From the NCBI GenBank assembly GCA_022823465.1, contig JAJEHX010000031.1:1-64000 (forward strand): DNA of 64,000 nt, written 5' to 3'. This DNA comes from Candidatus Latescibacterota bacterium. Lineage in GTDB: Bacteria; JAAXHH01. This document shows, in pieces, positions 1 through 64,000 of the stretch (the first letter of the stretch is position 1; every line of letters starts with the position of its first letter). Both the position numbers and the translations under genes were made by a program. The notes below the pieces were generated by a model. That model searched no databases. It saw only the letters and a list, made by a program, of their open reading frames with translations, and was not told where the DNA came from.

Positions 1-572
1 TGTCCCATGATGTCCCAGGGATGGATGAACACCGCGGCGCCCAGTTCAGCCGCCGCTTCGAACACCGGGAACAGGTGGGGCTCGCTCAGGTTGTTGCCGT
101 TTATGTGGGTCCCGATCTCTATGCCGGACAGCCCCAGTTCCCGGACGCACCGCTCCATTTCACGGATGGCCAGGTCGGGCGCCTGCATCGGCACCGTGCC
201 CAGGCCGATAAACCTGCGGGGCCAGGTATCGGTCACCCCGGCGATATGGTCGTTGAGCATGCGGGACAGGTCCAGCGCGTCCGCCGGCTGTGCCCAGTAG
301 CTGAACATCACCGGGACGGTGGACAGGACCTGGACGTGCACGCCGGCGTCGTCGCATTCCCCGATCCGGGCCGGCGGATCCCACGAGTTGGCCTGAATCT
401 CGCGGAACTGCCTGCCGTCGATCATCATGCGTGCGCATCCCGGCCGGTAGTGATCCAGTTCGACGAACCCGCCGTACCCGTACCGCTTGTGCAGGTCGGG
501 CCAGTTTTCGGGCAGAATATGGGTATGGATGTCGATCTTGGGTATGGGAATGGGGCCGGTGTAGTCGCACAT
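1..572 (-). CDS. ACMSD-type amidohydrolase (2-amino-3-carboxymuconate semialdehyde decarboxylase-like), partial
   Basis: About 190 N-terminal residues are visible; the gene runs off the left edge. The protein opens with the metal-binding HxH (H16, H18) of the amidohydrolase-2 fold, followed by a PENWPDL stretch, then [32 protein letters not shown] and [10 protein letters not shown], and it is cut just after a HPWD motif. These blocks follow animal and bacterial ACMSD closely. ACMSD is a Zn enzyme that decarboxylates 2-amino-3-carboxymuconate 6-semialdehyde in 3-hydroxyanthranilate or nitrobenzoate degradation. The family is about 330 residues, so 140 or so are missing. The ATG at 572 is chosen because homology starts within about ten residues of it. 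It lies 78 nt downstream of a PhyH gene on the same strand. Exact substrate is inferred; a related decarboxylase is possible. Confidence 0.85.
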
Positions 573-650
573 GGTCCAGGGAGGGGTTCAGGGCGGTTTA
601 TGCAACATCAGGATAACGCGAAATGCGCATTAATGTCAAGATCATGATGA

Positions 651-1592
651 TCACGACATCGCATCGCGATAGGGGGCCGTATCGATGCCTGGAAAGGCGT
701 GGGCAAGCAGGCCCAGGGTCTGTTCCGTGTAGTAGGGATGACCGGGTTCGGGCCAGCCGAACAGCGACCGGACGCGCGGGTTCGTCTGCGTGATGAAGGG
801 AAGCATGTACTCCCGCTCACCGTAGATGAAGGGATTCGAGAACCGGGTCCACCGGTCGGCGTCGCGCCGGCACATGGACAGGGTCCAGAACGCCCGCTGT
901 TTCTTTCGGTTTTCAAAAGGCTGCGCCGAATGGAGCAGGTAGGAAGAATAGAAGGCCGCGGTTCCCTTTGTGCCCACGGCCGGGACCGGCTCCTCCAGGC
1001 CGGCCTTGCGGATGTCCCGCACATGGCTGACGCTCGCCATGTTGCCCGTGTCCCATCCCTCGGCAAAGACCTCGGCCGCCCGGGTGTGCGACCCCGGAAC
1101 GAGCAGCATGGGCGCGCCGTCGTCTTCGACGTCGTGGAGGTATACGCCGGAGTTGATGTAGGAGAAGCGTCCCGCGTCCGTGGACGGCGGAAGGACGCAG
1201 TTGGTGTTGTGGTCGACGTGATATCCGCTCCAGGACTCGTCGGGGTATCGTTCGTCCACCGGTCCCGTGCGCATGAAAAGATGAGCGTTGCAATAACTTG
1301 GCCGGTCGCCCAGGAACAGTTCGAACAGGTCGAGATAGCGGTCGTTCTCGATGAGCCGGTCGAGGGCCGGATCGCCGACGGGAAACTGGGACCGTCCCAC
1401 CACCTCGTCCTGTTTCGTGGTGAATCCATCGCCCACGGATCTCTGTTCGCCTCGTCCGAAGTCCTCGAGCCAGGACGCATAGGACTTGCCGTAGAAATTG
1501 CGTTCCATGGCATCAAGCGCGGCGTCCATTTCTTCGTCGCTGAAGACGTCCGGAATCAGGATGTATCCGTCGCGTCGAAACTGTTCCAGCAT
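651..1592 (-). CDS. Phytanoyl-CoA dioxygenase (PhyH) family protein
   Basis: A 313-residue Fe(II)/2-oxoglutarate-dependent oxygenase. The jelly-roll iron triad is visible: HxD at H125/D127 (GYHVDHN) and the distal H221 (LLHSAQP), with basic residues after it (R229, R233) that could hold the 2-oxoglutarate carboxylate. The start is the ATG at 1592, with GGGGGA about 6 nt upstream. The N-terminus has the usual PhyH opening (FRRDGYILIPDVFSDEEMD). PhyH proteins hydroxylate small molecules of many kinds, so the substrate cannot be read from sequence. It lies between the partial ACMSD-like gene and a sulfatase on the same strand, in a catabolic neighbourhood. It is one of four PhyH genes in the first 18.5 kb. 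Confidence 0.9.
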   Translation of the reverse strand: MLEQFRRDGYILIPDVFSDEEMDAALDAMERNFYGKSYASWLEDFGRGEQRSVGDGFTTKQDEVVGRSQFPVGDPALDRLIENDRYLDLFELFLGDRPSYCNAHLFMRTGPVDERYPDESWSGYHVDHNTNCVLPPSTDAGRFSYINSGVYLHDVEDDGAPMLLVPGSHTRAAEVFAEGWDTGNMASVSHVRDIRKAGLEEPVPAVGTKGTAAFYSSYLLHSAQPFENRKKQRAFWTLSMCRRDADRWTRFSNPFIYGEREYMLPFITQTNPRVRSLFGWPEPGHPYYTEQTLGLLAHAFPGIDTAPYRDAMS

Positions 1593-1645
1593 GGCTGTCC
1601 CCCGCGTTCAAATGTTAAGCTTGCGTGCCGCGGTTTTCGTGCACG

Positions 1646-3055
1646 TCACGCGTTGCGTATCAGGCCGTCCCACGACGGCGCAATGCCGTCTCGCCTGCGC
1701 CGGGATATGTTCAGGGCGGGTCCGTCGGGACGGACTCCGTGGCGCACGATGACGTCGAAATAGGGTTCTCGCGTGGCTTCCAGCAGTTCGAGCAGGCGTG
1801 TCCGCAGATCACGCAGAACGGCCGGATTCGCGTCCGCCAGGTTGTTCATTTCATAGGGGTCTTCCCACAGGTCGAAGAGCACTTCGTGGCCGGTCTCGTA
1901 GAAGGCGTACTTCCACCGGTCCGTGGCCAGCCCACGCCAGTCGGCGTAGTCGAAATGGACCCGCGGCGCGCCCACCATTTCGAGCAGCACGTCAGGAGGA
2001 CCGCTGGAATGCTCTCCCCTCAGGGCCGGCGAGAAATCGGTACCCTGCATGTGCCCGGGTACGGGCACGCCGGCCAGGCCCAGGGTCGTGGGCGCCATGT
2101 CCACCAGGCTGAACAGGTCCATCTTCGCGCCCTGGGGCTCAAGGAACCCGGGTGCGTAAAAAACTACCGGTACCCGCGCGGACTCCTCGTGGGGATGTCC
2201 CTTGTCCTCCATCTGGCCGTGGCTTCCCATGAAGTCGCCGTGATCCGAAAAGTACACCGTGACCGAGTTGTCCCGGAATTCGTCGATGCCTTCGACGGCG
2301 CCTAGCAGGCGGCCGATGTTCCAGTCGAGGTTCTCGATCATGGCGTAATAGGCCGCAAGCCGCTCCCGAAGCCCGGGTGTGCCGCCGAAATTGGGGCGGG
2401 TCTTCAGGGATGCCGGGTCGAATCGCATGTACGCATCTGGCACTTCAAGGGGCCAGTGGGGCGGCTCCACGCTGAGGACGAGAAAGAGCGGGCGGTCCTT
2501 GTCGTAGTCCTGCAGGTACGCAATGGCCATGTCGGTCAATACATCGGTCTGATAGCCCGGCATGCGCGTCGGATCGACGTCGCTGTCCCGGTAGTAGAAG
2601 CCCTTGAACGGCGCATTGTTCATCTCGAATCCGTACCAGTCCTGGAAACCGCCCCGGTGGAATTCCGGTGTGCGCGCCGCCGCTTCCAGGTCGTAGTATC
2701 CCGGGTCGCGCCGCACGTCCGGGGGGATCTGGTCGCGCACCGTCCCGCAGTGCCACTTGCCGAAGTAGGCCGTATGGTAACCGGCTTCCCGAAGTATGGT
2801 GGCGGTGCTCGGCGCCGCCGGCTTGTACACGTCGTGGAACCCCTGCACCGGTCCGGCGTGGGCGTGGCGGCCCGAGAAGATGGTGCCCCGCGACGGGGTG
2901 CAGACGGGACAGTTGGCCCGTGCGCGTACGAAACTCACCCCCTCCGCGGCCATGCGGTCCATGGTGGGGGTCCGCAGATTGGGATCCCCGGCGTGACCCA
3001 TGGCCTGTCCCGCGTGCTCGTCAGACAGGATGTAGATGATGTGCGGTCGTGACAT
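1646..3055 (-). CDS. Sulfatase (type I, formylglycine-dependent)
   Basis: A 469-residue arylsulfatase-type hydrolase. The sulfatase signature CxPSR is present as C52-TPSR; C52 would be converted to formylglycine by a maturase not seen in this window. Metal-site residues include D12 (LSDEH) and the later SDHGDFMGSHG block; the C-terminal DWRGLATDRWKY and LFDLWEDPYEMNNLA blocks are typical of the family. The start is the ATG at 3055 giving MSRPHIIYILSDEH; the longer upstream reading frame is only the shadow of the permease gene. No secretion signal is visible, suggesting a cytoplasmic enzyme. It follows the APC permease by 8 nt, so the two are probably co-transcribed and the permease may bring in a sulfated amine or aromatic. 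Substrate unknown. Confidence 0.93.
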   Translation of the reverse strand: MSRPHIIYILSDEHAGQAMGHAGDPNLRTPTMDRMAAEGVSFVRARANCPVCTPSRGTIFSGRHAHAGPVQGFHDVYKPAAPSTATILREAGYHTAYFGKWHCGTVRDQIPPDVRRDPGYYDLEAAARTPEFHRGGFQDWYGFEMNNAPFKGFYYRDSDVDPTRMPGYQTDVLTDMAIAYLQDYDKDRPLFLVLSVEPPHWPLEVPDAYMRFDPASLKTRPNFGGTPGLRERLAAYYAMIENLDWNIGRLLGAVEGIDEFRDNSVTVYFSDHGDFMGSHGQMEDKGHPHEESARVPVVFYAPGFLEPQGAKMDLFSLVDMAPTTLGLAGVPVPGHMQGTDFSPALRGEHSSGPPDVLLEMVGAPRVHFDYADWRGLATDRWKYAFYETGHEVLFDLWEDPYEMNNLADANPAVLRDLRTRLLELLEATREPYFDVIVRHGVRPDGPALNISRRRRDGIAPSWDGLIRNA

Positions 3056-3063
3056 GTTACCTC

Positions 3064-4449
3064 TTAAGCTCCTGCCGGTTTCTCCCGCTGCTGCTTTTTC
3101 CAATAGAAGTAGAAGGGCAGGCCGATCGCCAGGATCAGGAGACCCAGCAATGGCCGCGTGTAATCGGTAATGAGCGAGTTGGCCAGGACACCGAAGGCGA
3201 TCAGCAGGAACAGGACGGGCGTCACGGGATAGGCCCATACCCGGTAAGGCCGGCGCAGTCCCGGTTCCTTCCTGCGCAGGATGATAAGACCGATCACCGC
3301 GAGCGTCAGGAACACGTAGGTGTAGAACATGGCGAAGCTGACGATCTCGACGAAGGTGCCGGTCAGCGCGAAGACCGAAGCCCACAGGCCCTGCATTACG
3401 ATGGAAACGACAGGGGTGCGGAATCGGGGATGGACATACTGGCAGACCTTGAAAAAGATCTCGTGGTTGGCCATGGCGTGGTAGACCCTGGGGGCCACCA
3501 TCAACTGGGCGTTGACCGTGCCGAAAGTCGTCAGCATGATGGCCGCCGAGATGGCCATCGCGCCGGTGGGGCCTACCAGGGCCTGCAGCGTATCGGCCGC
3601 CGGCCGCCGGGACATCTGCAATTCCTCGAATGAAAGGACCGTGAGGTATACGACGTTGGCCAGGATATAGACCGTGGCCACGATCGCCAGCGCGGCGAAA
3701 ATCGCCCGTGGTATGCTCCGCGCGGGGTCCTTGATTTCCGTCGCGATGAACGTCACGAAAAACCAGCCGTTGTAGGCGAAGAGCGCGCCCAGGATCGCCA
3801 GGCTCAGGCCGCCCAGGAGCGCGGTCCCCGTCTTTTCCTGCACCAGTGGGGTCCAGGAGACTTCCGTGCCCGAAGCCAGGAAGAAACCGAGCAGGATGAC
3901 GGCCAGGACGGCGCCGACCTTGATGAAGGCGAACACGTTCTGAACCGACCCGCCGATCTTGACGCCCAGGCAGTTGACCACGGTCAGGAAGAGAATGCAT
4001 CCCACGGCCAGCAAACGTTCGGTCCAGAGGTCTTCGATGCCGAAGAGTCCGCCGGCGTACCGGGCGAAGACGGTGGCCACCGCGCCCATGGCGCCGGTGA
4101 TGATGATGAAGAGAAAGGCCCACCCGAAGAGAAAGGCGATCAGGTCCGTGTTGTAAGCGCGTCTGAGGAAGGCGTAGGTGCCCCCGCTCCTCGGAATGGC
4201 CGCGCCGAGTTCCGCGTAGCACAGCGCGCCCGCAAGGGCGAGCACGCCGGCGATGATCCACACGAACAGGCTGAGCGCGGGCGAGCCGACCTGCGAGGCC
4301 ACCGTGCTCGGTACCATGAAGATGCCCGAACCGATGATCGCCCCGATGATCACCGCCGTACCGGTTTTAGCAGTCAATACACGGAGCAGCCTGGGCTGGC
4401 CCGCTGGTAGTATCTCCTCAACGAGTTCGTCGTCATGGGTATGTGACAT
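3064..4449 (-). CDS. APC-superfamily amino acid permease
   Basis: A 461-residue inner-membrane protein with about twelve hydrophobic segments. Near the N-terminus it has the APC substrate-binding glycine motif (IIGSGIFMVP) in TM1, then YAELGAAIPRSGG and the FAYNGW segment in mid-protein. It resembles the LAT/YfnA-like amino acid-polyamine-organocation branch. The ATG at 4449 (MSHTHDDEL) is preferred over an upstream in-frame start at 4524: it has AGGAG 5 nt upstream, and the longer version would overlap hpaD. The gene sits between hpaD (44 nt upstream) and the sulfatase (8 nt downstream), so it probably imports the substrate of the surrounding aromatic-degradation genes. That link is inference. 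Confidence 0.92.
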   Translation of the reverse strand: MSHTHDDELVEEILPAGQPRLLRVLTAKTGTAVIIGAIIGSGIFMVPSTVASQVGSPALSLFVWIIAGVLALAGALCYAELGAAIPRSGGTYAFLRRAYNTDLIAFLFGWAFLFIIITGAMGAVATVFARYAGGLFGIEDLWTERLLAVGCILFLTVVNCLGVKIGGSVQNVFAFIKVGAVLAVILLGFFLASGTEVSWTPLVQEKTGTALLGGLSLAILGALFAYNGWFFVTFIATEIKDPARSIPRAIFAALAIVATVYILANVVYLTVLSFEELQMSRRPAADTLQALVGPTGAMAISAAIMLTTFGTVNAQLMVAPRVYHAMANHEIFFKVCQYVHPRFRTPVVSIVMQGLWASVFALTGTFVEIVSFAMFYTYVFLTLAVIGLIILRRKEPGLRRPYRVWAYPVTPVLFLLIAFGVLANSLITDYTRPLLGLLILAIGLPFYFYWKKQQREKPAGA

Positions 4450-4492
4450 GGGGGCTCCTGTTGGAATGCGGTCTGGATTTCCTTCTGCGGGT

Positions 4493-5488
4493 CTATTCCG
4501 GCGCGATGACCGGCGCGGCTTCAAGCTTCGACGGGACGGGATCGACCCCGTGAAAAGGGGTGCCGTGCTCGAACCACGACCGCGGGGCGGCCTGTCCCCA
4601 CAGCGTCTGCCGCCGGGTGTCCTTCAGGTCCCATATCCGCGCGGGATGGTCCGGGTCGACGGTGACGTAGTCTCCCGTGAACAGCTCGATCCGGTGGCCG
4701 TTCCGGTCGCGCAGGTACAGGAAGAAGGCGTTCGAGATGCCGTGGCGGCCAGGTCCCCGCTCGAAGGCGTCGCGGTGCTCCGAACTGGCGAGACGGTCAC
4801 AGAAGTGGATGACGTCCATGGCCGTGGGCACGTAGACCCCGACATGGTGCAGGCGGGGCCCGAGACCGTTGGTGAAGGCGATGTCGTGGACGCCGCCCCG
4901 GCGGTGCAGCCAGGTCGCCCAGAGGTCCGATTCCTCGTCCTCGATATCGGCCACCGTCACCTCCGTGGGCCGGAATCCGAGCGACTCGGCATAGAAGGCC
5001 GTCATCCCGTTGACGTCATGGGAGAACAGGTTGAAATGGTCGATGCGCTGGATATGGGCGCCCCGGTACCGGTTGTACTCCTGAAGCAGCAGTTCCCGCC
5101 GCTCCATTTCGTAATAGAACTCCAGGGGAATGCCGAAGGGATCTTCCACGTGCAGCGTGCGGCCCTGGGCGTGCCGGTCGACGAAGGCCGCCGTGCATCC
5201 GGCCGAAGCGTAGAAAGCCTCGGCCCGGTCCAGATCGGCTTCGCCGGCGACCTTGAAGGCGATGCGGCGCACGACGGGTTCGTCCGCCTTCGTCAGGACC
5301 AGCGAGTGGTGGTTCCGTTCCTCCATGCCGCGCAGGTAGAGCGCCTCGCCGGTATCGTCCTCGCAGACGTACCCGAGCAGGTCGACATAGAAGTCCCGCG
5401 CGTAGTCCAGGTCGGTCACGCCCCACTCCGCGTGGCTGGCGCGAACGATATTGAAGGGCGGGGACGGATTTGCAACGGGTACGGGCAC
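4493..5488 (-). CDS. hpaD: Homoprotocatechuate (3,4-dihydroxyphenylacetate) 2,3-dioxygenase
   Basis: An extradiol ring-cleaving dioxygenase of the vicinal-oxygen-chelate fold, matching the Brevibacterium fuscum-type homoprotocatechuate 2,3-dioxygenase in length and motifs. The 2-His-1-Glu iron ligands are visible: about H151 (IDHFN), H215 (RLHHVG) and E268 (GHRIELF), plus the acid-base His in GGVHDIAF. The block ERGPGRHGISNAFFLYL is diagnostic. The start is uncertain. A GTG at 5488 has AAAGGA 7 nt upstream and gives an N-terminus of the family's usual length (331 aa). Upstream ATGs at 5536 and 5509 are possible but lie within a short tandem repeat. It opens catechol rings to 5-carboxymethyl-2-hydroxymuconate semialdehyde, the substrate of the adjacent hpaE product. 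Confidence 0.9.
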   Translation of the reverse strand: MPVPVANPSPPFNIVRASHAEWGVTDLDYARDFYVDLLGYVCEDDTGEALYLRGMEERNHHSLVLTKADEPVVRRIAFKVAGEADLDRAEAFYASAGCTAAFVDRHAQGRTLHVEDPFGIPLEFYYEMERRELLLQEYNRYRGAHIQRIDHFNLFSHDVNGMTAFYAESLGFRPTEVTVADIEDEESDLWATWLHRRGGVHDIAFTNGLGPRLHHVGVYVPTAMDVIHFCDRLASSEHRDAFERGPGRHGISNAFFLYLRDRNGHRIELFTGDYVTVDPDHPARIWDLKDTRRQTLWGQAAPRSWFEHGTPFHGVDPVPSKLEAAPVIAPE

Positions 5489-5512
5489 GGCATGTCCTTT
5501 CGCGCACATCTG

Positions 5513-5560
5513 CTGCGGCATGGGTTTCAGACGCACTGCGGCATGGGTTTCAAGCGCGCA
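5513..5560. repeat. Tandem repeat (23 and 25 bp units) directly after the hpaE stop
   Basis: Two near-identical copies sharing the core CTGCGGCATGGGTTTCA (plus strand), units 23 and 25 bp. The second ends one base before the hpaE stop codon (5561-5563). The repeats supply two spurious in-frame ATGs upstream of hpaD. It belongs to the family of stop-adjacent short duplications found across this window. Confidence 0.85.
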
Positions 5561-7080
<1,520 letters not shown>

Positions 7081-7084
<4 letters not shown>

Positions 7085-7836
7085 GATACGTCCTCCTTGA
7101 GACGATCGACCACGTCGTTTTCCAGGGTGCCCAGTCCGTCCACCTCCAGCCGGAGCCGGTCGCCCGCGTGGATGTGGGAAATGCCTTCCGGCGTGCCCGA
7201 CCAGATCATATCCCCGGGGTTCAGGGTCATGTAGGCCGTGATGTACTCGATGAGTTCGGCGACGCTGTGGCGCAGGTCGCCCGACCAGCCCTCCTGGCGA
7301 AGTTCCCCGTTGACGTAAGTGCGCAGGTGCACGTCCGCCGGATCGATCTCGTCCGCCGTGGTCAGGAAGGGTCCGAGAGGTCCGAAAGTATCGAATCCCT
7401 TCGCCTTGATGGGCGGCCGGAAGTAATTGCTCACGAAGTCGCGGATCGTCAGGTCGTTGCCGATGGTGTAACCGCCCACGTAGTCCAGGGCCTGGCCGGC
7501 CTTCACCTTGCGCGCCGGTCTTCCGATCACGGCGACCAGTTCGCATTCGTAGTGCAGGTAATCGAATTCAGGGGGGACGACGATCTTCGCCCGGTGTCCG
7601 ATGAAGGTCTGGGGCATCTTGTTGAACAGGATCGGCTCCTCGGGCAGGTCCAGGTTCAGTTCCTTCGCGTGCTCCGTGTACCCCAGGGCGACGCCGATGG
7701 CCTTGCTCGTATGGGCCACCGGAGGCAGGAACATGACGTCCTCCGGATCGTAGGCCACCGTGCCCACCATGAGTTTTCCGTCTTCATAAACGGCTTCGAG
7801 GACCTGGCCGTTACAGGCGAACCGCGCTGTTTTCAT
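7081..7836 (-). CDS. hpaG: Fumarylacetoacetate hydrolase family protein, HpaG-like (isomerase/decarboxylase)
   Basis: A 251-residue single-domain FAH-fold enzyme. The divalent-metal ligands are seen as E97/E99 (HYECELV) and D128 (IGNDLTIRD); the family blocks SGTPEGI and GDRLRLEVDGLG follow. In the homoprotocatechuate pathway HpaG decarboxylates and isomerises the product of HpaE; the E. coli protein is a two-domain fusion of about 430 residues, so this is the single-domain form found in other phyla. It precedes hpaE with a 4-nt ATAG overlap and ends RLKEDVS, and its last codons carry the hpaE Shine-Dalgarno, implying coupled translation. The start is the ATG at 7836, with homology from the first residues. 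The HpaG assignment over other FAH enzymes rests mainly on hpaE/hpaD context. Confidence 0.88.
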
Positions 7837-7848
7837 CGCTATTCTCCG

Positions 7849-8721
7849 TTATACTTCATACCAGTGTTCCACGCTATGTTCCAGGTCCCCGGGACGGGGA
7901 TACCGGTCTTCCATTTCCGTGATCGCGGCCTCCACCTCCGTCGCTGTGGGTACGAGATCCCGCTGGCCGGCGGAAAGGTCGTAGACCGACCGGCCTTCCG
8001 TGGAAAGCAGGAGGTCCAGGTCTATCCGGCCCGCGGGCCGGCGCCTGAGCAGGACGGCGTAGGTGTCGCAGTACAGGTCCGGATCGTAGTCACAAGTCCG
8101 GCTTTCCTGTTCTTCTCCATCGAGCAGCCCGAACCGCCGGGCCACCGCGCACAGGTCCTCCCACAGGGCGTACATGATGTCGGGCTGCGCATCGCCCTTC
8201 TCCCGTTCGTGCAGGGGCCGGGCGCTCCGTTCCTTGCGCTGCGTTTCGATGAGTCGTCTTACTCGCAGGGACGGCGTGGGGATTGCGAAGTAGGTGGACT
8301 CCCCGTCGGCAAGCAGCGGTTCGACCGGATCTGCCTCCGTCCGTACCAGTTCGACCAGCCGGTTGCCGATGACCGGCACCTCGCCGATGAGGATGTCCGG
8401 CCGGCCGAGGTGCGTTTCCGCCCAGTTGCCCACGGCGCGCCGGGACCACATGCCGGCCGCCTTGCGTACGCCCGCGTGGGTAATACCGTCCACTTCGTGA
8501 TAATGTTCCTTCACCCGGTTGTTTGTCAAGAACGGCAGCCGGCAGACGTCCCACTGGAGCAGGTGAGGCGTCCGCCCGAGACCGTGGGCCAGAATGGCCA
8601 GTTGTTGCAGCAACAGGCTCTTCCCGGTGCCCGGCAATCCGGCGAGGAAGACCATTTTCCGGGTTTTAACCAGATGCAGGAGGGCCTGGAACAGCCCGCT
8701 TTCTTCGGGGATCAGGAGCAT
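7849..8721 (-). CDS. P-loop ATPase of unknown function
   Basis: A 290-residue protein with a clear Walker A motif GLPGTGKS at residues 28-35, preceded by a hydrophobic strand (KMVFLAG). A plausible acidic Walker B-like strand is RPDILIGEVPVIG. The C-terminal half contains an acidic stretch and no domain I recognise; there are no membrane segments. The short N-terminal part before the P-loop suggests a small nucleotide kinase or STAND/AAA-like switch rather than a transporter. It sits 12 nt before hpaG and 19 nt after the thiamine-diphosphate enzyme on the same strand, so it is almost certainly part of the same transcript. Function is not assigned; a role in activating or regulating the neighbouring enzymes is speculation. 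Confidence 0.8.
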   Translation of the reverse strand: MLLIPEESGLFQALLHLVKTRKMVFLAGLPGTGKSLLLQQLAILAHGLGRTPHLLQWDVCRLPFLTNNRVKEHYHEVDGITHAGVRKAAGMWSRRAVGNWAETHLGRPDILIGEVPVIGNRLVELVRTEADPVEPLLADGESTYFAIPTPSLRVRRLIETQRKERSARPLHEREKGDAQPDIMYALWEDLCAVARRFGLLDGEEQESRTCDYDPDLYCDTYAVLLRRRPAGRIDLDLLLSTEGRSVYDLSAGQRDLVPTATEVEAAITEMEDRYPRPGDLEHSVEHWYEV

Positions 8722-8740
8722 GACGCAATCGGACCGTCCG

Positions 8741-10420
8741 CTAGGCGTCCCGGCCCCCTCCTCTCACCCTGGGACCGCGCTTGAACCGGTCCGCGTCCGG
8801 CATCTCGCCCACGGGAATCTCCACCACGGTGGGACCGTCCCCGGCGAACCCCTCGCGTATCGCCCCGCGCAGTTCGTCCGGCGTGCGCGCGTGTAGTCCC
8901 CTGGCCCCGAACGATTCGGCCAGCCGGACGAAGTCGGGGTTTCGGAGGTCGGAGGCGATGACCCGGTTGCCGTATTGTTCCTTCTGCATCCGCTTCACGT
9001 TGCCGTAGGCATTGTCGTTGAACACGAGCGTGACCAGGCCGATGCCGTGTTGCACCGCAGTGGCCAGTTCCTGCACGGCAAACATGAACCCGCCGTCGCC
9101 CGAAATGGAGAGGACGCGCCGGCCGGGATGGGCGGCCTTGACGCCCAGCGCCGTGGGAAAGCCCCAGCCCAAAGTGCCCTGGTAGCCGGTGGAAATGAAC
9201 GTGTAGGGCTTGTACACCGGCATCACCTGCCGGCTGGCATAGCCCACCTGGGTCAGTTCCTCCACGAAGATGCCGTCTTCGCCCAGTTCTTCGCGGATGA
9301 TCCGAAGGAAGACGGCCTGGGGTTCCAGGGCGGATGCGAGCATGGCCGCCGTTTCTTCCTTCAGCGTCTCCATTTCGGATTTTCTAGACGCGCGCGGCCG
9401 GTTGTGTTTGTAGACAAGGGGGATCAGCAGGGGCATGGCGTCTTCGGTTCGCGCCGTGATGGGCAGGTCCGGCATGGTGATCCGGTCGTGGGCCGCCCGG
9501 TCCGCATCGATGCGGACGATGGTCAGGTTCTCGTCCACGCCCCAGTTGAGCTGGGGTATCTCCATCCGGGAGCCCACGGCCAGGGCGACGTCCACCTTCG
9601 GCCACAGCCTGTGTCCGGACGGGTTGGTGAGACTGAGATAATGGCGGCTGTCCAGCACGCCCCGCCCCGTCCGGTAGCTGACGACCGGCGCCTGGAGCAG
9701 TTCAGCGAGTTGCCGCACCTCCTCAGGCACGTTCATGGCGCCTCGGCCCACGAAGATCATGGGGTTCTCGGCCCGCCCGAGGATGCGCGCGGCCTCTTCA
9801 AGGGCATCCGTGTCGACGGGGTCGGGCGCGATGGGCAGCGGACCGGGAATCCGGTCCACCGCGCCTTCGGACGCGAGCACGTCCCAGGGGCATTCCAGGC
9901 CCACGGGACGGGGCCTGCCCGCTTGCAGTTGCCTCAGGGCCTCGGCCGTCCTGCCAGGCGCCTCGGACGGTCCCGTGATGCGGGCGGACCACTTGGTCAG
10001 AGAACGGAGCACCCGCAACTGGTCGTTGATTTCGTGCAACTGGCCGATGCCGCGGCCGATGAACTTCGAAGGGATCTCGCCGGTCAGGCACAGGACCTTC
10101 GCGTTGGTGGCATAGGCCGTGCAAAGGGCGCCGGTACTGTTGAGAAACCCGGGTCCGGGGACCACGTTGTAGACGCCGGCCCGGTCCGTGGACAGGGCGT
10201 AACCGAGGGCCATGTAGGCCGCGCCCTGTTCATGCCGGGTGTGGATGACCCTGATCCGGTCGCGATGGTCGTGGAACGCGTTGTAGAGCGCGTCGTTCTG
10301 AACGCCCGGCAGCCCGAAGACCGTATCGACGCCGTGGGAGACCAGGGTCCGGACGATGGCTTCGGCGGTGGTCATTTCGGTCATGTAGGAAGGTGCGGCG
10401 GCTTCCGCGCGGGCGGTCAC
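8741..10420 (-). CDS. Thiamine-diphosphate-dependent enzyme (acetolactate synthase-like)
   Basis: A 559-residue three-domain ThDP enzyme. The cofactor-activating Glu is E64 (RHEQGAAYMA), the central FAD/nucleotide-like domain is in the middle, and the C-terminal ThDP/Mg motif is GDGGFMF...FNDNAYG. It belongs to the broad acetolactate synthase/benzoylformate decarboxylase family; the reaction (2-oxoacid decarboxylation or carboligation) cannot be fixed from sequence. It starts at GTG 10420, which overlaps the stop of the preceding dehydrogenase (GTGA), a typical coupling overlap; an internal ATG twelve codons in is an alternative. Together with the upstream 2-hydroxyacid dehydrogenase it may process a 2-oxo/2-hydroxyacid intermediate. 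That is inference from operon order. Confidence 0.9.
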   Translation of the reverse strand: MTARAEAAAPSYMTEMTTAEAIVRTLVSHGVDTVFGLPGVQNDALYNAFHDHRDRIRVIHTRHEQGAAYMALGYALSTDRAGVYNVVPGPGFLNSTGALCTAYATNAKVLCLTGEIPSKFIGRGIGQLHEINDQLRVLRSLTKWSARITGPSEAPGRTAEALRQLQAGRPRPVGLECPWDVLASEGAVDRIPGPLPIAPDPVDTDALEEAARILGRAENPMIFVGRGAMNVPEEVRQLAELLQAPVVSYRTGRGVLDSRHYLSLTNPSGHRLWPKVDVALAVGSRMEIPQLNWGVDENLTIVRIDADRAAHDRITMPDLPITARTEDAMPLLIPLVYKHNRPRASRKSEMETLKEETAAMLASALEPQAVFLRIIREELGEDGIFVEELTQVGYASRQVMPVYKPYTFISTGYQGTLGWGFPTALGVKAAHPGRRVLSISGDGGFMFAVQELATAVQHGIGLVTLVFNDNAYGNVKRMQKEQYGNRVIASDLRNPDFVRLAESFGARGLHARTPDELRGAIREGFAGDGPTVVEIPVGEMPDADRFKRGPRVRGGGRDA

Positions 10421-11388
10421 AGGTCGATCCGGTACAGGGGGTCGAGTCCCCGGGCGATCCGGTCCGTGTTCTCCGCGGCCGCGGCGGCCCTGCGTCGGGC
10501 GGTGCCGTCCGTAACGCCCGCGATATGCGGCGTGGCAACCACGTTGGGCAACCGGTATACGGGCAGCGTCGGGTCCGGCGGTTCCTGGGCGAACACGTCC
10601 AGGCCGGCGCCGCCGATCTTCCCGGATACGAGGGCGTCGTACAGGGCCGCTTCGTCCACCAGGGCGCCCCGCGCCACGTTGATGATGCTTGCCGTCGGCT
10701 TCATGCGCGCCAGTTGCCGCCCGTCGATAATGTGGCGGGTTTCGTCGTTCAGGTGCAGGTGCAGAGAGAGGAAGTCGCTCTCCGCCACGACCCGGTCGAG
10801 GTCGTCCGGAGTTCCCATGAAATCCGGCTGAATGTCGCCTAGCACTTCGGACTCGATCTCACGGACGTCGATGCCCATGATCCGCATGCCGAAGGGCTTC
10901 GCCCGCCAGGCCAGGGCCTGACCGCTCGCGCCGAATCCGATGATGCCCAGGGTCCTGTTCTCCAATTCGTAACCGAGCGGATCGTAGAAACGGCCCGCGT
11001 CAAAGTTGTCCGCCGCTTCCTGGTAGCGCCGCGACAGCATGATAATGAACATCATGGCCGTTTCGGCCAGGGCGACGTCGCTGAACAGTCCGGGCGTATT
11101 GGCCGTCGGGATGCCCTTCGTCTTGATATAGGCCAGGTCGAAGTGGTCGAAGCCCGTCCCCACGATCTGCCACAGCCGGCAGTCGGCCGCCGCGTCCATC
11201 ATCTCCCGCGTGCCCACGCTTCCGCCCTGGTCGATCACCACGTCCATGCCGGCGAACTGAGGCGCCAGGGGCCGGTCGTCGTCGAGCTCGGCCAGATTGT
11301 GCCGGTCCCCGATGGCCGCCTTGATGTTCTCGCACCAGGGGGTGTACAGGCGGCGCATGGGCAACAGAATGACGTTGAGTCGTTCCAT
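10417..11388 (-). CDS. D-isomer-specific 2-hydroxyacid dehydrogenase
   Basis: A 323-residue NAD(P)-dependent dehydrogenase. The Rossmann motif is GIIGFGASGQALA in mid-protein, and the catalytic triad is recognisable as Arg in NVARGALVDE, Glu in FAQEPPDP and His in TPHIAGVT. The start is the ATG at 11388 (MERLNVILLP). The stop overlaps the GTG start of the ThDP enzyme by four bases, so the pair is translationally coupled. The family interconverts 2-oxo and 2-hydroxyacids; glycerate, phosphoglycerate-like or aromatic lactate substrates are all possible. A PhyH oxygenase gene lies 33 nt upstream on the same strand. Confidence 0.92.
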   Translation of the reverse strand: MERLNVILLPMRRLYTPWCENIKAAIGDRHNLAELDDDRPLAPQFAGMDVVIDQGGSVGTREMMDAAADCRLWQIVGTGFDHFDLAYIKTKGIPTANTPGLFSDVALAETAMMFIIMLSRRYQEAADNFDAGRFYDPLGYELENRTLGIIGFGASGQALAWRAKPFGMRIMGIDVREIESEVLGDIQPDFMGTPDDLDRVVAESDFLSLHLHLNDETRHIIDGRQLARMKPTASIINVARGALVDEAALYDALVSGKIGGAGLDVFAQEPPDPTLPVYRLPNVVATPHIAGVTDGTARRRAAAAAENTDRIARGLDPLYRIDL

Positions 11389-11421
11389 GGGGATCCTTGG
11401 GCTGGTCGGCCTCGTTTGGGG

Positions 11422-12198
11422 TCAGACCTGTTGAAGGTCTACCGGTGTCGTGTCCTGCACGTCGGTGCGGAACACCCAGGTGCCTTCCTTCACGTAGTGG
11501 ACGGCGAAGGCCAGGCGGGGCCGGGTATGGGACCGGTTGGCATAGGATCCGTGCACCGTCCTGCTGGTAAAGAAGACGCCGCTCCCGCACGGAACCGTCA
11601 GCCGGACGAGGTCCTCTTCCCCGATGCCCACGACGTCGAAGGAGTAGAGTTCCTCGGTCCATTCGCGGCCGTCGGGCGACCGCATGCCGTATTCGGTTAC
11701 CCAGCTGGTGTGCTCCGGGTTGGTGTTCAGGGTCGTTTCCCGCAAGTCGTCTTTGTGGCTGCCTGGCGCAACGCACAGTCCGCCGTTCTCCGGATCCGTA
11801 TCGCTCATGGCGATCCAGCAGGCCATCAGCGTGTCGGGCTCGTTGGGCAGGTAGTGGGAGTCCTGGTGAAGCGATATGCCGGCTCCTCCCAGTTGCTCAT
11901 CCGGTTTGGCCGGTTCCTTGGCCATGTACATGGTCTGCACGATACAGGGCCGGCCGCCCAGGATTTGGGCAGCGACGCCGGCGACGTTGGGATGGTGGGC
12001 CAGCTCGCGCCAGTAGGGGTCGGACAGGTGGGTTCGAAGGCCCTGCCGCAGCGACTCGGCTTCCGGGTCGGCCTGGTGCCGCAGGAACGCTTCCACCTCA
12101 TCCGCCGTCAGCAGGTCGGGGACGACGAGATAGCCCTCCGTGTGGAACCGGCCGATCTGTGCGTCGGTAAGCTGAATCGGTGACGATTTCTGCGGCAT
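11422..12198 (-). CDS. Phytanoyl-CoA dioxygenase (PhyH) family protein
   Basis: A 258-residue Fe(II)/2-oxoglutarate oxygenase. HxD is seen in SLHQDSHYLP and the distal His in RTVHGSYANRS, followed by Arg residues suited to 2-oxoglutarate binding (TRPRLAFAVHY). PENGGLCVAPGSHK is the typical PhyH loop. Start at ATG 12198 (MPQKSSPIQL) is preferred because AAGGA lies about 9 nt upstream, whereas the in-frame ATG at 12231 has no ribosome-binding site. It leads the group 2-hydroxyacid dehydrogenase, ThDP enzyme, ATPase, hpaGED on the minus strand and may start that transcript, since 148 bp separate it from the next gene upstream. Substrate unknown. Confidence 0.9.
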   Translation of the reverse strand: MPQKSSPIQLTDAQIGRFHTEGYLVVPDLLTADEVEAFLRHQADPEAESLRQGLRTHLSDPYWRELAHHPNVAGVAAQILGGRPCIVQTMYMAKEPAKPDEQLGGAGISLHQDSHYLPNEPDTLMACWIAMSDTDPENGGLCVAPGSHKDDLRETTLNTNPEHTSWVTEYGMRSPDGREWTEELYSFDVVGIGEEDLVRLTVPCGSGVFFTSRTVHGSYANRSHTRPRLAFAVHYVKEGTWVFRTDVQDTTPVDLQQV

Positions 12199-12346
12199 GC
12201 CTGGTGTTCCTTCGTTCGCATGGAACGGCATAAAGGGCTCGTGACGCGGCCCAAAATGTGCCGGGAAACAATCAATATAAGAAAAGGGCCCGGTGGAGAC
12301 CGGTCAAGGAGTATGTCCAACGCGGACATTCGCCAAACAACCGGCG

Positions 12347-13360
12347 CTACAACTGGTTGAGGAGCATCAGTTCGCCGGGGAAAGGATGCAGGTAGGTCTG
12401 GTCTTTCAGGTAGGTGATATCGAATTCCCTGACGTAGTGCCGCAGCATGACGACGGGGACGATCAGGGGCAGCAGTTCCTCGCGGTACTTCTGAATCATG
12501 CGGGTCAGTTCACGGCGCGTCCGGCTGTCGAGCCGGTCGGACACGTAGCCCGCCATGTGCTGCAGCACGTTGGTGTGATTCCGCCGGGAAGGCGTTCGTT
12601 TCATGACCCGGTTGAATTCGTCAAGGTAGGCGTCGGCCAGTTCGAGGGTGGTGGCATAGCGCTCCGGTCTGGCCAGCAACCGCCCGAGCCGCCGCGTGCC
12701 TTCCTGGCTGTGGGCCATGAGGAGGTACTTGTAGGCCCTGTGGTAACCCATCAGCGACTCCCGGGTCAGACCCGACGACACCAGCTGCAGCCAGCGGTAA
12801 CAGGCGAAGACCCGGCTGATGAAGTTCTCCCGGACCCGGCCATTGTTCAGCCTCTGCTCTTCCTCCACAGGCAGATGGGGCAAGGCTTCCATCAACCGCC
12901 GGGCGAATATGCCGCGCCCGTTCCTGAGGGCGGCGCCCTCAGGCTGGACCACGGGTACCCGTTCCATGCCGCAGGAGGGGGACCGGCTTTTAAGGATGTA
13001 TCCGCTGAGTTTCGCCTGCTCGAGGGTCTGCACGCGCTGCCGGGCAAACCAGTCCATCCTGTCGGTCTGGTCGACGCCTGCTTTCGTCAGCATCCGGATA
13101 TCGCCGTCTACCCGCGTCAGCTGCACGGTCTCCCGCGGGGTACCCATGCCCGCTTCCACTTCCGGGCAGACCGGGACCCATTCCACGTACCGGCCGACTA
13201 CGTCCACCAGGTAATCGTCGCGCTTGTGCCCGCCGTCGTAGCGGACCCGCTCGCCGAGCAGGCAGGACGAGATGCCGATGCGTACGGGCAGTTCGGCCCG
13301 GTGGATGTCCATCAGATGTGCGTCGCGCTCGGGCGCCCCGCTGAATACTGTTTCGCTCAT
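12347..13360 (-). CDS. DUF523 (TudS-like) and DUF1722 (YbgA-like) fusion protein
   Basis: A 337-residue two-domain protein. The N-terminal half is DUF523, the 2-thiouracil desulfurase TudS family, with Cys residues in ISSCLLGERVRYDG (C33), VPVCPEVEAGMG and SRSPSCGM that in TudS bind a [4Fe-4S] cluster. The C-terminal half is DUF1722 (YbgA-like), helical and rich in Arg/Leu, with a long helix near LARPERYATTLELADAYLDEF. The fusion is common in Gram-negative bacteria. Desulfuration of thiolated bases is established for TudS; the role of the YbgA domain is unknown. The start is the ATG at 13360. It lies 60 nt after a frameshifted PhyH gene and has no evident link to the catabolic genes. Confidence 0.88.
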   Translation of the reverse strand: MSETVFSGAPERDAHLMDIHRAELPVRIGISSCLLGERVRYDGGHKRDDYLVDVVGRYVEWVPVCPEVEAGMGTPRETVQLTRVDGDIRMLTKAGVDQTDRMDWFARQRVQTLEQAKLSGYILKSRSPSCGMERVPVVQPEGAALRNGRGIFARRLMEALPHLPVEEEQRLNNGRVRENFISRVFACYRWLQLVSSGLTRESLMGYHRAYKYLLMAHSQEGTRRLGRLLARPERYATTLELADAYLDEFNRVMKRTPSRRNHTNVLQHMAGYVSDRLDSRTRRELTRMIQKYREELLPLIVPVVMLRHYVREFDITYLKDQTYLHPFPGELMLLNQL

Positions 13361-13397
13361 GATTCGTCCGCTATGCCCTGCTCAATGCCGTTTTCGC

Positions 13398-13443
13398 TCA
13401 TGGAAGACGCTCATCCACATTCATGGAAGGCACTCATCCATAT
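13398..13443. repeat. 23-bp tandem duplication after a PhyH gene
   Basis: Two copies (13398-13420 and 13421-13443) of a 23-bp unit beginning TCATGGAAG on the plus strand, three mismatches between them. The second copy ends 3 bp before the stop of the frame-restored PhyH gene (13447-13449). On the minus strand each copy contains an ATGA. Confidence 0.88.
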
Positions 13444-14194
13444 GCGCTACCACCGGTCGATTGCGCCGAGCAGCAGTTTCTGTTCCTTCGTTCCGTTCTC
13501 CCGCATGGCCGTCACCCGGGGGCCGTCGAAGGGTTCCCGGGACTTCATCCAGGCGTTCTGGTAGCACATCAGGCAGACTCTGCGGTTCCGTTCCGAACTG
13601 GTTTGCGGCCCCGCGGTGAAAGAGCCAGCCGTCGAACATGACCGCCTGTCCCGGCCTGGCCAGCACGTGCTTCTCGTCCGGAAACCGGGCATGCGTCTCA
13701 GGCGGTTTGAAGGGCGCCCGGTGGCTGCCCGGGACGATAACGATGGGTCCGTTCTCCATGGTCAACTGGTCGAGGTAGTACCCGCAGTTGATCTGTCCCG
13801 GTTCATTGCCGTAGGGCGGCGGCTCCGGGTCCTTGGGCCAGGGTATGTCCCGGTGCCAGTTCTGGTCGGGTTCGCCGGGTTTCGTTACCCGGGCCGTCGC
13901 GCTGTGAAGCTGGACGCAGTTGCCCAGGATGGCCTTCATGCGGTCCAGGACGGGCGGATGGTCGAGCAGGAAGGCGAACCGGTCGTCTTCTTCCAGGAGT
14001 TGGTGCGTAAACGTCTCGCCACGCCGGACGAAGGTCTCGTCAAGTGCGCCTCTGAGCGTTTCGACCTGTTGAACGTTCAGGGCGTCTTCGACGACGAGAT
14101 AGCCCCATTTCCGGAAGAAGGCCGTCTCTCGTTCCAGTTCGGGGGTCAGGTCCGGGTTCATCCGCGGCCCCACGATTTCAGCGTCGTATCCCAT
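13421..14194 (-). CDS. Phytanoyl-CoA dioxygenase (PhyH) family protein, probably frameshifted
   Basis: Residues homologous to PhyH run from MGYDAEIVG (ATG 14194) through HxD in NWHRDIPW and the distal His in LFHRGAAN. Just after this His the frame breaks, at about 13600. In the current frame the tail is unrelated Arg/Glu/Pro-rich sequence to 13421. In the next frame there is a natural PhyH ending, RNRRVCLMCYQNAW then EQKLLLGAIDRW, stopping at 13447. Removing one base from the GG at 13600-13601 restores GAANSSERNRRV, which fits the family (N.S..RR). This is either a sequencing/assembly error or a disabled gene: the conserved Arg that binds 2-oxoglutarate would be lost. The start at 14194 is chosen because the ATG at 14251 has non-homologous sequence after it. 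Confidence 0.8.
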   Translation of the reverse strand: MGYDAEIVGPRMNPDLTPELERETAFFRKWGYLVVEDALNVQQVETLRGALDETFVRRGETFTHQLLEEDDRFAFLLDHPPVLDRMKAILGNCVQLHSATARVTKPGEPDQNWHRDIPWPKDPEPPPYGNEPGQINCGYYLDQLTMENGPIVIVPGSHRAPFKPPETHARFPDEKHVLARPGQAVMFDGWLFHRGAANQFGTEPQSLPDVLPERLDEVPGTLRRPPGDGHAGERNEGTETAARRNRPVVAHMDECLP

Positions 14195-14275
14195 GGTATT
14201 CCAGTTCGCCGCGACGCGGGTCTCATCGCGTTTTCTACGATAGAGAAGCAATCACACGATGCGTATTGCGCCTGT

Positions 14276-15400
14276 TTAGAAGAAGCCCAGGTCTTCACGG
14301 GCCGCGCGCCGGGCCGTATCCTCGTCCAGCGTCACGCCCAGGCCCGGCTTCGTGGGCAGGTCGATGTACCCGTTCTGTATCAGGTCTCTTTCCACCGTCA
14401 GTGTATTCCACATCTCGTCGTCCAGGTGATGGAATTCCAGCACCTGGAAGTTGGGCGCCGCCGCGCACAGGTGGCAGACGGCCACCGTGCCGATGGGTCC
14501 GCAGATGTTGTGCGGCGACAGGGGGATGTAGTACATGTCGGCCAGGTCGGCGATCTTCCGCCCTTCGAGCAGGCCTCCCGCCTTCGCGTGATCGGGTGAG
14601 ATAATGTCCGCGGCCTGCGCCTCGATGAGCTCCCGGAATCCGTGGCGCGTATAGAAGTTCTCCCCGGTGCAGATGGGAACGCGCGTGGCCTGGGTGACCT
14701 TTGCCATGGCCTCGATGTTCTCCGGCGGCACCGGGTCTTCCAGCCACATCAGGTTGAGATCCTCGATGGCGTACGCCACCTTGAGTATATCCACCGGCGC
14801 GTAGTTCCAGTGGGCGTCGATCAGTAGGTCGGTGTTGGGATCCAGGGCCTCCCTCAAGGCGGTGATGACATCGACGAAGTAGGCCACGTCGTGGTTGCTT
14901 ATGGTCCGGTTGTACGGGTCCCGCCGGGAAGGCTGGGGATCGATATCGAACTTGATGGCGTCGAAGCCCCGGGCTTCCACGGCCCTGGCCTTCTCCGCGT
15001 AGGCTTCCGGCGTTTCTTCGTCCCCCGCGTGACAGTCGTTGTATATGCGGATGCGGTCTCTGAATTTCCCGCCGAGCAGTTGCCAGATGGGCACGCCGCA
15101 GGCCTGTCCCGTGATGTCCCAGAGCGCCATTTCGATTCCGCTGATGGCGCTCATGACCGCGCCCTGGTAGAAACCGGAAGCGGACATGGAACCCATCATA
15201 TCATGAAACAGCCTGTCCACGTTGCGCGGGTCCTTGCCGATGAGCGCCCGTTCGACGAGCCTCGGGTCGGTGGCGATCTGGTGGACCCCCGCGCCGTGAT
15301 ACGCTTCTCCGATGCCGACCAGTCCCTCGTCGGTCTTCACCTTGACCAGCACCCAGGGAATAGGCTGGAGCAGTACGGCCCCCACGTGTGTGATTTTCAT
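14276..15400 (-). CDS. Mandelate racemase/muconate lactonizing enzyme family protein (sugar acid dehydratase-like)
   Basis: A 374-residue enolase-superfamily enzyme. The (beta/alpha)7-beta barrel residues are visible: K150 (FDAIKFDID), Mg ligands D195 (LIDAHWNY), E221 (WLEDPVPP) and E247 (CTGENFY), D270 and catalytic H297 (LSPHNICGP). H197 after D195 and the Asp-His dyad resemble galactonate dehydratase and other acid-sugar dehydratases. It probably abstracts a proton alpha to a carboxylate and eliminates water; the sugar acid cannot be named. The start is the ATG at 15400 (MKITHVGAVLL). It ends 81 nt before the PhyH gene and follows a small P-loop-like gene; a second enolase-superfamily gene lies just upstream. 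Confidence 0.92.
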   Translation of the reverse strand: MKITHVGAVLLQPIPWVLVKVKTDEGLVGIGEAYHGAGVHQIATDPRLVERALIGKDPRNVDRLFHDMMGSMSASGFYQGAVMSAISGIEMALWDITGQACGVPIWQLLGGKFRDRIRIYNDCHAGDEETPEAYAEKARAVEARGFDAIKFDIDPQPSRRDPYNRTISNHDVAYFVDVITALREALDPNTDLLIDAHWNYAPVDILKVAYAIEDLNLMWLEDPVPPENIEAMAKVTQATRVPICTGENFYTRHGFRELIEAQAADIISPDHAKAGGLLEGRKIADLADMYYIPLSPHNICGPIGTVAVCHLCAAAPNFQVLEFHHLDDEMWNTLTVERDLIQNGYIDLPTKPGLGVTLDEDTARRAAREDLGFF

Positions 15401-15441
15401 TTCGGCTCCTTGACTCCGGACGTTATGTCAGCTTATCGTTC

Positions 15442-15497
15442 CGCGCTTCCAATCACCGCATCCAGCCAGCGCGCTCCGATCACTGCATCCTGGTCAG
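15442..15497. repeat. ~28-bp degenerate tandem repeat spanning a stop codon
   Basis: Two copies (15442-15469, 15470-15497) beginning CGCGCT, with a third partial copy after. The stop codon of the 15480..16091 gene (15480-15482) lies inside the second copy, so the array covers the last five codons and the next 38 bases. Copies differ by a one-base indel and a few substitutions. Confidence 0.75.
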
Positions 15498-16091
15498 CGC
15501 GTCCCGGGCATTCAGGTAGGGGACGGACCGCGCCAGGAACGTGTCCAGCAGTCCCTCGGGCGTCAAATCGGACGTGTCTATGGCGAACTTCCGGTGTATC
15601 CAGGACTGCGCGACTTCCTCTTCGAACCGTTCCAGGATGCTCTCCACGTCCTCCGCCAGAACGAGCTGACGGGGATGGGGCGCCGTCTCCATACGACGCC
15701 GAATGACTTCCGGCCGGGCGTGGAGATGGACCAGGATCGCGTCGTCGGGCATGTCCGGCTCGTATTCGCGCACCGCGATGTTGATCCCCGGGTAATAGTA
15801 CCGGGGGCCGTAGACCATTTCCTCGATATGAAATCCGCCGAGGAGGATGTGATCGAACTTGTGCATCAGGCGGACGTGGTACACGATCTGGAACCGTTGA
15901 AACCGCTCCTTGATGGCCGGCAACATGTCGATAAATCCCTGCTGCTCCTCCTCGTCCAGGTGATAGGCGTCCGGTATGGTGAAGTGATCGTCGAGGTGGT
16001 GATGTACGCCCCGTTCATTGCCCCAGGCATAGAGGCCGTCGATCAGTGTAGTAACGCCGGAATATTCGCAGCCCACGGCGATCAAGCGCAT
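15480..16091 (-). CDS. P-loop-like protein lacking the Walker A lysine (nucleotide kinase-like fold), unknown function
   Basis: A 203-residue protein beginning MRLIAVGCEYSGVTTL, which has the shape of a P-loop (GxxxxGxT) but with Val where the phosphate-binding Lys should be. A DDHFTIPDAYH segment and a VHLHARPEVIRRRM block follow, the latter like the LID/Arg region of thymidylate- or deoxynucleoside-kinase-type proteins. No membrane segment. The start ATG at 16091 gives the P-loop at the very N-terminus, as in small kinases. It lies between two enolase-superfamily genes on the same strand (31 nt after the upstream one). Its sequence is confidently coding; activity as a kinase is doubtful because of the missing Lys. 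Confidence 0.75.
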   Translation of the reverse strand: MRLIAVGCEYSGVTTLIDGLYAWGNERGVHHHLDDHFTIPDAYHLDEEEQQGFIDMLPAIKERFQRFQIVYHVRLMHKFDHILLGGFHIEEMVYGPRYYYPGINIAVREYEPDMPDDAILVHLHARPEVIRRRMETAPHPRQLVLAEDVESILERFEEEVAQSWIHRKFAIDTSDLTPEGLLDTFLARSVPYLNARDALTRMQ

Positions 16092-16122
16092 GGACGCTCC
16101 TTTCGTGGTTCGGAATGACGTT

Positions 16123-17241
16123 TCAGTTCAATTCCTCGTGGCTTTGCGTGTACCGCTGCAGCGCGTCGTAATCCAGGTCGCAGCCCAGCCCCGGTTTCAT
16201 CGGCGTGGGGACGTATCCGTTCTCATAGGTTATGGGCTCGACGATGAGGTCGTCCTCCCGGGTCCACCCGCCCACGAAATCGGATGCCATGGTGCAGTTG
16301 GGCGCCGCGGCCGCGGCGTGGACGTAGGAAGTGTCGGCAATGCCCAGGTCGTTTCCCGATCCGTGCCAGCAAGGCAGCCCGGCGGCCGCCGCCGTGGCCG
16401 CGTTGCGCTGAAAACCGAACATGCTGCCGCCCAGGTTCACGCAGTCCACCACGCCCCGGCCCCCGTCGGCCTGCAGGGCTCGCACCACGCCGGGACCGTC
16501 TCCCAGATGCATGGCGAGGGGGAAGGGAATGGCCCGGTGTATTTCCTCGTAGCCCTCGATATCCGACTTCGGAATGGGATCCTCGAAGACCTCCACGTTC
16601 CCGAGCGGCTCGAGGCGCTCGGCCAGTTCGATGGTCTGCGCCGCGGTGTGGAACCGTTCGTTGGGGTCCACGGTAACCTTGAATTCGGAACCGCCCACGT
16701 CGTGCATGGCCTTCAGCCGTTCGTACATGGGCTCTTCGATCCGGCACTTGATCTTGACGCCCTTGAACCCGTGCCGCAACGCCCGTTCCACCGCCTTGCG
16801 GCCGTCCTCGGGCGTCTGATGTCCCATCCAGTAGTCGGCCCGGACGCGGTCCCGCACGGCGCCGCCGAGGAGCGTGTGCACGGGTACGCCCCTGACACGT
16901 CCCACCAGGTCCAGCACGGCCATCTCGCAGGCGTCGTAGGCCGGACCGGCGCCCACCGTCATGTCGTCGTCGGCCTTTTCAGCCTGGCGCCCGAAGATAT
17001 CCTGGAGCGCTATGGCCTCGGGGTCACGGCCGATCAGGCGATTCGCGCCTTCCCGGACCTCCTCGATGGGCATGCCCCGCCAGGTTTCCCCGATGCCGGA
17101 GAACTCGGTGTCCGTATCTACCCGGATGATGTGCTTGGGCACCAGGTCCCACCCGGACTTGTCGGTGTATATCGGACTGTGCACACGGCCCGGTATGATG
17201 GGCACGACTACGGTCCACACGGCGACGGATGTGATTTTCAT
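16123..17241 (-). CDS. Mandelate racemase/muconate lactonizing enzyme family protein
   Basis: A 372-residue enolase-superfamily enzyme. The KxK pair is K163/K165 (GVKIKCR), and Mg ligands are D192 (TVDPNERF) and E220 (VFEDPIP). The third acidic ligand is probably D248 in HLGDGP, where Glu is more usual. The barrel end has HGSGNDLGIADT. This pattern belongs to the muconate-cycloisomerase/racemase side rather than the His-Asp dehydratases, and differs from the neighbouring 14276..15400 enzyme. The N-terminal capping domain (MKITSVAVWTVVVP) supports the ATG at 17241. It lies 58 nt after a PhyH gene. Substrate unknown; an acid sugar or lactone is typical. Confidence 0.9.
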   Translation of the reverse strand: MKITSVAVWTVVVPIIPGRVHSPIYTDKSGWDLVPKHIIRVDTDTEFSGIGETWRGMPIEEVREGANRLIGRDPEAIALQDIFGRQAEKADDDMTVGAGPAYDACEMAVLDLVGRVRGVPVHTLLGGAVRDRVRADYWMGHQTPEDGRKAVERALRHGFKGVKIKCRIEEPMYERLKAMHDVGGSEFKVTVDPNERFHTAAQTIELAERLEPLGNVEVFEDPIPKSDIEGYEEIHRAIPFPLAMHLGDGPGVVRALQADGGRGVVDCVNLGGSMFGFQRNAATAAAAGLPCWHGSGNDLGIADTSYVHAAAAAPNCTMASDFVGGWTREDDLIVEPITYENGYVPTPMKPGLGCDLDYDALQRYTQSHEELN

Positions 17242-17274
17242 CGTGTTCTCCCGCTGGCGGAGGAAGCGGCGCGT

Positions 17275-17324
17275 TCAGTTGATACGCCACCCCGCCATGT
17301 CAGTTGATACGCCACCCCGCCATG
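17275..17324. repeat. Perfect 25-bp tandem duplication containing a stop codon
   Basis: Two identical 25-bp copies (17275-17299 and 17300-17324), plus-strand unit starting TCAGTTGATACGCC. The second copy encodes the last eight codons and stop (17300-17302) of the PhyH gene; the first copy repeats them downstream, including another TGA. No mismatches, so the event is recent or maintained. Confidence 0.93.
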
Positions 17325-18493
17325 AAGGTGTCCATGTTCAGGCTGGACGGCATTTCCTCGAAGTAGTAGTGCATGGGGTCCGACTGAAAACCCGGCACGT
17401 ACTGCATGGCTTCGGATTGTAGTTGTTTGTCCAGCGGGGCGAAGCGCCGCCAGAGGGTGTCCAGTTCCCCATCGGTAAACCGGGGCTTCAGGTCTTCGTC
17501 GTGCGAAATGTCGCTGCCGTAATGCCTTCGGACGGGATGGGCGCCGAACTTCATCTTGTACACGATCTTGGACAGGAGCACGACGCAAACGATCCGGCCG
17601 GCCTTTCCGGGATGCAGCGCGTCGACGCCTTCCCGGAAGGCGCATTCGTTCCGGTCGATGGCGGCACGGAAGATGGACTCGATCAGGTCGGACTCGTCGC
17701 CATACCTGTGTCTGATATCTTTGAAAACGGCCTGCTGATCAGCTGGAAGGCATTCGATGAAGGAAAGGTCTCTGAAGGTCCGGTTGACATAGGGGAAAAT
17801 CGGCCCGCCGTAGGACCGGTAACCCAGGTGGATGGTGCGCCGCGTCCTGGCGCTGTAGTTGCTCCCCCAGTGCAGGATCGTATTGGTATAGACCACCCCG
17901 TCGCCTGCGTTCAATTCGACCTGGACGCCTCCGGGCAGCGGCTCACGGGGATTCCGTTCCAGGCACTGGTTCTCTTCGTCGGTATTCCCCCTTCGGTGAC
18001 TCTTCGGCATGACCCATAGCACGTTGTCATCGTATAATGGGATGTTCCACTGGAGGTATCCGGGTGCGTTGTGCAGCAAGTCGTCCTGAAGTCCTCTCAG
18101 CGGCGCCTGGTCGATGGGATGGATGTCCCGGTGCCACGCCGCCGGTCCACGGTCCTCCACTGGATTGCACATGAAAAAGAAACCCGTGTTGCCCGCGGCC
18201 TCCGCGTTCATGATGCGCCGGCTGGCCCCCATGGTGTTGTCGTGGAGACAGAAGGCCATGGTATTGGCCGTGTCCTCGTCCACGAGGGACTCGAAATGCA
18301 GCCTGGGCTGGTGGCTGAGCTCCCATTGTCCTCCGGGCGGATCATTGGGCTTTCTTTCCTTGGCCCAGATTCCTTTCTGCCGTTCCACCATGCGCTCGAA
18401 GCTGTCCCTCAAGGGACCGAGCCAGTCAGGGGGAACCACCCCACGAAGCACAAGAAAACCGTCTTCGAACAGTTGCCGAGGATCGAAATGCAT
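17300..18493 (-). CDS. Phytanoyl-CoA dioxygenase (PhyH) family protein, long form
   Basis: A 397-residue PhyH protein, about 100 residues longer than the others here. The iron triad is H121/D123 (AAWHRDIHP) and H208 (TILHWGSNYS), with Arg residues at 216-219 (ARTRRTIHLGYR) for 2-oxoglutarate. VMPKSHRRGN is the PhyH loop. The C-terminal extension (residues 230-397) is unusual and contains a helical segment (KAGRIVCVVLLSKIVYKMKF). The start is the ATG at 18493; a sigma70-like promoter lies about 70 nt upstream, so this gene may head the whole minus-strand run. Its stop codon lies in a perfect 25-bp tandem duplication. Confidence 0.9.
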   Translation of the reverse strand: MHFDPRQLFEDGFLVLRGVVPPDWLGPLRDSFERMVERQKGIWAKERKPNDPPGGQWELSHQPRLHFESLVDEDTANTMAFCLHDNTMGASRRIMNAEAAGNTGFFFMCNPVEDRGPAAWHRDIHPIDQAPLRGLQDDLLHNAPGYLQWNIPLYDDNVLWVMPKSHRRGNTDEENQCLERNPREPLPGGVQVELNAGDGVVYTNTILHWGSNYSARTRRTIHLGYRSYGGPIFPYVNRTFRDLSFIECLPADQQAVFKDIRHRYGDESDLIESIFRAAIDRNECAFREGVDALHPGKAGRIVCVVLLSKIVYKMKFGAHPVRRHYGSDISHDEDLKPRFTDGELDTLWRRFAPLDKQLQSEAMQYVPGFQSDPMHYYFEEMPSSLNMDTFMAGWRIN

Positions 18494-18776
18494 GTAAGGA
18501 TTACCGTAAAAAGATGCGACGCGGGACGATGCCCGCGCCGTATATCCAGGATAATGTTCAATCTATACTGGCACATGGGAATGTCAAGGGCGGGAAGGCG
18601 TAGAAATGCCCTTTGTTTTTTCCGGACCCTCGGCAACCCGTTGCCACCGAGACGGAAGGGGATTTCGTCTTGCCCGTAGGCCGCCGGGAAATTAGATTAC
18701 GGGCCTGTGCTTCACGTTTGGCCACCGCCCGGACCTTATCCACGTACATCGATCTCCTTCATCCGAAAGCGTATCC
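18494..18776. other. Divergent intergenic region
   Basis: 283 bp between a minus-strand PhyH gene and the plus-strand isochorismatase-like gene. It holds a good minus-strand promoter (18560-18587). I see no clear plus-strand -35/-10 pair, no tRNA and no long inverted repeat. Confidence 0.6.
18560..18587 (-). promoter_or_regulatory. Sigma70-like promoter for the PhyH gene at 18493
   Basis: Minus strand: -35 TTGACA (18587-18582), 16-bp spacer, -10 TAGATT (18565-18560). It would give a leader of about 60 nt before the ATG at 18493. It is the only strong promoter seen upstream of the long minus-strand catabolic run. Confidence 0.5.
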
Positions 18777-19382
18777 ATGGCCGACCCGATAGACTGGCGC
18801 CGGTTCGTTCTGTTGCTCATCGATGTCCAGCGGGATTTCTGGCCGGAAGAAACGGCGCAGGCCTTTCCGGATTTTCCGTCGAAGGTCGAAGGGCTGCTGG
18901 ATTACTGCCGAAGGTCGCGCCTGGACGTCGTACATGTGCACGCGGAGTTCGAACCGGACGGGACGGACTGGATGGTGCCATACCGGATCAGGGGGGAGAT
19001 ACCCTGCGTCAGGGGAACGGCCGGCGCCGACGTGCTGCCCTGCGCCGCGGAACGGACCGGCGAGCCCGTTATCCGGAAGCGGACCTTCGACGCTTTCCAT
19101 CAACCGGACTTATTAACCCATTTACAGCGCGCGCGGAAATCCTTTATACTGGTTGCGGGCCTGGAAACCTCCGTCTGCGTGCTTTTCACGGCGGCTTCGG
19201 CGGTGCAGCGCGGGTTCCTGGCCGCCGTCGTCGAGGACTGCTGCGCCGACGATCCGGACAAACACGCTGCGGCGATGGCCCACTATCCTTTTGTCTTCGA
19301 CCGCACGTCTCTCGGCAGGCTGGAAACCGACCATGGCCGCTGGACGGCCATGTTGAACACGTTGCAAAGATCCGGAGGCTGA
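18777..19382 (+). CDS. Isochorismatase-like cysteine hydrolase
   Basis: A 201-residue single-domain hydrolase of the isochorismatase/nicotinamidase superfamily. The catalytic triad is present: D16 ([11 protein letters not shown]), K101 (IRKRTFDAF) and nucleophile C134 ([11 protein letters not shown]). Members cleave amides or vinyl ethers (N-carbamoylsarcosine, nicotinamide, isochorismate), so the substrate is open. The start is ATG 18777, which places D16 at the usual distance from the N-terminus. The Gfo/Idh gene begins 2 nt after its stop, and the GGAGG that serves that gene lies inside the last codons of this one, implying translational coupling. Confidence 0.9.
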
Positions 19383-19384
19383 TC

Positions 19385-20425
19385 GTGAACCAACTGAACA
19401 TAGGCATCGTCGGCCTCGGCTGGGTGGCCGGGGCGCACATCGACGCGTTCAAGGCCGTGACAGGCGCCGGCGTCACCGCCGTATGCTCCCGCCGGACCCA
19501 CGACGACGCGGTCCTGTCGGCGCAGTTCGGAACGCCGCTGAAGTCCTGTGTCGACTATGAAGAGATGCTCGCCGATCCCGATATTCACGTCGTCGATATC
19601 TGCACGCCCCATCCCTTTCACGCCGACCAGGCCGTGGCCGCCGCGGAGGCGGGCAAGCATCTCATCATCGAGAAGCCGATCGCCCTGACTCCCGCAGACA
19701 CCGCGCGCGTCCAGTCCGCCGTGGACCGGGCCGGCGTGACGGTCTGCGTCTGTTTCGAATGCCGTTACAGCGCCCACTTCACCCTGATCCGTTCCGTCAT
19801 CGACCAGGGGCTCCTCGGCGCCCTCCATTACGCCGAAGTCGACTACTACCACGGCGTCGGACCGTGGTACGGCCAGTACGACTGGAACGTGAAGAAGGAT
19901 TTCGGCGGGACCAGCCTGCTGACCGCCGGGTGCCACGCCCTGGACGCCCTCCTTTTCTTCATGGACGGCAAGGTGGAGGAAGTCACCAGCTACAATACGA
20001 AGTCTTCGAGCCCCCACTTCGCGCCTTACGAATACGACACCACGAGCGTATCCATTCTGCGGTTCGAGGGCGGAAATCGGATCGCCAAGGTGACCTCCTG
20101 CATCGACTGCCTGCAGCCTTACTATTTCCACGTGCACCTGGTGGGCAGCGAAGGCAGCCTGCTGGACAACCGGTTCTACTCGGAAAAGCTCAGTGGTCTG
20201 GACCGGAGCCGGTGGAGCACGCTCGAGACCTCTTTGATCGACTCGGGCGACGTGCAGGATCATCCATACGAACCCCAGTTCCAGGCTTTCGTCGACAGCA
20301 TCCGGCAGGGCGGCCCCATGCCGCACACCGATATGCACACCGCCTCCGAGTCTCACCGCGTCGTGTTCGCCGCCGACCGGTCCGCGGCGGAAGGCCGGCC
20401 CGTGCGCGTGGACGAGCTGGACTAG
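19385..20425 (+). CDS. Gfo/Idh/MocA family oxidoreductase
   Basis: A 346-residue NAD(P)-dependent oxidoreductase. The N-terminal Rossmann motif is [12 protein letters not shown], the family EKP motif occurs as LIIEKPIAL, and the catalytic-domain His is within [12 protein letters not shown]. Such enzymes oxidise sugars, inositols and related polyols. The start is GTG 19385 with GGAGG 7 nt upstream; the longer reading frame upstream is a shadow of the hydrolase gene. It follows that gene by 2 nt and is followed by a protein kinase gene after a short repeat array. The 3' end (ELD, TAG) forms the first unit of that 18-bp array. Confidence 0.92.
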
Positions 20426-20482
20426 CCGGAACGAACGGACTGGTCGGAACGAACGGACTGGTCTGGACGAACTGGACTGATG
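20409..20482. repeat. 18-19 bp tandem array (4 copies) starting on a stop codon
   Basis: Units 20409-20427, 20428-20445, 20446-20463 and 20464-20482. The first unit, TGGACGAGCTGGACTAGCC, is the last codons and TAG of the Gfo/Idh gene. Units 2 and 3 are identical to each other (GGAACGAACGGACTGGTC); unit 4 reads TGGACGAACTGGACTGATG and again carries a stop. The array fills the space up to the kinase gene. Confidence 0.85.
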
Positions 20483-20502
20483 ACGGAGACGGAGTGAGGG
20501 AC

Positions 20503-23346
20503 ATGCGGAAGGACGACGTCGTGCTCCATTACCGCATCGTGAGCGTCCTCGGACGGGGAGGCATGGGCGAGGTATACCTGGCCGAGGATACCCGTCTGAA
20601 ACGGCAGGTCGCCCTGAAGGTGCTGCCGGAGGAACTGGCCGGCGACCCGGTTTTCCTCCAGCGGTTCCGTGTCGAAGCCGAGGCCGCCGCCAAGCTCAAC
20701 CACCCGAACATAGCCCAGGTATACGCCATCGAGGAGGCGTCCCCGGCGGGCGCTGGCGGCGGGCAGGATGGTTCGGGCGGCGGCGAACCTGAAAGCGGCG
20801 GTTCCGGCACGGACCGTCCCGAAGTCCGCAATTCCCAAAGCGGCGGTTCCGGCACGATATACTTCATCACCATGGAATACGTGCCCGGCCGGCCGCTCCA
20901 TGAGCACCTCTCCGGCGCGCCCCTCCCGCTGGAATCCTTCTACGACTGGTTCACGCCCATCGTAGAGGCCCTGGACCATGCCCACGAACGGGGCGTCGTG
21001 CACCGGGACCTGAAACCGGCGAACGTCATGATCTCGGACGAAGGCGTCCCGAAAATCCTGGACTTCGGACTGGCCCGGATTGTCGCGGAGGCGCCGGGCG
21101 AAACCGATGGCGGCGCTCCCACGGTGAGCCTTACGCAGGCCGCCGCCGTGATGGGCACCCCCGCGTACATGTCGCCGGAACAGGCCATGGGAAACCGGGG
21201 GGATCACCGAAGCGACATTTTCAGCCTGGGCGTCATGATGTACGAGGCCCTTGCGGGCAGCCGGCCTTTCACCGGGGACAACTACGTATCCGTAATCAGC
21301 AGCACCCTGAAGGACGAACCTGAACCCGTGGGAGCGTACAACGACGACCTGCCGCCCTCGCTGAACCGGATCGTCCGGCGCTGTCTCGCCAAGGAGCCCA
21401 GGTCCCGCTATCAATCCGTGCTCGACGCGGGCCATGACCTGTCCGACAGCCGGGATGAATGTGAGGCGGGACCATTGGCCGGGACGACCGGCCCATCGAA
21501 GGCGGGACGATGGGTGCCCCTGTTCCGGCATCCGGGCGTGCTCGCGGCCTGCGCCGTGGGAATTGCCGGGGTGGTTCTCGGCATAGCGGGCCTGTCGGGG
21601 TTGCTGCCAGTGGAGGCTCCCTTGCCCGTCCGCAAGTTCCAGATCACCCTGGACAACCTGGGCCGGGACAACGTCGCCATCTCGCCGAACGGGACCATGC
21701 TTGCCTTCACCCGGGCCAGCCGGCTGCTGGTACGGCCCCTGGACCAGATAGAGGGCAGGGAGATTTCCGGCACGGAAGACGTTGACCGGGTATTCTGGTC
21801 TCCCGACAGCCGCTACATCGGCTACCGGTCCGGGCGGTCGATATGGAAGGTCGGCGCGGACGGCGGTGGACAGGTCCATCTGTGCGATTTGCCGGATCAG
21901 CGGCTGATGGGCGTATCATGGGGCGGTGACGGGCAAATCCTCTTCAGCATGTCCAGCCTGCGGACCGGCGGAGGGCTGTACTCGGTATCCGAGCACGGCG
22001 GCGAGCCGGTACTGGTGCTGGAACCGGATGCGGAGGCGTCCGAATGGGGATTCGTAACGCCAATCAGCCTCGCCGATCACAATCTCCGGCTGTACTCGGT
22101 GATCATGGCCTCCGAGGATTCTGAGCGAATCGCGGATCTGAGTGAGAAATACCGGAGCAATCCGAGTCTGAGTTTCCTGATAACCGTTGCCCGGATCGCC
22201 TCGTCCCGTATCGTCGCGGAGTCGCACGACGGCAGGCGCCGCACGTTGGCCCTGGAAGGCGAGTTTCTGACCGTGGCGGGCTACGCGGCCGGATACCTGC
22301 TGTACTATCGGGAGACGGCCATGGCCGAAGGCGACCTGTGGGCGGTGCCCCTTTCTCCCGGAACAGGGGAGCTGACGGGCGAAGCCTTTCCGGTCGTCCG
22401 GAACGTGAACTCGCTCAGCCTGTCCAACGATGGCACCATGGTGTACCGGCAGGTGTTCCGGTCTCCGCATCAACTGGCGCTTGTGGACCGCCGCGGACGA
22501 ATCGACCGGATCATCGGCGATCCCCGAGACTGGATCGGAGAGCCGGTCCTGTCTCCGGACGAGACGAGGGTCATGGCGGAAGGCGTGGACGACGGCCAGA
22601 GGGCATTATGGCAATACGACTTCGAGACCGGTGTCGCCAGGCGACTTACCTTTACCGACTGGGACTACAGCAGACCGACCTTCACACCCGACGGCGGATC
22701 CATCGTATTTGCGGTCTTCCAAACCTTGAACCCGGGCCGCCTGCGGCGCAACGGCCCGCTCATGCGGATGGATCTCGACGTCATGGACGAGATGACGCCC
22801 TTTTCCGTCGACTCCCTGACTGGTTGGTCACCCGTACTGTCTGACGACGGAAGATACCTGGTCTACTTGAACGGGAACAGGGTCGAGTACGTCGACACCG
22901 AATCAGGAGCCGATCCGGTACCGCTAGTGGAGAATCAGGGCCGGGTATGGCAGGCGGCCCTTTCGCCGGATAACCGGTATCTGGCCTATATGTCGAATCA
23001 GAGCGGCAGGCCGGAAGTGTACGTAACAAGGTTTCCCTCCGGCTCGGGTCGATGGCAGGTGTCCGTCAACGAGGGCTGGGCCCCGCGCTGGAGTCCGGCG
23101 GGCGATGAACTGTTCTACGTGGAAGACAACCAGATGAAGGCCGTCCCCCTCCTGGAGGGTCCGGGGTTCCGGTTTGGCCGGCCGGAGGCGCTCTTCGACG
23201 GCGCCCAGGCCGGCGCCGAGAACCTGTGGTCTACCGGTTACGACGTAACAGGCGATGGAGAGAAGTTCGTCCTGGTGAGCAATGCGGAGGAAGCACGTCC
23301 CATGCTGACCATCATCGAGAACTGGGAAAAGGAATTCAATCGATGA
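20503..23346 (+). CDS. Serine/threonine protein kinase with TM segment and C-terminal TolB/WD40-like beta-propeller
   Basis: A 947-residue receptor-type kinase. The N-terminal PknB-like kinase domain (about 10-315) has the G-loop GRGGMGEV, K39 (VALKVL), HRDLKPANV (D169), DFG (D187) and TPAYMSPEQ. A Gly/Ser-rich insertion of about 40 residues (79-118) with an internal SGGSGT repeat lies between strands beta4 and beta5. One TM helix (about 345-368) is followed by a roughly 570-residue domain of PD40/TolB-like repeats (SPNGTMLAF, SPDSRYIGY, SPDNRYLAYMS), probably periplasmic. This architecture is common in Acidobacteria and Gemmatimonadota-like phyla. The start ATG 20503 has GAGGG just upstream. 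Ligand and substrates unknown. Confidence 0.93.
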   Translation: MRKDDVVLHYRIVSVLGRGGMGEVYLAEDTRLKRQVALKVLPEELAGDPVFLQRFRVEAEAAAKLNHPNIAQVYAIEEASPAGAGGGQDGSGGGEPESGGSGTDRPEVRNSQSGGSGTIYFITMEYVPGRPLHEHLSGAPLPLESFYDWFTPIVEALDHAHERGVVHRDLKPANVMISDEGVPKILDFGLARIVAEAPGETDGGAPTVSLTQAAAVMGTPAYMSPEQAMGNRGDHRSDIFSLGVMMYEALAGSRPFTGDNYVSVISSTLKDEPEPVGAYNDDLPPSLNRIVRRCLAKEPRSRYQSVLDAGHDLSDSRDECEAGPLAGTTGPSKAGRWVPLFRHPGVLAACAVGIAGVVLGIAGLSGLLPVEAPLPVRKFQITLDNLGRDNVAISPNGTMLAFTRASRLLVRPLDQIEGREISGTEDVDRVFWSPDSRYIGYRSGRSIWKVGADGGGQVHLCDLPDQRLMGVSWGGDGQILFSMSSLRTGGGLYSVSEHGGEPVLVLEPDAEASEWGFVTPISLADHNLRLYSVIMASEDSERIADLSEKYRSNPSLSFLITVARIASSRIVAESHDGRRRTLALEGEFLTVAGYAAGYLLYYRETAMAEGDLWAVPLSPGTGELTGEAFPVVRNVNSLSLSNDGTMVYRQVFRSPHQLALVDRRGRIDRIIGDPRDWIGEPVLSPDETRVMAEGVDDGQRALWQYDFETGVARRLTFTDWDYSRPTFTPDGGSIVFAVFQTLNPGRLRRNGPLMRMDLDVMDEMTPFSVDSLTGWSPVLSDDGRYLVYLNGNRVEYVDTESGADPVPLVENQGRVWQAALSPDNRYLAYMSNQSGRPEVYVTRFPSGSGRWQVSVNEGWAPRWSPAGDELFYVEDNQMKAVPLLEGPGFRFGRPEALFDGAQAGAENLWSTGYDVTGDGEKFVLVSNAEEARPMLTIIENWEKEFNR

Positions 23347-23403
23347 GCGGCGCAGACTACGACCGTAATCGGGCCTGATCGTTCTCAGAAAACGAGGTGT
23401 GAC

Positions 23404-23928
23404 TTGGAAGCGCTCAAGCAGAAGATCCGCAACGTGCCGGACTTCCCTATCCCCGGCATTAACTTCAAGGATGTGACCACGCTGTTCAAGGACCCGGCGG
23501 CCTTTCGCATGGCGGTCGACCGTTTTGTCCAGGAGTACGCGGACAAGTCAATAGATATCGTGGCCGGCATCGAAGCCCGGGGGTTCATCCTGGCGCCGGT
23601 GCTGGCCTACCACATGGGCAAGGGCATCGTCCCCCTTCGCAAGCCCGGCAAGCTCCCGGCGGAGACCCGGCGGATCGAATTCAAACTGGAATACGGCACG
23701 GACGCGCTGGAATTGCACCTTGACGCCGTGCAGCCGGGAGACCGCGTGCTCATCGTGGACGACCTGCTGGCCACGGGAGGAACCGCGGCGGCGGCCTGTC
23801 AACTCGTCGAGGACGCGGGCGGGGTCGTGGCCGGCGTGGGATTCCTGATCGAGCTGTCCTTCCTGGAGGGCCGCAGGCGACTGGACGGCCGCCCCGTCTT
23901 TTCGCTCCTTGAGTACGACTCGGATTAG
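23404..23928 (+). CDS. apt: Adenine phosphoribosyltransferase
   Basis: A 174-residue type I phosphoribosyltransferase that makes AMP from adenine and PRPP (purine salvage, cytoplasm). It has the APRT opening IRNVPDFPIPGINFKDVTTL, the EARGFILA segment and the PRPP-binding motif VLIVDDLLATGGTA. Length matches the family (170-180). The start is TTG 23404, with an AGGTG-type site 5-6 nt upstream; no ATG lies nearby. It is 57 nt after the kinase gene on the same strand and convergent with the glycosyltransferase gene that ends 22 nt away. Confidence 0.96.
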   Translation: MEALKQKIRNVPDFPIPGINFKDVTTLFKDPAAFRMAVDRFVQEYADKSIDIVAGIEARGFILAPVLAYHMGKGIVPLRKPGKLPAETRRIEFKLEYGTDALELHLDAVQPGDRVLIVDDLLATGGTAAAACQLVEDAGGVVAGVGFLIELSFLEGRRRLDGRPVFSLLEYDSD

Positions 23929-23950
23929 CCTCGAAGGCCTGGCTTTTCCT

Positions 23951-25024
23951 TCACACCGAAAGCCTGCGTTCCACCTCGCCGATCACGCTGCGGGGCGGCA
24001 GATCTTCCATGCACGCATGGGTGCCGAAGCGGCAGGCCCGATCCCCGTGCAGGCTGCATGGGCTGCAGGGCAGGTCGAGCGACACGGCCGCGTCTTCCGG
24101 GCCCAGCGGGGCGAATCCCAGGCGAGGATGAGTCGCTCCGAACACGCCGGTAACCGGTGTGCCTACCGCCGTGGCTACATGCATGGGACCGGAGTCGTTG
24201 CAGACAAGATGCCGGCATCGCTCCACCGCCGCGGGCAGCAGCGCGAGATCCGTCGCCCCGGTCCAGTCCAGGGCAGGTTCCTTCATGGCGCCGGCCACCT
24301 CCGCGGCCAACGGGCGGTCCGCGTCGCTTCCCAGCAACAGGACCCGCATGCCGTGGACCGAGGCCAGATGGTCGGCAACCAGGGCGAACCGGTCCGGTAA
24401 CCAGCGTTTGGGTCCGTGAGAGGCCCCGGGCGCCAGGCCCAGGACCGGATCTTCCGGTCCAATGCCCACTCCGGCCAGCCGGTCCGCCACTTCGTCCGCT
24501 ACGGAGTCTTCCACGATCAGTTCAGGTATTTTGTTCACGCCCGCGTCCGGCGCGTCTTCGCTGGACTGCTCGTCACGCACCGTCCTCCCATCGAGCGCGC
24601 CAAGCACTTCCAGGTATCGATCGACCGTATGGGGTACGGCCGCGGAACCCCCGGGCCTGGCAACCAGGGCCATGCGGGCGAACCTTCGCTTGTCGTACCG
24701 GACGCCCCGCCGCGCGTTGACTGCCAGCCCAAAGAGCCTGCTGCGGATACTCCCGTGCAGGTCGATCACCAGGTCGTAACGCCTCCGGCGCAGGCGGCCG
24801 ACAAGCGCCCACAATCCCTGTTCAGGTTCTAAGCGCCGCACCTGGAAGATACCGGGCAGCGCACCGGCCAGGGGGGCGTACTCGTCTCGTGTGAGGAAGT
24901 CGACCTCCGCGTCCGGACAGATCCTGCTCAACTGCCGGGTAACCGGCGAGGTCAGCACGATATCGCCCATCGAACTGAACCGGATGACCAGGATGCGGGA
25001 TGGTGTTTCGGAAGAAAGGGCCAT
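23951..25024 (-). CDS. Glycosyltransferase family 9 (LPS heptosyltransferase-like)
   Basis: A 357-residue GT9 protein that probably transfers heptose or a related sugar to the lipopolysaccharide core at the cytoplasmic face of the inner membrane. The N-terminal nucleotide-like fold reads ILVIRFSSMGDIVLTSPV, and the C-terminal sugar-nucleotide domain has GLAPGASHGPKRW and the CNDSGPMHVATAVGTPV block typical of WaaC/WaaF. Start is ambiguous. ATG 25024 (MALSSETPS) places the first strand as in homologues; an in-frame GTG at 25075 lies in a tandem-repeat unit and lacks a ribosome-binding site. It follows a second GT9 gene across an 18-bp repeat array. Confidence 0.92.
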   Translation of the reverse strand: MALSSETPSRILVIRFSSMGDIVLTSPVTRQLSRICPDAEVDFLTRDEYAPLAGALPGIFQVRRLEPEQGLWALVGRLRRRRYDLVIDLHGSIRSRLFGLAVNARRGVRYDKRRFARMALVARPGGSAAVPHTVDRYLEVLGALDGRTVRDEQSSEDAPDAGVNKIPELIVEDSVADEVADRLAGVGIGPEDPVLGLAPGASHGPKRWLPDRFALVADHLASVHGMRVLLLGSDADRPLAAEVAGAMKEPALDWTGATDLALLPAAVERCRHLVCNDSGPMHVATAVGTPVTGVFGATHPRLGFAPLGPEDAAVSLDLPCSPCSLHGDRACRFGTHACMEDLPPRSVIGEVERRLSV

Positions 25025-25061
25025 GGCTTCGGACACCGCGGGATAAGGGTTTATGGGCAAG

Positions 25062-25133
25062 GTTCGGTCCGGCACGCCGACTCAGCCATGTGCGCCGGTT
25101 CAGCCATGTACGCCGGTTCGACCCGGTGCGCCG
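25062..25133. repeat. 18-bp tandem array (4 copies) between two GT9 genes
   Basis: Units at 25062, 25080, 25098 and 25116, each ending in CGCCG or CACGCCG on the plus strand (for example GTTCAGCCATGTACGCCG). The array begins 1 bp after the stop of the upstream GT9 gene (25135-25137) and extends to the possible GTG start of the downstream one. Copies differ at several positions but keep the 18-bp period exactly. Confidence 0.85.
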
Positions 25134-25134
25134 T

Positions 25135-26157
25135 TTATCCCAGTTGCTGTCCCACGCCGTCCCGGGCCATATCCACGGTGATGCCGGAAAGGTCGCAGAG
25201 GGGGCCGCGGTCGCAGGTCGGACACTGACCTTCGGGGGGCAGCAGGTTGAGGTCCCGGCCGCCCAGGGGCCGCCACCGCTGCGGCGACCGCGCGGGCAGG
25301 GGACAGAAGATGGAAACCGTGGGGATGCCCAGCGCCCCGGCCAGGTGCATTGGCCCCGTGCTGCTGCTCACCAGGAGATTCATTTCGCCGATCACCGCGA
25401 TCAGTTCGTCCAGTGAAAGCCGCCCGGCCAGGGAAAGGACCGGACCGTCCAGCCGGGACTTGATCGCGTCGGCGAGATGTCCTTCCTCCGCGCTGCCGGT
25501 GATGACGATCTTCGCACCATGTCGTTCCTGCAAGCCCTTTGCCAGCGCGCCGTATCGCTCGGCCGTCCAGTTCGGGGCGTTCCGGCCGTTGCCGGGATGA
25601 ATGCCGATGACCGGCATCCCTTCCGGCCGCTCCAGAATCTTGCGGGCTTCCAGCTTCTCCTTCTCCACCACCTCGATCAACGGCCGCCCGCCCGGTTCCC
25701 GGGCGTCGAGCGCACGGGCGAGGTCCAGGCAGTAGTCCGATTCATGCCGGAGGGGCACGTAGCCTTCACGGCTGATCGCCCGGGTGAAGGTGAGCGCCTG
25801 GTAGATCGTCCGGCCCACGCCGATCCGGCGGGGGATGCCGGCCAGGAATAGCATCCAGGCGTGACGCATGGTCGGCATGAGCATCAGTGCCGTGTCGAAA
25901 CGATGGGCCCTCAGACGCCGCACCTGCGCGATGATTCCCGCCAGACCGCGGTGACCATCTTCCGGGTCGTCCTCGATCACGGCGTCGAGACAGGGATTCC
26001 TGTCAGGCACGCTCCGGGTATAGGGGCGCACCATCATGGCGAGATAGGCCCCGGGCCAGCGATGCCGGAGGGCGTCCAGCACCGGCAGGGACAGCACCAC
26101 GTCTCCGATCCGGTCGGGTCTCACCACGAGGATTCGCGGTGACGTTGCCTGTTCCAA
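25135..26157 (-). CDS. Glycosyltransferase family 9 (LPS heptosyltransferase-like)
   Basis: A 340-residue GT9 protein. It has ILVVRPDRIGDVVLSLPVL at the N-terminus, IGIHPGNGRNAPNW at the start of the second domain and VSSSTGPMHLAGALGIPTV near the C-terminus, all heptosyltransferase hallmarks. The C-terminal CPTCDRGPLC contains three Cys. It pairs with the GT9 gene downstream, consistent with successive sugar additions to an LPS core. The start is TTG 26157, with GGAGGA 8 nt upstream; no ATG fits. A 9-bp tandem array lies between it and rlmN upstream. Confidence 0.92.
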   Translation of the reverse strand: MEQATSPRILVVRPDRIGDVVLSLPVLDALRHRWPGAYLAMMVRPYTRSVPDRNPCLDAVIEDDPEDGHRGLAGIIAQVRRLRAHRFDTALMLMPTMRHAWMLFLAGIPRRIGVGRTIYQALTFTRAISREGYVPLRHESDYCLDLARALDAREPGGRPLIEVVEKEKLEARKILERPEGMPVIGIHPGNGRNAPNWTAERYGALAKGLQERHGAKIVITGSAEEGHLADAIKSRLDGPVLSLAGRLSLDELIAVIGEMNLLVSSSTGPMHLAGALGIPTVSIFCPLPARSPQRWRPLGGRDLNLLPPEGQCPTCDRGPLCDLSGITVDMARDGVGQQLG

Positions 26158-26169
26158 GGGCGATCCTCC

Positions 26170-26214
26170 GGTCCGCCTGGTCCGCCTGGTCCGCCTGGTC
26201 CGCCTGGTCCGCCT
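26170..26214. repeat. Five perfect copies of a 9-bp repeat
   Basis: GGTCCGCCT repeated five times without mismatch (plus strand), in the 72-bp gap between the rlmN stop (26230-26232) and the GT9 start (26157). It ends 15 bp from the rlmN stop and lies just before the GGAGGA that serves the GT9 gene. Confidence 0.95.
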
Positions 26215-26229
26215 CCCCGCCGGCGCCGG

Positions 26230-27345
26230 TCATCCCTCAAGGGCTTTCCTGGATTCGGCGAGGCGCAGTTGTCCGCACGCCGCATCGATGTCCCGTCCGC
26301 GCTCCCGGCGCATGGTCAGTTGCAGACCGCCCTTCTGCAGCGCTTCCACGAAAGCCGCCTGCCGGTGTTCGTCGGGCCTTTCGTAAGGCAGGCCATGCAC
26401 CGGGTTATAGGGAATGAGATTCAGCTTGCACTTGTCTTTTTTCAACAGCTTCACGAGGTTTTCCGCATCCTGGAACCGGTCGTTCACGCCCTTGAGCAGG
26501 ACGTATTCGTAGGTGATGATCCGGTCGGTCGACCCGGTGTAATGGCGGCAGGCCTTCATGAGCTGCTTGAGGGGATAGCGCCTGTTGACCGGGACGATCG
26601 AGGTCCGTGTCCGGTCGTCGGCGGCATGGAGGGAAACGGACAGTTCGAATTGGATCTTCTCTTCGGCCAACTGGTAGATCTTCGGAACCAGTCCGCTGGT
26701 GGAAAGCGTGATTTTCCGTGCGCCTATGCCCAGTCCCCAGTCGGCGTTGATGATCCGTACGGCCCTGAGCACCTGGCGGTAGTTGGCCAGCGGCTCCCCC
26801 ATGCCCATGACGACGATGTTGTTTATAGGACGTGTATCACCGGCCAGTTTCCTGACCTGCACGACCTGGTCGACGATTTCGGCCGTCGTCATGTTCCGCA
26901 CCAGGCCCTCCAGCCCGCTCGCGCAGAAACGGCAGCCGATCGCGCAACCCACCTGCGTGGAGATGCAGAGCGTATTGCGCCGCGACCCGCCGATCAGCAC
27001 GGATTCCACCTTCTGGCCGTCCCCGAGTTCGAACAGGTACTTCGTGGTCGGTCCGTGGCGGGACTTCGACCGCTGGACGGAGGTCAGGGGGTTCAGGCAC
27101 GTGCGGTCGGATAGCTCGGCGCGGAATGACCGGGACAGGTTGGTCATCTCCTCGAAAGATCCCACGGCCTTCTTGTAAACCCATGAAGTAATCTGCCCGG
27201 CCCGGTAGGCAGGTTCGTTCATCTCCTCGACGATCCGCGAAATCTCGGGCAGCGTCAGGCCTCTCAGGTCGGGCTTCCCACCTGCATCGGGCTTCCCTGC
27301 CACGCTCCGCCGATAGGCCTGTTTTTTCGTGTTTTCCCGTATCAT
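26230..27345 (-). CDS. rlmN: Dual-specificity 23S rRNA (A2503)/tRNA (A37) C2-methyltransferase
   Basis: A radical-SAM methyltransferase of about 371 residues. The CxxxCxxC cluster motif is in GCAIGCRFCASG; the blocks VVMGMGEPLANY, KITLSTSGLVPKI, FELSVSLHAADD and ITYEYVLLKGVND are diagnostic of RlmN. The methyl-carrying Cys near the C-terminus is in DIDAACGQLR. It methylates ribosomal A2503 and some tRNAs. The start is uncertain: ATG 27345 (MIRENTKKQ) is used; an upstream TTG at 27393 is also in frame and neither has a clear ribosome-binding site. The N-terminal 40 residues are not conserved, while GLTLPEISRIVEEM is the usual first helix. Confidence 0.95.
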   Translation of the reverse strand: MIRENTKKQAYRRSVAGKPDAGGKPDLRGLTLPEISRIVEEMNEPAYRAGQITSWVYKKAVGSFEEMTNLSRSFRAELSDRTCLNPLTSVQRSKSRHGPTTKYLFELGDGQKVESVLIGGSRRNTLCISTQVGCAIGCRFCASGLEGLVRNMTTAEIVDQVVQVRKLAGDTRPINNIVVMGMGEPLANYRQVLRAVRIINADWGLGIGARKITLSTSGLVPKIYQLAEEKIQFELSVSLHAADDRTRTSIVPVNRRYPLKQLMKACRHYTGSTDRIITYEYVLLKGVNDRFQDAENLVKLLKKDKCKLNLIPYNPVHGLPYERPDEHRQAAFVEALQKGGLQLTMRRERGRDIDAACGQLRLAESRKALEG

Positions 27346-27448
27346 TTGCGTATTCAGGTACCCGTTCCGGTTATCATATGTGGACCGGACCAAGATAGGG
27401 TGGAAAGCCCGCTCTGTCTATTGAAAAGCATGTGCGTCCATCTTGGTT

Positions 27449-27488
27449 AAAAATAAAAAGGCCCCGGAACTTTCGCGGTTCCGGGGCC
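27449..27488 (-). terminator. Rho-independent terminator of the TonB receptor gene
   Basis: An 11-bp perfect stem (GGCCCCGGAAC with GTTCCGGGGCC, 27460-27488) and a 7-nt loop. On the minus strand it is followed by a T-rich tract (complement of 27449-27459). It lies about 50 nt after the stop at 27539. Confidence 0.85.
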
Positions 27489-27538
27489 CGGGAAGCGGTA
27501 TAGAAGATCAATGCGGCCGTTTAACCGGCCGGATGATC

Positions 27539-30172
27539 TCAGAGCGAGAAGCCATACTTGACGTACCAGAACGCGCCGCTGAAGCCGAACGGACTGTACT
27601 GGCTGTACTTGTTGCCGGGTCCTCCCGAGGGGCCTCCGGCGGCATGCGGATTCTCGTCCGGATAGGTGTTCAGGATGTTCTGCGCGCCAACGGTTATCCT
27701 GGACCGGTCGTCGTTGAACGTGATGGTACTCTCCAGATCCAGCAGGATCCTGCCGTCATAGGTCTCGCCATCGCGGAAGTCGTACCAGGAACCGAAGTAA
27801 CTGGCCCGTCCCAGGGCGTTCCAGTTTTCGGCCAGGGGCTGGGTCAGGGTCAGATTGCCGCGTTGCCTGGGGAGTCCCTCCTCCAGCGCCTTGATCTGCG
27901 TGGCATCCAGGATTTCCGGATTATGGTCGGTGACTTCGGCGCTCGTGTAGTTGTAGGCCAGGCTCATCGTACCCATCCCCACCGGCGCCGAAATCACGAC
28001 ATCGATTCCCCTGTTGGCGGAGTCGAAATCGTTGGTGAAGAACTGAAAGCCCTGCAGCCCCGCCGCGCTGGTGATGCCTTCGGCGATCAACTGGGCTCTT
28101 TCCTCGTCGGTGAGTTCGAAGTTCTGGGAGACCGTCAGCCGGTCGCGCACCCGGATATCGAAATAATCGATCGTGGCGCTCACAGTGCCCAGATCGAAGA
28201 CGAGGCCCGCGGAGATGTTCACGGACTTCTCCGCGTCGAGCGGCTTGCCGCCCTTCAACTCGGCCGCGCGGCTGTTGGAGGGCACCGTCCCGTTATTCAC
28301 CAGGTCGTTCAGTTCCAGGTCGAACTCCGTCGTGATGTTAAACGCGTTCTGCTGGCCGGGGGTCGGGGCCCTGAAACCGGTGCTGGCGCTGCCGCGCAGT
28401 TTCACTTCGTCGGACAAGCTGAAGTTCGTGGCCACCTTGTAGTTGGCGGTCGTACCGAAATCATCGAATCGTTCGGCACGCACGGCCAGGTCGAGCAGCC
28501 ACCGGTCCGTGGGCGTGAGCCCGCCTTCCAGGTAGATCGCATTGTTGGAACGGTCCCATTCACCCGCGGCGACCTTGCTGAATCCCGCGAAACCATTGGT
28601 AGCCGGCGTGAAACCCTGGCTGGCGAGGGGCTGGCCGATCAGGTAGGACTCGATCTGGCCTTCGACGAGCTCGAAGGTCTCGGTCCGCCGTTCGAGGCCG
28701 GCGGCCAGGACCAGGTTGTTACCGACCGGGTAGGTTACGTCGAAGTTCAGGTTGACTTCGGACTGGACATAGGAGCCCGGGTCGAAATAGGTCGGGGTGT
28801 CGGGACCCATGGAGGCGTTGACCGTATTATAAATGAAGTAGTCCGCCTCGTTGCGTCCGTACGCCGCGCTCAGTTCCCAGCGCATCAAGGTCGCTGCCCG
28901 TCCCCGGATGCCAAGAATAACGGACTCGTCCGACGCGAAGGCGCCGAACCGGGGCGTGAACCCCCCGGGAAACATCTTCAGGAACGAGAAGCAGTTGGGA
29001 TCGTCGCGAATCCGAAGCCAAGCTTCCTGGTCCGGGCGGTCGTTGATGATGGGCACCGGTGCGCATTCGCCGCCCTGGCCCACGCCGTCCAGGTCTCCGA
29101 CCAGCAGTGTGGGCCGCATCACGCCGCCTATATCCACCACGGGACCCTGGTACACGCCGCCGCGGGTGTGCGGATTGCGAAAGTAGAACCCGCCGTCGAC
29201 TTCCTTGCTGGCATAGTTGGCGTGACCGAAGAACTCGAGGTCATCGCCGATCGCCGCACCGTAGTTGGCGAAGATCTTCAGGTCGTCCCGTACGAAGGGC
29301 TGGCCCCAGAAAGTCTCGGGATTGGCGATGTCGAGATTGCCGGCCGCGATCAGGGCCCTGCCGGAAGCCGTCTGCACCGAGCGGACCGTTTCGCTGGAGT
29401 TGCCGTATTCCACGCTGAGGCTCAGCCATGCGTCTTCGTGGCCCACACCGACGTTACCGGCAATCAGGAAAAGCTCCCCGTCGCCGAGAAACCTGCCGGA
29501 ACCGTCCTGGAAGCTGCCGACCTTGGTCTCCAGGTTGAATCCGTCATAGTTGTCCTTGAGCTGGAAGTTCAGCACCCCCGCGATGGCATCGGAACCGTAT
29601 TGCGCCGATGCGCCGTCCCGCAGGACTTCCACCCTTTCGAGCGCAATGGATGGAATCGCGGCCAGGTCGGGGCCCTGCGCGCCTTCAGCCACGGCGTTTG
29701 CATACCAGTTAATCACGGCGCCGCGGTGCCGGCGCTTGCCGTTGACGAGGACCAGCACCTGGTCGGGCGCCAGGCTGCGCAGATTAGCGGGCCGGACGAT
29801 GGTACCCGCGTCGCTGATCGGCTGGGTATTGACGTTGTAGGAGGGTACGACGTTTCGCATCAGGTCGGCCAGATCGGATCCGCCTTGCTTGACGAATTCC
29901 TCAACCGGTATCACGTCGATGGGGACGGTGGATTCCGTCAGGGAGCGCGGCTGCGCCCGGGAACCGGTCACCACGACTTCTTGCAAGGGTGTTTCCAGGA
30001 CGATCGGCATTTCCTGGTCCGCTTCCGGATCTCGCGCCTCCTGTTCTTCTGCGGGAGCGGTTCCTCCAGGGCCTTCCTGTGCAAGGACCGCCGGTGATGC
30101 GATCATCAGGAAGAGTACCAGGATGGCGCCAAGAGCCGAGCAACCGGCGTGGTTCCTGCAATACCGTAACAT
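27539..30172 (-). CDS. TonB-dependent receptor
   Basis: An 877-residue outer-membrane receptor. A signal peptide (ILVLFLMIASPAVLAQ, cut about residue 31) is followed by an acidic/Pro linker, the TonB-box-like PLQEVVVTGSR and a plug domain with LVLVNGKRRHRGAVIN and the conserved VEVLRDGASAQYGSDAIAGV. The rest is beta-barrel, ending FWYVKYGFSL with a terminal aromatic residue. It resembles the iron-siderophore/outer-membrane receptor class with a long periplasmic N-terminus; substrate unknown. The start ATG 30172 has GGGAGGA about 8 nt upstream. It is monocistronic, with a terminator after the stop and an intergenic region with 11-bp repeats upstream. Confidence 0.95.
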   Translation of the reverse strand: MLRYCRNHAGCSALGAILVLFLMIASPAVLAQEGPGGTAPAEEQEARDPEADQEMPIVLETPLQEVVVTGSRAQPRSLTESTVPIDVIPVEEFVKQGGSDLADLMRNVVPSYNVNTQPISDAGTIVRPANLRSLAPDQVLVLVNGKRRHRGAVINWYANAVAEGAQGPDLAAIPSIALERVEVLRDGASAQYGSDAIAGVLNFQLKDNYDGFNLETKVGSFQDGSGRFLGDGELFLIAGNVGVGHEDAWLSLSVEYGNSSETVRSVQTASGRALIAAGNLDIANPETFWGQPFVRDDLKIFANYGAAIGDDLEFFGHANYASKEVDGGFYFRNPHTRGGVYQGPVVDIGGVMRPTLLVGDLDGVGQGGECAPVPIINDRPDQEAWLRIRDDPNCFSFLKMFPGGFTPRFGAFASDESVILGIRGRAATLMRWELSAAYGRNEADYFIYNTVNASMGPDTPTYFDPGSYVQSEVNLNFDVTYPVGNNLVLAAGLERRTETFELVEGQIESYLIGQPLASQGFTPATNGFAGFSKVAAGEWDRSNNAIYLEGGLTPTDRWLLDLAVRAERFDDFGTTANYKVATNFSLSDEVKLRGSASTGFRAPTPGQQNAFNITTEFDLELNDLVNNGTVPSNSRAAELKGGKPLDAEKSVNISAGLVFDLGTVSATIDYFDIRVRDRLTVSQNFELTDEERAQLIAEGITSAAGLQGFQFFTNDFDSANRGIDVVISAPVGMGTMSLAYNYTSAEVTDHNPEILDATQIKALEEGLPRQRGNLTLTQPLAENWNALGRASYFGSWYDFRDGETYDGRILLDLESTITFNDDRSRITVGAQNILNTYPDENPHAAGGPSGGPGNKYSQYSPFGFSGAFWYVKYGFSL

Positions 30173-30503
30173 GATATGCTTCCTCCCAGGGTGTGGGTCG
30201 TTTTCGCAGGCATCGCTAAACGCTGCGTGATTCTGTACGGGTTATAGAAGTATGATTCGTTTAAGATACGGTACACAGGGGACTTTGCTTGAGTTACTCG
30301 TGAGTTACTTGTGAGTTATTTGTGAATTGTGTGGTCTGCGACGGCCCATAAAGAAGTCGTTACGGCGAGGGTTTTATTTGCATCTGGCGGAAAAATCGTT
30401 AGATTGGACGCGTAATGGAGTCCGAAACGTAAGTCGACGAATCCGACGCGTACGAAGTCGTGACGAACCGCACAGAAGAAATCTCATTGGGAGGGCATGG
30501 AAA
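30173..30503. other. Divergent intergenic region with an 11-bp repeat array
   Basis: 331 bp between the TonB receptor gene (minus) and a small plus-strand gene. It contains the receptor's ribosome-binding site, a TATAAC -10-like box on the minus strand near 30240 and the 11-bp direct repeats at 30290-30333. It is AT-richer than its surroundings. No RNA gene is recognised. Confidence 0.6.
30290..30333. repeat. Four 11-bp direct repeats in a divergent promoter region
   Basis: Units TGAGTTACTCG, TGAGTTACTTG, TGAGTTATTTG and TGAATTGTGTG follow each other with an exact 11-bp period, one helical turn. Divergence is greatest in the last copy. The position, between two divergent genes, suits an operator for a protein that binds direct repeats, such as an OmpR-type regulator. 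Function is inference. Confidence 0.8.
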
Positions 30504-30680
30504 ATGGCTAAGGACAGAAGCTTTGCGGCCAAGCTGGCGAAGGGGGCCGACAAGGGCCAGGACGAGCAGGTCCAGACCGTATTGCTGGTCAAGCCCGTCA
30601 AGTCCGAGGAAGGCCACTACAAGTTCAAGCGCACGCTGACCAGACTGACCCCCGAGAACAAGAAGGCCCTGGGCGTCTGA
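30504..30680 (+). CDS. Small basic hypothetical protein (58 aa)
   Basis: A 58-residue Lys-rich protein beginning MAKDRSFAAKLAKGADKG and ending ENKKALGV, with no Cys, no membrane segment and no domain I recognise. GGGAGGG lies about 8 nt before the ATG, and the composition and codon use look coding. The segment TVLLVKPVKSEEGHYKFKR suggests two beta-strands. The ribosomal-protein-like basic character hints at nucleic acid binding, without proof. It stands alone: divergent from the TonB receptor upstream and convergent with the CPBP protease downstream. The longer upstream reading frame has no coding character. Confidence 0.7.
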   Translation: MAKDRSFAAKLAKGADKGQDEQVQTVLLVKPVKSEEGHYKFKRTLTRLTPENKKALGV

Positions 30681-30695
30681 AGCCGGCCCGTCCCC

Positions 30696-30753
30696 GCGTC
30701 GGCCCCGCCTGGATTCACCCCATTGCGTCGGCCCCGCCCGGATTCACCTCATT
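30696..30753. repeat. 29-bp tandem duplication between convergent genes
   Basis: Two copies (30696-30724, 30725-30753) of a unit starting GCGTCGGCCCCGCC, two mismatches. The second copy ends inside the TAA stop of the CPBP protease gene (30752-30754, minus strand). Confidence 0.9.
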
Positions 30754-31504
30754 AAAACAGCGCATGGACGAGCGCGTCTCTTTCTTCCGTCATCTGCAGT
30801 GTACTGAGCAGGTTGTTCACCGCATGGATGGCGAGGGGGACGTATAGCGAACCGGTGCGCTCCCGCGCAATTCCGAGCAGGATCCCGATCAGCGCGATCA
30901 GCGTGAGAAAATAAAGGTCGTACTGGGCGACGTGCAACAGCGTCCAGAGCAGCGTCGTGACGACGATTGCCCCCCCGGCGCCCATCGCCGTCCGATGCAG
31001 GCCCTCGTACAGAAATCCCCTGAACAGCACCTCTTCGAAAACCGGCGCGGCGATCACGAGCGCGAACCAGAGCAGGGTGGTGTACCGCGTAGTTTCGATG
31101 ATCGATTCCATGACCGGAGGCACGGGTGAGCGTCCGAACTCGACCGTGGCCAGGTCGGCGAGCTGCAGCAGTACGCAGGCGAGCGCCACCCACCCGAGCA
31201 GGGTCGTGGCCCGGACCGGGGAGAGCGCCAGCCAGGACCGCGGGTCGATGCCGGGCTCGTGTCCGAGGATGCGTAGCATCAGGAACGTACAGGGTATGGC
31301 GGAGAAGATCACGCCCAGGGCGACCAGGTCGCCCATGCGTTCCGTGGGGTCCAGGTCCAGCACGACCACCGCGGCGATGGTCGCGGCGAACTGCAGGACC
31401 AGGTAGGCGCCCAGGATCAGCGCCCCGGATACGAGGGTGAATCGGAGGTGCGTCGGCGAGGCGGGATCGGGCGCTTCGTCCGGGTTAAGGGGCGTGTCGT
31501 TCAT
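30752..31504 (-). CDS. CPBP (CAAX/Rce1-like) intramembrane metalloprotease
   Basis: A 250-residue inner-membrane protein with about seven hydrophobic helices. The Abi/CPBP motifs are all present: EExxxR as FEEVLFRGFL, the mid His in LLHVAQYD and HxxxN/D as AIHAVNNLLS. Rce1-type proteases cleave near the C-terminus of prenylated proteins in eukaryotes; bacterial members act in bacteriocin immunity, signalling or peptide processing, and the substrate here is unknown. The start is ATG 31504. It is 65 nt after the phosphate-transporter gene on the same strand. The stop codon touches a 29-bp tandem duplication. Confidence 0.92.
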   Translation of the reverse strand: MNDTPLNPDEAPDPASPTHLRFTLVSGALILGAYLVLQFAATIAAVVVLDLDPTERMGDLVALGVIFSAIPCTFLMLRILGHEPGIDPRSWLALSPVRATTLLGWVALACVLLQLADLATVEFGRSPVPPVMESIIETTRYTTLLWFALVIAAPVFEEVLFRGFLYEGLHRTAMGAGGAIVVTTLLWTLLHVAQYDLYFLTLIALIGILLGIARERTGSLYVPLAIHAVNNLLSTLQMTEERDALVHALF

Positions 31505-31569
31505 GAGGGCCGCCGCGCGTACCAGGGATCTGATGCTACTAGAAAGGCTTGCCGTACCGAGTCACCGGA

Positions 31570-32832
31570 TCAGAGTACGGCCCGGAACAGGTAGAAGAAG
31601 ACGATCGCCAGCAGGGCGCCGACGGGTACGGTGACGATCCAGGAGGCCGCGATCCTTCCCAGGATGCTCAGGTCGAGGGCCTTGACGCCCTGGGCCAGTC
31701 CCACGCCCATGACCCCGCCGACCAGGGTCTGGGTCGTGGAGATAGGCAGGCCGAGACGGCTGGCCAGGACGATGGTCAGTGCCGCGGCGAACTCGGCCGA
31801 ATATCCCCTGGTGGGCGTCAGCTCCGTGATCTTGGTACCGATAGTCGCCATGACGCGGTAACCCATGGTCGCCAGTCCGATGACGATGCCGATACCGCCG
31901 ACCAGCAGGAGCCAGGCGGGCACCGCGGACTCGGGATTGACCACGCCGGACTGGCTGATGTTCACTACGGCAGCCAGCGGTCCGATGGCGTTCGCCACGT
32001 CGTTCGAACCGTGGGCAAAGGCCACGGCGCAGGCGCTCATGATCTGGAGCACGCCGAACATTTTCTCGACGATGGCCATCTGGGCGTCATCGGAAGGTGC
32101 ATCCGTGGCATCGGATTCCGACCGGTTGCCGATCATGCCGAGGAGAAAATAGCCGGCGATCACCGCGAAGATGCCCAGAATGCCGGACCAGAGCAGGGAT
32201 TCCATCAGGGAAAGATCCAGGTCGATGTTCTTGAGCCCTTTGAACAGGGTGACGAGGGCAATGACGACGACAACGAAGAATATGTATAGAGGCGCCCATT
32301 TCTTCGTCTTGCGTACGGGATCGGGATGGCGAAGGATCGTCCATTTGATCGCGCTATAGATCAGGTAGGCCAGCGCGCCGGACAGCAGGGGCGATACGAT
32401 CCAGGAGGCGACGATCTGTATCAGTTGTTCCCACTGCACTACGCTGGTGCCGAAGGCGACCATGCCGAACCCGGCGATGGCTCCCACGATCGAATGAGTG
32501 GTCGATACGGGCCAGCCGAGCCGCGAAGCGACCACCAGCCAGGTACCGGCGGCCATGAGGGATGCGAGCATGCCGTAGACGATCAGTTCCGGCGCGGACG
32601 CGGAGACTACCGGGTCCAGTATGCCTCCCCTGACGGTTTTGGTGACCTGTCCCCCTACGAGGAAGGCCCCCAGGAATTCGAGCACCGCGGCGATGAGGAT
32701 GGCCTGCTTGATGGTCAGCGCCTTGGAACCAACGGATGTTCCCATGGCGTTCGCCACGTCGTTGGCGCCAATGGAGAAGGCCATGTAAAGTCCGAGTACC
32801 ACGGCCAATATGAGCGTGAATTCGGCACTCAT
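31570..32832 (-). CDS. Inorganic phosphate transporter, PiT family
   Basis: A 420-residue membrane protein with two inverted PHO4 halves. Each half carries the signature: GANDVANAMGTSVGSKAL near the N-terminus and HGSNDVANAIGPLA in the second half. GWPVSTTHSIVG and GLPISTTQTLVGG are the matching substrate loops. A cytoplasmic loop (about residues 185-255) separates them. It imports phosphate with metal ions, driven by protons or sodium. The start is ATG 32832. No DUF47 PhoU-like partner, which often accompanies PiT, is present nearby. The gene is preceded by a 236-bp gap that may hold its promoter. Confidence 0.95.
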   Translation of the reverse strand: MSAEFTLILAVVLGLYMAFSIGANDVANAMGTSVGSKALTIKQAILIAAVLEFLGAFLVGGQVTKTVRGGILDPVVSASAPELIVYGMLASLMAAGTWLVVASRLGWPVSTTHSIVGAIAGFGMVAFGTSVVQWEQLIQIVASWIVSPLLSGALAYLIYSAIKWTILRHPDPVRKTKKWAPLYIFFVVVVIALVTLFKGLKNIDLDLSLMESLLWSGILGIFAVIAGYFLLGMIGNRSESDATDAPSDDAQMAIVEKMFGVLQIMSACAVAFAHGSNDVANAIGPLAAVVNISQSGVVNPESAVPAWLLLVGGIGIVIGLATMGYRVMATIGTKITELTPTRGYSAEFAAALTIVLASRLGLPISTTQTLVGGVMGVGLAQGVKALDLSILGRIAASWIVTVPVGALLAIVFFYLFRAVL

Positions 32833-33068
32833 GGATCCCGTTTCCTCCTGTTGCGCGTTATGCCCGGCGCGTTGCGCTCGTGATAAAGTCCAGGTACGCT
32901 TGGATATTTAATGATTGGTGGAAGGCCCGTTGCCGGATCAGCATCCGGCAGGCGGGTACAATATGACGGAACACGTCCGCCCGCGCCATGTTTATTTTGC
33001 CTTGAAAACAAACAATGCCGCGGCTCCGAATTCGACGGTTGGAACGGGCAGGCACTCATCCCGCGAAA

Positions 33069-34739
33069 TCAGTATTTCAGCCCGGTATAGAGTCCCTCGT
33101 CCACGGCGGCGACCAGGACTCGCGCTTCGCGGTGGCGCACCCAGCGCGCAACGGCTTCGCGGGTCTCTTCCAGGGTGCTCACGGCCTCCGCGCCGATACC
33201 GAATCCTTCGGCGACCTTCACCCAGTCCACCGGCGCGAAGCCGACCCCCGTCTCGGGCAGTCCGCGGGCCTGCTGGGCGATCTTGATGACCGCCAGCGAA
33301 GCGTCGTACAGGACAACGAGCAGGGGCGTGATGCCGGTCCGCCTGATGGTTTCGAGTTCCTGCACCATCATGGCGAAGGCGCCATCGCCCGTCACGGCCG
33401 CGACCGGCCGGTCGGGACGGACCGTCGCGGCGCCCATGGCCGCGCCCACGCCGTAACCCATAGAAGAAAGGCCGTTGGACATGAGGAAGGCATCCGGATC
33501 CGGCGCCAGCCACCGCTGTCCCATGACGTTCTTGTGTGCGCCCACGTCCGATGAGACGATGGTGTCTTCCGGCAGGGCATCCCGCAGGACGCCGATAAGG
33601 TGATAGGGCGACATGCCCTCCGGTCCCGACGACGCCGGCGGATGGTAGACCGCGTCGACCCGTGCTCTCAGGTACCGGATGTCATCGTCCGTCCACGCGC
33701 TGCGCCCGGTGTAACCCGCCGCGATACGGCCGAGCAGGGAGGACACGTCGCCTGCGCAGGAAGCGGGCGGGCTGAAGGCGCCGAAGCTCACGGGGGCGTT
33801 GGCGACCACGTGCAGCGGCGCGTCGAAGTGCCAGAGCCGGGAGATCTCCACGGGATCGAAGCCGATGCCCAGGACGCAGTCGCTTTGCTCCAGCCATTCG
33901 ATGATCCGGTCTTCACCGGCGGCCGGCGCGATCGCGCCCAGGAATCCGGCTCCGCGCTCGTCGGCGATCCCCTTCGCCTGGACGGTCGTGGTATAGGGTA
34001 TGCCGGTGTCCCGCAGAAAGCGCCGCACGGCCGGCGCGTCCCCCTGCGCGTCCATGGCGATGCCGACCACGGCGACGGGCCGGTCGGCGCCGTTCAGGCT
34101 GGCCAGGATGCGGGGGAGATCGGAATCGTCCGCGGGGACGGGAGGAGGCGGATACTTTGGCACGGTCCGCCTCGCCGCGACATGGTGTGCAGGCCGGTCT
34201 CCGGCCTCCCGTTGCGCGGAATCGTCCTCGACGGCAGGCTTCCCCGCCACGTCGGACGGCAGGGCAAGGTAGGCCGGGCCCCGCGGCGGCCCGATAGCGA
34301 CGGCCAGGGCGTCTTTAACGGTATTTTCGACCGCGGCGTCTTCCAGGTCGGCAGACCAGCGGGTGATGGGCGTGAAGAGGTCGACCAGGGGCAGGTTCTG
34401 CTTGTTGCTTCGGTGGTGGCGCTCCGTCGACGTCCGCGCGGAGATGGCCAGGATCGGATCGCGGTCCAGGAAGGCGGTGCCGACGCCGAGGACCAGGTTG
34501 CACGCGCCCGGCCCCAGGGTCGCGACGCACACGCCGGGGATTCCCGTCAGCCTTCCGGCTGCTGCGGCCATGAACGCCGCCGTGGATTCGTGGCCCGTCA
34601 GGACGAACCGGATGCCCGCGCGTTCGAGTGCGTCGATCAGTTCCAGCACCTCGCCGCCGGGATGGCCGAAGGCAAAGCGGACGCCCGCGTCATGCAGGGT
34701 GCGCGCCATGACCGCCGCGCAGGTTTGATCCTGGTTCAA
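33069..34739 (-). CDS. Thiamine-diphosphate-dependent enzyme (acetolactate synthase-like)
   Basis: A 556-residue ThDP enzyme distinct from the one at 8741. The catalytic Glu is E51 (LTGHESTAAFMA), a Pro-rich linker (KYPPPPVPADD) joins the first and central domains, and the metal motif is GDGAFAMM followed by LLVVLYDASLA. The usual NN is replaced by YD, as in catabolic acetolactate synthases where Asp serves as ligand. The reaction may be carboligation or 2-oxoacid decarboxylation. The start ATG 34739 gives MNQDQTCAAVM, typical for the family. It lies 10 nt after the DUF4340 gene on the same strand, at the end of the Gld-like operon; any functional link is unclear. Confidence 0.9.
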   Translation of the reverse strand: MNQDQTCAAVMARTLHDAGVRFAFGHPGGEVLELIDALERAGIRFVLTGHESTAAFMAAAAGRLTGIPGVCVATLGPGACNLVLGVGTAFLDRDPILAISARTSTERHHRSNKQNLPLVDLFTPITRWSADLEDAAVENTVKDALAVAIGPPRGPAYLALPSDVAGKPAVEDDSAQREAGDRPAHHVAARRTVPKYPPPPVPADDSDLPRILASLNGADRPVAVVGIAMDAQGDAPAVRRFLRDTGIPYTTTVQAKGIADERGAGFLGAIAPAAGEDRIIEWLEQSDCVLGIGFDPVEISRLWHFDAPLHVVANAPVSFGAFSPPASCAGDVSSLLGRIAAGYTGRSAWTDDDIRYLRARVDAVYHPPASSGPEGMSPYHLIGVLRDALPEDTIVSSDVGAHKNVMGQRWLAPDPDAFLMSNGLSSMGYGVGAAMGAATVRPDRPVAAVTGDGAFAMMVQELETIRRTGITPLLVVLYDASLAVIKIAQQARGLPETGVGFAPVDWVKVAEGFGIGAEAVSTLEETREAVARWVRHREARVLVAAVDEGLYTGLKY

Positions 34740-34749
34740 TACGAAACGC

Positions 34750-36114
34750 TCACTCGGTGGTGACCAAATCCCCGCGCCTGAGATGGATCCGGTCGAAGCT
34801 GTCCGCGGAGATCACGTAGTACCACCGGGCGAAACGGGCGTTCAGGTCCGCGGAAGTCCGCCGCCCGGTATCTACGTTTCTCTGCCAGGTTTCGTGTTTT
34901 TCCTGCAGGCCGGCATTAGCCCGGTCGGCGGCGGTCCAGAGCGAGTCCGCCCGGGCCTGGAAAGCCATGTCGCCGGGTCTGCGCGGTTCCGGGAACATAC
35001 TCGCGTCGAATCCGGTCGTGATGAACAGGTACCGGTTCTCCCCTGGGCCGCCTGAACTTCCGACCCCGGCGGCGCCCGTACCGGCGGTAACCGCGTCTCC
35101 GGCCCCGTACACGATTTCCCCGAAGCGCAACGTGTATACGATCCCGTCCTGGGTGCGGACCTGGGTCTCCCCTTCATTGGAAACCAGCTGACCGTCCCCG
35201 GTGAAGAAGTAGCCTTTCTCCTGCAGGGAGGCCAGGTCGCCGCGGGTTATGTCGATGCCCTCGTCGTTGTTCTCCAGGCTCCTGGAAAGGCCGGCCGGCT
35301 TGGGACGGACTCCCACGATGGTCAGCTCGTCCAGGGCCTTGAGCAGGTCTTCCATCTTCGCGCCGTCTACTTTCTGCCCGCTTCGCATGCGATTGGCCGT
35401 CCAGTCGGGGTCGCCCCGCGTCAGGACGATCGTGTCGCGCTGATTCAGAACCCGGGTGCGTTCGTCGATGGAGTAGTCCTTCAGGATGACCTGCTCGATC
35501 CGGTTCTGATCCACTTCCAGCAGGTCATTCTCGATCCAGTCGCCGAACCGGGAAGACACGTCCACGTCGAAGCGCGCCGCGTAGGTCCGTTTCTGTCCCG
35601 GCACGCGTAGGTAGCGGTATCTGCCCTCCCTGCCGGGTACGTTCTTGCCCACGATGAGGTCGGCGAGCAAATTGTCGTTCCCATCCTTGACCGTGACACG
35701 CTTTCCCCGTCCAGCCAGGGAGGCGGCGGACTCGTCCAGCGGGTCCACCACCCCCAGCGCCTCGTGGTCCGCGGCGACCTCGGCGACCACGTCGTCCTTG
35801 CGGACCTCGATGAGTCCCGCGGCAGTGCGGGCCAGGCGGTCCCTGTCATCGGCCGGGTAGTTGTGATGGGAAGGAATCCGCCAGCGCGTGCCTTTGAACA
35901 CCACGTTGAACGCGGCAACGCCCCCGGTCACCTCGTCGAAATCGATGACCTCCAGCGAGGCCGCTTCGTTGGGATCGGTAAACTCGGGGAAAAAGACCTC
36001 GCCCCGGTCGGAGAAGGCCTCCGGCGTCGGATCGGCCGGCGCCGCGAGATAGGCGGCGCCGGTCACCAGCACCGCCGCGCCAGCGAAGGCCAGCGTCTTG
36101 CGGGTCTCGTCCAT
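34750..36114 (-). CDS. DUF4340 domain-containing protein (Gld-type ABC accessory)
   Basis: A 454-residue protein with an N-terminal membrane anchor (LAFAGAAVLVTGAAYLAA) and a large extracytoplasmic part of repeated beta-rich units (WRIPSHHNYPADDRDRL, LIVGKNVPGREGRYRYLRVPG). DUF4340 proteins regularly follow GldG-like genes in ABC systems, and here the stop of the GldF-GldG fusion is 2 nt before this start. RYRYLRVPGQKRTYAARFD and WRIPS are family blocks. The role is unknown; it probably assembles with the transporter at the periplasmic face. ATG 36114 is chosen as the first Met before the anchor. Confidence 0.88.
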   Translation of the reverse strand: MDETRKTLAFAGAAVLVTGAAYLAAPADPTPEAFSDRGEVFFPEFTDPNEAASLEVIDFDEVTGGVAAFNVVFKGTRWRIPSHHNYPADDRDRLARTAAGLIEVRKDDVVAEVAADHEALGVVDPLDESAASLAGRGKRVTVKDGNDNLLADLIVGKNVPGREGRYRYLRVPGQKRTYAARFDVDVSSRFGDWIENDLLEVDQNRIEQVILKDYSIDERTRVLNQRDTIVLTRGDPDWTANRMRSGQKVDGAKMEDLLKALDELTIVGVRPKPAGLSRSLENNDEGIDITRGDLASLQEKGYFFTGDGQLVSNEGETQVRTQDGIVYTLRFGEIVYGAGDAVTAGTGAAGVGSSGGPGENRYLFITTGFDASMFPEPRRPGDMAFQARADSLWTAADRANAGLQEKHETWQRNVDTGRRTSADLNARFARWYYVISADSFDRIHLRRGDLVTTE

Positions 36115-36116
36115 GG

Positions 36117-38897
36117 TCAGCTCCTCAACCTTCGCGCGGCGGCGGCCGCCTCGTTCTCCCGCCGCCTGCGCCGGACGAAGATGAACACGCCCAGGAGGAA
36201 GACCGGAACGGGCGGAAGCAGGGCGGCGAGGTTCTTGATGGTATTCTGGATCAGGCGGATCTGGCCTTCCATCATCTCCTTGCTGTCCTGAATCCTTGCT
36301 TCCTTTTCGGCCTCGATGTTGGTCTGCAGCGTCTCGAACCGCCGGTTCTCCACTTCTTCCAGGTTGCGGACCATGATCCGGCGGGTCTGCTCGTCCAGGT
36401 CGGTCCGCTGCCGGACCTCGTCCACGCGGGCGGTGAGCCGGCGGCGGGCCTGGTCCAGGGCGGCCTGCGCTTCCTGTTCCGCTTCGTCCTCGTCCATGAC
36501 GCGCTGCTGGGTGTACGCCAGCGTCTGCTGTTCGACGGCCTCCAGCGTCCGGTACCGGACCCGCTTGCTGCGCAGCGCGATGAATGATTCGTCGCCTACC
36601 AGTACGTCCATGAGGTTCAGGAAGAAGGTGACGTTGTCGAAATTGAACCCCCCGGCGCCCACGCGGCGGATTTCGAAGAACTGTTGCGACGCGAAATCCA
36701 CGTCGGCCACGACGGTCAGGTTCACCGGGCCGGCTTCCCCGGCGCCGCCGGCGTCATTCGTGGCGGAATCATCCTCTTCCGCGCCTGCCGGATCACTTCC
36801 GCCCGCCGGATCGGCCGCCGGATCGCTTCGGCCCGCCGAACCGTCCCCATCCGCGGACCCCGTGACGTGGGCGGCCATCGTGTAGACGTGCTGACTTGCC
36901 TGCCTCGGCACGTTGGACAGGACCAGTTGGGAGCCGCCGAAGAAGTTGCGCTGAACAAGCTGGGAATAGGCGGTCAGTCCCGAGACCGCTCCGCTCTGTA
37001 CCAGGGATGTAAAGGTGAAGTCCCCGCTTCCCGACGGCTGCAGCCGGCCCGGGAAGATGAAGACGAGTTCCTGAAGGGAAGCGGTGCCGACGGCTTCTTT
37101 ATTGAACGTCTCCGCGTTCTCGTTGCCCGGTGAAGCGAAGACCACTTCCGGGGGAAGATGGGCCATGCCCGGATGGGGATTGTAGCGGTCCCATACGATC
37201 AGGCCGGAGTTCCATTCCACGCCGAATCGACGAAGCAGGCCCTGGATGTCGCCCTTCGGCGTGGGGGGTGGCTGCTGGTTGCCCGCGAAGGGGTTGGCGC
37301 CCGCGCCCTTCTGCTCGGAAGGGGACAGGGTAAGGTTGAAGGACGGCAGGGGATCCACGAGTAGCAGCGTGGGATGTCCCGCCGCGATGTAGTCCGAAAG
37401 CCGTTCCATGTCCTCCTGCGTCAATGTGTTGGGCAGGGCGACCATGAGCGCGTCCAGGTCGTCCGGATAGTCGTCCTGGGGCTGGACCTGCACCACGTCG
37501 TACTGCTTGCGCAGTTCCTCGGTCATGGCCCAGGGCTGCCTGCTCTGCATGGTGTTGAAATCGAATCCACCGAAGAGCCGCACGTCCGTGGAAAGGATGC
37601 CGAGCTTCGCGCGGTCCGCGCGGGCCACCACGCGCAGGCTGCGCACCAGTTCGTACTCGACGGGCAGGCCCGTATCCAGGAATCCGATGACCTCTTCCTC
37701 CGGACCGCAGGTGATGGCGACTCCCGCGAACACGTTCGCGAATCCGGACCGGGCGCTCCGAAGGTCCGGCAGTTCGCGGGGCGTGATGCCGAACCGTTCC
37801 CGGGCATCCCGGGCCTCGGGAGAGTACATCTCGGTTTCCTCGATCCGCACCTGGACCCTGGAGCCTCCCGCGGCGTCCAGCTCCTTGAGGACGTCCACCA
37901 GGTTCGAACGGGTTTGCACGTAGGATTCCGGTACCTCGGGACTCACGAAGGCCTGAATGAACACGGGACGTTCCGGGTCCAGTTCTCCCAGGATCTGCAC
38001 AGTCTCTTCGGAGAGGGAATGGAGGCCTTCGGCGGTCACGTCGAGACGGACGCCCGCCCGGCCGAGGATGACGTTCAGCCCGATGACGGCCGCGACAAGG
38101 GCCGCCGCGCGCACGCCGTGATGGATTCCCATTCGGTATCCGCCGGCCTGCACGGGCCAGTGGCGGCGGCCAATAAGCACCACGTTGAGATACAGCATGA
38201 AACCCACGACCGAGACGAAATGGATCAGGCCGGAGAAGCTGACGACGCCGCGGGCGAAGTCGTCGAAGGCGTTGAAGAGGCCCAGGGGCGAGACCAGGTT
38301 CCGCAGGCTCTCGCTGAGGCCGCCCGCGATGGGGCCGATGAGCACGAAGGCGCCGCAGAACAGGGCGCCCAGGATAAAGGCGATGGTTACGTGCGAAGTC
38401 AGCAGGGACGCCAGCATGCCGACGGAGATGAGGGCGGCGCCGGCGAGCCAGTATCCCAGGTAGTTGCCGATCATGAGCCCGAGATCGGGACTCCCGAGGA
38501 ACATCAGGACCAGCACGTGGGTCAGCGAGAGCGCCAGCGCGGCCGTGTAGACGCCCAGCACCGCGAGGTACTTGCCCAGGACGATCTCCAGGTCCGTCGC
38601 CGGAAGCGTAAGCAGCAGCTCATCCGTTCCCTGCCGTGCTTCCTCGGCCCACACGCCCATGGTCAGCGCCGGTACGAAGAAGAGCAGCAGATAGGGGAAC
38701 ACGGCGTTCAACTGGTCGAGGTTCGCAAGGTTGTTCAGGAAGAACTGGACCTGCCAGAAAGCGGCGGCCGCGCTGAGGAAGATGAACAGGGTGACGAAGA
38801 CGTATCCCGTGGGATTGCTGAAGGCCAGGCGCATGTCCCGGCGAACGATGGCCGCGATCACCTTGCCGTTGAGCCGGCTGGCCGGACCGAGGTTCAT
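36117..38897 (-). CDS. GldF-GldG fusion: ABC-2 permease with extracytoplasmic ABC-auxiliary domain
   Basis: A 926-residue fusion. Residues 1-240 form an ABC-2 permease with about six TM helices (GldF-like; PALTMGVWAEEARQGTDELLLTLP is diagnostic). A further TM near 260-280 leads into a GldG-like extracytoplasmic domain (DVTAEGLHSLSEETVQIL, SDYIAAGHPTLLLVDP). An acidic Gly/Ala/Asp-rich repeat lies around residues 680-720, a coiled coil near 815-880 (RRRLTARVDEVRQRTDL), and a final TM and Arg-rich tail. In Bacteroidetes GldF and GldG are separate and needed for gliding; elsewhere the exported substrate is unknown. It overlaps the ATPase gene by four bases (ATGA), so all three subunits are coupled. 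Confidence 0.92.
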   Translation of the reverse strand: MNLGPASRLNGKVIAAIVRRDMRLAFSNPTGYVFVTLFIFLSAAAAFWQVQFFLNNLANLDQLNAVFPYLLLFFVPALTMGVWAEEARQGTDELLLTLPATDLEIVLGKYLAVLGVYTAALALSLTHVLVLMFLGSPDLGLMIGNYLGYWLAGAALISVGMLASLLTSHVTIAFILGALFCGAFVLIGPIAGGLSESLRNLVSPLGLFNAFDDFARGVVSFSGLIHFVSVVGFMLYLNVVLIGRRHWPVQAGGYRMGIHHGVRAAALVAAVIGLNVILGRAGVRLDVTAEGLHSLSEETVQILGELDPERPVFIQAFVSPEVPESYVQTRSNLVDVLKELDAAGGSRVQVRIEETEMYSPEARDARERFGITPRELPDLRSARSGFANVFAGVAITCGPEEEVIGFLDTGLPVEYELVRSLRVVARADRAKLGILSTDVRLFGGFDFNTMQSRQPWAMTEELRKQYDVVQVQPQDDYPDDLDALMVALPNTLTQEDMERLSDYIAAGHPTLLLVDPLPSFNLTLSPSEQKGAGANPFAGNQQPPPTPKGDIQGLLRRFGVEWNSGLIVWDRYNPHPGMAHLPPEVVFASPGNENAETFNKEAVGTASLQELVFIFPGRLQPSGSGDFTFTSLVQSGAVSGLTAYSQLVQRNFFGGSQLVLSNVPRQASQHVYTMAAHVTGSADGDGSAGRSDPAADPAGGSDPAGAEEDDSATNDAGGAGEAGPVNLTVVADVDFASQQFFEIRRVGAGGFNFDNVTFFLNLMDVLVGDESFIALRSKRVRYRTLEAVEQQTLAYTQQRVMDEDEAEQEAQAALDQARRRLTARVDEVRQRTDLDEQTRRIMVRNLEEVENRRFETLQTNIEAEKEARIQDSKEMMEGQIRLIQNTIKNLAALLPPVPVFLLGVFIFVRRRRRENEAAAAARRLRS

Positions 38898-39703
38898 TCG
38901 TCGGCCTCCCCGCTCGTCGCGTCGCCACCCGTAGCGTCCGTGCCCGCGGGCTTGGCGGCGGCCGGCTCTTCAGGCGCCTCCTCATCTTCCGACGCCCGAC
39001 CGTTCCCCGTCAACGCGTAGAAAGATTCCTCCAGCGTGCCGTCCCGGCGCAGGTCTTCCGGCGTGCCGTCGAAGACCAGCCGGCCCTCGTGGATCAGCAG
39101 CACGCGGTCGGCGATGACGTCCACCTCCTGGAGGATATGGGTGGAAAGGAGTACGGTCTTGGTCTGCCCGAGCAACCGGATGTCCCGCCGGAAATCCCGG
39201 ATCTGGTTGGGGTCGAGGCCGGCGGTCGGCTCGTCCATGATGAGCACGTCGGGGTCATGAAGCAGGGCCTGCGCCAGGCCGACCCGCTGCTTGTTTCCCC
39301 GGGACAGCTTGTCGATGGGTTTTTCCAGGGCCTGGTCCAGGCTGCACCGGTCGACGACGTAGTCCAGCCTGGCGGCCAGCAGGTCAGGGTCCAGTCCCCG
39401 GGCTTCGCCGAAGAACCGCAGGAGTTCCAGCGGCGTCATGTTCTGGTACAACGGGCCGTTTTCAGGCAGGTATCCCAGATAGCGCGACATGGCCAGCCGA
39501 TCCCGCCGTACGTCCAGTCCGGCGATGGCCGCGCTTCCCGCGCTGGCGCCCAAATACCCGCTGAGGATCTTCATCGTCGTGGACTTTCCCGCGCCGTTGG
39601 GACCCAGGAACGCCACGATCTGGCCATCGGGTATCTGGAAGGAGATATCTTGCACGGCGACAAAGGAACCGTAGTACTTGCATAGCCCCTTTGCTTCGAT
39701 CAT
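38894..39703 (-). CDS. ABC transporter ATP-binding protein (GldA-like)
   Basis: A 269-residue ATPase for the GldF-GldG permease downstream. Walker A is GPNGAGKST, the signature is LSRGNKQRVGLAQ, Walker B is VLIMDEPTAGLDP and the switch His is in LLSTHIL. The C-terminus is an acidic Ala/Glu/Gly-rich tail of about 35 residues (EDEEAPEEPAAAKPAG). ATG 39703 (MIEAKGLCKYYG) is preferred to 39778, since homology starts there and GAAAGA lies upstream. A strong promoter with an inverted repeat in its spacer (39796-39824) lies about 95 nt upstream, so this gene starts the operon ATPase, GldF-GldG, DUF4340, probably ThDP enzyme. Confidence 0.93.
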   Translation of the reverse strand: MIEAKGLCKYYGSFVAVQDISFQIPDGQIVAFLGPNGAGKSTTMKILSGYLGASAGSAAIAGLDVRRDRLAMSRYLGYLPENGPLYQNMTPLELLRFFGEARGLDPDLLAARLDYVVDRCSLDQALEKPIDKLSRGNKQRVGLAQALLHDPDVLIMDEPTAGLDPNQIRDFRRDIRLLGQTKTVLLSTHILQEVDVIADRVLLIHEGRLVFDGTPEDLRRDGTLEESFYALTGNGRASEDEEAPEEPAAAKPAGTDATGGDATSGEADE

Positions 39704-39795
39704 TAATCTTTCGGACACCCCTGTTCTCGCTCCTTTGCTTGCGTCATTAGCAGATGTCCGCGTTTTTTCGCGTCGCATTCGTTTTGCGGCGTCGA

Positions 39796-39824
39796 ATAAT
39801 AAACACGGCCTCCAGCCGTGTCAA
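39796..39824 (-). promoter_or_regulatory. Promoter of the Gld-like operon with an operator-like inverted repeat in the spacer
   Basis: Minus strand: -35 TTGACA (39824-39819), 17-bp spacer and -10 TATTAT (39801-39796), near consensus. The spacer region holds the inverted repeat ACACGGC-N5-GCCGTGT (39803-39821), which would place a bound repressor or activator directly on the polymerase site. The regulator is not identified. Confidence 0.75.
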
Positions 39825-39852
39825 GTCCGGATTGCGGCAGGGAAGAAATCGC

Positions 39853-39882
39853 TTGACAATTCGGCCCTTTATGTACTATTTT
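39853..39882 (+). promoter_or_regulatory. Promoter upstream of the metal-uptake-like genes
   Basis: Plus strand: -35 TTGACA (39853-39858), 18-bp spacer, -10 TATTTT (39877-39882). It overlaps two TTATGTAnC-like direct repeats (near 39869 and 39881) that could be a regulator site, for example for a Fur/Zur-type protein; that is inference. It is divergent from the Gld promoter 29 bp away. Confidence 0.6.
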
Positions 39883-39950
39883 ATGTAACTTGGATTTTGG
39901 ACAAAACCGATCCATTTTTGATGAGTCAAGCGCCTGGCGATGGGTCCTCC

Positions 39951-40217
39951 ATGAAGCTCCTCACGCTTTCCTGCGCTGTCATATTCGCCTTGCTTTTCGC
40001 CAGTCCCCCGCACGACTGCACCGGGCTGGAGACCGCAGGGCACGTGGACCACTGCCAGGGTTGCCTATTTGCCACCGCGTCCTCCGCGGTGCTTGAAAAG
40101 TCATCTTCTACACTCCCGGACTACGGATTTGTCGGTCCCGTGGCTGGTGTATCGGAACCCGGTTACTTCCGGATTCAGGACGCGCATCACCAGAACCGCG
40201 CGCCGCCCCTTACCTGA
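39951..40217 (+). CDS. Small secreted Cys/His-containing protein (DUF2946-like)
   Basis: An 88-residue protein with a signal peptide (MKLLTLSCAVIFALLFASPP). A short mature part contains HDCTGLETAGHVDHCQGCLF, that is three Cys and three His in about 20 residues, and the tail ends NRAPP. This resembles small DUF2946-like proteins encoded beside metal TonB receptors. It may bind a metal or act in the receptor's regulation; not shown. ATG 39951 starts the signal peptide; an in-frame ATG at 39921 would add ten residues. A promoter lies about 70 nt upstream. It precedes a lipoprotein and a ZnuD-like receptor on the same strand. Confidence 0.65.
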   Translation: MKLLTLSCAVIFALLFASPPHDCTGLETAGHVDHCQGCLFATASSAVLEKSSSTLPDYGFVGPVAGVSEPGYFRIQDAHHQNRAPPLT

Positions 40218-40514
40218 TCTGACCGCCTGCCGGCTACGGCCGATCGGCCGATTCCCGTCGGCGCGGCCCATGACCACTCCCGGATTTACCTGATTTACAA
40301 GTCAAGACCGTTCGCATCGCCGGCTGTATCGATACCGCCCGGATGATTGCACGCAGGTGGTCGAGGTCCGATTCCAATCGGTGGCTCAGGGATCACCCGC
40401 ATCGGCCGCCACCGAAGCAGGGAACGCCCGGTTCACACGACAAAGACAGTCCACTTTACCTTACGCAGCACACATGCAGCACACACGCAGCACAGCAAAA
40501 GGGAGAAGTTCGAC
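40218..40514. other. Intergenic region before the lipoprotein gene
   Basis: 297 bp with no convincing gene. Short frames here overlap the lipoprotein gene in other phases and lack coding character. It contains an 11-bp tandem array next to the ribosome-binding site of the lipoprotein gene (GGGAG at 40501). Confidence 0.55.
40463..40495. repeat. Three 11-bp tandem repeats before the lipoprotein gene
   Basis: ACGCAGCACAC, ATGCAGCACAC and ACGCAGCACAG in exact 11-bp succession. They end 5 bp before the GGGAG site of the gene at 40515, so they lie in its 5' leader or just upstream. Confidence 0.85.
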
Positions 40515-41153
40515 ATGTTCAAGCATCGCTGGAACGTACTGTCCGTCCTTACCGCCGCGGTATTCGTCACCGCCGCGCTGACGTTCGCATGCGCAGACGA
40601 TGAAGACACCAGTCCGACTGGTCCTGCCGAACCGCAAGAACATGAGGATGACGACCATGGCCCGGGCGAGGAAGAACTGATCACGACCCTCGCGATCACG
40701 CTTACGCCCAGCAGCGGAGGAGCGCCGGTCACCTTCCGGTTCAGAGACCTGGACGGCGAGGGGGGAAACGATCCGGTCGTGGACGGGGTGACTGTCTATG
40801 CAGGGACGAACTACGATGGTTCGGTACAGGTACTGAACGAGGCCGAGAGTCCGCCTGAGAACATCACCGAGGAGGTAGAGGAGGAAGCCGAGGCCCACCA
40901 GTTCTTCTATCAGACGCTGGGGGGATTCTCACCGGCCTCCGTTACCTATGCGGATAAGGAATCCGATTACGCGACAAACTCGGGCGCAGATCATCCCGTT
41001 GGCATCGCATTTACCCTTTCTGTACCCGACAACGCGCAGAACGGCCAGCTTCGGGTCATACTGAGTCACTTCGATGAAGCACCCAAGGACGGCGTGAACC
41101 AGAGCGACGAGACGGACATCGACGTGACCTTCCAGGTCGAAGTGCGTCGATAG
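40515..41153 (+). CDS. Putative metal-uptake lipoprotein ('type 1 periplasmic binding fold'-like)
   Basis: A 212-residue exported protein with signal TAAVFVTAALTFAC; C26 is the likely lipidated residue although the lipobox is not canonical. The mature N-terminus is acidic and His-bearing (EPQEHEDDDHGPGEEEL), a plausible metal-binding stretch. The rest is beta-rich with blocks TTLAITLTPSSGG, FRFRDLDGEGGNDP and ETDIDVTF that match proteins often encoded directly before TonB receptors in Bacteroidetes. It is 68 nt before the ZnuD-like receptor. It probably captures or hands over metal at the outer membrane; that is inference. The ATG 40515 has GGGAG 9 nt upstream. The stop lies in a 17-bp tandem duplication. 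Confidence 0.82.
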   Translation: MFKHRWNVLSVLTAAVFVTAALTFACADDEDTSPTGPAEPQEHEDDDHGPGEEELITTLAITLTPSSGGAPVTFRFRDLDGEGGNDPVVDGVTVYAGTNYDGSVQVLNEAESPPENITEEVEEEAEAHQFFYQTLGGFSPASVTYADKESDYATNSGADHPVGIAFTLSVPDNAQNGQLRVILSHFDEAPKDGVNQSDETDIDVTFQVEVRR

Positions 41154-41169
41154 TCGAAGTGCGTCGATA
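41136..41169. repeat. Perfect 17-bp tandem duplication containing a stop codon
   Basis: GTCGAAGTGCGTCGATA at 41136-41152 and again at 41153-41169. The TAG stop of the lipoprotein gene (41151-41153) straddles the junction, so the last five codons and the stop are repeated immediately downstream. Confidence 0.92.
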
Positions 41170-41221
41170 GTACGAAAACGGTTGTGGCCTGCCCGCGGAA
41201 ACGCGCGCCAGGGGATTTCCT

Positions 41222-43573
41222 ATGAACGTAACAAGAATCCTGTGCGTCATACTGGCGATAGCCGTGTCCGGCCTCGTTCTTCCCGCGGAGGCACAGACTG
41301 CCACGGTGCGCGGCAAGGTACTGAGCGAGGCCGGCGAACCGTTGCCGGCGGTGACCGTCGCGCTGCCCGCGCTCGAGATCGGTGCGTTTACAGACGAAAA
41401 GGGTGTATTCCGCCTTGAGAACGTACCGCCGGGCAGCCACACGATCGAGTTCCGATTCGTCGGCTACCGGACGATCCAAAGCGAGATACGCGTCACCGAA
41501 GGCAGGCCGCCCGCGCTCGAAGTAACCATGGAGCCGGAGACCCTTATCGGCGATGAGGTCATCGTCACCGGCGACCGGGATCTGGCGGGCGAACTCACCG
41601 GGTCCAGCCAGTCCGTCCTCGTCCTGCCCCCCTCCGCCCTGGAAGAACGGCGGGGGCAGACGCTGGGCGAAACGCTGGAGTCCTTGCCGGGCGTATCCTC
41701 CCTGACCACGGGACCGGCCGTTTCGAAACCCGTGCTGCGCGGAGTCCACAGCGCCCGGGTGCTGGTGCTCAACGCCGGCATTACCCAGGAGGGACAGCAG
41801 TGGGGCGGGGACCACGCTCCTGAGATCGACCCCTTTTCCCCGGCCCGCATCGAGGTGCTTAAAGGGGCGGCCAGCGTCCAGTACGGCGCCGGGGCCATCG
41901 GCGGCGTAATCCGCATCGAACCGCCGGAGCTTCCCGCGAATCCCGGAGTGGGCGGACGGATCAACACCAACCTGTTTTCAAACAACAAGCAAGGCGCCGG
42001 CTCCGTCCTCGTGCAAGGCGCGTTGCGTAAGCTGGCGGGTCTCAAGTGGCGCGTCCAGGGCAGCCTGCGCCGGGCGGGCGACGCACGGGCGCCGATCCAC
42101 GTCATACGGAACTCCGGCTTCGACGAGCGGGACTATTCCGTGGCGCTGGGCCTGTCTAGGGACTGGATGGATACGGAGGCTTACTTCAGTCATTTCGGTA
42201 CCTGGATAGGCATCTTCAAAGGCGCCCACATTGGCAACACCACGGACCTTCGACGGTTGATCGAGCGGGGCGACCCGTCCATTGTGGGATCTTTCACCTA
42301 TCAAATCGACAATCCGCGTCAGCGGGTGGACCACGACCTGCTGTCTCTCCGGTCCCGGATCAGATTAGGAGGCGGCGGCAATCTCGAACTGCGGTACGGT
42401 CAGCAGTACAACCGCAGGGAGGAATGGGACTCCCAGGCCAGGAGCGGCGGGGCGCCGGCGAGACCGGGCTTCTCACAGGGACTGCAGACCCACAGCGGTG
42501 ACGTGATCTTCCAGCACCGCAACTTCGGCAACTGGTACGGGAAGTTCGGCGTCAGCGGCATGCGCCAGGAAAACAGGCGCTTCAGCACGGGGTTCCTCAT
42601 TCCCGATTTCCTGGCTTACAATTTCGGCGTCTTCGCCCTGGAATCATGGACGAAAGGCAAGACCACGTTGGAGACTGGGCTGCGGTACGATTACCGGTGG
42701 CAGGAGGTCTACTCCAACGAAGGCAGGCGGGCCACCGAGATTGTCGAGGGCGGCATCCATACCTACAGCAACGTGACCGGAGTGCTCGGGCTGATCTACG
42801 AGTTGTCGCCGGACCTGGCCGTCGCCGCCAACGTGGGACGGGCCTGGCGGCCGCCCGGGGTGAACGAACTGTACAGCCACGGCGTCCATCACGGCACGGC
42901 GCAGTTCGAGGTGGGCGACAAGGAACTGGAAACCGAAGCGAGCGTGAACACGGATCTCACCCTGCGGTACCAGGGGGACAGGGGCCGTGGCGAAATCGGG
43001 ATATTCCGCTCCCGGTACGATAATTTCATTTCGCTGCTGCCGGCCGACGATCTCGTATTGACGATCCGGGGCGCGTTCCCTAAATTCACCCATGTCCAGT
43101 CCGACGCGGTGATTCAGGGATTCGATGGGTATCTGGAGTACGACCTGACGCGGTACATGGACTCCTACCTGTCCGCCTCCTTCGTCCGTGGACGAAACAC
43201 CGCGGAAGACCAGCCCTTGTACCAGATGCCGCCCACCCGGGTCATTGCGGGTCTGGATTTCCACCTGCCAACCGCCGGGCGTCTCCTGGAAGCAGGAGTA
43301 GGATTCGAAGGCCGCTTCGTGATGCGCCAGACGAACTTTCCCGAAGGCATCGATTACGCGGACCCGCCGGCCGGCTACAGCCTCTTCGACGTGCACCTCA
43401 ACGCGGAGCTGGCCCTGGCCGACCACCCGGTCCGCATGCAACTCCACATACACAATCTGTTCAACAAGCGGTACCGGGACTACCTGAGCCGATTCAGGTA
43501 TTTCATAGACGACCCGGGCCGCGACGTGACATTCAGTCTGTCCATACCCTTTGGAAAGCCTATGGAGGAATAA
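41222..43573 (+). CDS. TonB-dependent receptor, ZnuD-like (probable metal importer)
   Basis: A 783-residue outer-membrane receptor. Signal peptide (about 1-24), then a carboxypeptidase-regulatory-like domain (VRGKVLSEAGEPLPAVTVAL, about 27-105), the plug (LPGVSSLTTGPAVSKPVLRG, VEVLKGAASVQYGAGAIGGV), then the barrel. The segment WRPPGVNELYSHGVHHG followed by FEVGDKELETEASVN matches the ZnuD family of zinc-piracy receptors, where a His-rich loop binds metal. It ends YRDYLSRFRYF and FSLSIPFG, typical barrel strands. With the preceding lipoprotein it probably imports zinc or a related metal. The start is ATG 41222. The specific metal is inferred. Confidence 0.93.
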   Translation: MNVTRILCVILAIAVSGLVLPAEAQTATVRGKVLSEAGEPLPAVTVALPALEIGAFTDEKGVFRLENVPPGSHTIEFRFVGYRTIQSEIRVTEGRPPALEVTMEPETLIGDEVIVTGDRDLAGELTGSSQSVLVLPPSALEERRGQTLGETLESLPGVSSLTTGPAVSKPVLRGVHSARVLVLNAGITQEGQQWGGDHAPEIDPFSPARIEVLKGAASVQYGAGAIGGVIRIEPPELPANPGVGGRINTNLFSNNKQGAGSVLVQGALRKLAGLKWRVQGSLRRAGDARAPIHVIRNSGFDERDYSVALGLSRDWMDTEAYFSHFGTWIGIFKGAHIGNTTDLRRLIERGDPSIVGSFTYQIDNPRQRVDHDLLSLRSRIRLGGGGNLELRYGQQYNRREEWDSQARSGGAPARPGFSQGLQTHSGDVIFQHRNFGNWYGKFGVSGMRQENRRFSTGFLIPDFLAYNFGVFALESWTKGKTTLETGLRYDYRWQEVYSNEGRRATEIVEGGIHTYSNVTGVLGLIYELSPDLAVAANVGRAWRPPGVNELYSHGVHHGTAQFEVGDKELETEASVNTDLTLRYQGDRGRGEIGIFRSRYDNFISLLPADDLVLTIRGAFPKFTHVQSDAVIQGFDGYLEYDLTRYMDSYLSASFVRGRNTAEDQPLYQMPPTRVIAGLDFHLPTAGRLLEAGVGFEGRFVMRQTNFPEGIDYADPPAGYSLFDVHLNAELALADHPVRMQLHIHNLFNKRYRDYLSRFRYFIDDPGRDVTFSLSIPFGKPMEE

Positions 43574-43576
43574 AAG

Positions 43577-45835
43577 ATGTACAGTTGTCGCACGCTCCCG
43601 CGTGTCCTGACCTCCTTCTTTGCGGCGGTTTCGCTGGCCATATCCGCCGGCGGCGCCGCGTCGGCGCAGGAGCGTGAGCTCGTACCCCTTCGCATACTCG
43701 AAGCGTTGCACATGGACGGCGTCCTGGACGAAGGCATCTGGCAGAACGCCCTAGCGGCCAGCGGGTTCACCCAGCAGCGTCCCGACGAGGGCCAGCCCGC
43801 GTCCGAGCGGACGGAGGTACGGGTCCTTTACGACGAGCAGACGCTGTACATCGGCGTCTGGGCCTACGATTCGGACCCCTCCCAGATCATCGCCACCCAG
43901 ATGGCCCGGGACGGCGACCTGGCCGACGACGACTACTTCCAGATCATCCTGGATACCTTTCTGGACCGCCAGAACGGCGTGCTTTTCGCCACCAACCCCG
44001 ACGGCGCGCGCTACGACGCCCAGGTGCGCAACGAGGGCCGGTCCGAGGGCCGGTTCAATACCAACGTGCTGACCGACTGGAACGGCGTGTGGGACGTGTA
44101 CACTTCCCGGAACGAAGAGGGCTGGTACGCCGAGATGGCCATACCCTGGAGCACGTTGCGCTTCGAAGCCGGGGATGATGTCAATTTCGGTGTCAACCTG
44201 GAGCGCCAGGTCCGCCGCCGCAACGAACAGTCCTTCTGGGCGCCCGTCATCCGCCCCTTCAACATCTCCCAGGTGTCGGTGGCCGGGACCCTGTCGGGCC
44301 TGAACCTTACGCGGCATGATCACCGTTACCTCCAGGTTACGCCCTATTCCCTGGGTGGCGCCACGTGGACATACGATCCCACTGAAACCAGGCGGGACGA
44401 CGACTTCGACGGCGGCGTGGACGTCAAGTACGGCCTGACCAACAACCTGTCCCTCGACCTGACCTACAACACGGACTTCTCCCAGGTGGAGGTGGACGAC
44501 GCGCAGGTCAACCTCACGCAGTTCAACCTGTTCTTCCCCGAAAAACGCACCTTCTTCCTCGAAAACGCCGGCCTGTTCCGCTTCGGCGTGGCCCGGGAGA
44601 CGGAGTTGTTCTACAGCCGGAACATCGGTCTGGCGCGCGATCATTCCGGCGCGCTGCGACAGGTGCCGATCACCGGCGGCGGGCGCCTGACGGGCAAGGC
44701 CGGGCGCACGAACCTGGGCCTGCTGCTCATGCGGACGGGCGACGAGCGGTTCGGCGATTTCAAGATCGAGGACAACATCTACGCCGTGGCGCGGGTCAGC
44801 CAGGACGTGGGCGAGAAGTCGAACGTCGGTTTCATCGTAACCAACCAGCGGGTTGGCGGGGGGGACTACAACCGGGCGGCCGGCGCCGACTTCAACCTGG
44901 CCATCGGTCCCAAACTGGCCGTCAGCGGTTTCCTGGCCGGGACTAACTTCGAGCAGGGCGAAAGCAGCGAATCGGGCTTCGCGGGACGGCTGTGGTCGCG
45001 GTGGAACGGCCCGCTCTGGCAGCTCGAGGGACTTTACATGGGCGTGTCCGAGTTTTTCGATCCCGGTATGGGATTCTTCAGCCGGCGGAGCCTCGCACGT
45101 AGTTTCGGCGGGTTTCACGAGGTGTCCGGCCGTGTGTTTTACACGCCCGAACCCGATAACAGCGTTGTCCGGCGGTGGTTCCCCCATGCCGTCGTAGGCG
45201 CCACGTTCGGGGACGACGGTACGCAGCTGACCCGGCGGGAGCATTATCATTTCGAGTTTTTCCTCACCGGGGGCGAACAGGCGGGGATCACGCTTGACCG
45301 GGCCTACACGCGTGTAAACGAGAACACCCGGCCCATTCTGGGCGTCAAGCTCGCTCCGGGAAACTACACGGACGCGTCTTCTCGCATGCACTTCACCACC
45401 AACCTGAGCAAGCCGGTATTCGGCGACTTCCAGCTTATCGTTGGCCAGTATATCAACGGCGACCGGCGTTCACTGAACCTGGAGGGCGGCGTGCGGACCG
45501 GTTCGAAGTTCACCTTCGGGCCCCGTTACGAGTTGAACGACGTGACGCTCACCGATACCGGCAACATGGAGCGCGACGTAACCGCCCACCTCTTCGGCAT
45601 CAGGACGAGTTATTCGTTTTCGCCCGATGTGTCCCTCAACGCGCTGGTGCAGTGGGATACGAACCGGGACCGGTTCGTATCGAATTTCCGATTCAACTAC
45701 ATCATCAGTCCGGGCAGCAACGTATACGTCGTGTACAACGAGAACAGGGATAACGGAGACACGTCGGATGCCTTGCTTGGCGAACCGCTGGACCGCACGC
45801 TGGTGGTCAAGCTGGCCTACCTTTTCGATCTGTAA
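43577..45835 (+). CDS. DUF5916 protein with N-terminal CBM9-like domain
   Basis: A 752-residue exported protein. Signal peptide (1-31), a carbohydrate-binding family 9-like domain (MDGVLDEGIWQNA, about 48-240) and a C-terminal DUF5916 beta-barrel-like domain (about 245-752) with NNLSLDLTYNTDFSQVEVDDAQVNL split over two strands and FFPEKRTFFLENAGLF. DUF5916 proteins are probably outer-membrane beta-barrels. The gene starts 3 nt after the ZnuD-like gene, and its GGAGGA site lies within that gene's last codons, so they are co-transcribed. Its role next to a metal receptor is unknown; the pairing may be incidental. Confidence 0.9.
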   Translation: MYSCRTLPRVLTSFFAAVSLAISAGGAASAQERELVPLRILEALHMDGVLDEGIWQNALAASGFTQQRPDEGQPASERTEVRVLYDEQTLYIGVWAYDSDPSQIIATQMARDGDLADDDYFQIILDTFLDRQNGVLFATNPDGARYDAQVRNEGRSEGRFNTNVLTDWNGVWDVYTSRNEEGWYAEMAIPWSTLRFEAGDDVNFGVNLERQVRRRNEQSFWAPVIRPFNISQVSVAGTLSGLNLTRHDHRYLQVTPYSLGGATWTYDPTETRRDDDFDGGVDVKYGLTNNLSLDLTYNTDFSQVEVDDAQVNLTQFNLFFPEKRTFFLENAGLFRFGVARETELFYSRNIGLARDHSGALRQVPITGGGRLTGKAGRTNLGLLLMRTGDERFGDFKIEDNIYAVARVSQDVGEKSNVGFIVTNQRVGGGDYNRAAGADFNLAIGPKLAVSGFLAGTNFEQGESSESGFAGRLWSRWNGPLWQLEGLYMGVSEFFDPGMGFFSRRSLARSFGGFHEVSGRVFYTPEPDNSVVRRWFPHAVVGATFGDDGTQLTRREHYHFEFFLTGGEQAGITLDRAYTRVNENTRPILGVKLAPGNYTDASSRMHFTTNLSKPVFGDFQLIVGQYINGDRRSLNLEGGVRTGSKFTFGPRYELNDVTLTDTGNMERDVTAHLFGIRTSYSFSPDVSLNALVQWDTNRDRFVSNFRFNYIISPGSNVYVVYNENRDNGDTSDALLGEPLDRTLVVKLAYLFDL

Positions 45836-45920
45836 CCTGACCGGAACTGATTACTGCCCAACGTCCGCGGATCGACCTGTCAGATTCGCGGCCATCAATT
45901 CGAAAGACCTGAAATCGCAC

Positions 45921-46280
45921 ATGAACGTACTCGGCGGACCACTCGCGGGCTGTTCGACGGACCCCCTGACCGGGTTCTACCGCGACGGGGCGTGCAATAC
46001 CGGATCGGGCGACGCGGGCGTCCACGCCGTCTGCGCGGTGATGACCGAGGAGTTCCTGGTCTTTTCCAAAGCGGCGGGGAACGACCTGAGCACGCCCGTG
46101 CCGGCCTTCGGCTTCCAGGGGCTCAAACCCGGCGACCGCTGGTGCGTGTGCGTGAACCGCTGGAAAGAGGCCTACGACGCGGGCGCGCCGCCGCCGGTGG
46201 TGCTGAGCGCCACCCACATCATGGCCCTGGAGTTCGTTACGCTGGACGAACTCAAGGCCTGCGCCATGGACGAGGCTTAG
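45921..46280 (+). CDS. DUF2237 family protein
   Basis: A 119-residue protein beginning MNVLGGPLAGCSTDPLTGFYRDG and containing VHAVCAVMTEEFLVFSK, GDRWCVCVNRW and LSATHIMALEFV, all characteristic of DUF2237. Several Cys are conserved (about residues 11, 25, 38, 75 and 77) and may bind metal. No signal peptide. Function unknown in the family. ATG 45921 is the first Met before the conserved opening. It stands 85 nt after the DUF5916 gene and 166 nt before rpmG. Confidence 0.9.
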   Translation: MNVLGGPLAGCSTDPLTGFYRDGACNTGSGDAGVHAVCAVMTEEFLVFSKAAGNDLSTPVPAFGFQGLKPGDRWCVCVNRWKEAYDAGAPPPVVLSATHIMALEFVTLDELKACAMDEA

Positions 46281-46446
46281 AAGCGGCGGACTGGTAGAGA
46301 CCGGACGAGACCGCGGAGTACGGTAATGGCGCATGCGTTGCGGGATATGTTTTATTTTCTTGATTTTCCCGCGCACGCCTATTAAATTTCATCGTCTGAA
46401 TTGGTAGAACCGGCATTCGGAAGATCTGTTCGTCTGGGAGTACAGC

Positions 46447-46608
46447 ATGGCCAAGAGCAAGAACCGAGACCTGGTAAAACTTAAGAGCACGGAAAGCGCG
46501 CATTGCTACTACACCAAGAAGAACCGGCGTAACACGACCGCCCGCGTCGAGCTCAAGAAGTACGATCCCACGCTGCGGCGGCACGTCATGTACCGGGAGA
46601 CGCGGTAG
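46447..46608 (+). CDS. rpmG: 50S ribosomal protein L33 (zinc-independent type)
   Basis: A 53-residue ribosomal protein: [38 protein letters not shown], then [11 protein letters not shown] read as consecutive segments. It has only one Cys (C20) and no CxxC pairs, so it is the zinc-free (C-minus) form, as in E. coli. ATG 46447 has GGGAG 6 nt upstream. It is 23 nt before rpmB; L28 and L33 are often adjacent. The C-minus L33/L28 pair is, in some bacteria, a Zur-controlled substitute made under zinc shortage. Whether a CxxC copy exists elsewhere in this genome cannot be seen. Confidence 0.93.
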
Positions 46609-46631
46609 CGGCTTTCCTGGAGGCTTGCCCC

Positions 46632-46871
46632 ATGTCGAGAAAATGCAAGTTGACCGGAAAAGGACCCTTGGTCGGCTTCAACATATCCCACGCCCATAAC
46701 AAGACCAAACGGCGTCAGTATCCCAATCTCCAGTTGAAGCGTATCTACGTGCCCGAACTGGGCCGCACGGTGCGCATCAAGATGTCCGTCAGCGCCCTGC
46801 GGACGGTCACGAAGATCGGACTGATGCCTTTCCTGAAGAAACAGGGACTGCGGCTGCAGGACGTGCTGTAG
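46632..46871 (+). CDS. rpmB: 50S ribosomal protein L28 (zinc-independent type)
   Basis: A 79-residue L28: [20 protein letters not shown], then [40 protein letters not shown]. One Cys (C5), no CxxC pairs, hence zinc-free type. GGAGG lies 8 nt before ATG 46632. Between rpmG and moaB on the plus strand. It supports large-subunit assembly and intersubunit bridges. Together with L33 and the ZnuD-like receptor 3 kb upstream it raises the possibility of a zinc-limitation regulon. Confidence 0.94.
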
Positions 46872-46882
46872 AATCCGGTCTC

Positions 46883-47398
46883 ATGTCGTCGAAGAGCGCC
46901 TCATTCCACAAATCCCGCGCGGCCGAGCGCGGACCCGTGGGCGTCGCCGTCGTCACGGTGAGCGATTCCCGCACCGCGGAAACGGACGTTAACGGGGATT
47001 ATCTCCGGGCGCGCATCGAAGAAGCGGGCCACCGGGTCGCCGCCTACCGGCTGATCCGGGACGAACCGGACCAGGTCGAAGCCGCCCTGGAAAGCTGCAC
47101 CGGCGAAGACGTTCAGGTCGTGATATTCAACGGGGGCACCGGCATCTCCAGGCGAGACCGGACCTTCGACGTGCTGAACCGAAAAATTGAAAAGCCCCTG
47201 CCCGGGTTCGGCGAGCTCTTCCGCATGCTCAGCTATGACCAGGTCGGTTCCGCGGCCATGATGTCCCGCGCCACGGCGGGCGTGTACCGCAACACGGTGG
47301 TCATCTCCACGCCCGGCTCCCCCGCCGCGGTGCAACTCGCGTGGGAGAAGCTGATCGGAACGGAAATCTCCCACATGGGCTGGGAACTGACGCGATAA
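46883..47398 (+). CDS. moaB: Molybdenum cofactor biosynthesis protein MoaB/MogA family
   Basis: A 171-residue molybdopterin-binding protein. [21 protein letters not shown] opens the domain in two segments; [14 protein letters not shown] and [17 protein letters not shown] are the MoaB/MogA active-site blocks and [11 protein letters not shown] the third. It adenylates molybdopterin before Mo insertion. The first 15 residues are extra. ATG 46883 lies 11 nt after rpmB, suggesting co-transcription. MoaB versus MogA is not resolved, though length and the SYDQVG motif favour MoaB. Confidence 0.93.
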
Positions 47399-47423
47399 TC
47401 CATCTCTGTCCACGGAGGTCTTC

Positions 47424-48917
47424 ATGCTGTCCAAGTACCCTGGCGCCGTATTCCGGGGCGCCCTATCCGGTGCCGCGCGCCGCGCGATCCCGGCGTCCTT
47501 TCTTTCCCTGCGCATTGCCCTGCCGCTTGCTATGGCCTTTTCGCTGGGTCTTTCGCTGGCCGTCCACCAAGAAGCCTGCGCACAGACCGACGACGAGCAG
47601 ACCGTCAAAGCGATTTTCGATGAACGGCTGACGTCCGGCGAGATGTACTACCTGCTGGAGGACCTGTGCAAGAACATCGGTCCCCGGCTGAGCGGTTCGG
47701 AAGGGGCCGAACGGGCCGTGACATGGGCCAAAGAGGTGATGGAAGGCTACGGATTCGACCGGGTGTACCTCCAGGAAGTCATGGTGCCCCACTGGGAACG
47801 GGGCAATCCCGAACAGGTGCGGATCGTCGACGTAGAGGGCGGGATGATCGCCCTGAATGCCCTGGCCATCGGAGGATCGGTGCCGACCGCGCCGGCCGGT
47901 ATCACGGCGCCGGTGGTGGTTGTACACTCCATCGAAGAGGTGGAGGAGCTCGGCCGCGAGGCCGTCGAAGGGAAGATCGTATTCTACAATCGCGCGTTCG
48001 ACCAGACAGTGATCGGCACCGGAGCCGGATACGGCGGGGCGGTGACCCAGCGTTTCGCCGGACCGTCCCAGGCGGCGAAATTCGGCGCCGTGGGCGTGGT
48101 GATCCGTTCGGTCGCCTCCAATTTCGACGACGCGCCCCACACCGGCGGCCTGAGCTATCTCGAAGACGTGGAGCGCATCCCGGCGGCGGCCCTGGGCTTC
48201 CAGTCCGCCGACCGGCTGGTCGAGGTCCTGGAGGTGCAGCCCGATGCCCGGCTCTACATGCACCTTTCCAGCAAGTGGCACCCCGACGCGCTCTCCCACA
48301 ACGTGATCGGCGAGATCCGGGGCAGTGAGCGGCCGGACGAAATCATCCTGGTGGGCGGCCACCTCGATTCGTGGGACGTGGCGGAAGGCGCCCATGACGA
48401 CGGCGCGGGCACCGTCCATTCCATCGGCGTGCTGCGGACTTTCCAGAAACTCGGCATCCGGCCCCGCCACACCATCAGGGCGGTCCTGTTCATGAACGAG
48501 GAGAACGGCCTCCGAGGCGGCCTCAAGTACGCCGAGGCGGCGAAGGAATCGGGTGAGAAGCACCTGATCGCCCTCGAAAGCGACGCGGGCGGATTCAGCC
48601 CGCGGGGATTCGGCGCGTCCGTCGACGATGACGTCCTCGAACGGTTCCGCTCGTGGCTGCCCCTGTTTCCCCAGAACACGATCTCCTACGTCAACAAGGG
48701 TGGCGGCGGCGCCGACATCGGTCCCCTGCGCCGGGAGACGGGCACGCCGACCATCGGCTACATACCCGACTCTCAGCGGGCGTTCGACTACCATCACGCG
48801 CCCACCGACGTCTTCGAAACGGTGAACCGCCGGGAACTGGAACTGGGCGGTGCGTCCATCGCCACGTTGATCTACCTGATCGACAAGTACGGTCTCAGGG
48901 ACGAAAAGGCGCAGTAG
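47424..48917 (+). CDS. M28 family zinc metallopeptidase, secreted
   Basis: A 497-residue exported aminopeptidase/carboxypeptidase of the M28 group. The signal region is long (residues 1-50, LPLAMAFSLGLSLAVHQEACAQ), followed by a propeptide/PA-like domain (AVEGKIVFYNRAFDQT). The co-catalytic zinc ligands are visible: H and D in LVGGHLDSWD, D in AHDDGAG, E-E in FMNEENGLRGG, D in ESDAGGFSPRG and H in DYHHAPTD. The start is ATG 47424, giving a full signal peptide. It is followed after 10 nt by a DUF6702 gene and then a HupE-like permease, a triad repeatedly found together in such genomes. Confidence 0.94.
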   Translation: MLSKYPGAVFRGALSGAARRAIPASFLSLRIALPLAMAFSLGLSLAVHQEACAQTDDEQTVKAIFDERLTSGEMYYLLEDLCKNIGPRLSGSEGAERAVTWAKEVMEGYGFDRVYLQEVMVPHWERGNPEQVRIVDVEGGMIALNALAIGGSVPTAPAGITAPVVVVHSIEEVEELGREAVEGKIVFYNRAFDQTVIGTGAGYGGAVTQRFAGPSQAAKFGAVGVVIRSVASNFDDAPHTGGLSYLEDVERIPAAALGFQSADRLVEVLEVQPDARLYMHLSSKWHPDALSHNVIGEIRGSERPDEIILVGGHLDSWDVAEGAHDDGAGTVHSIGVLRTFQKLGIRPRHTIRAVLFMNEENGLRGGLKYAEAAKESGEKHLIALESDAGGFSPRGFGASVDDDVLERFRSWLPLFPQNTISYVNKGGGGADIGPLRRETGTPTIGYIPDSQRAFDYHHAPTDVFETVNRRELELGGASIATLIYLIDKYGLRDEKAQ

Positions 48918-48927
48918 AAAGGGGGCG

Positions 48928-49452
48928 ATGACGACGCTCAGGCTCCTCCTTTGTCTGTTGCTCATCCCCGTAATCGAACCGCTCCTGGTACCGGCCCCGG
49001 CGCGGGCTCACGTGTTCTACGTGAGCGTCACGCGGGTCAAGTGGAACGCGGATGAAGCGCGCCTGGACGTGTCCGTGCGGATCTTCACGGACGATCTGGA
49101 AGAGGCCATTATCGCGGAAGGCGGTCCCCGGCTGCGGCTATGGACCGACCAGGCCCGGGAGGACCGCGACCGGCACGTGGCGGACTATCTTACCTCCCGC
49201 GTGGCCTTTCGCGTCAACGGCGTGGACCGGGACCTGGCCTGGGCCGGCATGGAGGACGCCCTTGACGCCACGGCCTGCCTGGTGCAGATTACGGACGTGG
49301 ACCGCGTGGAGACGATCGAGGTCGAGAACCGGATCCTGATCGACCTGTTCGACACGCAGGCCAACGTGATGAGGTTCGAGATCGCCGGCGAGAAGAAATA
49401 CGTCAACCTGGGCAAGCGGACCGTCAGGGGGACGGTTGAATTTGGTTCCTGA
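48928..49452 (+). CDS. DUF6702 family exported protein
   Basis: A 174-residue protein with a signal peptide (LLLCLLLIPVIEPLLVPAPARA) and a beta-rich mature part: HVFYVSVTRVKWNADEARLD, VSVRIFTDDLEEAI and FRVNGVDRDLAW are the DUF6702 pattern. The conserved HxxxxSxT directly after the cleavage site could bind metal. Function unknown. It starts 10 nt after the M28 peptidase and ends 60 nt before a HupE/UreJ-like permease. That constant company suggests a shared role, possibly in metal handling; this is inference. Confidence 0.82.
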   Translation: MTTLRLLLCLLLIPVIEPLLVPAPARAHVFYVSVTRVKWNADEARLDVSVRIFTDDLEEAIIAEGGPRLRLWTDQAREDRDRHVADYLTSRVAFRVNGVDRDLAWAGMEDALDATACLVQITDVDRVETIEVENRILIDLFDTQANVMRFEIAGEKKYVNLGKRTVRGTVEFGS

Positions 49453-49512
49453 AGACGTGGCGAATCGGCGTCGGCGGCCGAGGTCGCGGTACGGCTCAAC
49501 AGTGGCGGGAAG

Positions 49513-50085
49513 ATGTCCGAATTCCAGGTCTATCTACAACTCGGTTTCGACCATATTTCGGACCTGAACGCCTACGACCACATCGTTTTCATCATCGCCC
49601 TCTGCGCCGCCTATCCGCTGAACCGGTGGCGTTCGGTGCTCTTGCTCGTCACGGCCTTCACCATCGGGCATTCGATTACCCTGGCGCTGGCCACGCTCCG
49701 CCTCATTCTGGTCCCGACGGACCTGGTCGAGACGCTCATTCCCGTGACGATCCTGGCGACCTGCCTGATGAACGTGTGGCGGCCGTTCGAGGGGAAAATC
49801 GGCCGGAAGACGAGCTACGGACTGGCCCTTTTCTTCGGCCTGATCCACGGCCTGGGGTTTTCGAACTACCTGAGGGCGCTGCTCGGCATGGAAGAATCGA
49901 TCGTCGTGCCGCTCCTGTCCTTCAACATCGGGCTGGAACTGGGCCAGTTGATGATCGTGGCGATTTTTACGGGCGCGGCCTTCGTGTTCCTGCGGCTCCT
50001 GGGCACGCCCCACCGCCAGTGGAACCTCTTCGTATCGGGCGCGGCCGCCGGGGTTTCGGCCATGCTGCTGCTGGGGACGAGTTGA
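49513..50085 (+). CDS. HupE/UreJ-like membrane protein
   Basis: A 190-residue inner-membrane protein with about six TM helices. The HupE/UreJ-2 motifs are YDHIVFIIAL near the N-terminus, FTIGHSITLALATL and FGLIHGLGFSNYL, each with conserved His and Asp. HupE and UreJ are nickel permeases; this branch, found beside peptidase genes, may move another metal. The start is ATG 49513. It is 60 nt after the DUF6702 gene and 14 nt before sufE. Confidence 0.88.
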   Translation: MSEFQVYLQLGFDHISDLNAYDHIVFIIALCAAYPLNRWRSVLLLVTAFTIGHSITLALATLRLILVPTDLVETLIPVTILATCLMNVWRPFEGKIGRKTSYGLALFFGLIHGLGFSNYLRALLGMEESIVVPLLSFNIGLELGQLMIVAIFTGAAFVFLRLLGTPHRQWNLFVSGAAAGVSAMLLLGTS

Positions 50086-50099
50086 GAGGAAGCACCATC

Positions 50100-50528
50100 G
50101 TGACGCTGGACACGACGATAGAAGAAGTGCTGGAAGACTTCGAATACCTGGACGACTGGGAAGAGCGCTACCAGGAGATCATCGACCTGGGGAAGAAGCT
50201 TCCGTCCCTGGACGATGCCTACAAGACGGAGGCGTACAAGGTCAAGGGATGCGTGAGCCAGGTCTGGCTCGTGCCCCACGTCGCCGAGACGCTGCCGCCG
50301 ACCATCTCATTCGACGCCGACAGCGACGCCCATATCGTCCGCGGCCTCGTGGCCATCCTGCTCATGGTCTATTCCGGCAAGACTCCGCAGCAGATCCTGG
50401 ACGCCGACATCGAGGGCATCTTCGACCGGCTGGACCTGGCTTCCCACCTCAGTCCGAGCCGAAGCAACGGCTTCCGTTCCATGGTCAAGAAGATCCGCTC
50501 GATCGCAAGCGGCGCATTGGCCAACTAG
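50100..50528 (+). CDS. sufE: SufE-like sulfur acceptor protein
   Basis: A 142-residue SufE protein that accepts persulfide sulfur from SufS for Fe-S cluster assembly. EDFEYLDDWEERYQEIIDLG is the classic opening, and the acceptor Cys is in KVKGCVSQVWLV (about C51). SGKTPQQILDADIEGIF is the third block. The start is GTG 50100 with GAGGA about 10 nt upstream; there is no ATG in frame nearby. SufS/SufBCD are not in this window. The long frame upstream is a shadow of the permease gene. Confidence 0.94.
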   Translation: MTLDTTIEEVLEDFEYLDDWEERYQEIIDLGKKLPSLDDAYKTEAYKVKGCVSQVWLVPHVAETLPPTISFDADSDAHIVRGLVAILLMVYSGKTPQQILDADIEGIFDRLDLASHLSPSRSNGFRSMVKKIRSIASGALAN

Positions 50529-50681
50529 GACCGCCCGGCCGGTCAGCAGTCTGTGTGAGACGGGTTGGCCAACACGTTTTGCCGCTTGCCCTTTCCGCGC
50601 GGTTATGCGCGGCGCACTGCCCGATTGACTTCCTTCCGATTCTCGTGGCGTGCACAGCCGTGCATGCCTTCCGATCCCGGC

Positions 50682-51623
50682 CTACTCACCCAGATCGGCC
50701 AGGATCCCGTCAACCTGCCGCTGGTGCTCGTCAGATAGCTCCCAACCCACCGCTTCGATGTTCTGCTCGACCTGGGACGGCCGCGTGGCGCCGCACAGGA
50801 CCGACGTGATCCCGGGCTGGCGGGCGATCCAGTGGACGACGAGTTGGGCGAGGGACTTGCCGTATTCATCCGCTATGGGCCTGAGCCGGTCGAGCGTATC
50901 CAGCGTATGTTCCAGCGCTTCTCCCTGGAAGCGGGGATCTTCGTTCCTGTTATCGCCTTCCGGAAAGCTGTGGCCGCGGCCGTACTTCCCGGTCAGCAGT
51001 CCCTTGTACAGGGGCCAGTAAGAGATCACGCCGATGTTGTTGTCGCGGCAGTGGGGGAGGATCTCCGCCTCGATGTCGCGGATGAGCGGGTTGTACGGAG
51101 GCTGGTCCGAGTGCAGCGGCGCGTGGTCCGCGAAGCTTTTCATCTGCCCCGCGTCGTAATTGCTCACGCCGATCGCCCGGATCTTGCCCTGTGACCTCAG
51201 TTCGGCCAGGGTGGCGGCCGTTTCCTCGAAGGGCGTGTCCTCGTCGGGAGCGTGTACCTGGTACAGGTCGATGTAGTCGGTATTCAGCCGCCGCAGGCTT
51301 TCCTCCACCTGCTCCAGGATGCGCTTTCTCGAGCTGTCGCGCAGCAGCGCGGCGCCGTCCCAGTACAGGCCGCATTTCGTCGCCAGGACGATCTGGTCCC
51401 GCCTGCCCGCGATGGCCCGGCCCACCAGCCGTTCCGATTCGCCGTTCCGTCCGTACATGTAGGCGGTGTCGATGAGGGTGATGCCGCCGTCCATGGCCGT
51501 TTCAAGCGCAGCCAGGGACGCGTCGTCGTCGATGCCGGTCCATCCGACGCCGGCCATGGGCCAGCAGCCCATACCGATGACCGATACCGACATGCCTGAT
51601 TCACCGAGCGCTCTGTATTCCAT
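50682..51623 (-). CDS. Aldo/keto reductase
   Basis: A 313-residue (beta/alpha)8 NADPH-dependent oxidoreductase. The catalytic tetrad is recognisable: Asp and Tyr in LIDTAYMYGRNG, Lys in VLATKCG and His in YQVHAPDED. The cofactor segment near the C-terminus is CGATRPSQVEQN. The first residues MEYRALGESGMSVSVIGMG are typical, supporting ATG 51623. It belongs to the YajO/IolS-like group; substrate unknown. It is divergent from the DUF1326-like gene across a 343-bp gap. Confidence 0.93.
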   Translation of the reverse strand: MEYRALGESGMSVSVIGMGCWPMAGVGWTGIDDDASLAALETAMDGGITLIDTAYMYGRNGESERLVGRAIAGRRDQIVLATKCGLYWDGAALLRDSSRKRILEQVEESLRRLNTDYIDLYQVHAPDEDTPFEETAATLAELRSQGKIRAIGVSNYDAGQMKSFADHAPLHSDQPPYNPLIRDIEAEILPHCRDNNIGVISYWPLYKGLLTGKYGRGHSFPEGDNRNEDPRFQGEALEHTLDTLDRLRPIADEYGKSLAQLVVHWIARQPGITSVLCGATRPSQVEQNIEAVGWELSDEHQRQVDGILADLGE

Positions 51624-51966
51624 GTTCCCTATCCTTTATGTTGTGTTCTTTGACGATAGTTCCGCGTGAATTCGACTCCCTCGCAAGACCGAAAGGGCGA
51701 ACCACGATCCGTTTGATTTGCGATTGACTTGGAGGGGAGGAAGAACATATATTGAATATACCGGCGATGTTGCCGGTACGGTAGATATACCTCGAATCTT
51801 TTCAGGTCTAATCTATAATGACCGGGAAAGGGCGGCGCCCGGATAGCGAACCGGTGCCGCCGGATTACGTTGAATCGACCGGCCAGCTTGGTCCATATGG
51901 CTTGTTTGGCCCGGAAGAACTGAACCAGGAACCAGACCCAATATATCACAAGGCAGGGAGGCAAAT
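51624..51966. other. Divergent intergenic region
   Basis: 343 bp between the aldo/keto reductase gene (minus) and a secreted-protein gene (plus). AT-richer than its surroundings. A plus-strand promoter is likely at 51724-51753, and a small hairpin ACCGGC/GCCGGT lies near 51760-51780. I see no gene in it. Confidence 0.55.
51724..51753 (+). promoter_or_regulatory. Candidate promoter for the DUF1326-like gene
   Basis: -35 TTGACT (51724-51729), 18-bp spacer, -10 TATATT (51748-51753). It would give a leader of about 205 nt before ATG 51967, long enough for regulation. The leader contains the short ACCGGC/GCCGGT hairpin. Confidence 0.45.
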
Positions 51967-52614
51967 ATGTTGAAAACCGGACTCTCTCTCATGGCCGCGG
52001 TCGTCCTCGCGGCATCCCCGGCGCTGGCGGGCTCCCCGACGGTTACGGGCGATTACGTGGAAGTGCGCTCCAATCACATCCTGGGCGGCGGCTGCACCTA
52101 TTCCGCTGAGGCGGGGGGCGATGCCAACCAGGCCGTGGTGGCATGGCGCATCCGTGATGGCGCGCTGGCCGATCTGTCCGTCGTCGCCGTCATCCTCGGG
52201 AAAGGCAACCTGCAACTCGGCCATCATGCCCGCGAAACCGTGCTGCTGATCGACAGCCGGGCCACGCCGAGCCAGCGCCAGGCCCTGAAGGATACCTTTT
52301 CGGCGCAGTACGGCGATCTCTTCGGTACGGTAAAGACGGTGAAGCCCACCGACATTTCCTTCCGCCACGATGGCGGGAACGCCTACGCCGTAACGGTAGA
52401 CGGCCAGGTTCGCGTGGCCACCCGGACCATGCTGGCGACCGACCACGAGCCCAACTGCGACCGCATGGTGTGGTACGATCCCTTCACGAAGGACGCGTCT
52501 GCCACGCTGGTTCAGACCGCCGCTCACGCGTACAGCGGTTCGGACCTGATCGCCACGTGGAGCATACCGAACAAGCGCAGCGCGTACGTGGGAACATTCG
52601 CCTTCACGCCGTAA
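51967..52614 (+). CDS. Secreted DUF1326-like protein
   Basis: A 215-residue exported protein with signal peptide MLKTGLSLMAAVVLAASPALAG. The mature part opens VTGDYVEVRSNHILGGGCTYS, close to the DUF1326 opening (YVEVRS), followed by VVAVILGKGNLQL and LLIDSRATPSQRQALKD, also family-like. Two Cys may pair. Function unknown. The start is ATG 51967, with AGGGAGG about 5 nt upstream. A strong hairpin (52640-52677) follows its stop. Confidence 0.8.
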   Translation: MLKTGLSLMAAVVLAASPALAGSPTVTGDYVEVRSNHILGGGCTYSAEAGGDANQAVVAWRIRDGALADLSVVAVILGKGNLQLGHHARETVLLIDSRATPSQRQALKDTFSAQYGDLFGTVKTVKPTDISFRHDGGNAYAVTVDGQVRVATRTMLATDHEPNCDRMVWYDPFTKDASATLVQTAAHAYSGSDLIATWSIPNKRSAYVGTFAFTP

Positions 52615-52639
52615 CCAGCATGCGCGGCGATCATGAATT

Positions 52640-52677
52640 AAGAAGCCGGCGAAGCAAGATACGTTCGCCGGCTTCTT
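52640..52677 (+). terminator. Stem-loop after the DUF1326-like gene
   Basis: A perfect 14-bp stem (AAGAAGCCGGCGAA with TTCGCCGGCTTCTT) and a 10-nt loop. The following GTTGT is only partly T-rich. It probably terminates the upstream transcript but also overlaps the possible TTG start of the EamA permease (52676), so it might instead act as an attenuator. Confidence 0.65.
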
Positions 52678-53557
52678 GTTGTCTACGGACGGAGAGCAGG
52701 CCACGGCGCTCGGATTCCTACTACTGATCACGGCGACCTGCGTGACGTCGTGTTTCGGTCTGATTCTTAAATCTGCCCACCACAACGGACGCAATGCCCT
52801 GGCGGTGGGCAGCCTCAATTACGGCGCGGGCGCCGTGATCTCCGGCCTGTTGATGCTCTTTGACCCAGGCTGGGTCTGGCATTGGACCACCGTGCTGATC
52901 GGCGCGGCCAGCGGGTTCTTCTATTTCGTCGCCTTCTACTTCCTGATCCAGGCGCTCCTGCAGGGCGGCGTCGCCGTGACGCTGGCGATCGTTCGCCTGT
53001 CCGTCCTGATCCCCATCCTCTGCTCCATCGTCATCTGGTACGAAATCCCAACTCCGCCGCAGATCGCGGGCATCGCCACGGTCTGCATCGCGCTGCCGCT
53101 CCTGACGCTCGGCGTAGGCAGGCAGGCCGATATGTCCCTGCGCGGCGTCGCCTGGCTGGTCGGGGCCCTCTTCATCACGACCGGCTTCTGCCACCTGTCC
53201 CCGAAGGTTTTCAGCGAACTCGCGCCCCAGAGCCAGATGTCGCTCTACCTTTTCTCCCTCTTCGCCGTATCCGGGGTCATGGGGTTTTTCTACCTCTGGC
53301 GCAAACCGATCCGGGTGCGTCTGCCCGAAGTGCGGTGGAGCGTCCTGCTGGGTGCGGTCAACGTCGGAGGAACGTGGCTCCTGGTCCTCACGCTCAAGTA
53401 TCTTCCCGGCACCGTCGTCTTTCCTTTTGTCAGCGCGGTCGGCCTTGTCATCACCACGCTCGTGGCTATATTGTACTGGAAAGAGCAGGTACGCAGGCTG
53501 GCCTATGTCGGCATCGGCCTGACCCTGGTCGCGGTCGTCCTGGTGAACAGCGGCTGA
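52676..53557 (+). CDS. EamA/DMT-family permease
   Basis: A 293-residue protein with ten hydrophobic helices in two EamA halves (ALGFLLLITATCVTSCFGLI near the start, VVFPFVSAVGLVITTLVAIL near the end, then the terminal WKEQVRRLAYVGIGL). It probably exports or exchanges a small metabolite. No ATG lies near the expected start; TTG codons at 52676 and 52679 are the best candidates, the first within a stem-loop. No clear ribosome-binding site is seen, so the start is uncertain. It is 76 nt before the PfkB-SIS gene. Confidence 0.85.
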   Translation: MLSTDGEQATALGFLLLITATCVTSCFGLILKSAHHNGRNALAVGSLNYGAGAVISGLLMLFDPGWVWHWTTVLIGAASGFFYFVAFYFLIQALLQGGVAVTLAIVRLSVLIPILCSIVIWYEIPTPPQIAGIATVCIALPLLTLGVGRQADMSLRGVAWLVGALFITTGFCHLSPKVFSELAPQSQMSLYLFSLFAVSGVMGFFYLWRKPIRVRLPEVRWSVLLGAVNVGGTWLLVLTLKYLPGTVVFPFVSAVGLVITTLVAILYWKEQVRRLAYVGIGLTLVAVVLVNSG

Positions 53558-53633
53558 GTGCCGTGAAAGCCGGGGGGACGACCAGGCCGCGCACATCGAC
53601 CTGCATCGAGACCAGTTTCCGGGGTGGTATCTT

Positions 53634-55361
53634 GTGTTCAAGGACATCGATCGGACTCGCAAGGTAGTCGGCATCGGCAGCAACGTCGTGGACGTGATCT
53701 ACCGGGTGAACCGGATCGCGGGGCCGGAAGAGAAAACTTATATTCTGCCGGACGAGGCAGGCGCGGTCGTGACCGAGATTGCGGGCGGCGTGACGCTGAA
53801 CCACCTGGCCTGGTCGGCCCTGATGGGGGTCCCCGCCGGTCTTTTCGGATTTCAGGGAGACGACCGGTACGGCGCGATGATCCGGGACGAGATGGACCGC
53901 CACGGAATCGACCGGTCGGCCGTCCGGGTCCTCGAGGGCCGTTCCTCCGGTTTCTCCGTCGTCAACGTGGCCGCCGACGCGGACCGGGCGATCTACATGG
54001 CCCGCGCCCTGACGGCGGAGACCACGGCCGCGGACGTGGAGACGCATTTCGCCGACTACATTCGTTCGGCCGCCATGGTGACGACGGAGATTTCCCAGCT
54101 CCCGCTGGACGCCGTCATCGCGGCATTGCGCATTGCCCGCGGGGCCGGCGTACCTACCGTGCTGGACGTGGACGTCCCCCCGGATTTCGCCATCGACGTG
54201 GCCGGTCTCGGTTCCGCTGAGGACTTCGAGGAGGCCCTGCGTCTCGCCGACGTCGTGAAACCCGCCAAGGCCGCCGCATTGCAGATAGCGGAAGCCGACA
54301 GTTCGGAGGAACGGGCCGAAAGCATTTTCAAACGGTACGGCGCCCGGCTGGTGGCCATCACCGAGGGGGCGCAAGGCTCGGTCGTCACCGACGGGCAACA
54401 GACGATTCGAACGCCTGCGAAACACGTGGACGCCCGCGACACCACCGGCGCCGGGGACGCCTTCCTCGGCGGCCTGATTTCGGGACTCTTCCACGGGCTT
54501 ACGCTGCAGGATACCGCGTCGCTTGCCAACGCATGCGGCGCCGTATGTTGCCGCATTTCAGGGGCGTTTCCGCAACTGGGTTCGAGCCCGGATGACGTGT
54601 TCGCCCTGTACGAAGGCGTTCCAATTCCCGTCCGGAACGCACCGGAAACCGTGATCGGCGCGGAAACGACAACGGAACCGGTAACGGCAACGACAACGGA
54701 AACAGTAACGGTGAAATCCGAAGGAGACGATCCTGCCGCGACGACCGCCGGCGAGGCCGGGATGAATGCCGTGCGGCGGACCGCCGAGGCACTCGCCGGA
54801 CTACGGGAAAGCCTCCCCGCCACGTACTTCGACGAAGCCGTTGCGGTAATCCAGACGTCGGAAGCGGCGGGTGGGCGCGTACACGTCACCGGCGTCGGGA
54901 AGTCCCGCCATATCGGCTGCAAACTGGCGGCTACGCTGCAAAGTACCGGGACGAAGGCCTATTTCCTTGATCCGGCCGACTGCAACCACGGGGACAGCGG
55001 CCAGGTGGCGGAGGGAGACGTGGTCGTCGCCCTGTCCCACAGCGGGGAGACGGAAGAACTGCTGGCCGCCGTGCGTACCCTGGTCGAAAACGGTGCGACG
55101 ATCGTCTCGATCACGGGAAACGCCGCGTCCGCTCTGGCCCGAACGAGCGCGGCGACCCTGCACGTGCCCGTGGCGGGCGAGGCCGGTCCCCTCGGGCTCG
55201 CGCCGACGGCGAGCACGTCCTGTCAACTCGCCGTGGCGGACGGGCTCGCCATGGCCCTGAAAGCTGGCCGCGGGTTTACCCGGGAAGACTTCGCCCGGTA
55301 TCATCCCGGCGGGCATCTTGGGAAGCAACTGCGGGATAAGGACCAGGAAGGATCGCCATGA
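53634..55361 (+). CDS. PfkB sugar kinase-SIS sugar-phosphate isomerase fusion
   Basis: A 575-residue two-domain enzyme. Residues 1-325 are a PfkB/ribokinase kinase: VVGIGSNVVDVIYRVNRIAG at the start, GGVTLNHLAWSALMG, and the C-terminal anion-hole motif DTTGAGDAFLGGLISGL with catalytic Asp. A Thr/Glu-rich linker (about 340-365, repeats of ETTTE and TATTTET) leads to a SIS domain (about 370-575) like KdsD/KpsF arabinose-5-phosphate isomerase: GVGKSRHIGCKLAATLQSTG, HGDSGQV, ALSHSGETEELL and RYHPGGHLG. The start is GTG 53634. Its TGA overlaps the ATG of a HAD phosphatase (ATGA). I know no common fusion of these two; the combination suggests one sugar-phosphate route. Confidence 0.92.
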   Translation: MFKDIDRTRKVVGIGSNVVDVIYRVNRIAGPEEKTYILPDEAGAVVTEIAGGVTLNHLAWSALMGVPAGLFGFQGDDRYGAMIRDEMDRHGIDRSAVRVLEGRSSGFSVVNVAADADRAIYMARALTAETTAADVETHFADYIRSAAMVTTEISQLPLDAVIAALRIARGAGVPTVLDVDVPPDFAIDVAGLGSAEDFEEALRLADVVKPAKAAALQIAEADSSEERAESIFKRYGARLVAITEGAQGSVVTDGQQTIRTPAKHVDARDTTGAGDAFLGGLISGLFHGLTLQDTASLANACGAVCCRISGAFPQLGSSPDDVFALYEGVPIPVRNAPETVIGAETTTEPVTATTTETVTVKSEGDDPAATTAGEAGMNAVRRTAEALAGLRESLPATYFDEAVAVIQTSEAAGGRVHVTGVGKSRHIGCKLAATLQSTGTKAYFLDPADCNHGDSGQVAEGDVVVALSHSGETEELLAAVRTLVENGATIVSITGNAASALARTSAATLHVPVAGEAGPLGLAPTASTSCQLAVADGLAMALKAGRGFTREDFARYHPGGHLGKQLRDKDQEGSP

Positions 55362-56266
55362 CCGCCGAAACACCGAAACGCACCACAGGAACACCTGAAA
55401 TAAAGCTGATCGCCTTCGACCAGGACGACACGGCCCTGCTGCCCGACGGGAAACCCTCCTCCGAAGGGCTGGGCGCCATCGAAGCCGCCCTCGAGCAGGG
55501 ATTGATCGTAAGTTCGGTGAGCGGACGGAACATCGACCGCAGCAGCGAACCCTTCAGCGAAGCCCGGCCGCTGTTCGATCGGCTCTACCTGATCGCCAAC
55601 AACGGCGGGATCATACTCGGGCCGGTCCGCCAGGGACAAAGGCCGCTGCTTTTCGAAAAGCGTATACAACGGGACGCCTTCCTGGACCTGCTCGACTTCA
55701 TCGAAGAAAACGGCTTCAACTTCGTATACAGCTGGCTGCGCGTGACGGATGCCGGCCCCCTGGACAGCGTGATCACCGACCGGCATACCCCGTCCATCTC
55801 GGCCATAGAGGAGCAGAGCCGCGCCGCCGTCGACACTGACGACGACCTGCTGGCGCATCTGAGACAGGGCGAGTACCCGCCGCCGCCCAAGATGTTGATT
55901 CTGCCCGGCCTGGACCGGCGCGAGGCGGTACTGGCGGAGCTGAAGAACCGTTTCGAATCCAGCCTCTATCTCGTCAAGACGAACCCGGACCGGATCGAAG
56001 CCATGCACGCCGACGTAAACAAGCGAGTCGCCGTCGAGTTTATTGCGCGCGAGCACGGGATCACCATGGATCACGTGATGGCCGTCGGGGACGGCGACAA
56101 TGATCTGCCCATGCTCTTCAACGCGGGCCTGGGGGTGATCATGGACAACGCCCAGGAAACAGTCAAGGAAACGGGCCTGGCCCAGGGCCTGGTCATTGCT
56201 CCGGCGAACCATGAAAACGGCTTTGCCTGGGCGGTCCGTCGATACGCGTTGAACAACGGCCGTTGA
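55358..56266 (+). CDS. HAD-superfamily (Cof-type) sugar phosphatase
   Basis: A 302-residue phosphatase. Motif I is LIAFDQDDTALLPDGK (nucleophile Asp, DxDxT) and motif III/IV is HVMAVGDGDNDLPML, with Lys in the DADVNKRVAVEFIARE region before it. A C2-type cap lies between. Start ATG 55358 overlaps the stop of the kinase-SIS gene by four bases, so the two products are made together. It probably dephosphorylates the product of that enzyme or clears toxic sugar phosphates; substrate unknown. Confidence 0.92.
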   Translation: MTAETPKRTTGTPEIKLIAFDQDDTALLPDGKPSSEGLGAIEAALEQGLIVSSVSGRNIDRSSEPFSEARPLFDRLYLIANNGGIILGPVRQGQRPLLFEKRIQRDAFLDLLDFIEENGFNFVYSWLRVTDAGPLDSVITDRHTPSISAIEEQSRAAVDTDDDLLAHLRQGEYPPPPKMLILPGLDRREAVLAELKNRFESSLYLVKTNPDRIEAMHADVNKRVAVEFIAREHGITMDHVMAVGDGDNDLPMLFNAGLGVIMDNAQETVKETGLAQGLVIAPANHENGFAWAVRRYALNNGR

Positions 56267-56280
56267 ACGGGGCGCCTCCC

Positions 56281-58158
56281 ATGCGCACATCCCTCCTCGA
56301 CCATCTGGGTTCTTCCATGCTGGTGGCGGACGGCGCCATCGGTACCATGCTGTACGCCCGGGGCGTGCCGCTGGAGGTCTGCTTCGACGAAATCAATCAG
56401 AGCCGGCCCGATCTGGTCCGGAGTATCCACGAGGAGTACGTCGACGCGGGCGCCGGGTTGATCGAAACCAATACCTTCGGGGCCAACGCCCTGTCCCTGT
56501 CGAAGTACAACCTCGAGGACCAGGCGGAAACACTGAACGCCCGGGGCGTCGAGATCGCGCGGGCGGCGGCGGGGTCCCGGGCCTACGTGGCCGGCGCCGT
56601 GGGACCGGCCCGCGGACTGCCCCACCGGGAATACACCGAAGCGGACTGCGTCCGTGCCTACCGGGAGCAGGTCTCCGCCCTCGCGGCGGGCGGGGCGGAC
56701 GCGGTCATCCTGGAGACCTTTCTCCGGCTCGAGGAACTCAAAAGAGCGTTGGCGGCCTGTCGGGAAGTGTGCGACCTGCCGGCGATCTGCCAGCTCGCCG
56801 TGGATGAGTACGGGCAGACCGACGACGGGTTCGGGGTAGCGGAAGCCTTCGATCAACTGCGCGCGGCCGGCGCCGACGTAGTGGGGGTAAACTGCCGCAG
56901 CGGTCCCAAGGGCCTGCTGGACGCCCTGGCGCCGGTGCCCCTGTCAGAGGGGCTGGTGCTCTCCGCCTTTCCGAACGCGGGTTCCCCCATCTACGTGGAC
57001 GGCCGTTTCATCTACGAGGCGACCCCGGAGTACTTCGCGACGAGCGCCCTCCGGCTGCGCGAGCAGGGCGTGCGGCTGATCGGCGGATGCTGCGGGACCA
57101 TGCCCGACCACGTCCGGGCCATGGCCCGGGCGCTCGAAGGCCGAGAGATCGTCACGCGCAAGAAAGTCGTGCCGGTGGAAGTCCGTCTACCGGACCGCAA
57201 GGCAGACGCGACCCGCCCTGGCCGACCCGCACGCGTCCCCCCGGCGGCCGAACCAACCATCGTGGAACTGGTCCGCGAGCGGGTGACCGTCATCGTCGAA
57301 CTGGACCCGCCACGGGACCTGGATCACGGACCCATCGTACGGGGCGCCCGGGCACTGAAAGCGGTGGGCGCGGACGCCCTCACCATGGCCGACAACTCCC
57401 TGGCCGTCACGCGGATCAGCAACATGGCCGTGGGTCAGATCGTCAAGGAAGAGGCCGGTATCCGCCCGCTTTTGCACATCACCTGCCGCGACCGGAACCT
57501 GGCCAGCCTGCAGTCCCGGGTGCTCGGCCTGCATGCCCTGGGTATCGACCACGTGCTCGCCGTCACGGGCGATCCCGTTAAATTCGGCGATCAGCCCGGC
57601 GCCAGCAACGTCTACGACGTCTCGTCATTCGAACTGATCCGGCTGATCAAGCGAATGAACGAGGGCATGGGTTTTTCAGGCCGGCCCCTGAACGGCAAGA
57701 CCGGATTCACCGTGGCGGCAGCCTTCGATCCTAACGGACCCAGCCTGGAAAGAAGGATCAGGAGGCTGGAAAGGAAGGTCGAGGCCGGCGCAGACATGAT
57801 CATGACGCAACCGCTGTTCGACCGGCGCCAGGCCAAAGCGCTCTACGAAGCGACCCGGGATGTCGGCGTCCCCATATTCCCGGGCGTCATGCCCCTGGTC
57901 AGCGAAGGAAACACGGAGTTCCTCCACAACGAGGTGCCGGGATTCGTGGTGCCCGACGACGTCCGCGCCCGCATGGCCCGCGCGGGCCGGGGACGAAAGG
58001 CCCGGCGAGAGGGCATCGCCATCGCGCGGGAAATCATCGAGTCCGTCCTGACGCACTTCAACGGCCTCTACCTGATCACGCCCTTCAACCGTTATCCCAT
58101 GACGGTCGAGTTGACGGAGTTCGCCCTGCAGGCCGCCTCGCGCGAGGAGACCGGATAA
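56281..58158 (+). CDS. Bifunctional homocysteine S-methyltransferase/methylenetetrahydrofolate reductase
   Basis: A 625-residue fusion like Bacillus YitJ. Residues 1-290 are a homocysteine methyltransferase barrel: VADGAIGTMLYARGVPLEVC and the Zn-binding Cys in GVNCRSGP and GGCCGTMPDH. Residues about 330-620 are a MTHFR-type flavoprotein: LDPPRDLDHGP, HITCRDRNLASLQS, TGDPVKFGD, then MIMTQPLFDRRQA and FPGVMPL. It would make 5-methyl-THF and methylate homocysteine to methionine. ATG 56281 is used; a TTG at 56263 overlapping the phosphatase stop is an alternative. No metH or SAM riboswitch is visible here. Confidence 0.93.
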   Translation: MRTSLLDHLGSSMLVADGAIGTMLYARGVPLEVCFDEINQSRPDLVRSIHEEYVDAGAGLIETNTFGANALSLSKYNLEDQAETLNARGVEIARAAAGSRAYVAGAVGPARGLPHREYTEADCVRAYREQVSALAAGGADAVILETFLRLEELKRALAACREVCDLPAICQLAVDEYGQTDDGFGVAEAFDQLRAAGADVVGVNCRSGPKGLLDALAPVPLSEGLVLSAFPNAGSPIYVDGRFIYEATPEYFATSALRLREQGVRLIGGCCGTMPDHVRAMARALEGREIVTRKKVVPVEVRLPDRKADATRPGRPARVPPAAEPTIVELVRERVTVIVELDPPRDLDHGPIVRGARALKAVGADALTMADNSLAVTRISNMAVGQIVKEEAGIRPLLHITCRDRNLASLQSRVLGLHALGIDHVLAVTGDPVKFGDQPGASNVYDVSSFELIRLIKRMNEGMGFSGRPLNGKTGFTVAAAFDPNGPSLERRIRRLERKVEAGADMIMTQPLFDRRQAKALYEATRDVGVPIFPGVMPLVSEGNTEFLHNEVPGFVVPDDVRARMARAGRGRKARREGIAIAREIIESVLTHFNGLYLITPFNRYPMTVELTEFALQAASREETG

Positions 58159-58196
58159 GCCTTGCTCTGTCAGTCCACTTGCCAATAGGGAAGGGA

Positions 58197-58832
58197 CTAG
58201 CCGACGTAGAGCAGGCTGGCGATGATCGACCCGGCTATCACGAGCAACATAATCATCAGTTTGTTGGCCGCCGAGGTCACGGTGTGCGCCATCTTGTGCT
58301 CAAGTGAGTTTATCTTTTCTTCCAGTAGACCGAATCCGCCCTCTACCCTGGCATTCAACTCAGCGATCTCTGTTCCTAAGGCCGCGAACCGCCTTTCGTT
58401 ATTAACGTCCGTCGCGGCCATTTTTTCCTGGATAGCCCGGAATTGCGCATCGACAGCCCGGAATTGTGCATCGACAGCCCGGAATTGCGCATCGATAGCC
58501 TCGAACTGCCTTTCGTTTCTGATGTCCATCGCCGCGAGTTTTTCTTCGATGGCCTGAAATCGCACATCGACAGCCCGGAATCGCGCTTCGAGCGCCTCGA
58601 ATCGAGAACCGACCGTTTCGAATCGGCTTTCGTTCTTGATGTCCATCGCTGTCAGTTTTTCTTCGACAGCCTCGAACCGGCTTTCGTTCTTGATGTCCAT
58701 CGCCGCGAGTTTTTCGTCAACAGCTTCGAACCGGACTCCGAACACGTCGTCCAGTGAATGAATGGCGGAATTTACGTCCGCCAACGTAGCGAAGACCTCG
58801 CTGGGCGATTCTTTGACCTTGTCGTCTCCCAT
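58197..58832 (-). CDS. Coiled-coil protein with C-terminal membrane anchor
   Basis: A 211-residue protein that is almost all coiled coil. It repeats ESRFEAVEEKLTAMDIKN-type units of about 18 residues and a shorter 7-residue unit (AQFRAVD, three times at about 113-133). Near the C-terminus comes a TM helix (LMIMLLVIAGSIIASLLYVG) with almost nothing after it: a tail-anchored membrane protein. It resembles mitochondrial-CCDC90/DUF1640-like bacterial proteins, which have coiled coil plus C-terminal TM, but this is not certain. ATG 58832 (MGDDKVKES) has a GGGGGG run upstream; an in-frame GTG/ATG at 58877 is less likely. The 7-residue repeat comes from 21-bp tandem copies. Confidence 0.85.
   Translation of the reverse strand: MGDDKVKESPSEVFATLADVNSAIHSLDDVFGVRFEAVDEKLAAMDIKNESRFEAVEEKLTAMDIKNESRFETVGSRFEALEARFRAVDVRFQAIEEKLAAMDIRNERQFEAIDAQFRAVDAQFRAVDAQFRAIQEKMAATDVNNERRFAALGTEIAELNARVEGGFGLLEEKINSLEHKMAHTVTSAANKLMIMLLVIAGSIIASLLYVG
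58435..58497. repeat. 21-bp tandem repeat (3 copies) inside a coiled-coil gene
   Basis: Three copies of a unit containing GCCCGGAATTGCGCATCGA, in frame, encoding three AQFRAVD-like heptads. In-frame expansion of a heptad keeps the coiled coil intact. Boundaries approximate to a few bases. Confidence 0.8.
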
Positions 58833-58952
58833 GATTTTCCCCCCGATGGATGAATGGACTGGTTGTGTTTCTACCAATCCAGTCGGAGAATCCCTCGAGT
58901 TTCTCGTAAAAAAAGTGTAATCGTGATACTTCGGTGTAAAAAACTAGAGCCC

Positions 58953-59003
58953 GGAAGCCAATCGGCTCAGAAACCCGACCGGCTCAGGAAGCCGGACGGT
59001 TCC
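58953..59003. repeat. 17-bp degenerate tandem repeat (3 copies) spanning a stop codon
   Basis: Units GGAAGCCAATCGGCTCA, GAAACCCGACCGGCTCA and GGAAGCCGGACGGTTCC. The stop (58984-58986) of the DUF2339 gene is the end of unit 2; unit 3 encodes its last codons and unit 1 lies downstream. Confidence 0.7.
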
Positions 59004-60999
59004 GGTAGTAGAGGTAGGATACGGCGATGAGTATGGCGCTCAGACCCAGGAAGGCGACGATGCGGTAGAGGGTATCCAGGAACATGAGGTCGAAGATGAA
59101 TACCTTGACCACGGTACAGCCGAAGTAGACGATGGCCGCGGCGCGCAGCGCGCGAATGTCCATCCATCTCCCCATGATCATGAACAGCAACGCGCCGATC
59201 AGCCAAGCGCCCGAAATGGCCAGTTGTCGCAGGTTTTGCAGCTGCTCCGGCGAACCGCTTTCCATTGTGACGATACGGTACTGGAAGTAATTGAGGACTT
59301 CTACCGTACCCCAGACCACCAGGAGGAACGTCCAGGCCAGGTGGAATATCGTACTCAGCAGGTGGTCGCGATTCGAACCGGTTCGGCCCGGCGTCTGAAT
59401 GCGATTACGCAACATGCCGGCGCAGGCAAGCAGCGATCCGCCTGCGACCAGGTATGCGCCGGTACGCAACGAGAGGACCGGTACGTAAGAGGAAACGAGG
59501 TTGCTTACGTGCGTGCCGCCCATGAGAAAGATCATCACGAACGAAAAGGAAAGCAGGGCGGTCCCGGCGTGACGGACGCCGCGCCGTCCGGAATGGATGC
59601 CGAACCAGAACAAGACAAGTGCTTCAAGGCCCCAGACGATGATGACTCCGATACCGTCAAAGAAACTCAGGGGTACGCGTACGGCGAGTAATATGGCTCC
59701 CGTCGCGTAGATCGCGGGCGCGGCCGGGTCGTCCGTTCGCCGCATGGTCCACGCCGTCAGCACAAAGAAGACGAGTGCGAAGACGGCGGTGACTGTGCCC
59801 TCGAAGTAAACTAATGCACTCTGCGGGGACAGAAATTGTATGCCCAGAAAAGACCAGAAACCTTCTGTGTACTGCGAAAGACGCATGAGCATTACATACA
59901 GGCCGACCGCGTTGATGGTCACCGCCGCCCATCTCCAGAGCCTTCTGCCAGGATCGCCCGCTACGGATCGGTACAGATCCATACCGGCGAATATCGCCCA
60001 CCAGAGGATCAGAAAGGCCAGGGCGGTTCCGAATCCTTCGGGCAGGTCCGCCCGGAACGACCAGGTCAGGTACGTCCCGTAGGTCGCCGCGATGCCCAGC
60101 GGCTCGAGCAGTCTCCAGCGGCGCCGTTTCAGGAGAATGGCGATCAGGCCGGCGTCGAGGAGCGTGACGTAAACGAAAAGCCCGAGGGTATTCAGATCGG
60201 CGGTTACGAGCAGCAAGGGCGTCAGGAACCCGCCGGCCCATCCCAGCAGGGCGACGGCCCGGGCGTCGTAGCGCAGGGAAAGCAGCAGCGCCGCGGCCGT
60301 CACGAGGGCCATCAGAAAAAAGGCGACGGGTTGCGGTACGAGATGGTAGAAGTCGTAGGCCGCATAGATTGAAAGATACAGCAGCCCCACGCCCGCCCCG
60401 GTCAGTCCCTGCGAGAAAACGCCCATGCCCCGCTGATGAAACCTGTGGCCGCCTCCAATCAACAGCAGGCCGGCCACTCCGCCCAGCAACACGCGCGCCG
60501 TTTCATTCAACCAGTCGTTGTCGAAGGCGTATTTCAGAAAGAACCCCACGCCGAGTATTAGGGCGAGGGCGCCCACGCGATTCAGCAGCTTGCCGCCGAT
60601 CAGGGTCTCCCACTCTTCGCGGGTTCGGGGCCGGAACATGCTGGATATCCGGGTGGTTCCAGCGACGGGTTCTGCCCGAACGGGCTCTGCCTGAACCGGC
60701 TCTGCCTGGAGAGGAACGGTCGCGGGCGGCAGCGCAGTTTCCGCACTTTTCTCAATCGCGGTTCCCTCGTTCACCGCGACCTCGTTCACCGTGCCCGCAT
60801 TTTCCTCAACCGCTTTCTCTGTAACGCCGCCTTCCGCAGTCGGACCTTCGCCGCCGGATATCCCGGCCGCCGGGTCCTTTGTTTCCCGGAAATGCCGCCT
60901 GACGGCCTCTTCGAGGTGCTTCACGCGTCCCGAGAGGGACAGATAGGTCCCGATGAGGAACAGGAGCAGCAATATGTTGAAGACGATCAGCAGTTCCAT
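58984..60999 (-). CDS. DUF2339 multi-spanning membrane protein
   Basis: A 671-residue inner-membrane protein with about twenty hydrophobic helices. After an N-terminal helix (MELLIVFNILLLLFLIGTYL) and a short coiled coil comes a variable Glu/Pro/Ala stretch (about 40-110) with the repeat AEPVQAEPVRAEPV, then the DUF2339 opening WETLIGGKLLNRVGALALIL and long membrane blocks. DUF2339 function is unknown. ATG 60999 is taken as the start. No Shine-Dalgarno is present, and a promoter-like pair places the transcription start almost on the ATG, so the message may be leaderless. An upstream in-frame ATG at 61032 is within the -35. Confidence 0.85.
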   Translation of the reverse strand: MELLIVFNILLLLFLIGTYLSLSGRVKHLEEAVRRHFRETKDPAAGISGGEGPTAEGGVTEKAVEENAGTVNEVAVNEGTAIEKSAETALPPATVPLQAEPVQAEPVRAEPVAGTTRISSMFRPRTREEWETLIGGKLLNRVGALALILGVGFFLKYAFDNDWLNETARVLLGGVAGLLLIGGGHRFHQRGMGVFSQGLTGAGVGLLYLSIYAAYDFYHLVPQPVAFFLMALVTAAALLLSLRYDARAVALLGWAGGFLTPLLLVTADLNTLGLFVYVTLLDAGLIAILLKRRRWRLLEPLGIAATYGTYLTWSFRADLPEGFGTALAFLILWWAIFAGMDLYRSVAGDPGRRLWRWAAVTINAVGLYVMLMRLSQYTEGFWSFLGIQFLSPQSALVYFEGTVTAVFALVFFVLTAWTMRRTDDPAAPAIYATGAILLAVRVPLSFFDGIGVIIVWGLEALVLFWFGIHSGRRGVRHAGTALLSFSFVMIFLMGGTHVSNLVSSYVPVLSLRTGAYLVAGGSLLACAGMLRNRIQTPGRTGSNRDHLLSTIFHLAWTFLLVVWGTVEVLNYFQYRIVTMESGSPEQLQNLRQLAISGAWLIGALLFMIMGRWMDIRALRAAAIVYFGCTVVKVFIFDLMFLDTLYRIVAFLGLSAILIAVSYLYYRNRPAS

Positions 61000-61326
61000 G
61001 GTACTGCATACTATGTTATAAAGAGGATTCATGTCAAGATGTCTGCCGGCTTGGAAGCAGGCGCCGCGATGCGGGTCGTTTCCCGTGACCGGTCCGGGAT
61101 CAAAGCACTTCCGCCCAGGGATCGAATGCAGTGCGCAAGGCCTGCTCCGGGATCGTTGACACGGCCCATACCGCCGTCTATATTCCGTTATTCGATTTCC
61201 GGATCCACTATTCATGGCAGTTTGGCGTATGCGCCAGTGCGTCATTAGGTTGCGCGTCATAGCGTTGCGCGTCTTTAAGAAAGTAAAGCGTCTCCAAACT
61301 TAAACCTTCTCCGGGAGGAGTGCTTG
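61000..61326. other. Divergent intergenic region with 15-bp repeats
   Basis: 327 bp between DUF2339 (minus) and a Gfo/Idh gene (plus). It contains a minus-strand promoter (61008-61037) next to DUF2339 and three degenerate 15-bp tandem units at 61236-61280 (each around TGCGCGTCAT). A strong GGGAGGAG precedes the plus-strand ATG. Nothing else is recognised. Confidence 0.6.
61008..61037 (-). promoter_or_regulatory. Candidate promoter of the DUF2339 gene, leaderless arrangement
   Basis: Minus strand: -35 TTGACA (61037-61032), 18-bp spacer, -10 TAGTAT (61013-61008); the ATG at 60999 begins 8 nt after the -10. No ribosome-binding site lies between, as expected for a leaderless message. Confidence 0.5.
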
Positions 61327-62415
61327 ATGTCCACGGTCTATCGCGTCGGCATAATCGGGTGCGGCAGCATTTCGCATCTTCACATGATCGGATACCTTGG
61401 CGAGCCGCGGTTCAAGGTCGTCGCGTTATCGGACCCGGTGGCCGAGGCCAGGCGGGATTTCGGCGACCGTTACGGGATTGAAAAGCGCTACGCCGACGCC
61501 CGGGAGATGATGGACGAGGAGAGCCTGGACGTCGTCAGCATCTGTACCTGGCACAAGCTTCACGCTCCCCTGACCATCGCCGCCTGCGCGCGCCGGCCGA
61601 AGGCCATTCTTTGCGAAAAACCCATGGCCGTCAACATGGGGGAATGCGACGAGATGATGATCGCCGCGCGGCGGAACGACGTGAAGCTGGCCATCGCCCA
61701 TCAGCGGCGCTTCAACCCGGTCTGGACCGACGCCCGCAACCTGGTGGCGGAAGGCGCCATCGGCGACGTGCGACACGTCCACTGCAGCGGGAGCCAGGGA
61801 CTGCTCAACGACTGTTCCCACATGTTCGACTTCATGCGCTACGTCATGAGCGATCCGGCGCCCGAATGGGTGCTCGGGAACATCGAACGCAAGACGGATC
61901 GGTACGAGCGCGACATACGGATCGAGGACCGCAGCGCCGGCATCGTGGGTTTCGACAACGGCGCCGTGGGGCAGCTCCTCCAGGAGATGCATCCGGAACG
62001 ACGGCAGGGCGGGTACCTCTACGGCACGGACGGCATGATGGACGTGAATGAACAGCGCGTCCTGCTCATCAACTCGAAGACGGGCGGTTGGGAAGAGCGG
62101 CCGTCGACCGGGGAAGACCCGAGCGTGGGCCAGGCCGTGGAACTGGCGGACTGGATCGAAGACAAGTCGGAACACCGCGGCGAGGCCACCAACGGCCGGG
62201 CCGCCGTAGAAATCATCATGGGCATCTACGAATCGGCCCGCCTCCACGAGGTCGTCCAGATGCCCGTGCGCACCCACAGTTCGCCCATCGAGGAGATGAT
62301 CGAGGCAGGCGACCTGCCCGTGGAGCGCCCCGGCCGGTACGATATCCGGGCCTTCCTCCTGCGCGGGGAGTCCATGCAGGGCGAAACGCCGGACGGAAGC
62401 GATGAGGAAGGATGA
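61327..62415 (+). CDS. Gfo/Idh/MocA family oxidoreductase
   Basis: A 362-residue NAD(P)-dependent sugar oxidoreductase. Rossmann motif GIIGCGSISHLH, family EKP in ILCEKPMAV, and the HQRRFNPVW and GSQGLLNDCSHMFDFMRY segments in the catalytic domain. Start ATG 61327 has GGGAGGAG 8 nt upstream; the TTG three bases before is a less likely start. It overlaps the following aldo/keto reductase gene by 14 nt. In this cluster it probably acts on a deoxysugar or its lactone product; that is inference. Confidence 0.93.
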   Translation: MSTVYRVGIIGCGSISHLHMIGYLGEPRFKVVALSDPVAEARRDFGDRYGIEKRYADAREMMDEESLDVVSICTWHKLHAPLTIAACARRPKAILCEKPMAVNMGECDEMMIAARRNDVKLAIAHQRRFNPVWTDARNLVAEGAIGDVRHVHCSGSQGLLNDCSHMFDFMRYVMSDPAPEWVLGNIERKTDRYERDIRIEDRSAGIVGFDNGAVGQLLQEMHPERRQGGYLYGTDGMMDVNEQRVLLINSKTGGWEERPSTGEDPSVGQAVELADWIEDKSEHRGEATNGRAAVEIIMGIYESARLHEVVQMPVRTHSSPIEEMIEAGDLPVERPGRYDIRAFLLRGESMQGETPDGSDEEG

Positions 62416-63484
62416 CCGGGCGGAGATCGGCCGCACGGGGCTTTGGGTCAGCCGCCTGGGACTCGGCGGCGCGCCTCTGGCCGGTCTGTACCAGGGGGTT
62501 TCCGACGAGCAGGCCGCCCGGGTCGTAAACACGTACCTCGGTCACGGCCTGGGATTCTTCGACACGGCTCCGCTGTACGGTAGCGGCGTAAGCGAGACCC
62601 GGCTGGGCACGGTACTGTCGGCACGCGTTGGCGATGCCCGGTTAGCCCGGGATGGCGGCACCGATGGCGCTGCACGTGGCGATGTCCGCGAAACCTTCGT
62701 GACAGCCCCCGTGCGCACCGATGGCCGCGCTTCCTTCGTTCTCGCCACCAAGGTGGGCCGCCTGCTCGTGCCCAACCCTTCGCGTGACCAGGACGTGTGG
62801 TCCGACGATCTCCCGCCGGTCGGTCCGGTCTTCGACTACAGCTACGACGGGACCCTGCGATCCCTGGAGGAAAGCCTCGGCCGCCTGGGCCTGGACAGGG
62901 TGGATATCCTCCATATTCACGACCCGGACAACCACTATGACGAGGCGATGAAGGGCAGCTACCGCGCCCTGCTGCGGCTGCGCGACGAAGGGGTGATCCG
63001 GGCTGTCGGCGTCGGCATGAACCAGGCGAAGATGCTGGCCCGTTTCGCCGTCGAAGGTGATTTCGATTGCTTCCTATGCGCGGGCAGATACACCCTGGTG
63101 GATCACACGGCGCTCAAGCGGCTGCTGCCCCTGTGCGAAGAACGGAACATCAGTCTCATCATTGGGGGTCCCTACAACAGCGGCATCCTGGCCCAGGGCG
63201 CCGTGGAAGGGGCGAAATTCGACTACCGGAAGGCGCCTCCTCACATCGTGGAAAAGGTCCGCCGCGTGGAGGAGGTCTGCACTCGCCATGGCACGCCTCT
63301 GAAGGCCGCGGCGCTTCAGTTCCCGCTGGCCCACCCCGCGGTGGCCGCCGTCATTCCAGGCGCACGGTCGCCGGAGGAGGTGGATGAAAACATGCGGATG
63401 TTCGAGTTCGAGATTCCCGCGGACTTCTGGACCGAATTACGAGATGAGGGACTGATTCCGGACGCGGCGCCTACACCGGCGTAA
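62402..63484 (+). CDS. Aldo/keto reductase (L-fucose/D-threo-aldose dehydrogenase-like)
   Basis: A 360-residue aldo/keto reductase of the D-threo-aldose 1-dehydrogenase type, which oxidises L-fucose to its lactone. FFDTAPLYGSGVSETRLG carries the catalytic Asp and Tyr, FVLATKVGRLL the Lys and ILHIHDPDNHY the His. An insertion of about 35 residues (76-110) separates the Tyr and Lys blocks, roughly as in fucose dehydrogenases. It starts within the last codons of the Gfo/Idh gene (14-nt overlap) and is followed by a mutarotase, matching an L-fucose or L-rhamnose oxidative route. The stop is within a 26-bp triple repeat. Confidence 0.92.
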   Translation: MRKDDRAEIGRTGLWVSRLGLGGAPLAGLYQGVSDEQAARVVNTYLGHGLGFFDTAPLYGSGVSETRLGTVLSARVGDARLARDGGTDGAARGDVRETFVTAPVRTDGRASFVLATKVGRLLVPNPSRDQDVWSDDLPPVGPVFDYSYDGTLRSLEESLGRLGLDRVDILHIHDPDNHYDEAMKGSYRALLRLRDEGVIRAVGVGMNQAKMLARFAVEGDFDCFLCAGRYTLVDHTALKRLLPLCEERNISLIIGGPYNSGILAQGAVEGAKFDYRKAPPHIVEKVRRVEEVCTRHGTPLKAAALQFPLAHPAVAAVIPGARSPEEVDENMRMFEFEIPADFWTELRDEGLIPDAAPTPA

Positions 63485-63538
63485 CGGACGCGGCGCCTAC
63501 ACCGGCGTAACGGATGCGGCGCCTACACCGGCGTGACC
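63461..63538. repeat. 26-bp tandem repeat (3 copies) spanning a stop codon
   Basis: Units at 63461, 63487 and 63513, each exactly 26 bp, starting GACGCGGCGCCTACACCGGC. Copies 1 and 2 are identical; copy 3 has three substitutions. The TAA stop (63482-63484) of the aldo/keto reductase gene is in copy 1, so copies 2 and 3 repeat its end, stop included (copy 3 carries TGA). Confidence 0.95.
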
Positions 63539-63693
63539 GATCGTATCTGTTCGATGAGCCGGTGACTGCCGGCGATCTTTGTCGTACGCGCCCGGCAACC
63601 ATGAGCCGGTCGATGGTCGGCGACTGCAACCGCACGCGCCTGTCAACCACGCTCATCCTGCCGTTACAGCCCGGCAACTATAAGGAGCTTCCA

Positions 63694-64000
63694 ATGGCCA
63701 CCCCCCAACGCTACGGCATGGTCCTCAAGGTCAGGCCGGAACGGATCGAGGAATACAAGGCATACCACGCCGAGGTCTGGTCCGGCGTGGCGAAGATGAT
63801 CGCCGAATGTAACATCACGAATTACTCCATCTACCTGAAGGACGATTACCTCTTCTCCTATTTCGAGTACGTCGGCGACGACTTCGATGCGGACATGGCC
63901 AAAATGGCCGCAGATCCGGTGACCCAGGAGTGGTGGGACGTCATGATGCCCATGCAGGCCCCGCTGCCGACGCGCAAAGAGGGCGAATGGTGGGCGGAGA
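63694..64000 (+). CDS. L-rhamnose/L-fucose mutarotase, partial
   Basis: 102 residues are visible; the gene runs off the right edge, with only a few residues missing from the usual 104-110. YGMVLKVRPERIEEYKAYH, VWSGVAKMIAECNITNYSIY and FSYFEYVG belong to the RhaM/FucM family, a ferredoxin-like fold; the terminal EWWDVMMPMQAPL is diagnostic. It interconverts alpha and beta anomers of L-rhamnose or L-fucose. AAGGAG lies 7 nt before ATG 63694. It follows the fucose-dehydrogenase-like gene after a 209-bp gap that contains the 26-bp repeats. Rhamnose versus fucose cannot be settled. Confidence 0.92.
   Translation, partial: MATPQRYGMVLKVRPERIEEYKAYHAEVWSGVAKMIAECNITNYSIYLKDDYLFSYFEYVGDDFDADMAKMAADPVTQEWWDVMMPMQAPLPTRKEGEWWAE

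Follow-up and report, generated by a model that had tools for sequence, protein, structure and literature searches.

The window analysed here is a stretch of 64,000 nucleotides from a Candidatus Latescibacterota genome (contig JAJEHX010000031.1). The locus under study within it consists of a gene for a two-domain kinase-isomerase protein and a gene for a phosphatase, set between two conserved neighbours, with the following features:

52676-53557, + strand: EamA-family transporter, conserved upstream neighbour
53634-55361, + strand: PfkB-SIS fusion gene, 575 aa, GTG start
53664-54566, + strand: ribokinase-like kinase domain of the PfkB family, covering residues 11-311 and carrying the TGAGD motif and the base D275
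54621-54749, + strand: Thr/Ala-rich linker, variable, spanning about residues 330-372 (pLDDT <50 over 335-371)
54661-54711, + strand: degenerate tandem repeat, 24-bp (12-bp), inside the linker
54756-55358, + strand: CBS-less SIS isomerase domain of the KdsD/KpsF type, K423, H452, E516 and H557 kept
55358-56266, + strand: Cof-type HAD-IIB phosphatase, 302 aa, ATG start, ATGA overlap with the stop of the fusion
56281-58158, + strand: bifunctional homocysteine S-methyltransferase/methylenetetrahydrofolate reductase, a conserved neighbour on the downstream side, separated from the HAD stop by 14 bp

The original prediction described a PfkB kinase fused to a KdsD-like SIS isomerase in one gene, translationally coupled by ATGA to a Cof-type phosphatase and carrying repeats at the DNA level in its linker, and each of these features is borne out. 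Indeed, the protein encoded by 53634-55361 matches the Pfam PfkB family over residues 11-311 (147 bits, cut-off 25.8) and the SIS family over residues 415-540 (87 bits, cut-off 25), while Pfam revealed no CBS domain in it. The fusion and HAD reading frames overlap by ATGA at window positions 55358-55361, and the linker repeat at 54661-54711 comprises 2.1 copies of the 24-bp unit with 88% matches. The length and composition of the linker differ among relatives. With a pLDDT of 71.7 from 16 sequences, the predicted structure of the fusion is of mediocre quality, and no inference was drawn from its pocket, the kinase lid being badly predicted.

The fusion profile matches 15 of the 16 genomes of the phylum at E <= 1e-30, G015 being the genome without a match. 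Both domains lie in one frame in 14 of the 16 genomes (13 with a single match, and G001 with two matches in one 589-aa frame), and the fusion of G014 is interrupted by a contig end. This single reading frame, together with its recurrence in three Poribacteria-phylum genomes, excludes an assembly artefact as the source of the fusion. The named relatives of the kinase domain (12 loci) are mostly Ca. Latescibacterota MAGs, the remainder bearing Gemmatimonadetes, Zixiibacteriota and uncultured bacterium labels, in addition to two Poribacteria. In the PfkB tree, which leaves out three short paralogs of the same genome (L004-L006, incomplete ORFs), ten fusions are united in a single clade (95/94), whose sister is the kinase that stands alone in the Poribacteria-phylum genome G024 (100/99). 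The ten fusions also cluster in the SIS tree (71/99), which is weakly resolved, with 11 of 16 inner branches open and a long outgroup.

The gene order EamA, fusion, HAD, MmuM/MTHFR is conserved wherever contigs allow. The HAD gene begins no more than 125 bp after the fusion in all 14 Latescibacterota genomes where both genes are readable, with the exact 4-base overlap in four of these and a 19-nt gap in six. The homocysteine S-methyltransferase/MTHFR gene follows the HAD gene in every Latescibacterota genome whose contig extends that far.

Judged by its sequence, the SIS half is very probably an arabinose-5-phosphate isomerase. Among NCBIfam models it scores best with kpsF, KdsD and GutQ, at 156-166 bits over about 154-187 positions; the whole-model KpsF cut-off of 203.7 is not reached because the CBS positions are absent. 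Identity to annotated KdsD/KpsF proteins is about 45-48%, and the closest solved chains are the phosphosugar isomerase 5uqi and the E. coli arabinose-5-phosphate isomerase 2xhz. K423, H452, E516 and H557, which we take to be the catalytic Lys/His/Glu/His of KdsD, are invariant in 16 sequences. A further active-site position of arabinose-5-phosphate isomerases, E472, varies between E, K and G in the same sequences, and the solved relative 3etn carries K. The fusion shares with KdsD, GutQ and KpsF the SIS domain with these four presumed catalytic positions; unlike them, it lacks the CBS pair, sits behind a PfkB kinase and lies outside the kds-lpt operon. The CBS-less phosphosugar isomerases 5uqi and 3etn likewise consist of a SIS domain only and align through the C-terminal H-x-GG end, but those chains stand alone (about 200-220 aa), whereas the SIS domain here is fused. 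It is also the genome's only KdsD-like SIS. A TIGR00393 search of the 14 fusion-bearing Latescibacterota genomes yielded no other KpsF-type SIS domain beyond one weak match in G008; the remaining matches were, besides this one, CBS stretches. The weak match sits in a SIS gene whose cluster is represented in the genome under study by 6-phospho-3-hexuloisomerase.

The kinase half falls nearest to ribokinase (RbsK) in both sequence and fold. Its closest solved sequences are mostly ribokinases (4x8f, E 2e-19), with the putative sugar kinase 1tyy and the fructokinase 3hj6 among them. Ribokinases also lead the Foldseek matches and the VIA-align comparison, which covers the kinase alone (9zpu_A: Z 28.4, rmsd 4.2, 282 residues). 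Since adenosine, pseudouridine and sulfofructose kinases follow within 1-3 Z units of the ribokinases, the fold does not single out one substrate. No curated equivalog is matched: the kinase half reaches 102.2 of the 299.65 bits of the ribokinase model, far under its cut-off, and 48.4 of the 345 bits of the HldE model (rfaE_dom_I). The catalytic D275 is invariant in 16 sequences.

A study of E. coli ribokinase gives seven ribose-contact residues, namely N14, D16, G42, K43, N46, E143 and D255 (PMC9604405). In phmmer alignments, D16, G42, N46 and D255 are retained as D20, G52, N56 and D275, and N14, K43 and E143 are changed to V18, V53 and Q155. The positions of N14 and D16 were taken from the alignment with the Thermus ribokinase 8cqx, the E. 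coli alignment beginning at residue 41, and the E143-Q155 pairing holds only with the gap where phmmer placed it. Identification as a ribokinase by residues therefore fails at three of the seven contacts. The same study reports a 15-fold gain in D-arabinose turnover (kcat) when the lid residue A98 was changed to Gly (PMC9604405). This position corresponds to an invariant Ser108 in the fusion kinase, a hint, though no proof, that the substrate may present a polar group at that face. Assignment of the fused kinase as a pentose 5-kinase is plausible but remains tentative.

As predicted, the downstream 302-aa ORF (55358-56266) encodes a Cof-type phosphatase: it matches Hydrolase_3 of Pfam at 118.6 bits and exceeds the HAD-SF-IIB cut-off (57.4 versus 41.8 bits), scoring 104.6 of the 137 bits required for the Cof-subfamily. 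The motifs D21/D23, S55, K222 and D245/D249 are invariant in 12 sequences. The structure model (pLDDT 80.8) displays a C2B-capped sugar-phosphatase fold, with 4dwo, 1nf2, YidA and PfHAD1 as the nearest structures. The protein has this capped fold and the four catalytic motifs common to HAD enzymes in common with the Cof-type HAD-IIB sugar phosphatases YidA, BT_4131 and PfHAD1, but it is below the Cof-subfamily cut-off and is not the specific ortholog of one with a known substrate. Membership of the KdsC family is not supported, given that the KdsC model TIGR01670 returned no match and the nearest folds are of the Cof type. The protein appears to be a sugar phosphatase of a generic kind, one that might stand in for KdsC.

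Arabinose-5-phosphate isomerase opens the synthesis of KDO, a core step in building the Gram-negative outer membrane, and the standard KDO pathway has no place for a kinase step. Elsewhere in the genome lies a KDO operon with the order gatC-kdsB-kdsA-lpxL-like-lptC-lptA-like-lptB-rpoN, in which neither kdsD nor kdsC is present; in a Klebsiella record these two genes immediately precede lptC, a place from which both are absent here. The kdsA gene was found in 14 of the 16 Latescibacterota genomes, with 12 over the cut-off, G015 just under it and G014 partial at a contig end. In the fusion-bearing genomes G002 and G007 the KdsA search returned just the ~122-bit match common to all genomes, which is taken as DAHP synthase. 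No KdsC family member passes the cut-off in any of the 16 genomes, compared with four of 14 control genomes. This gap at kdsD and kdsC makes the SIS half the best KdsD candidate; the HAD protein becomes a possible candidate for the KdsC step, though a weaker one. It seems likely, on this genomic context, that the isomerase serves KDO in Latescibacterota. The genome also carries a 3-hexulose-6-phosphate synthase-like gene (192.7 of 200 bits) beside 6-phospho-3-hexuloisomerase (211 of 160 bits) at L092:5380-6616, near two tandem Cof-like HAD genes; this pair is a possible source of ribulose-5-phosphate.

In the Poribacteria phylum, eight of 84 genomes have a match to the fusion profile (E <= 1e-40). 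Three (G016, G017 and G026) possess fusions of 54-57% identity, G024 possesses the orthologous kinase alone, and G022, G039, G040 and G041 possess SIS proteins without a kinase domain. The HAD gene does not adjoin the fusions in this phylum. The four genomes with the PfkB domain contain no HAD ortholog, their best HAD matches having 27-44% identity over full or partial length, whereas the G013 and G001 orthologs reach 63-67%; on this evidence the HAD protein is evidently not part of the core enzyme. A KpsF-type SIS occurs in seven of the 84 genomes (E <= 1e-30) and KdsA in five (E <= 1e-45), with both together in G016 alone, although absences in this phylum are soft, MAG completeness not being given. 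The SIS family is accordingly not tied to KDO in the Poribacteria phylum. A strict co-occurrence of fusion and KdsA fails across these 84 genomes, and the presence of fusions without KdsA in two of the three fusion-bearing genomes, G017 and G026, counts against an exclusive KDO role, as does that in the Latescibacterota G002 and G007. Furthermore, as the four other KdsA-bearing genomes have no KpsF-type SIS, a missing kdsD elsewhere proves little. Arabinose-5-phosphate can reportedly also be made by eukaryotic GFAT, a SIS enzyme of another family (PMC11301363).

In G039, a KpsF protein (211.6 bits, cut-off 203.7) overlaps by ATGA with a ribokinase (348.5 bits, cut-off 299.65) at L102:8388-9913. 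By these family matches, KpsF-type isomerases and ribokinase-type kinases have come together at least twice, in a fused protein and in a pair of adjoining genes. No other finding speaks as strongly as this independent pairing for placing the kinase product in the same pentose-phosphate pool. Of the four KdsA genomes other than G016, three were inspected (G020, G029 and G028, at L103, L104 and L105); in these, KdsA forms the rear part of a fusion with a HAD judged by eye to be KdsC-like, and a KpsF-type isomerase is absent. Ahead of the fusion or the lone kinase, three genomes of the Poribacteria phylum encode a protein of ~200-230 aa that by eye looks similar in type (L090:13258-13905, L097:7406-8092 and L098:9294-9905), and the two copies scanned have no Pfam match.

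The original prediction held that the kinase, isomerase and phosphatase represent the same three activities used in heptose or KDO synthesis. This equation does not hold: the kinase reaches 48 of the 345 bits of HldE, the HAD protein is neither GmhB nor KdsC, and KDO synthesis includes no kinase step. The locus does share its activity types (isomerase, PfkB kinase, HAD phosphatase) with the GmhA-HldE-GmhB pathway, but none of its three proteins scores within the heptose families. The SIS part stays under the SIS_2/GmhA-type cut-off (22.5 of 27 bits), its best models being KpsF/KdsD. The proposed search for gmhA, hldE and kdsD found separate GmhA-like (125.5 of 209.45 bits) and HldA-like (226 of 345 bits) proteins in the genome, and no KdsD-type SIS beyond the fusion. 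On these separate proteins and the family scores the heptose pathway is rejected as unsupported, while the KDO link is likely, considering that the fusion holds the genome's only KdsD-type SIS and that the KDO operon has no kdsD or kdsC. The suggestion that a GT9 pair may use the product of the route stands as far as the pair itself is concerned, with no link to the fusion found. The two GT9 heptosyltransferase-family genes lie at window positions 23951-26157, score 120 and 101 bits to PF01075, and adjoin an RlmN-like radical SAM gene.

The reading that we favor, at a probability of roughly 55%, combines a CBS-less arabinose-5-phosphate isomerase feeding KDO, a pentose 5-kinase and a co-expressed sugar phosphatase. 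The sequences show the domains, catalytic residues, conservation, linkage and the lack of another KdsD or KdsC; the reactions and substrates are all inferred. The C-terminal half would interconvert ribulose-5-phosphate and D-arabinose-5-phosphate and, in Latescibacterota, would act as the genome's KdsD, supplying KdsA for KDO synthesis. The ribokinase-like N-terminal half would most likely transfer phosphate to O5 of a free pentose (D-arabinose, D-ribulose or D-ribose) and thereby bring the salvaged sugar into the same ribulose-5-phosphate/arabinose-5-phosphate pool. The co-expressed HAD would act as a sugar phosphatase and may be the KDO-8-phosphate phosphatase that is otherwise missing.

An alternative is that the fusion serves the salvage of D-arabinose or another pentose apart from KDO, the kinase producing arabinose-5-phosphate and the isomerase converting this to ribulose-5-phosphate for the pentose phosphate pathway. 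The KdsA-lacking fusion genomes G017 and G026 fit with this, as do the KpsF-ribokinase coupling of G039, which also lacks KdsA, and the fusion of G016, which adjoins genes reading by eye as a split transketolase. Ser108, at the lid position linked to arabinose turnover, points the same way, although it may be common among other PfkB enzymes. However, no pentose transporter, isomerase or regulator was seen adjoining, the neighbours being EamA, HAD and a methionine-pathway gene, and we regard salvage apart from KDO as rather unlikely.

The order of activity types, isomerase, PfkB and HAD, as in GmhA-HldA-GmhB, would also fit a route of heptose-like logic, in which the SIS half makes arabinose-5-phosphate, the kinase phosphorylates C1 and the HAD removes the 5-phosphate to leave D-arabinose-1-phosphate for a nucleotide sugar. 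The invariable placing of the HAD directly after the fusion in the 14 readable Latescibacterota is consistent with such a route; yet the kinase scores with ribokinase-like enzymes rather than HldA, the four PfkB-bearing Poribacteria-phylum genomes do without a HAD ortholog, and the conserved neighbours include no nucleotidyltransferase, which makes it highly improbable. Scarcely better is the prospect that the kinase half, with little catalytic role, is a regulatory or scaffold domain in place of the CBS domains of KdsD. The CBS domains are indeed absent and the fusion occurs only with this kinase subfamily, but the catalytic residues of the kinase are invariant in 16 sequences and its ortholog stands alone in G024.

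A literature search found no paper on a PfkB-SIS fusion, and the architecture is a new arrangement of known enzymes. In its most far-reaching form, which we consider unlikely, the protein would be a bifunctional D-pentose 5-kinase and arabinose-5-phosphate isomerase that takes free D-arabinose directly to arabinose-5-phosphate, and onward into KDO synthesis or into the pentose phosphate pathway, in two candidate phyla, as a bypass of or a supplement to de novo supply; together with the HAD, it would constitute a relocated, partly non-homologous KDO precursor module. The fusion appears to occupy the place of kdsD, which these Latescibacterota otherwise leave empty, and the joining of kinase and isomerase suggests that one protein can link the salvage of pentoses to the supply of KDO.
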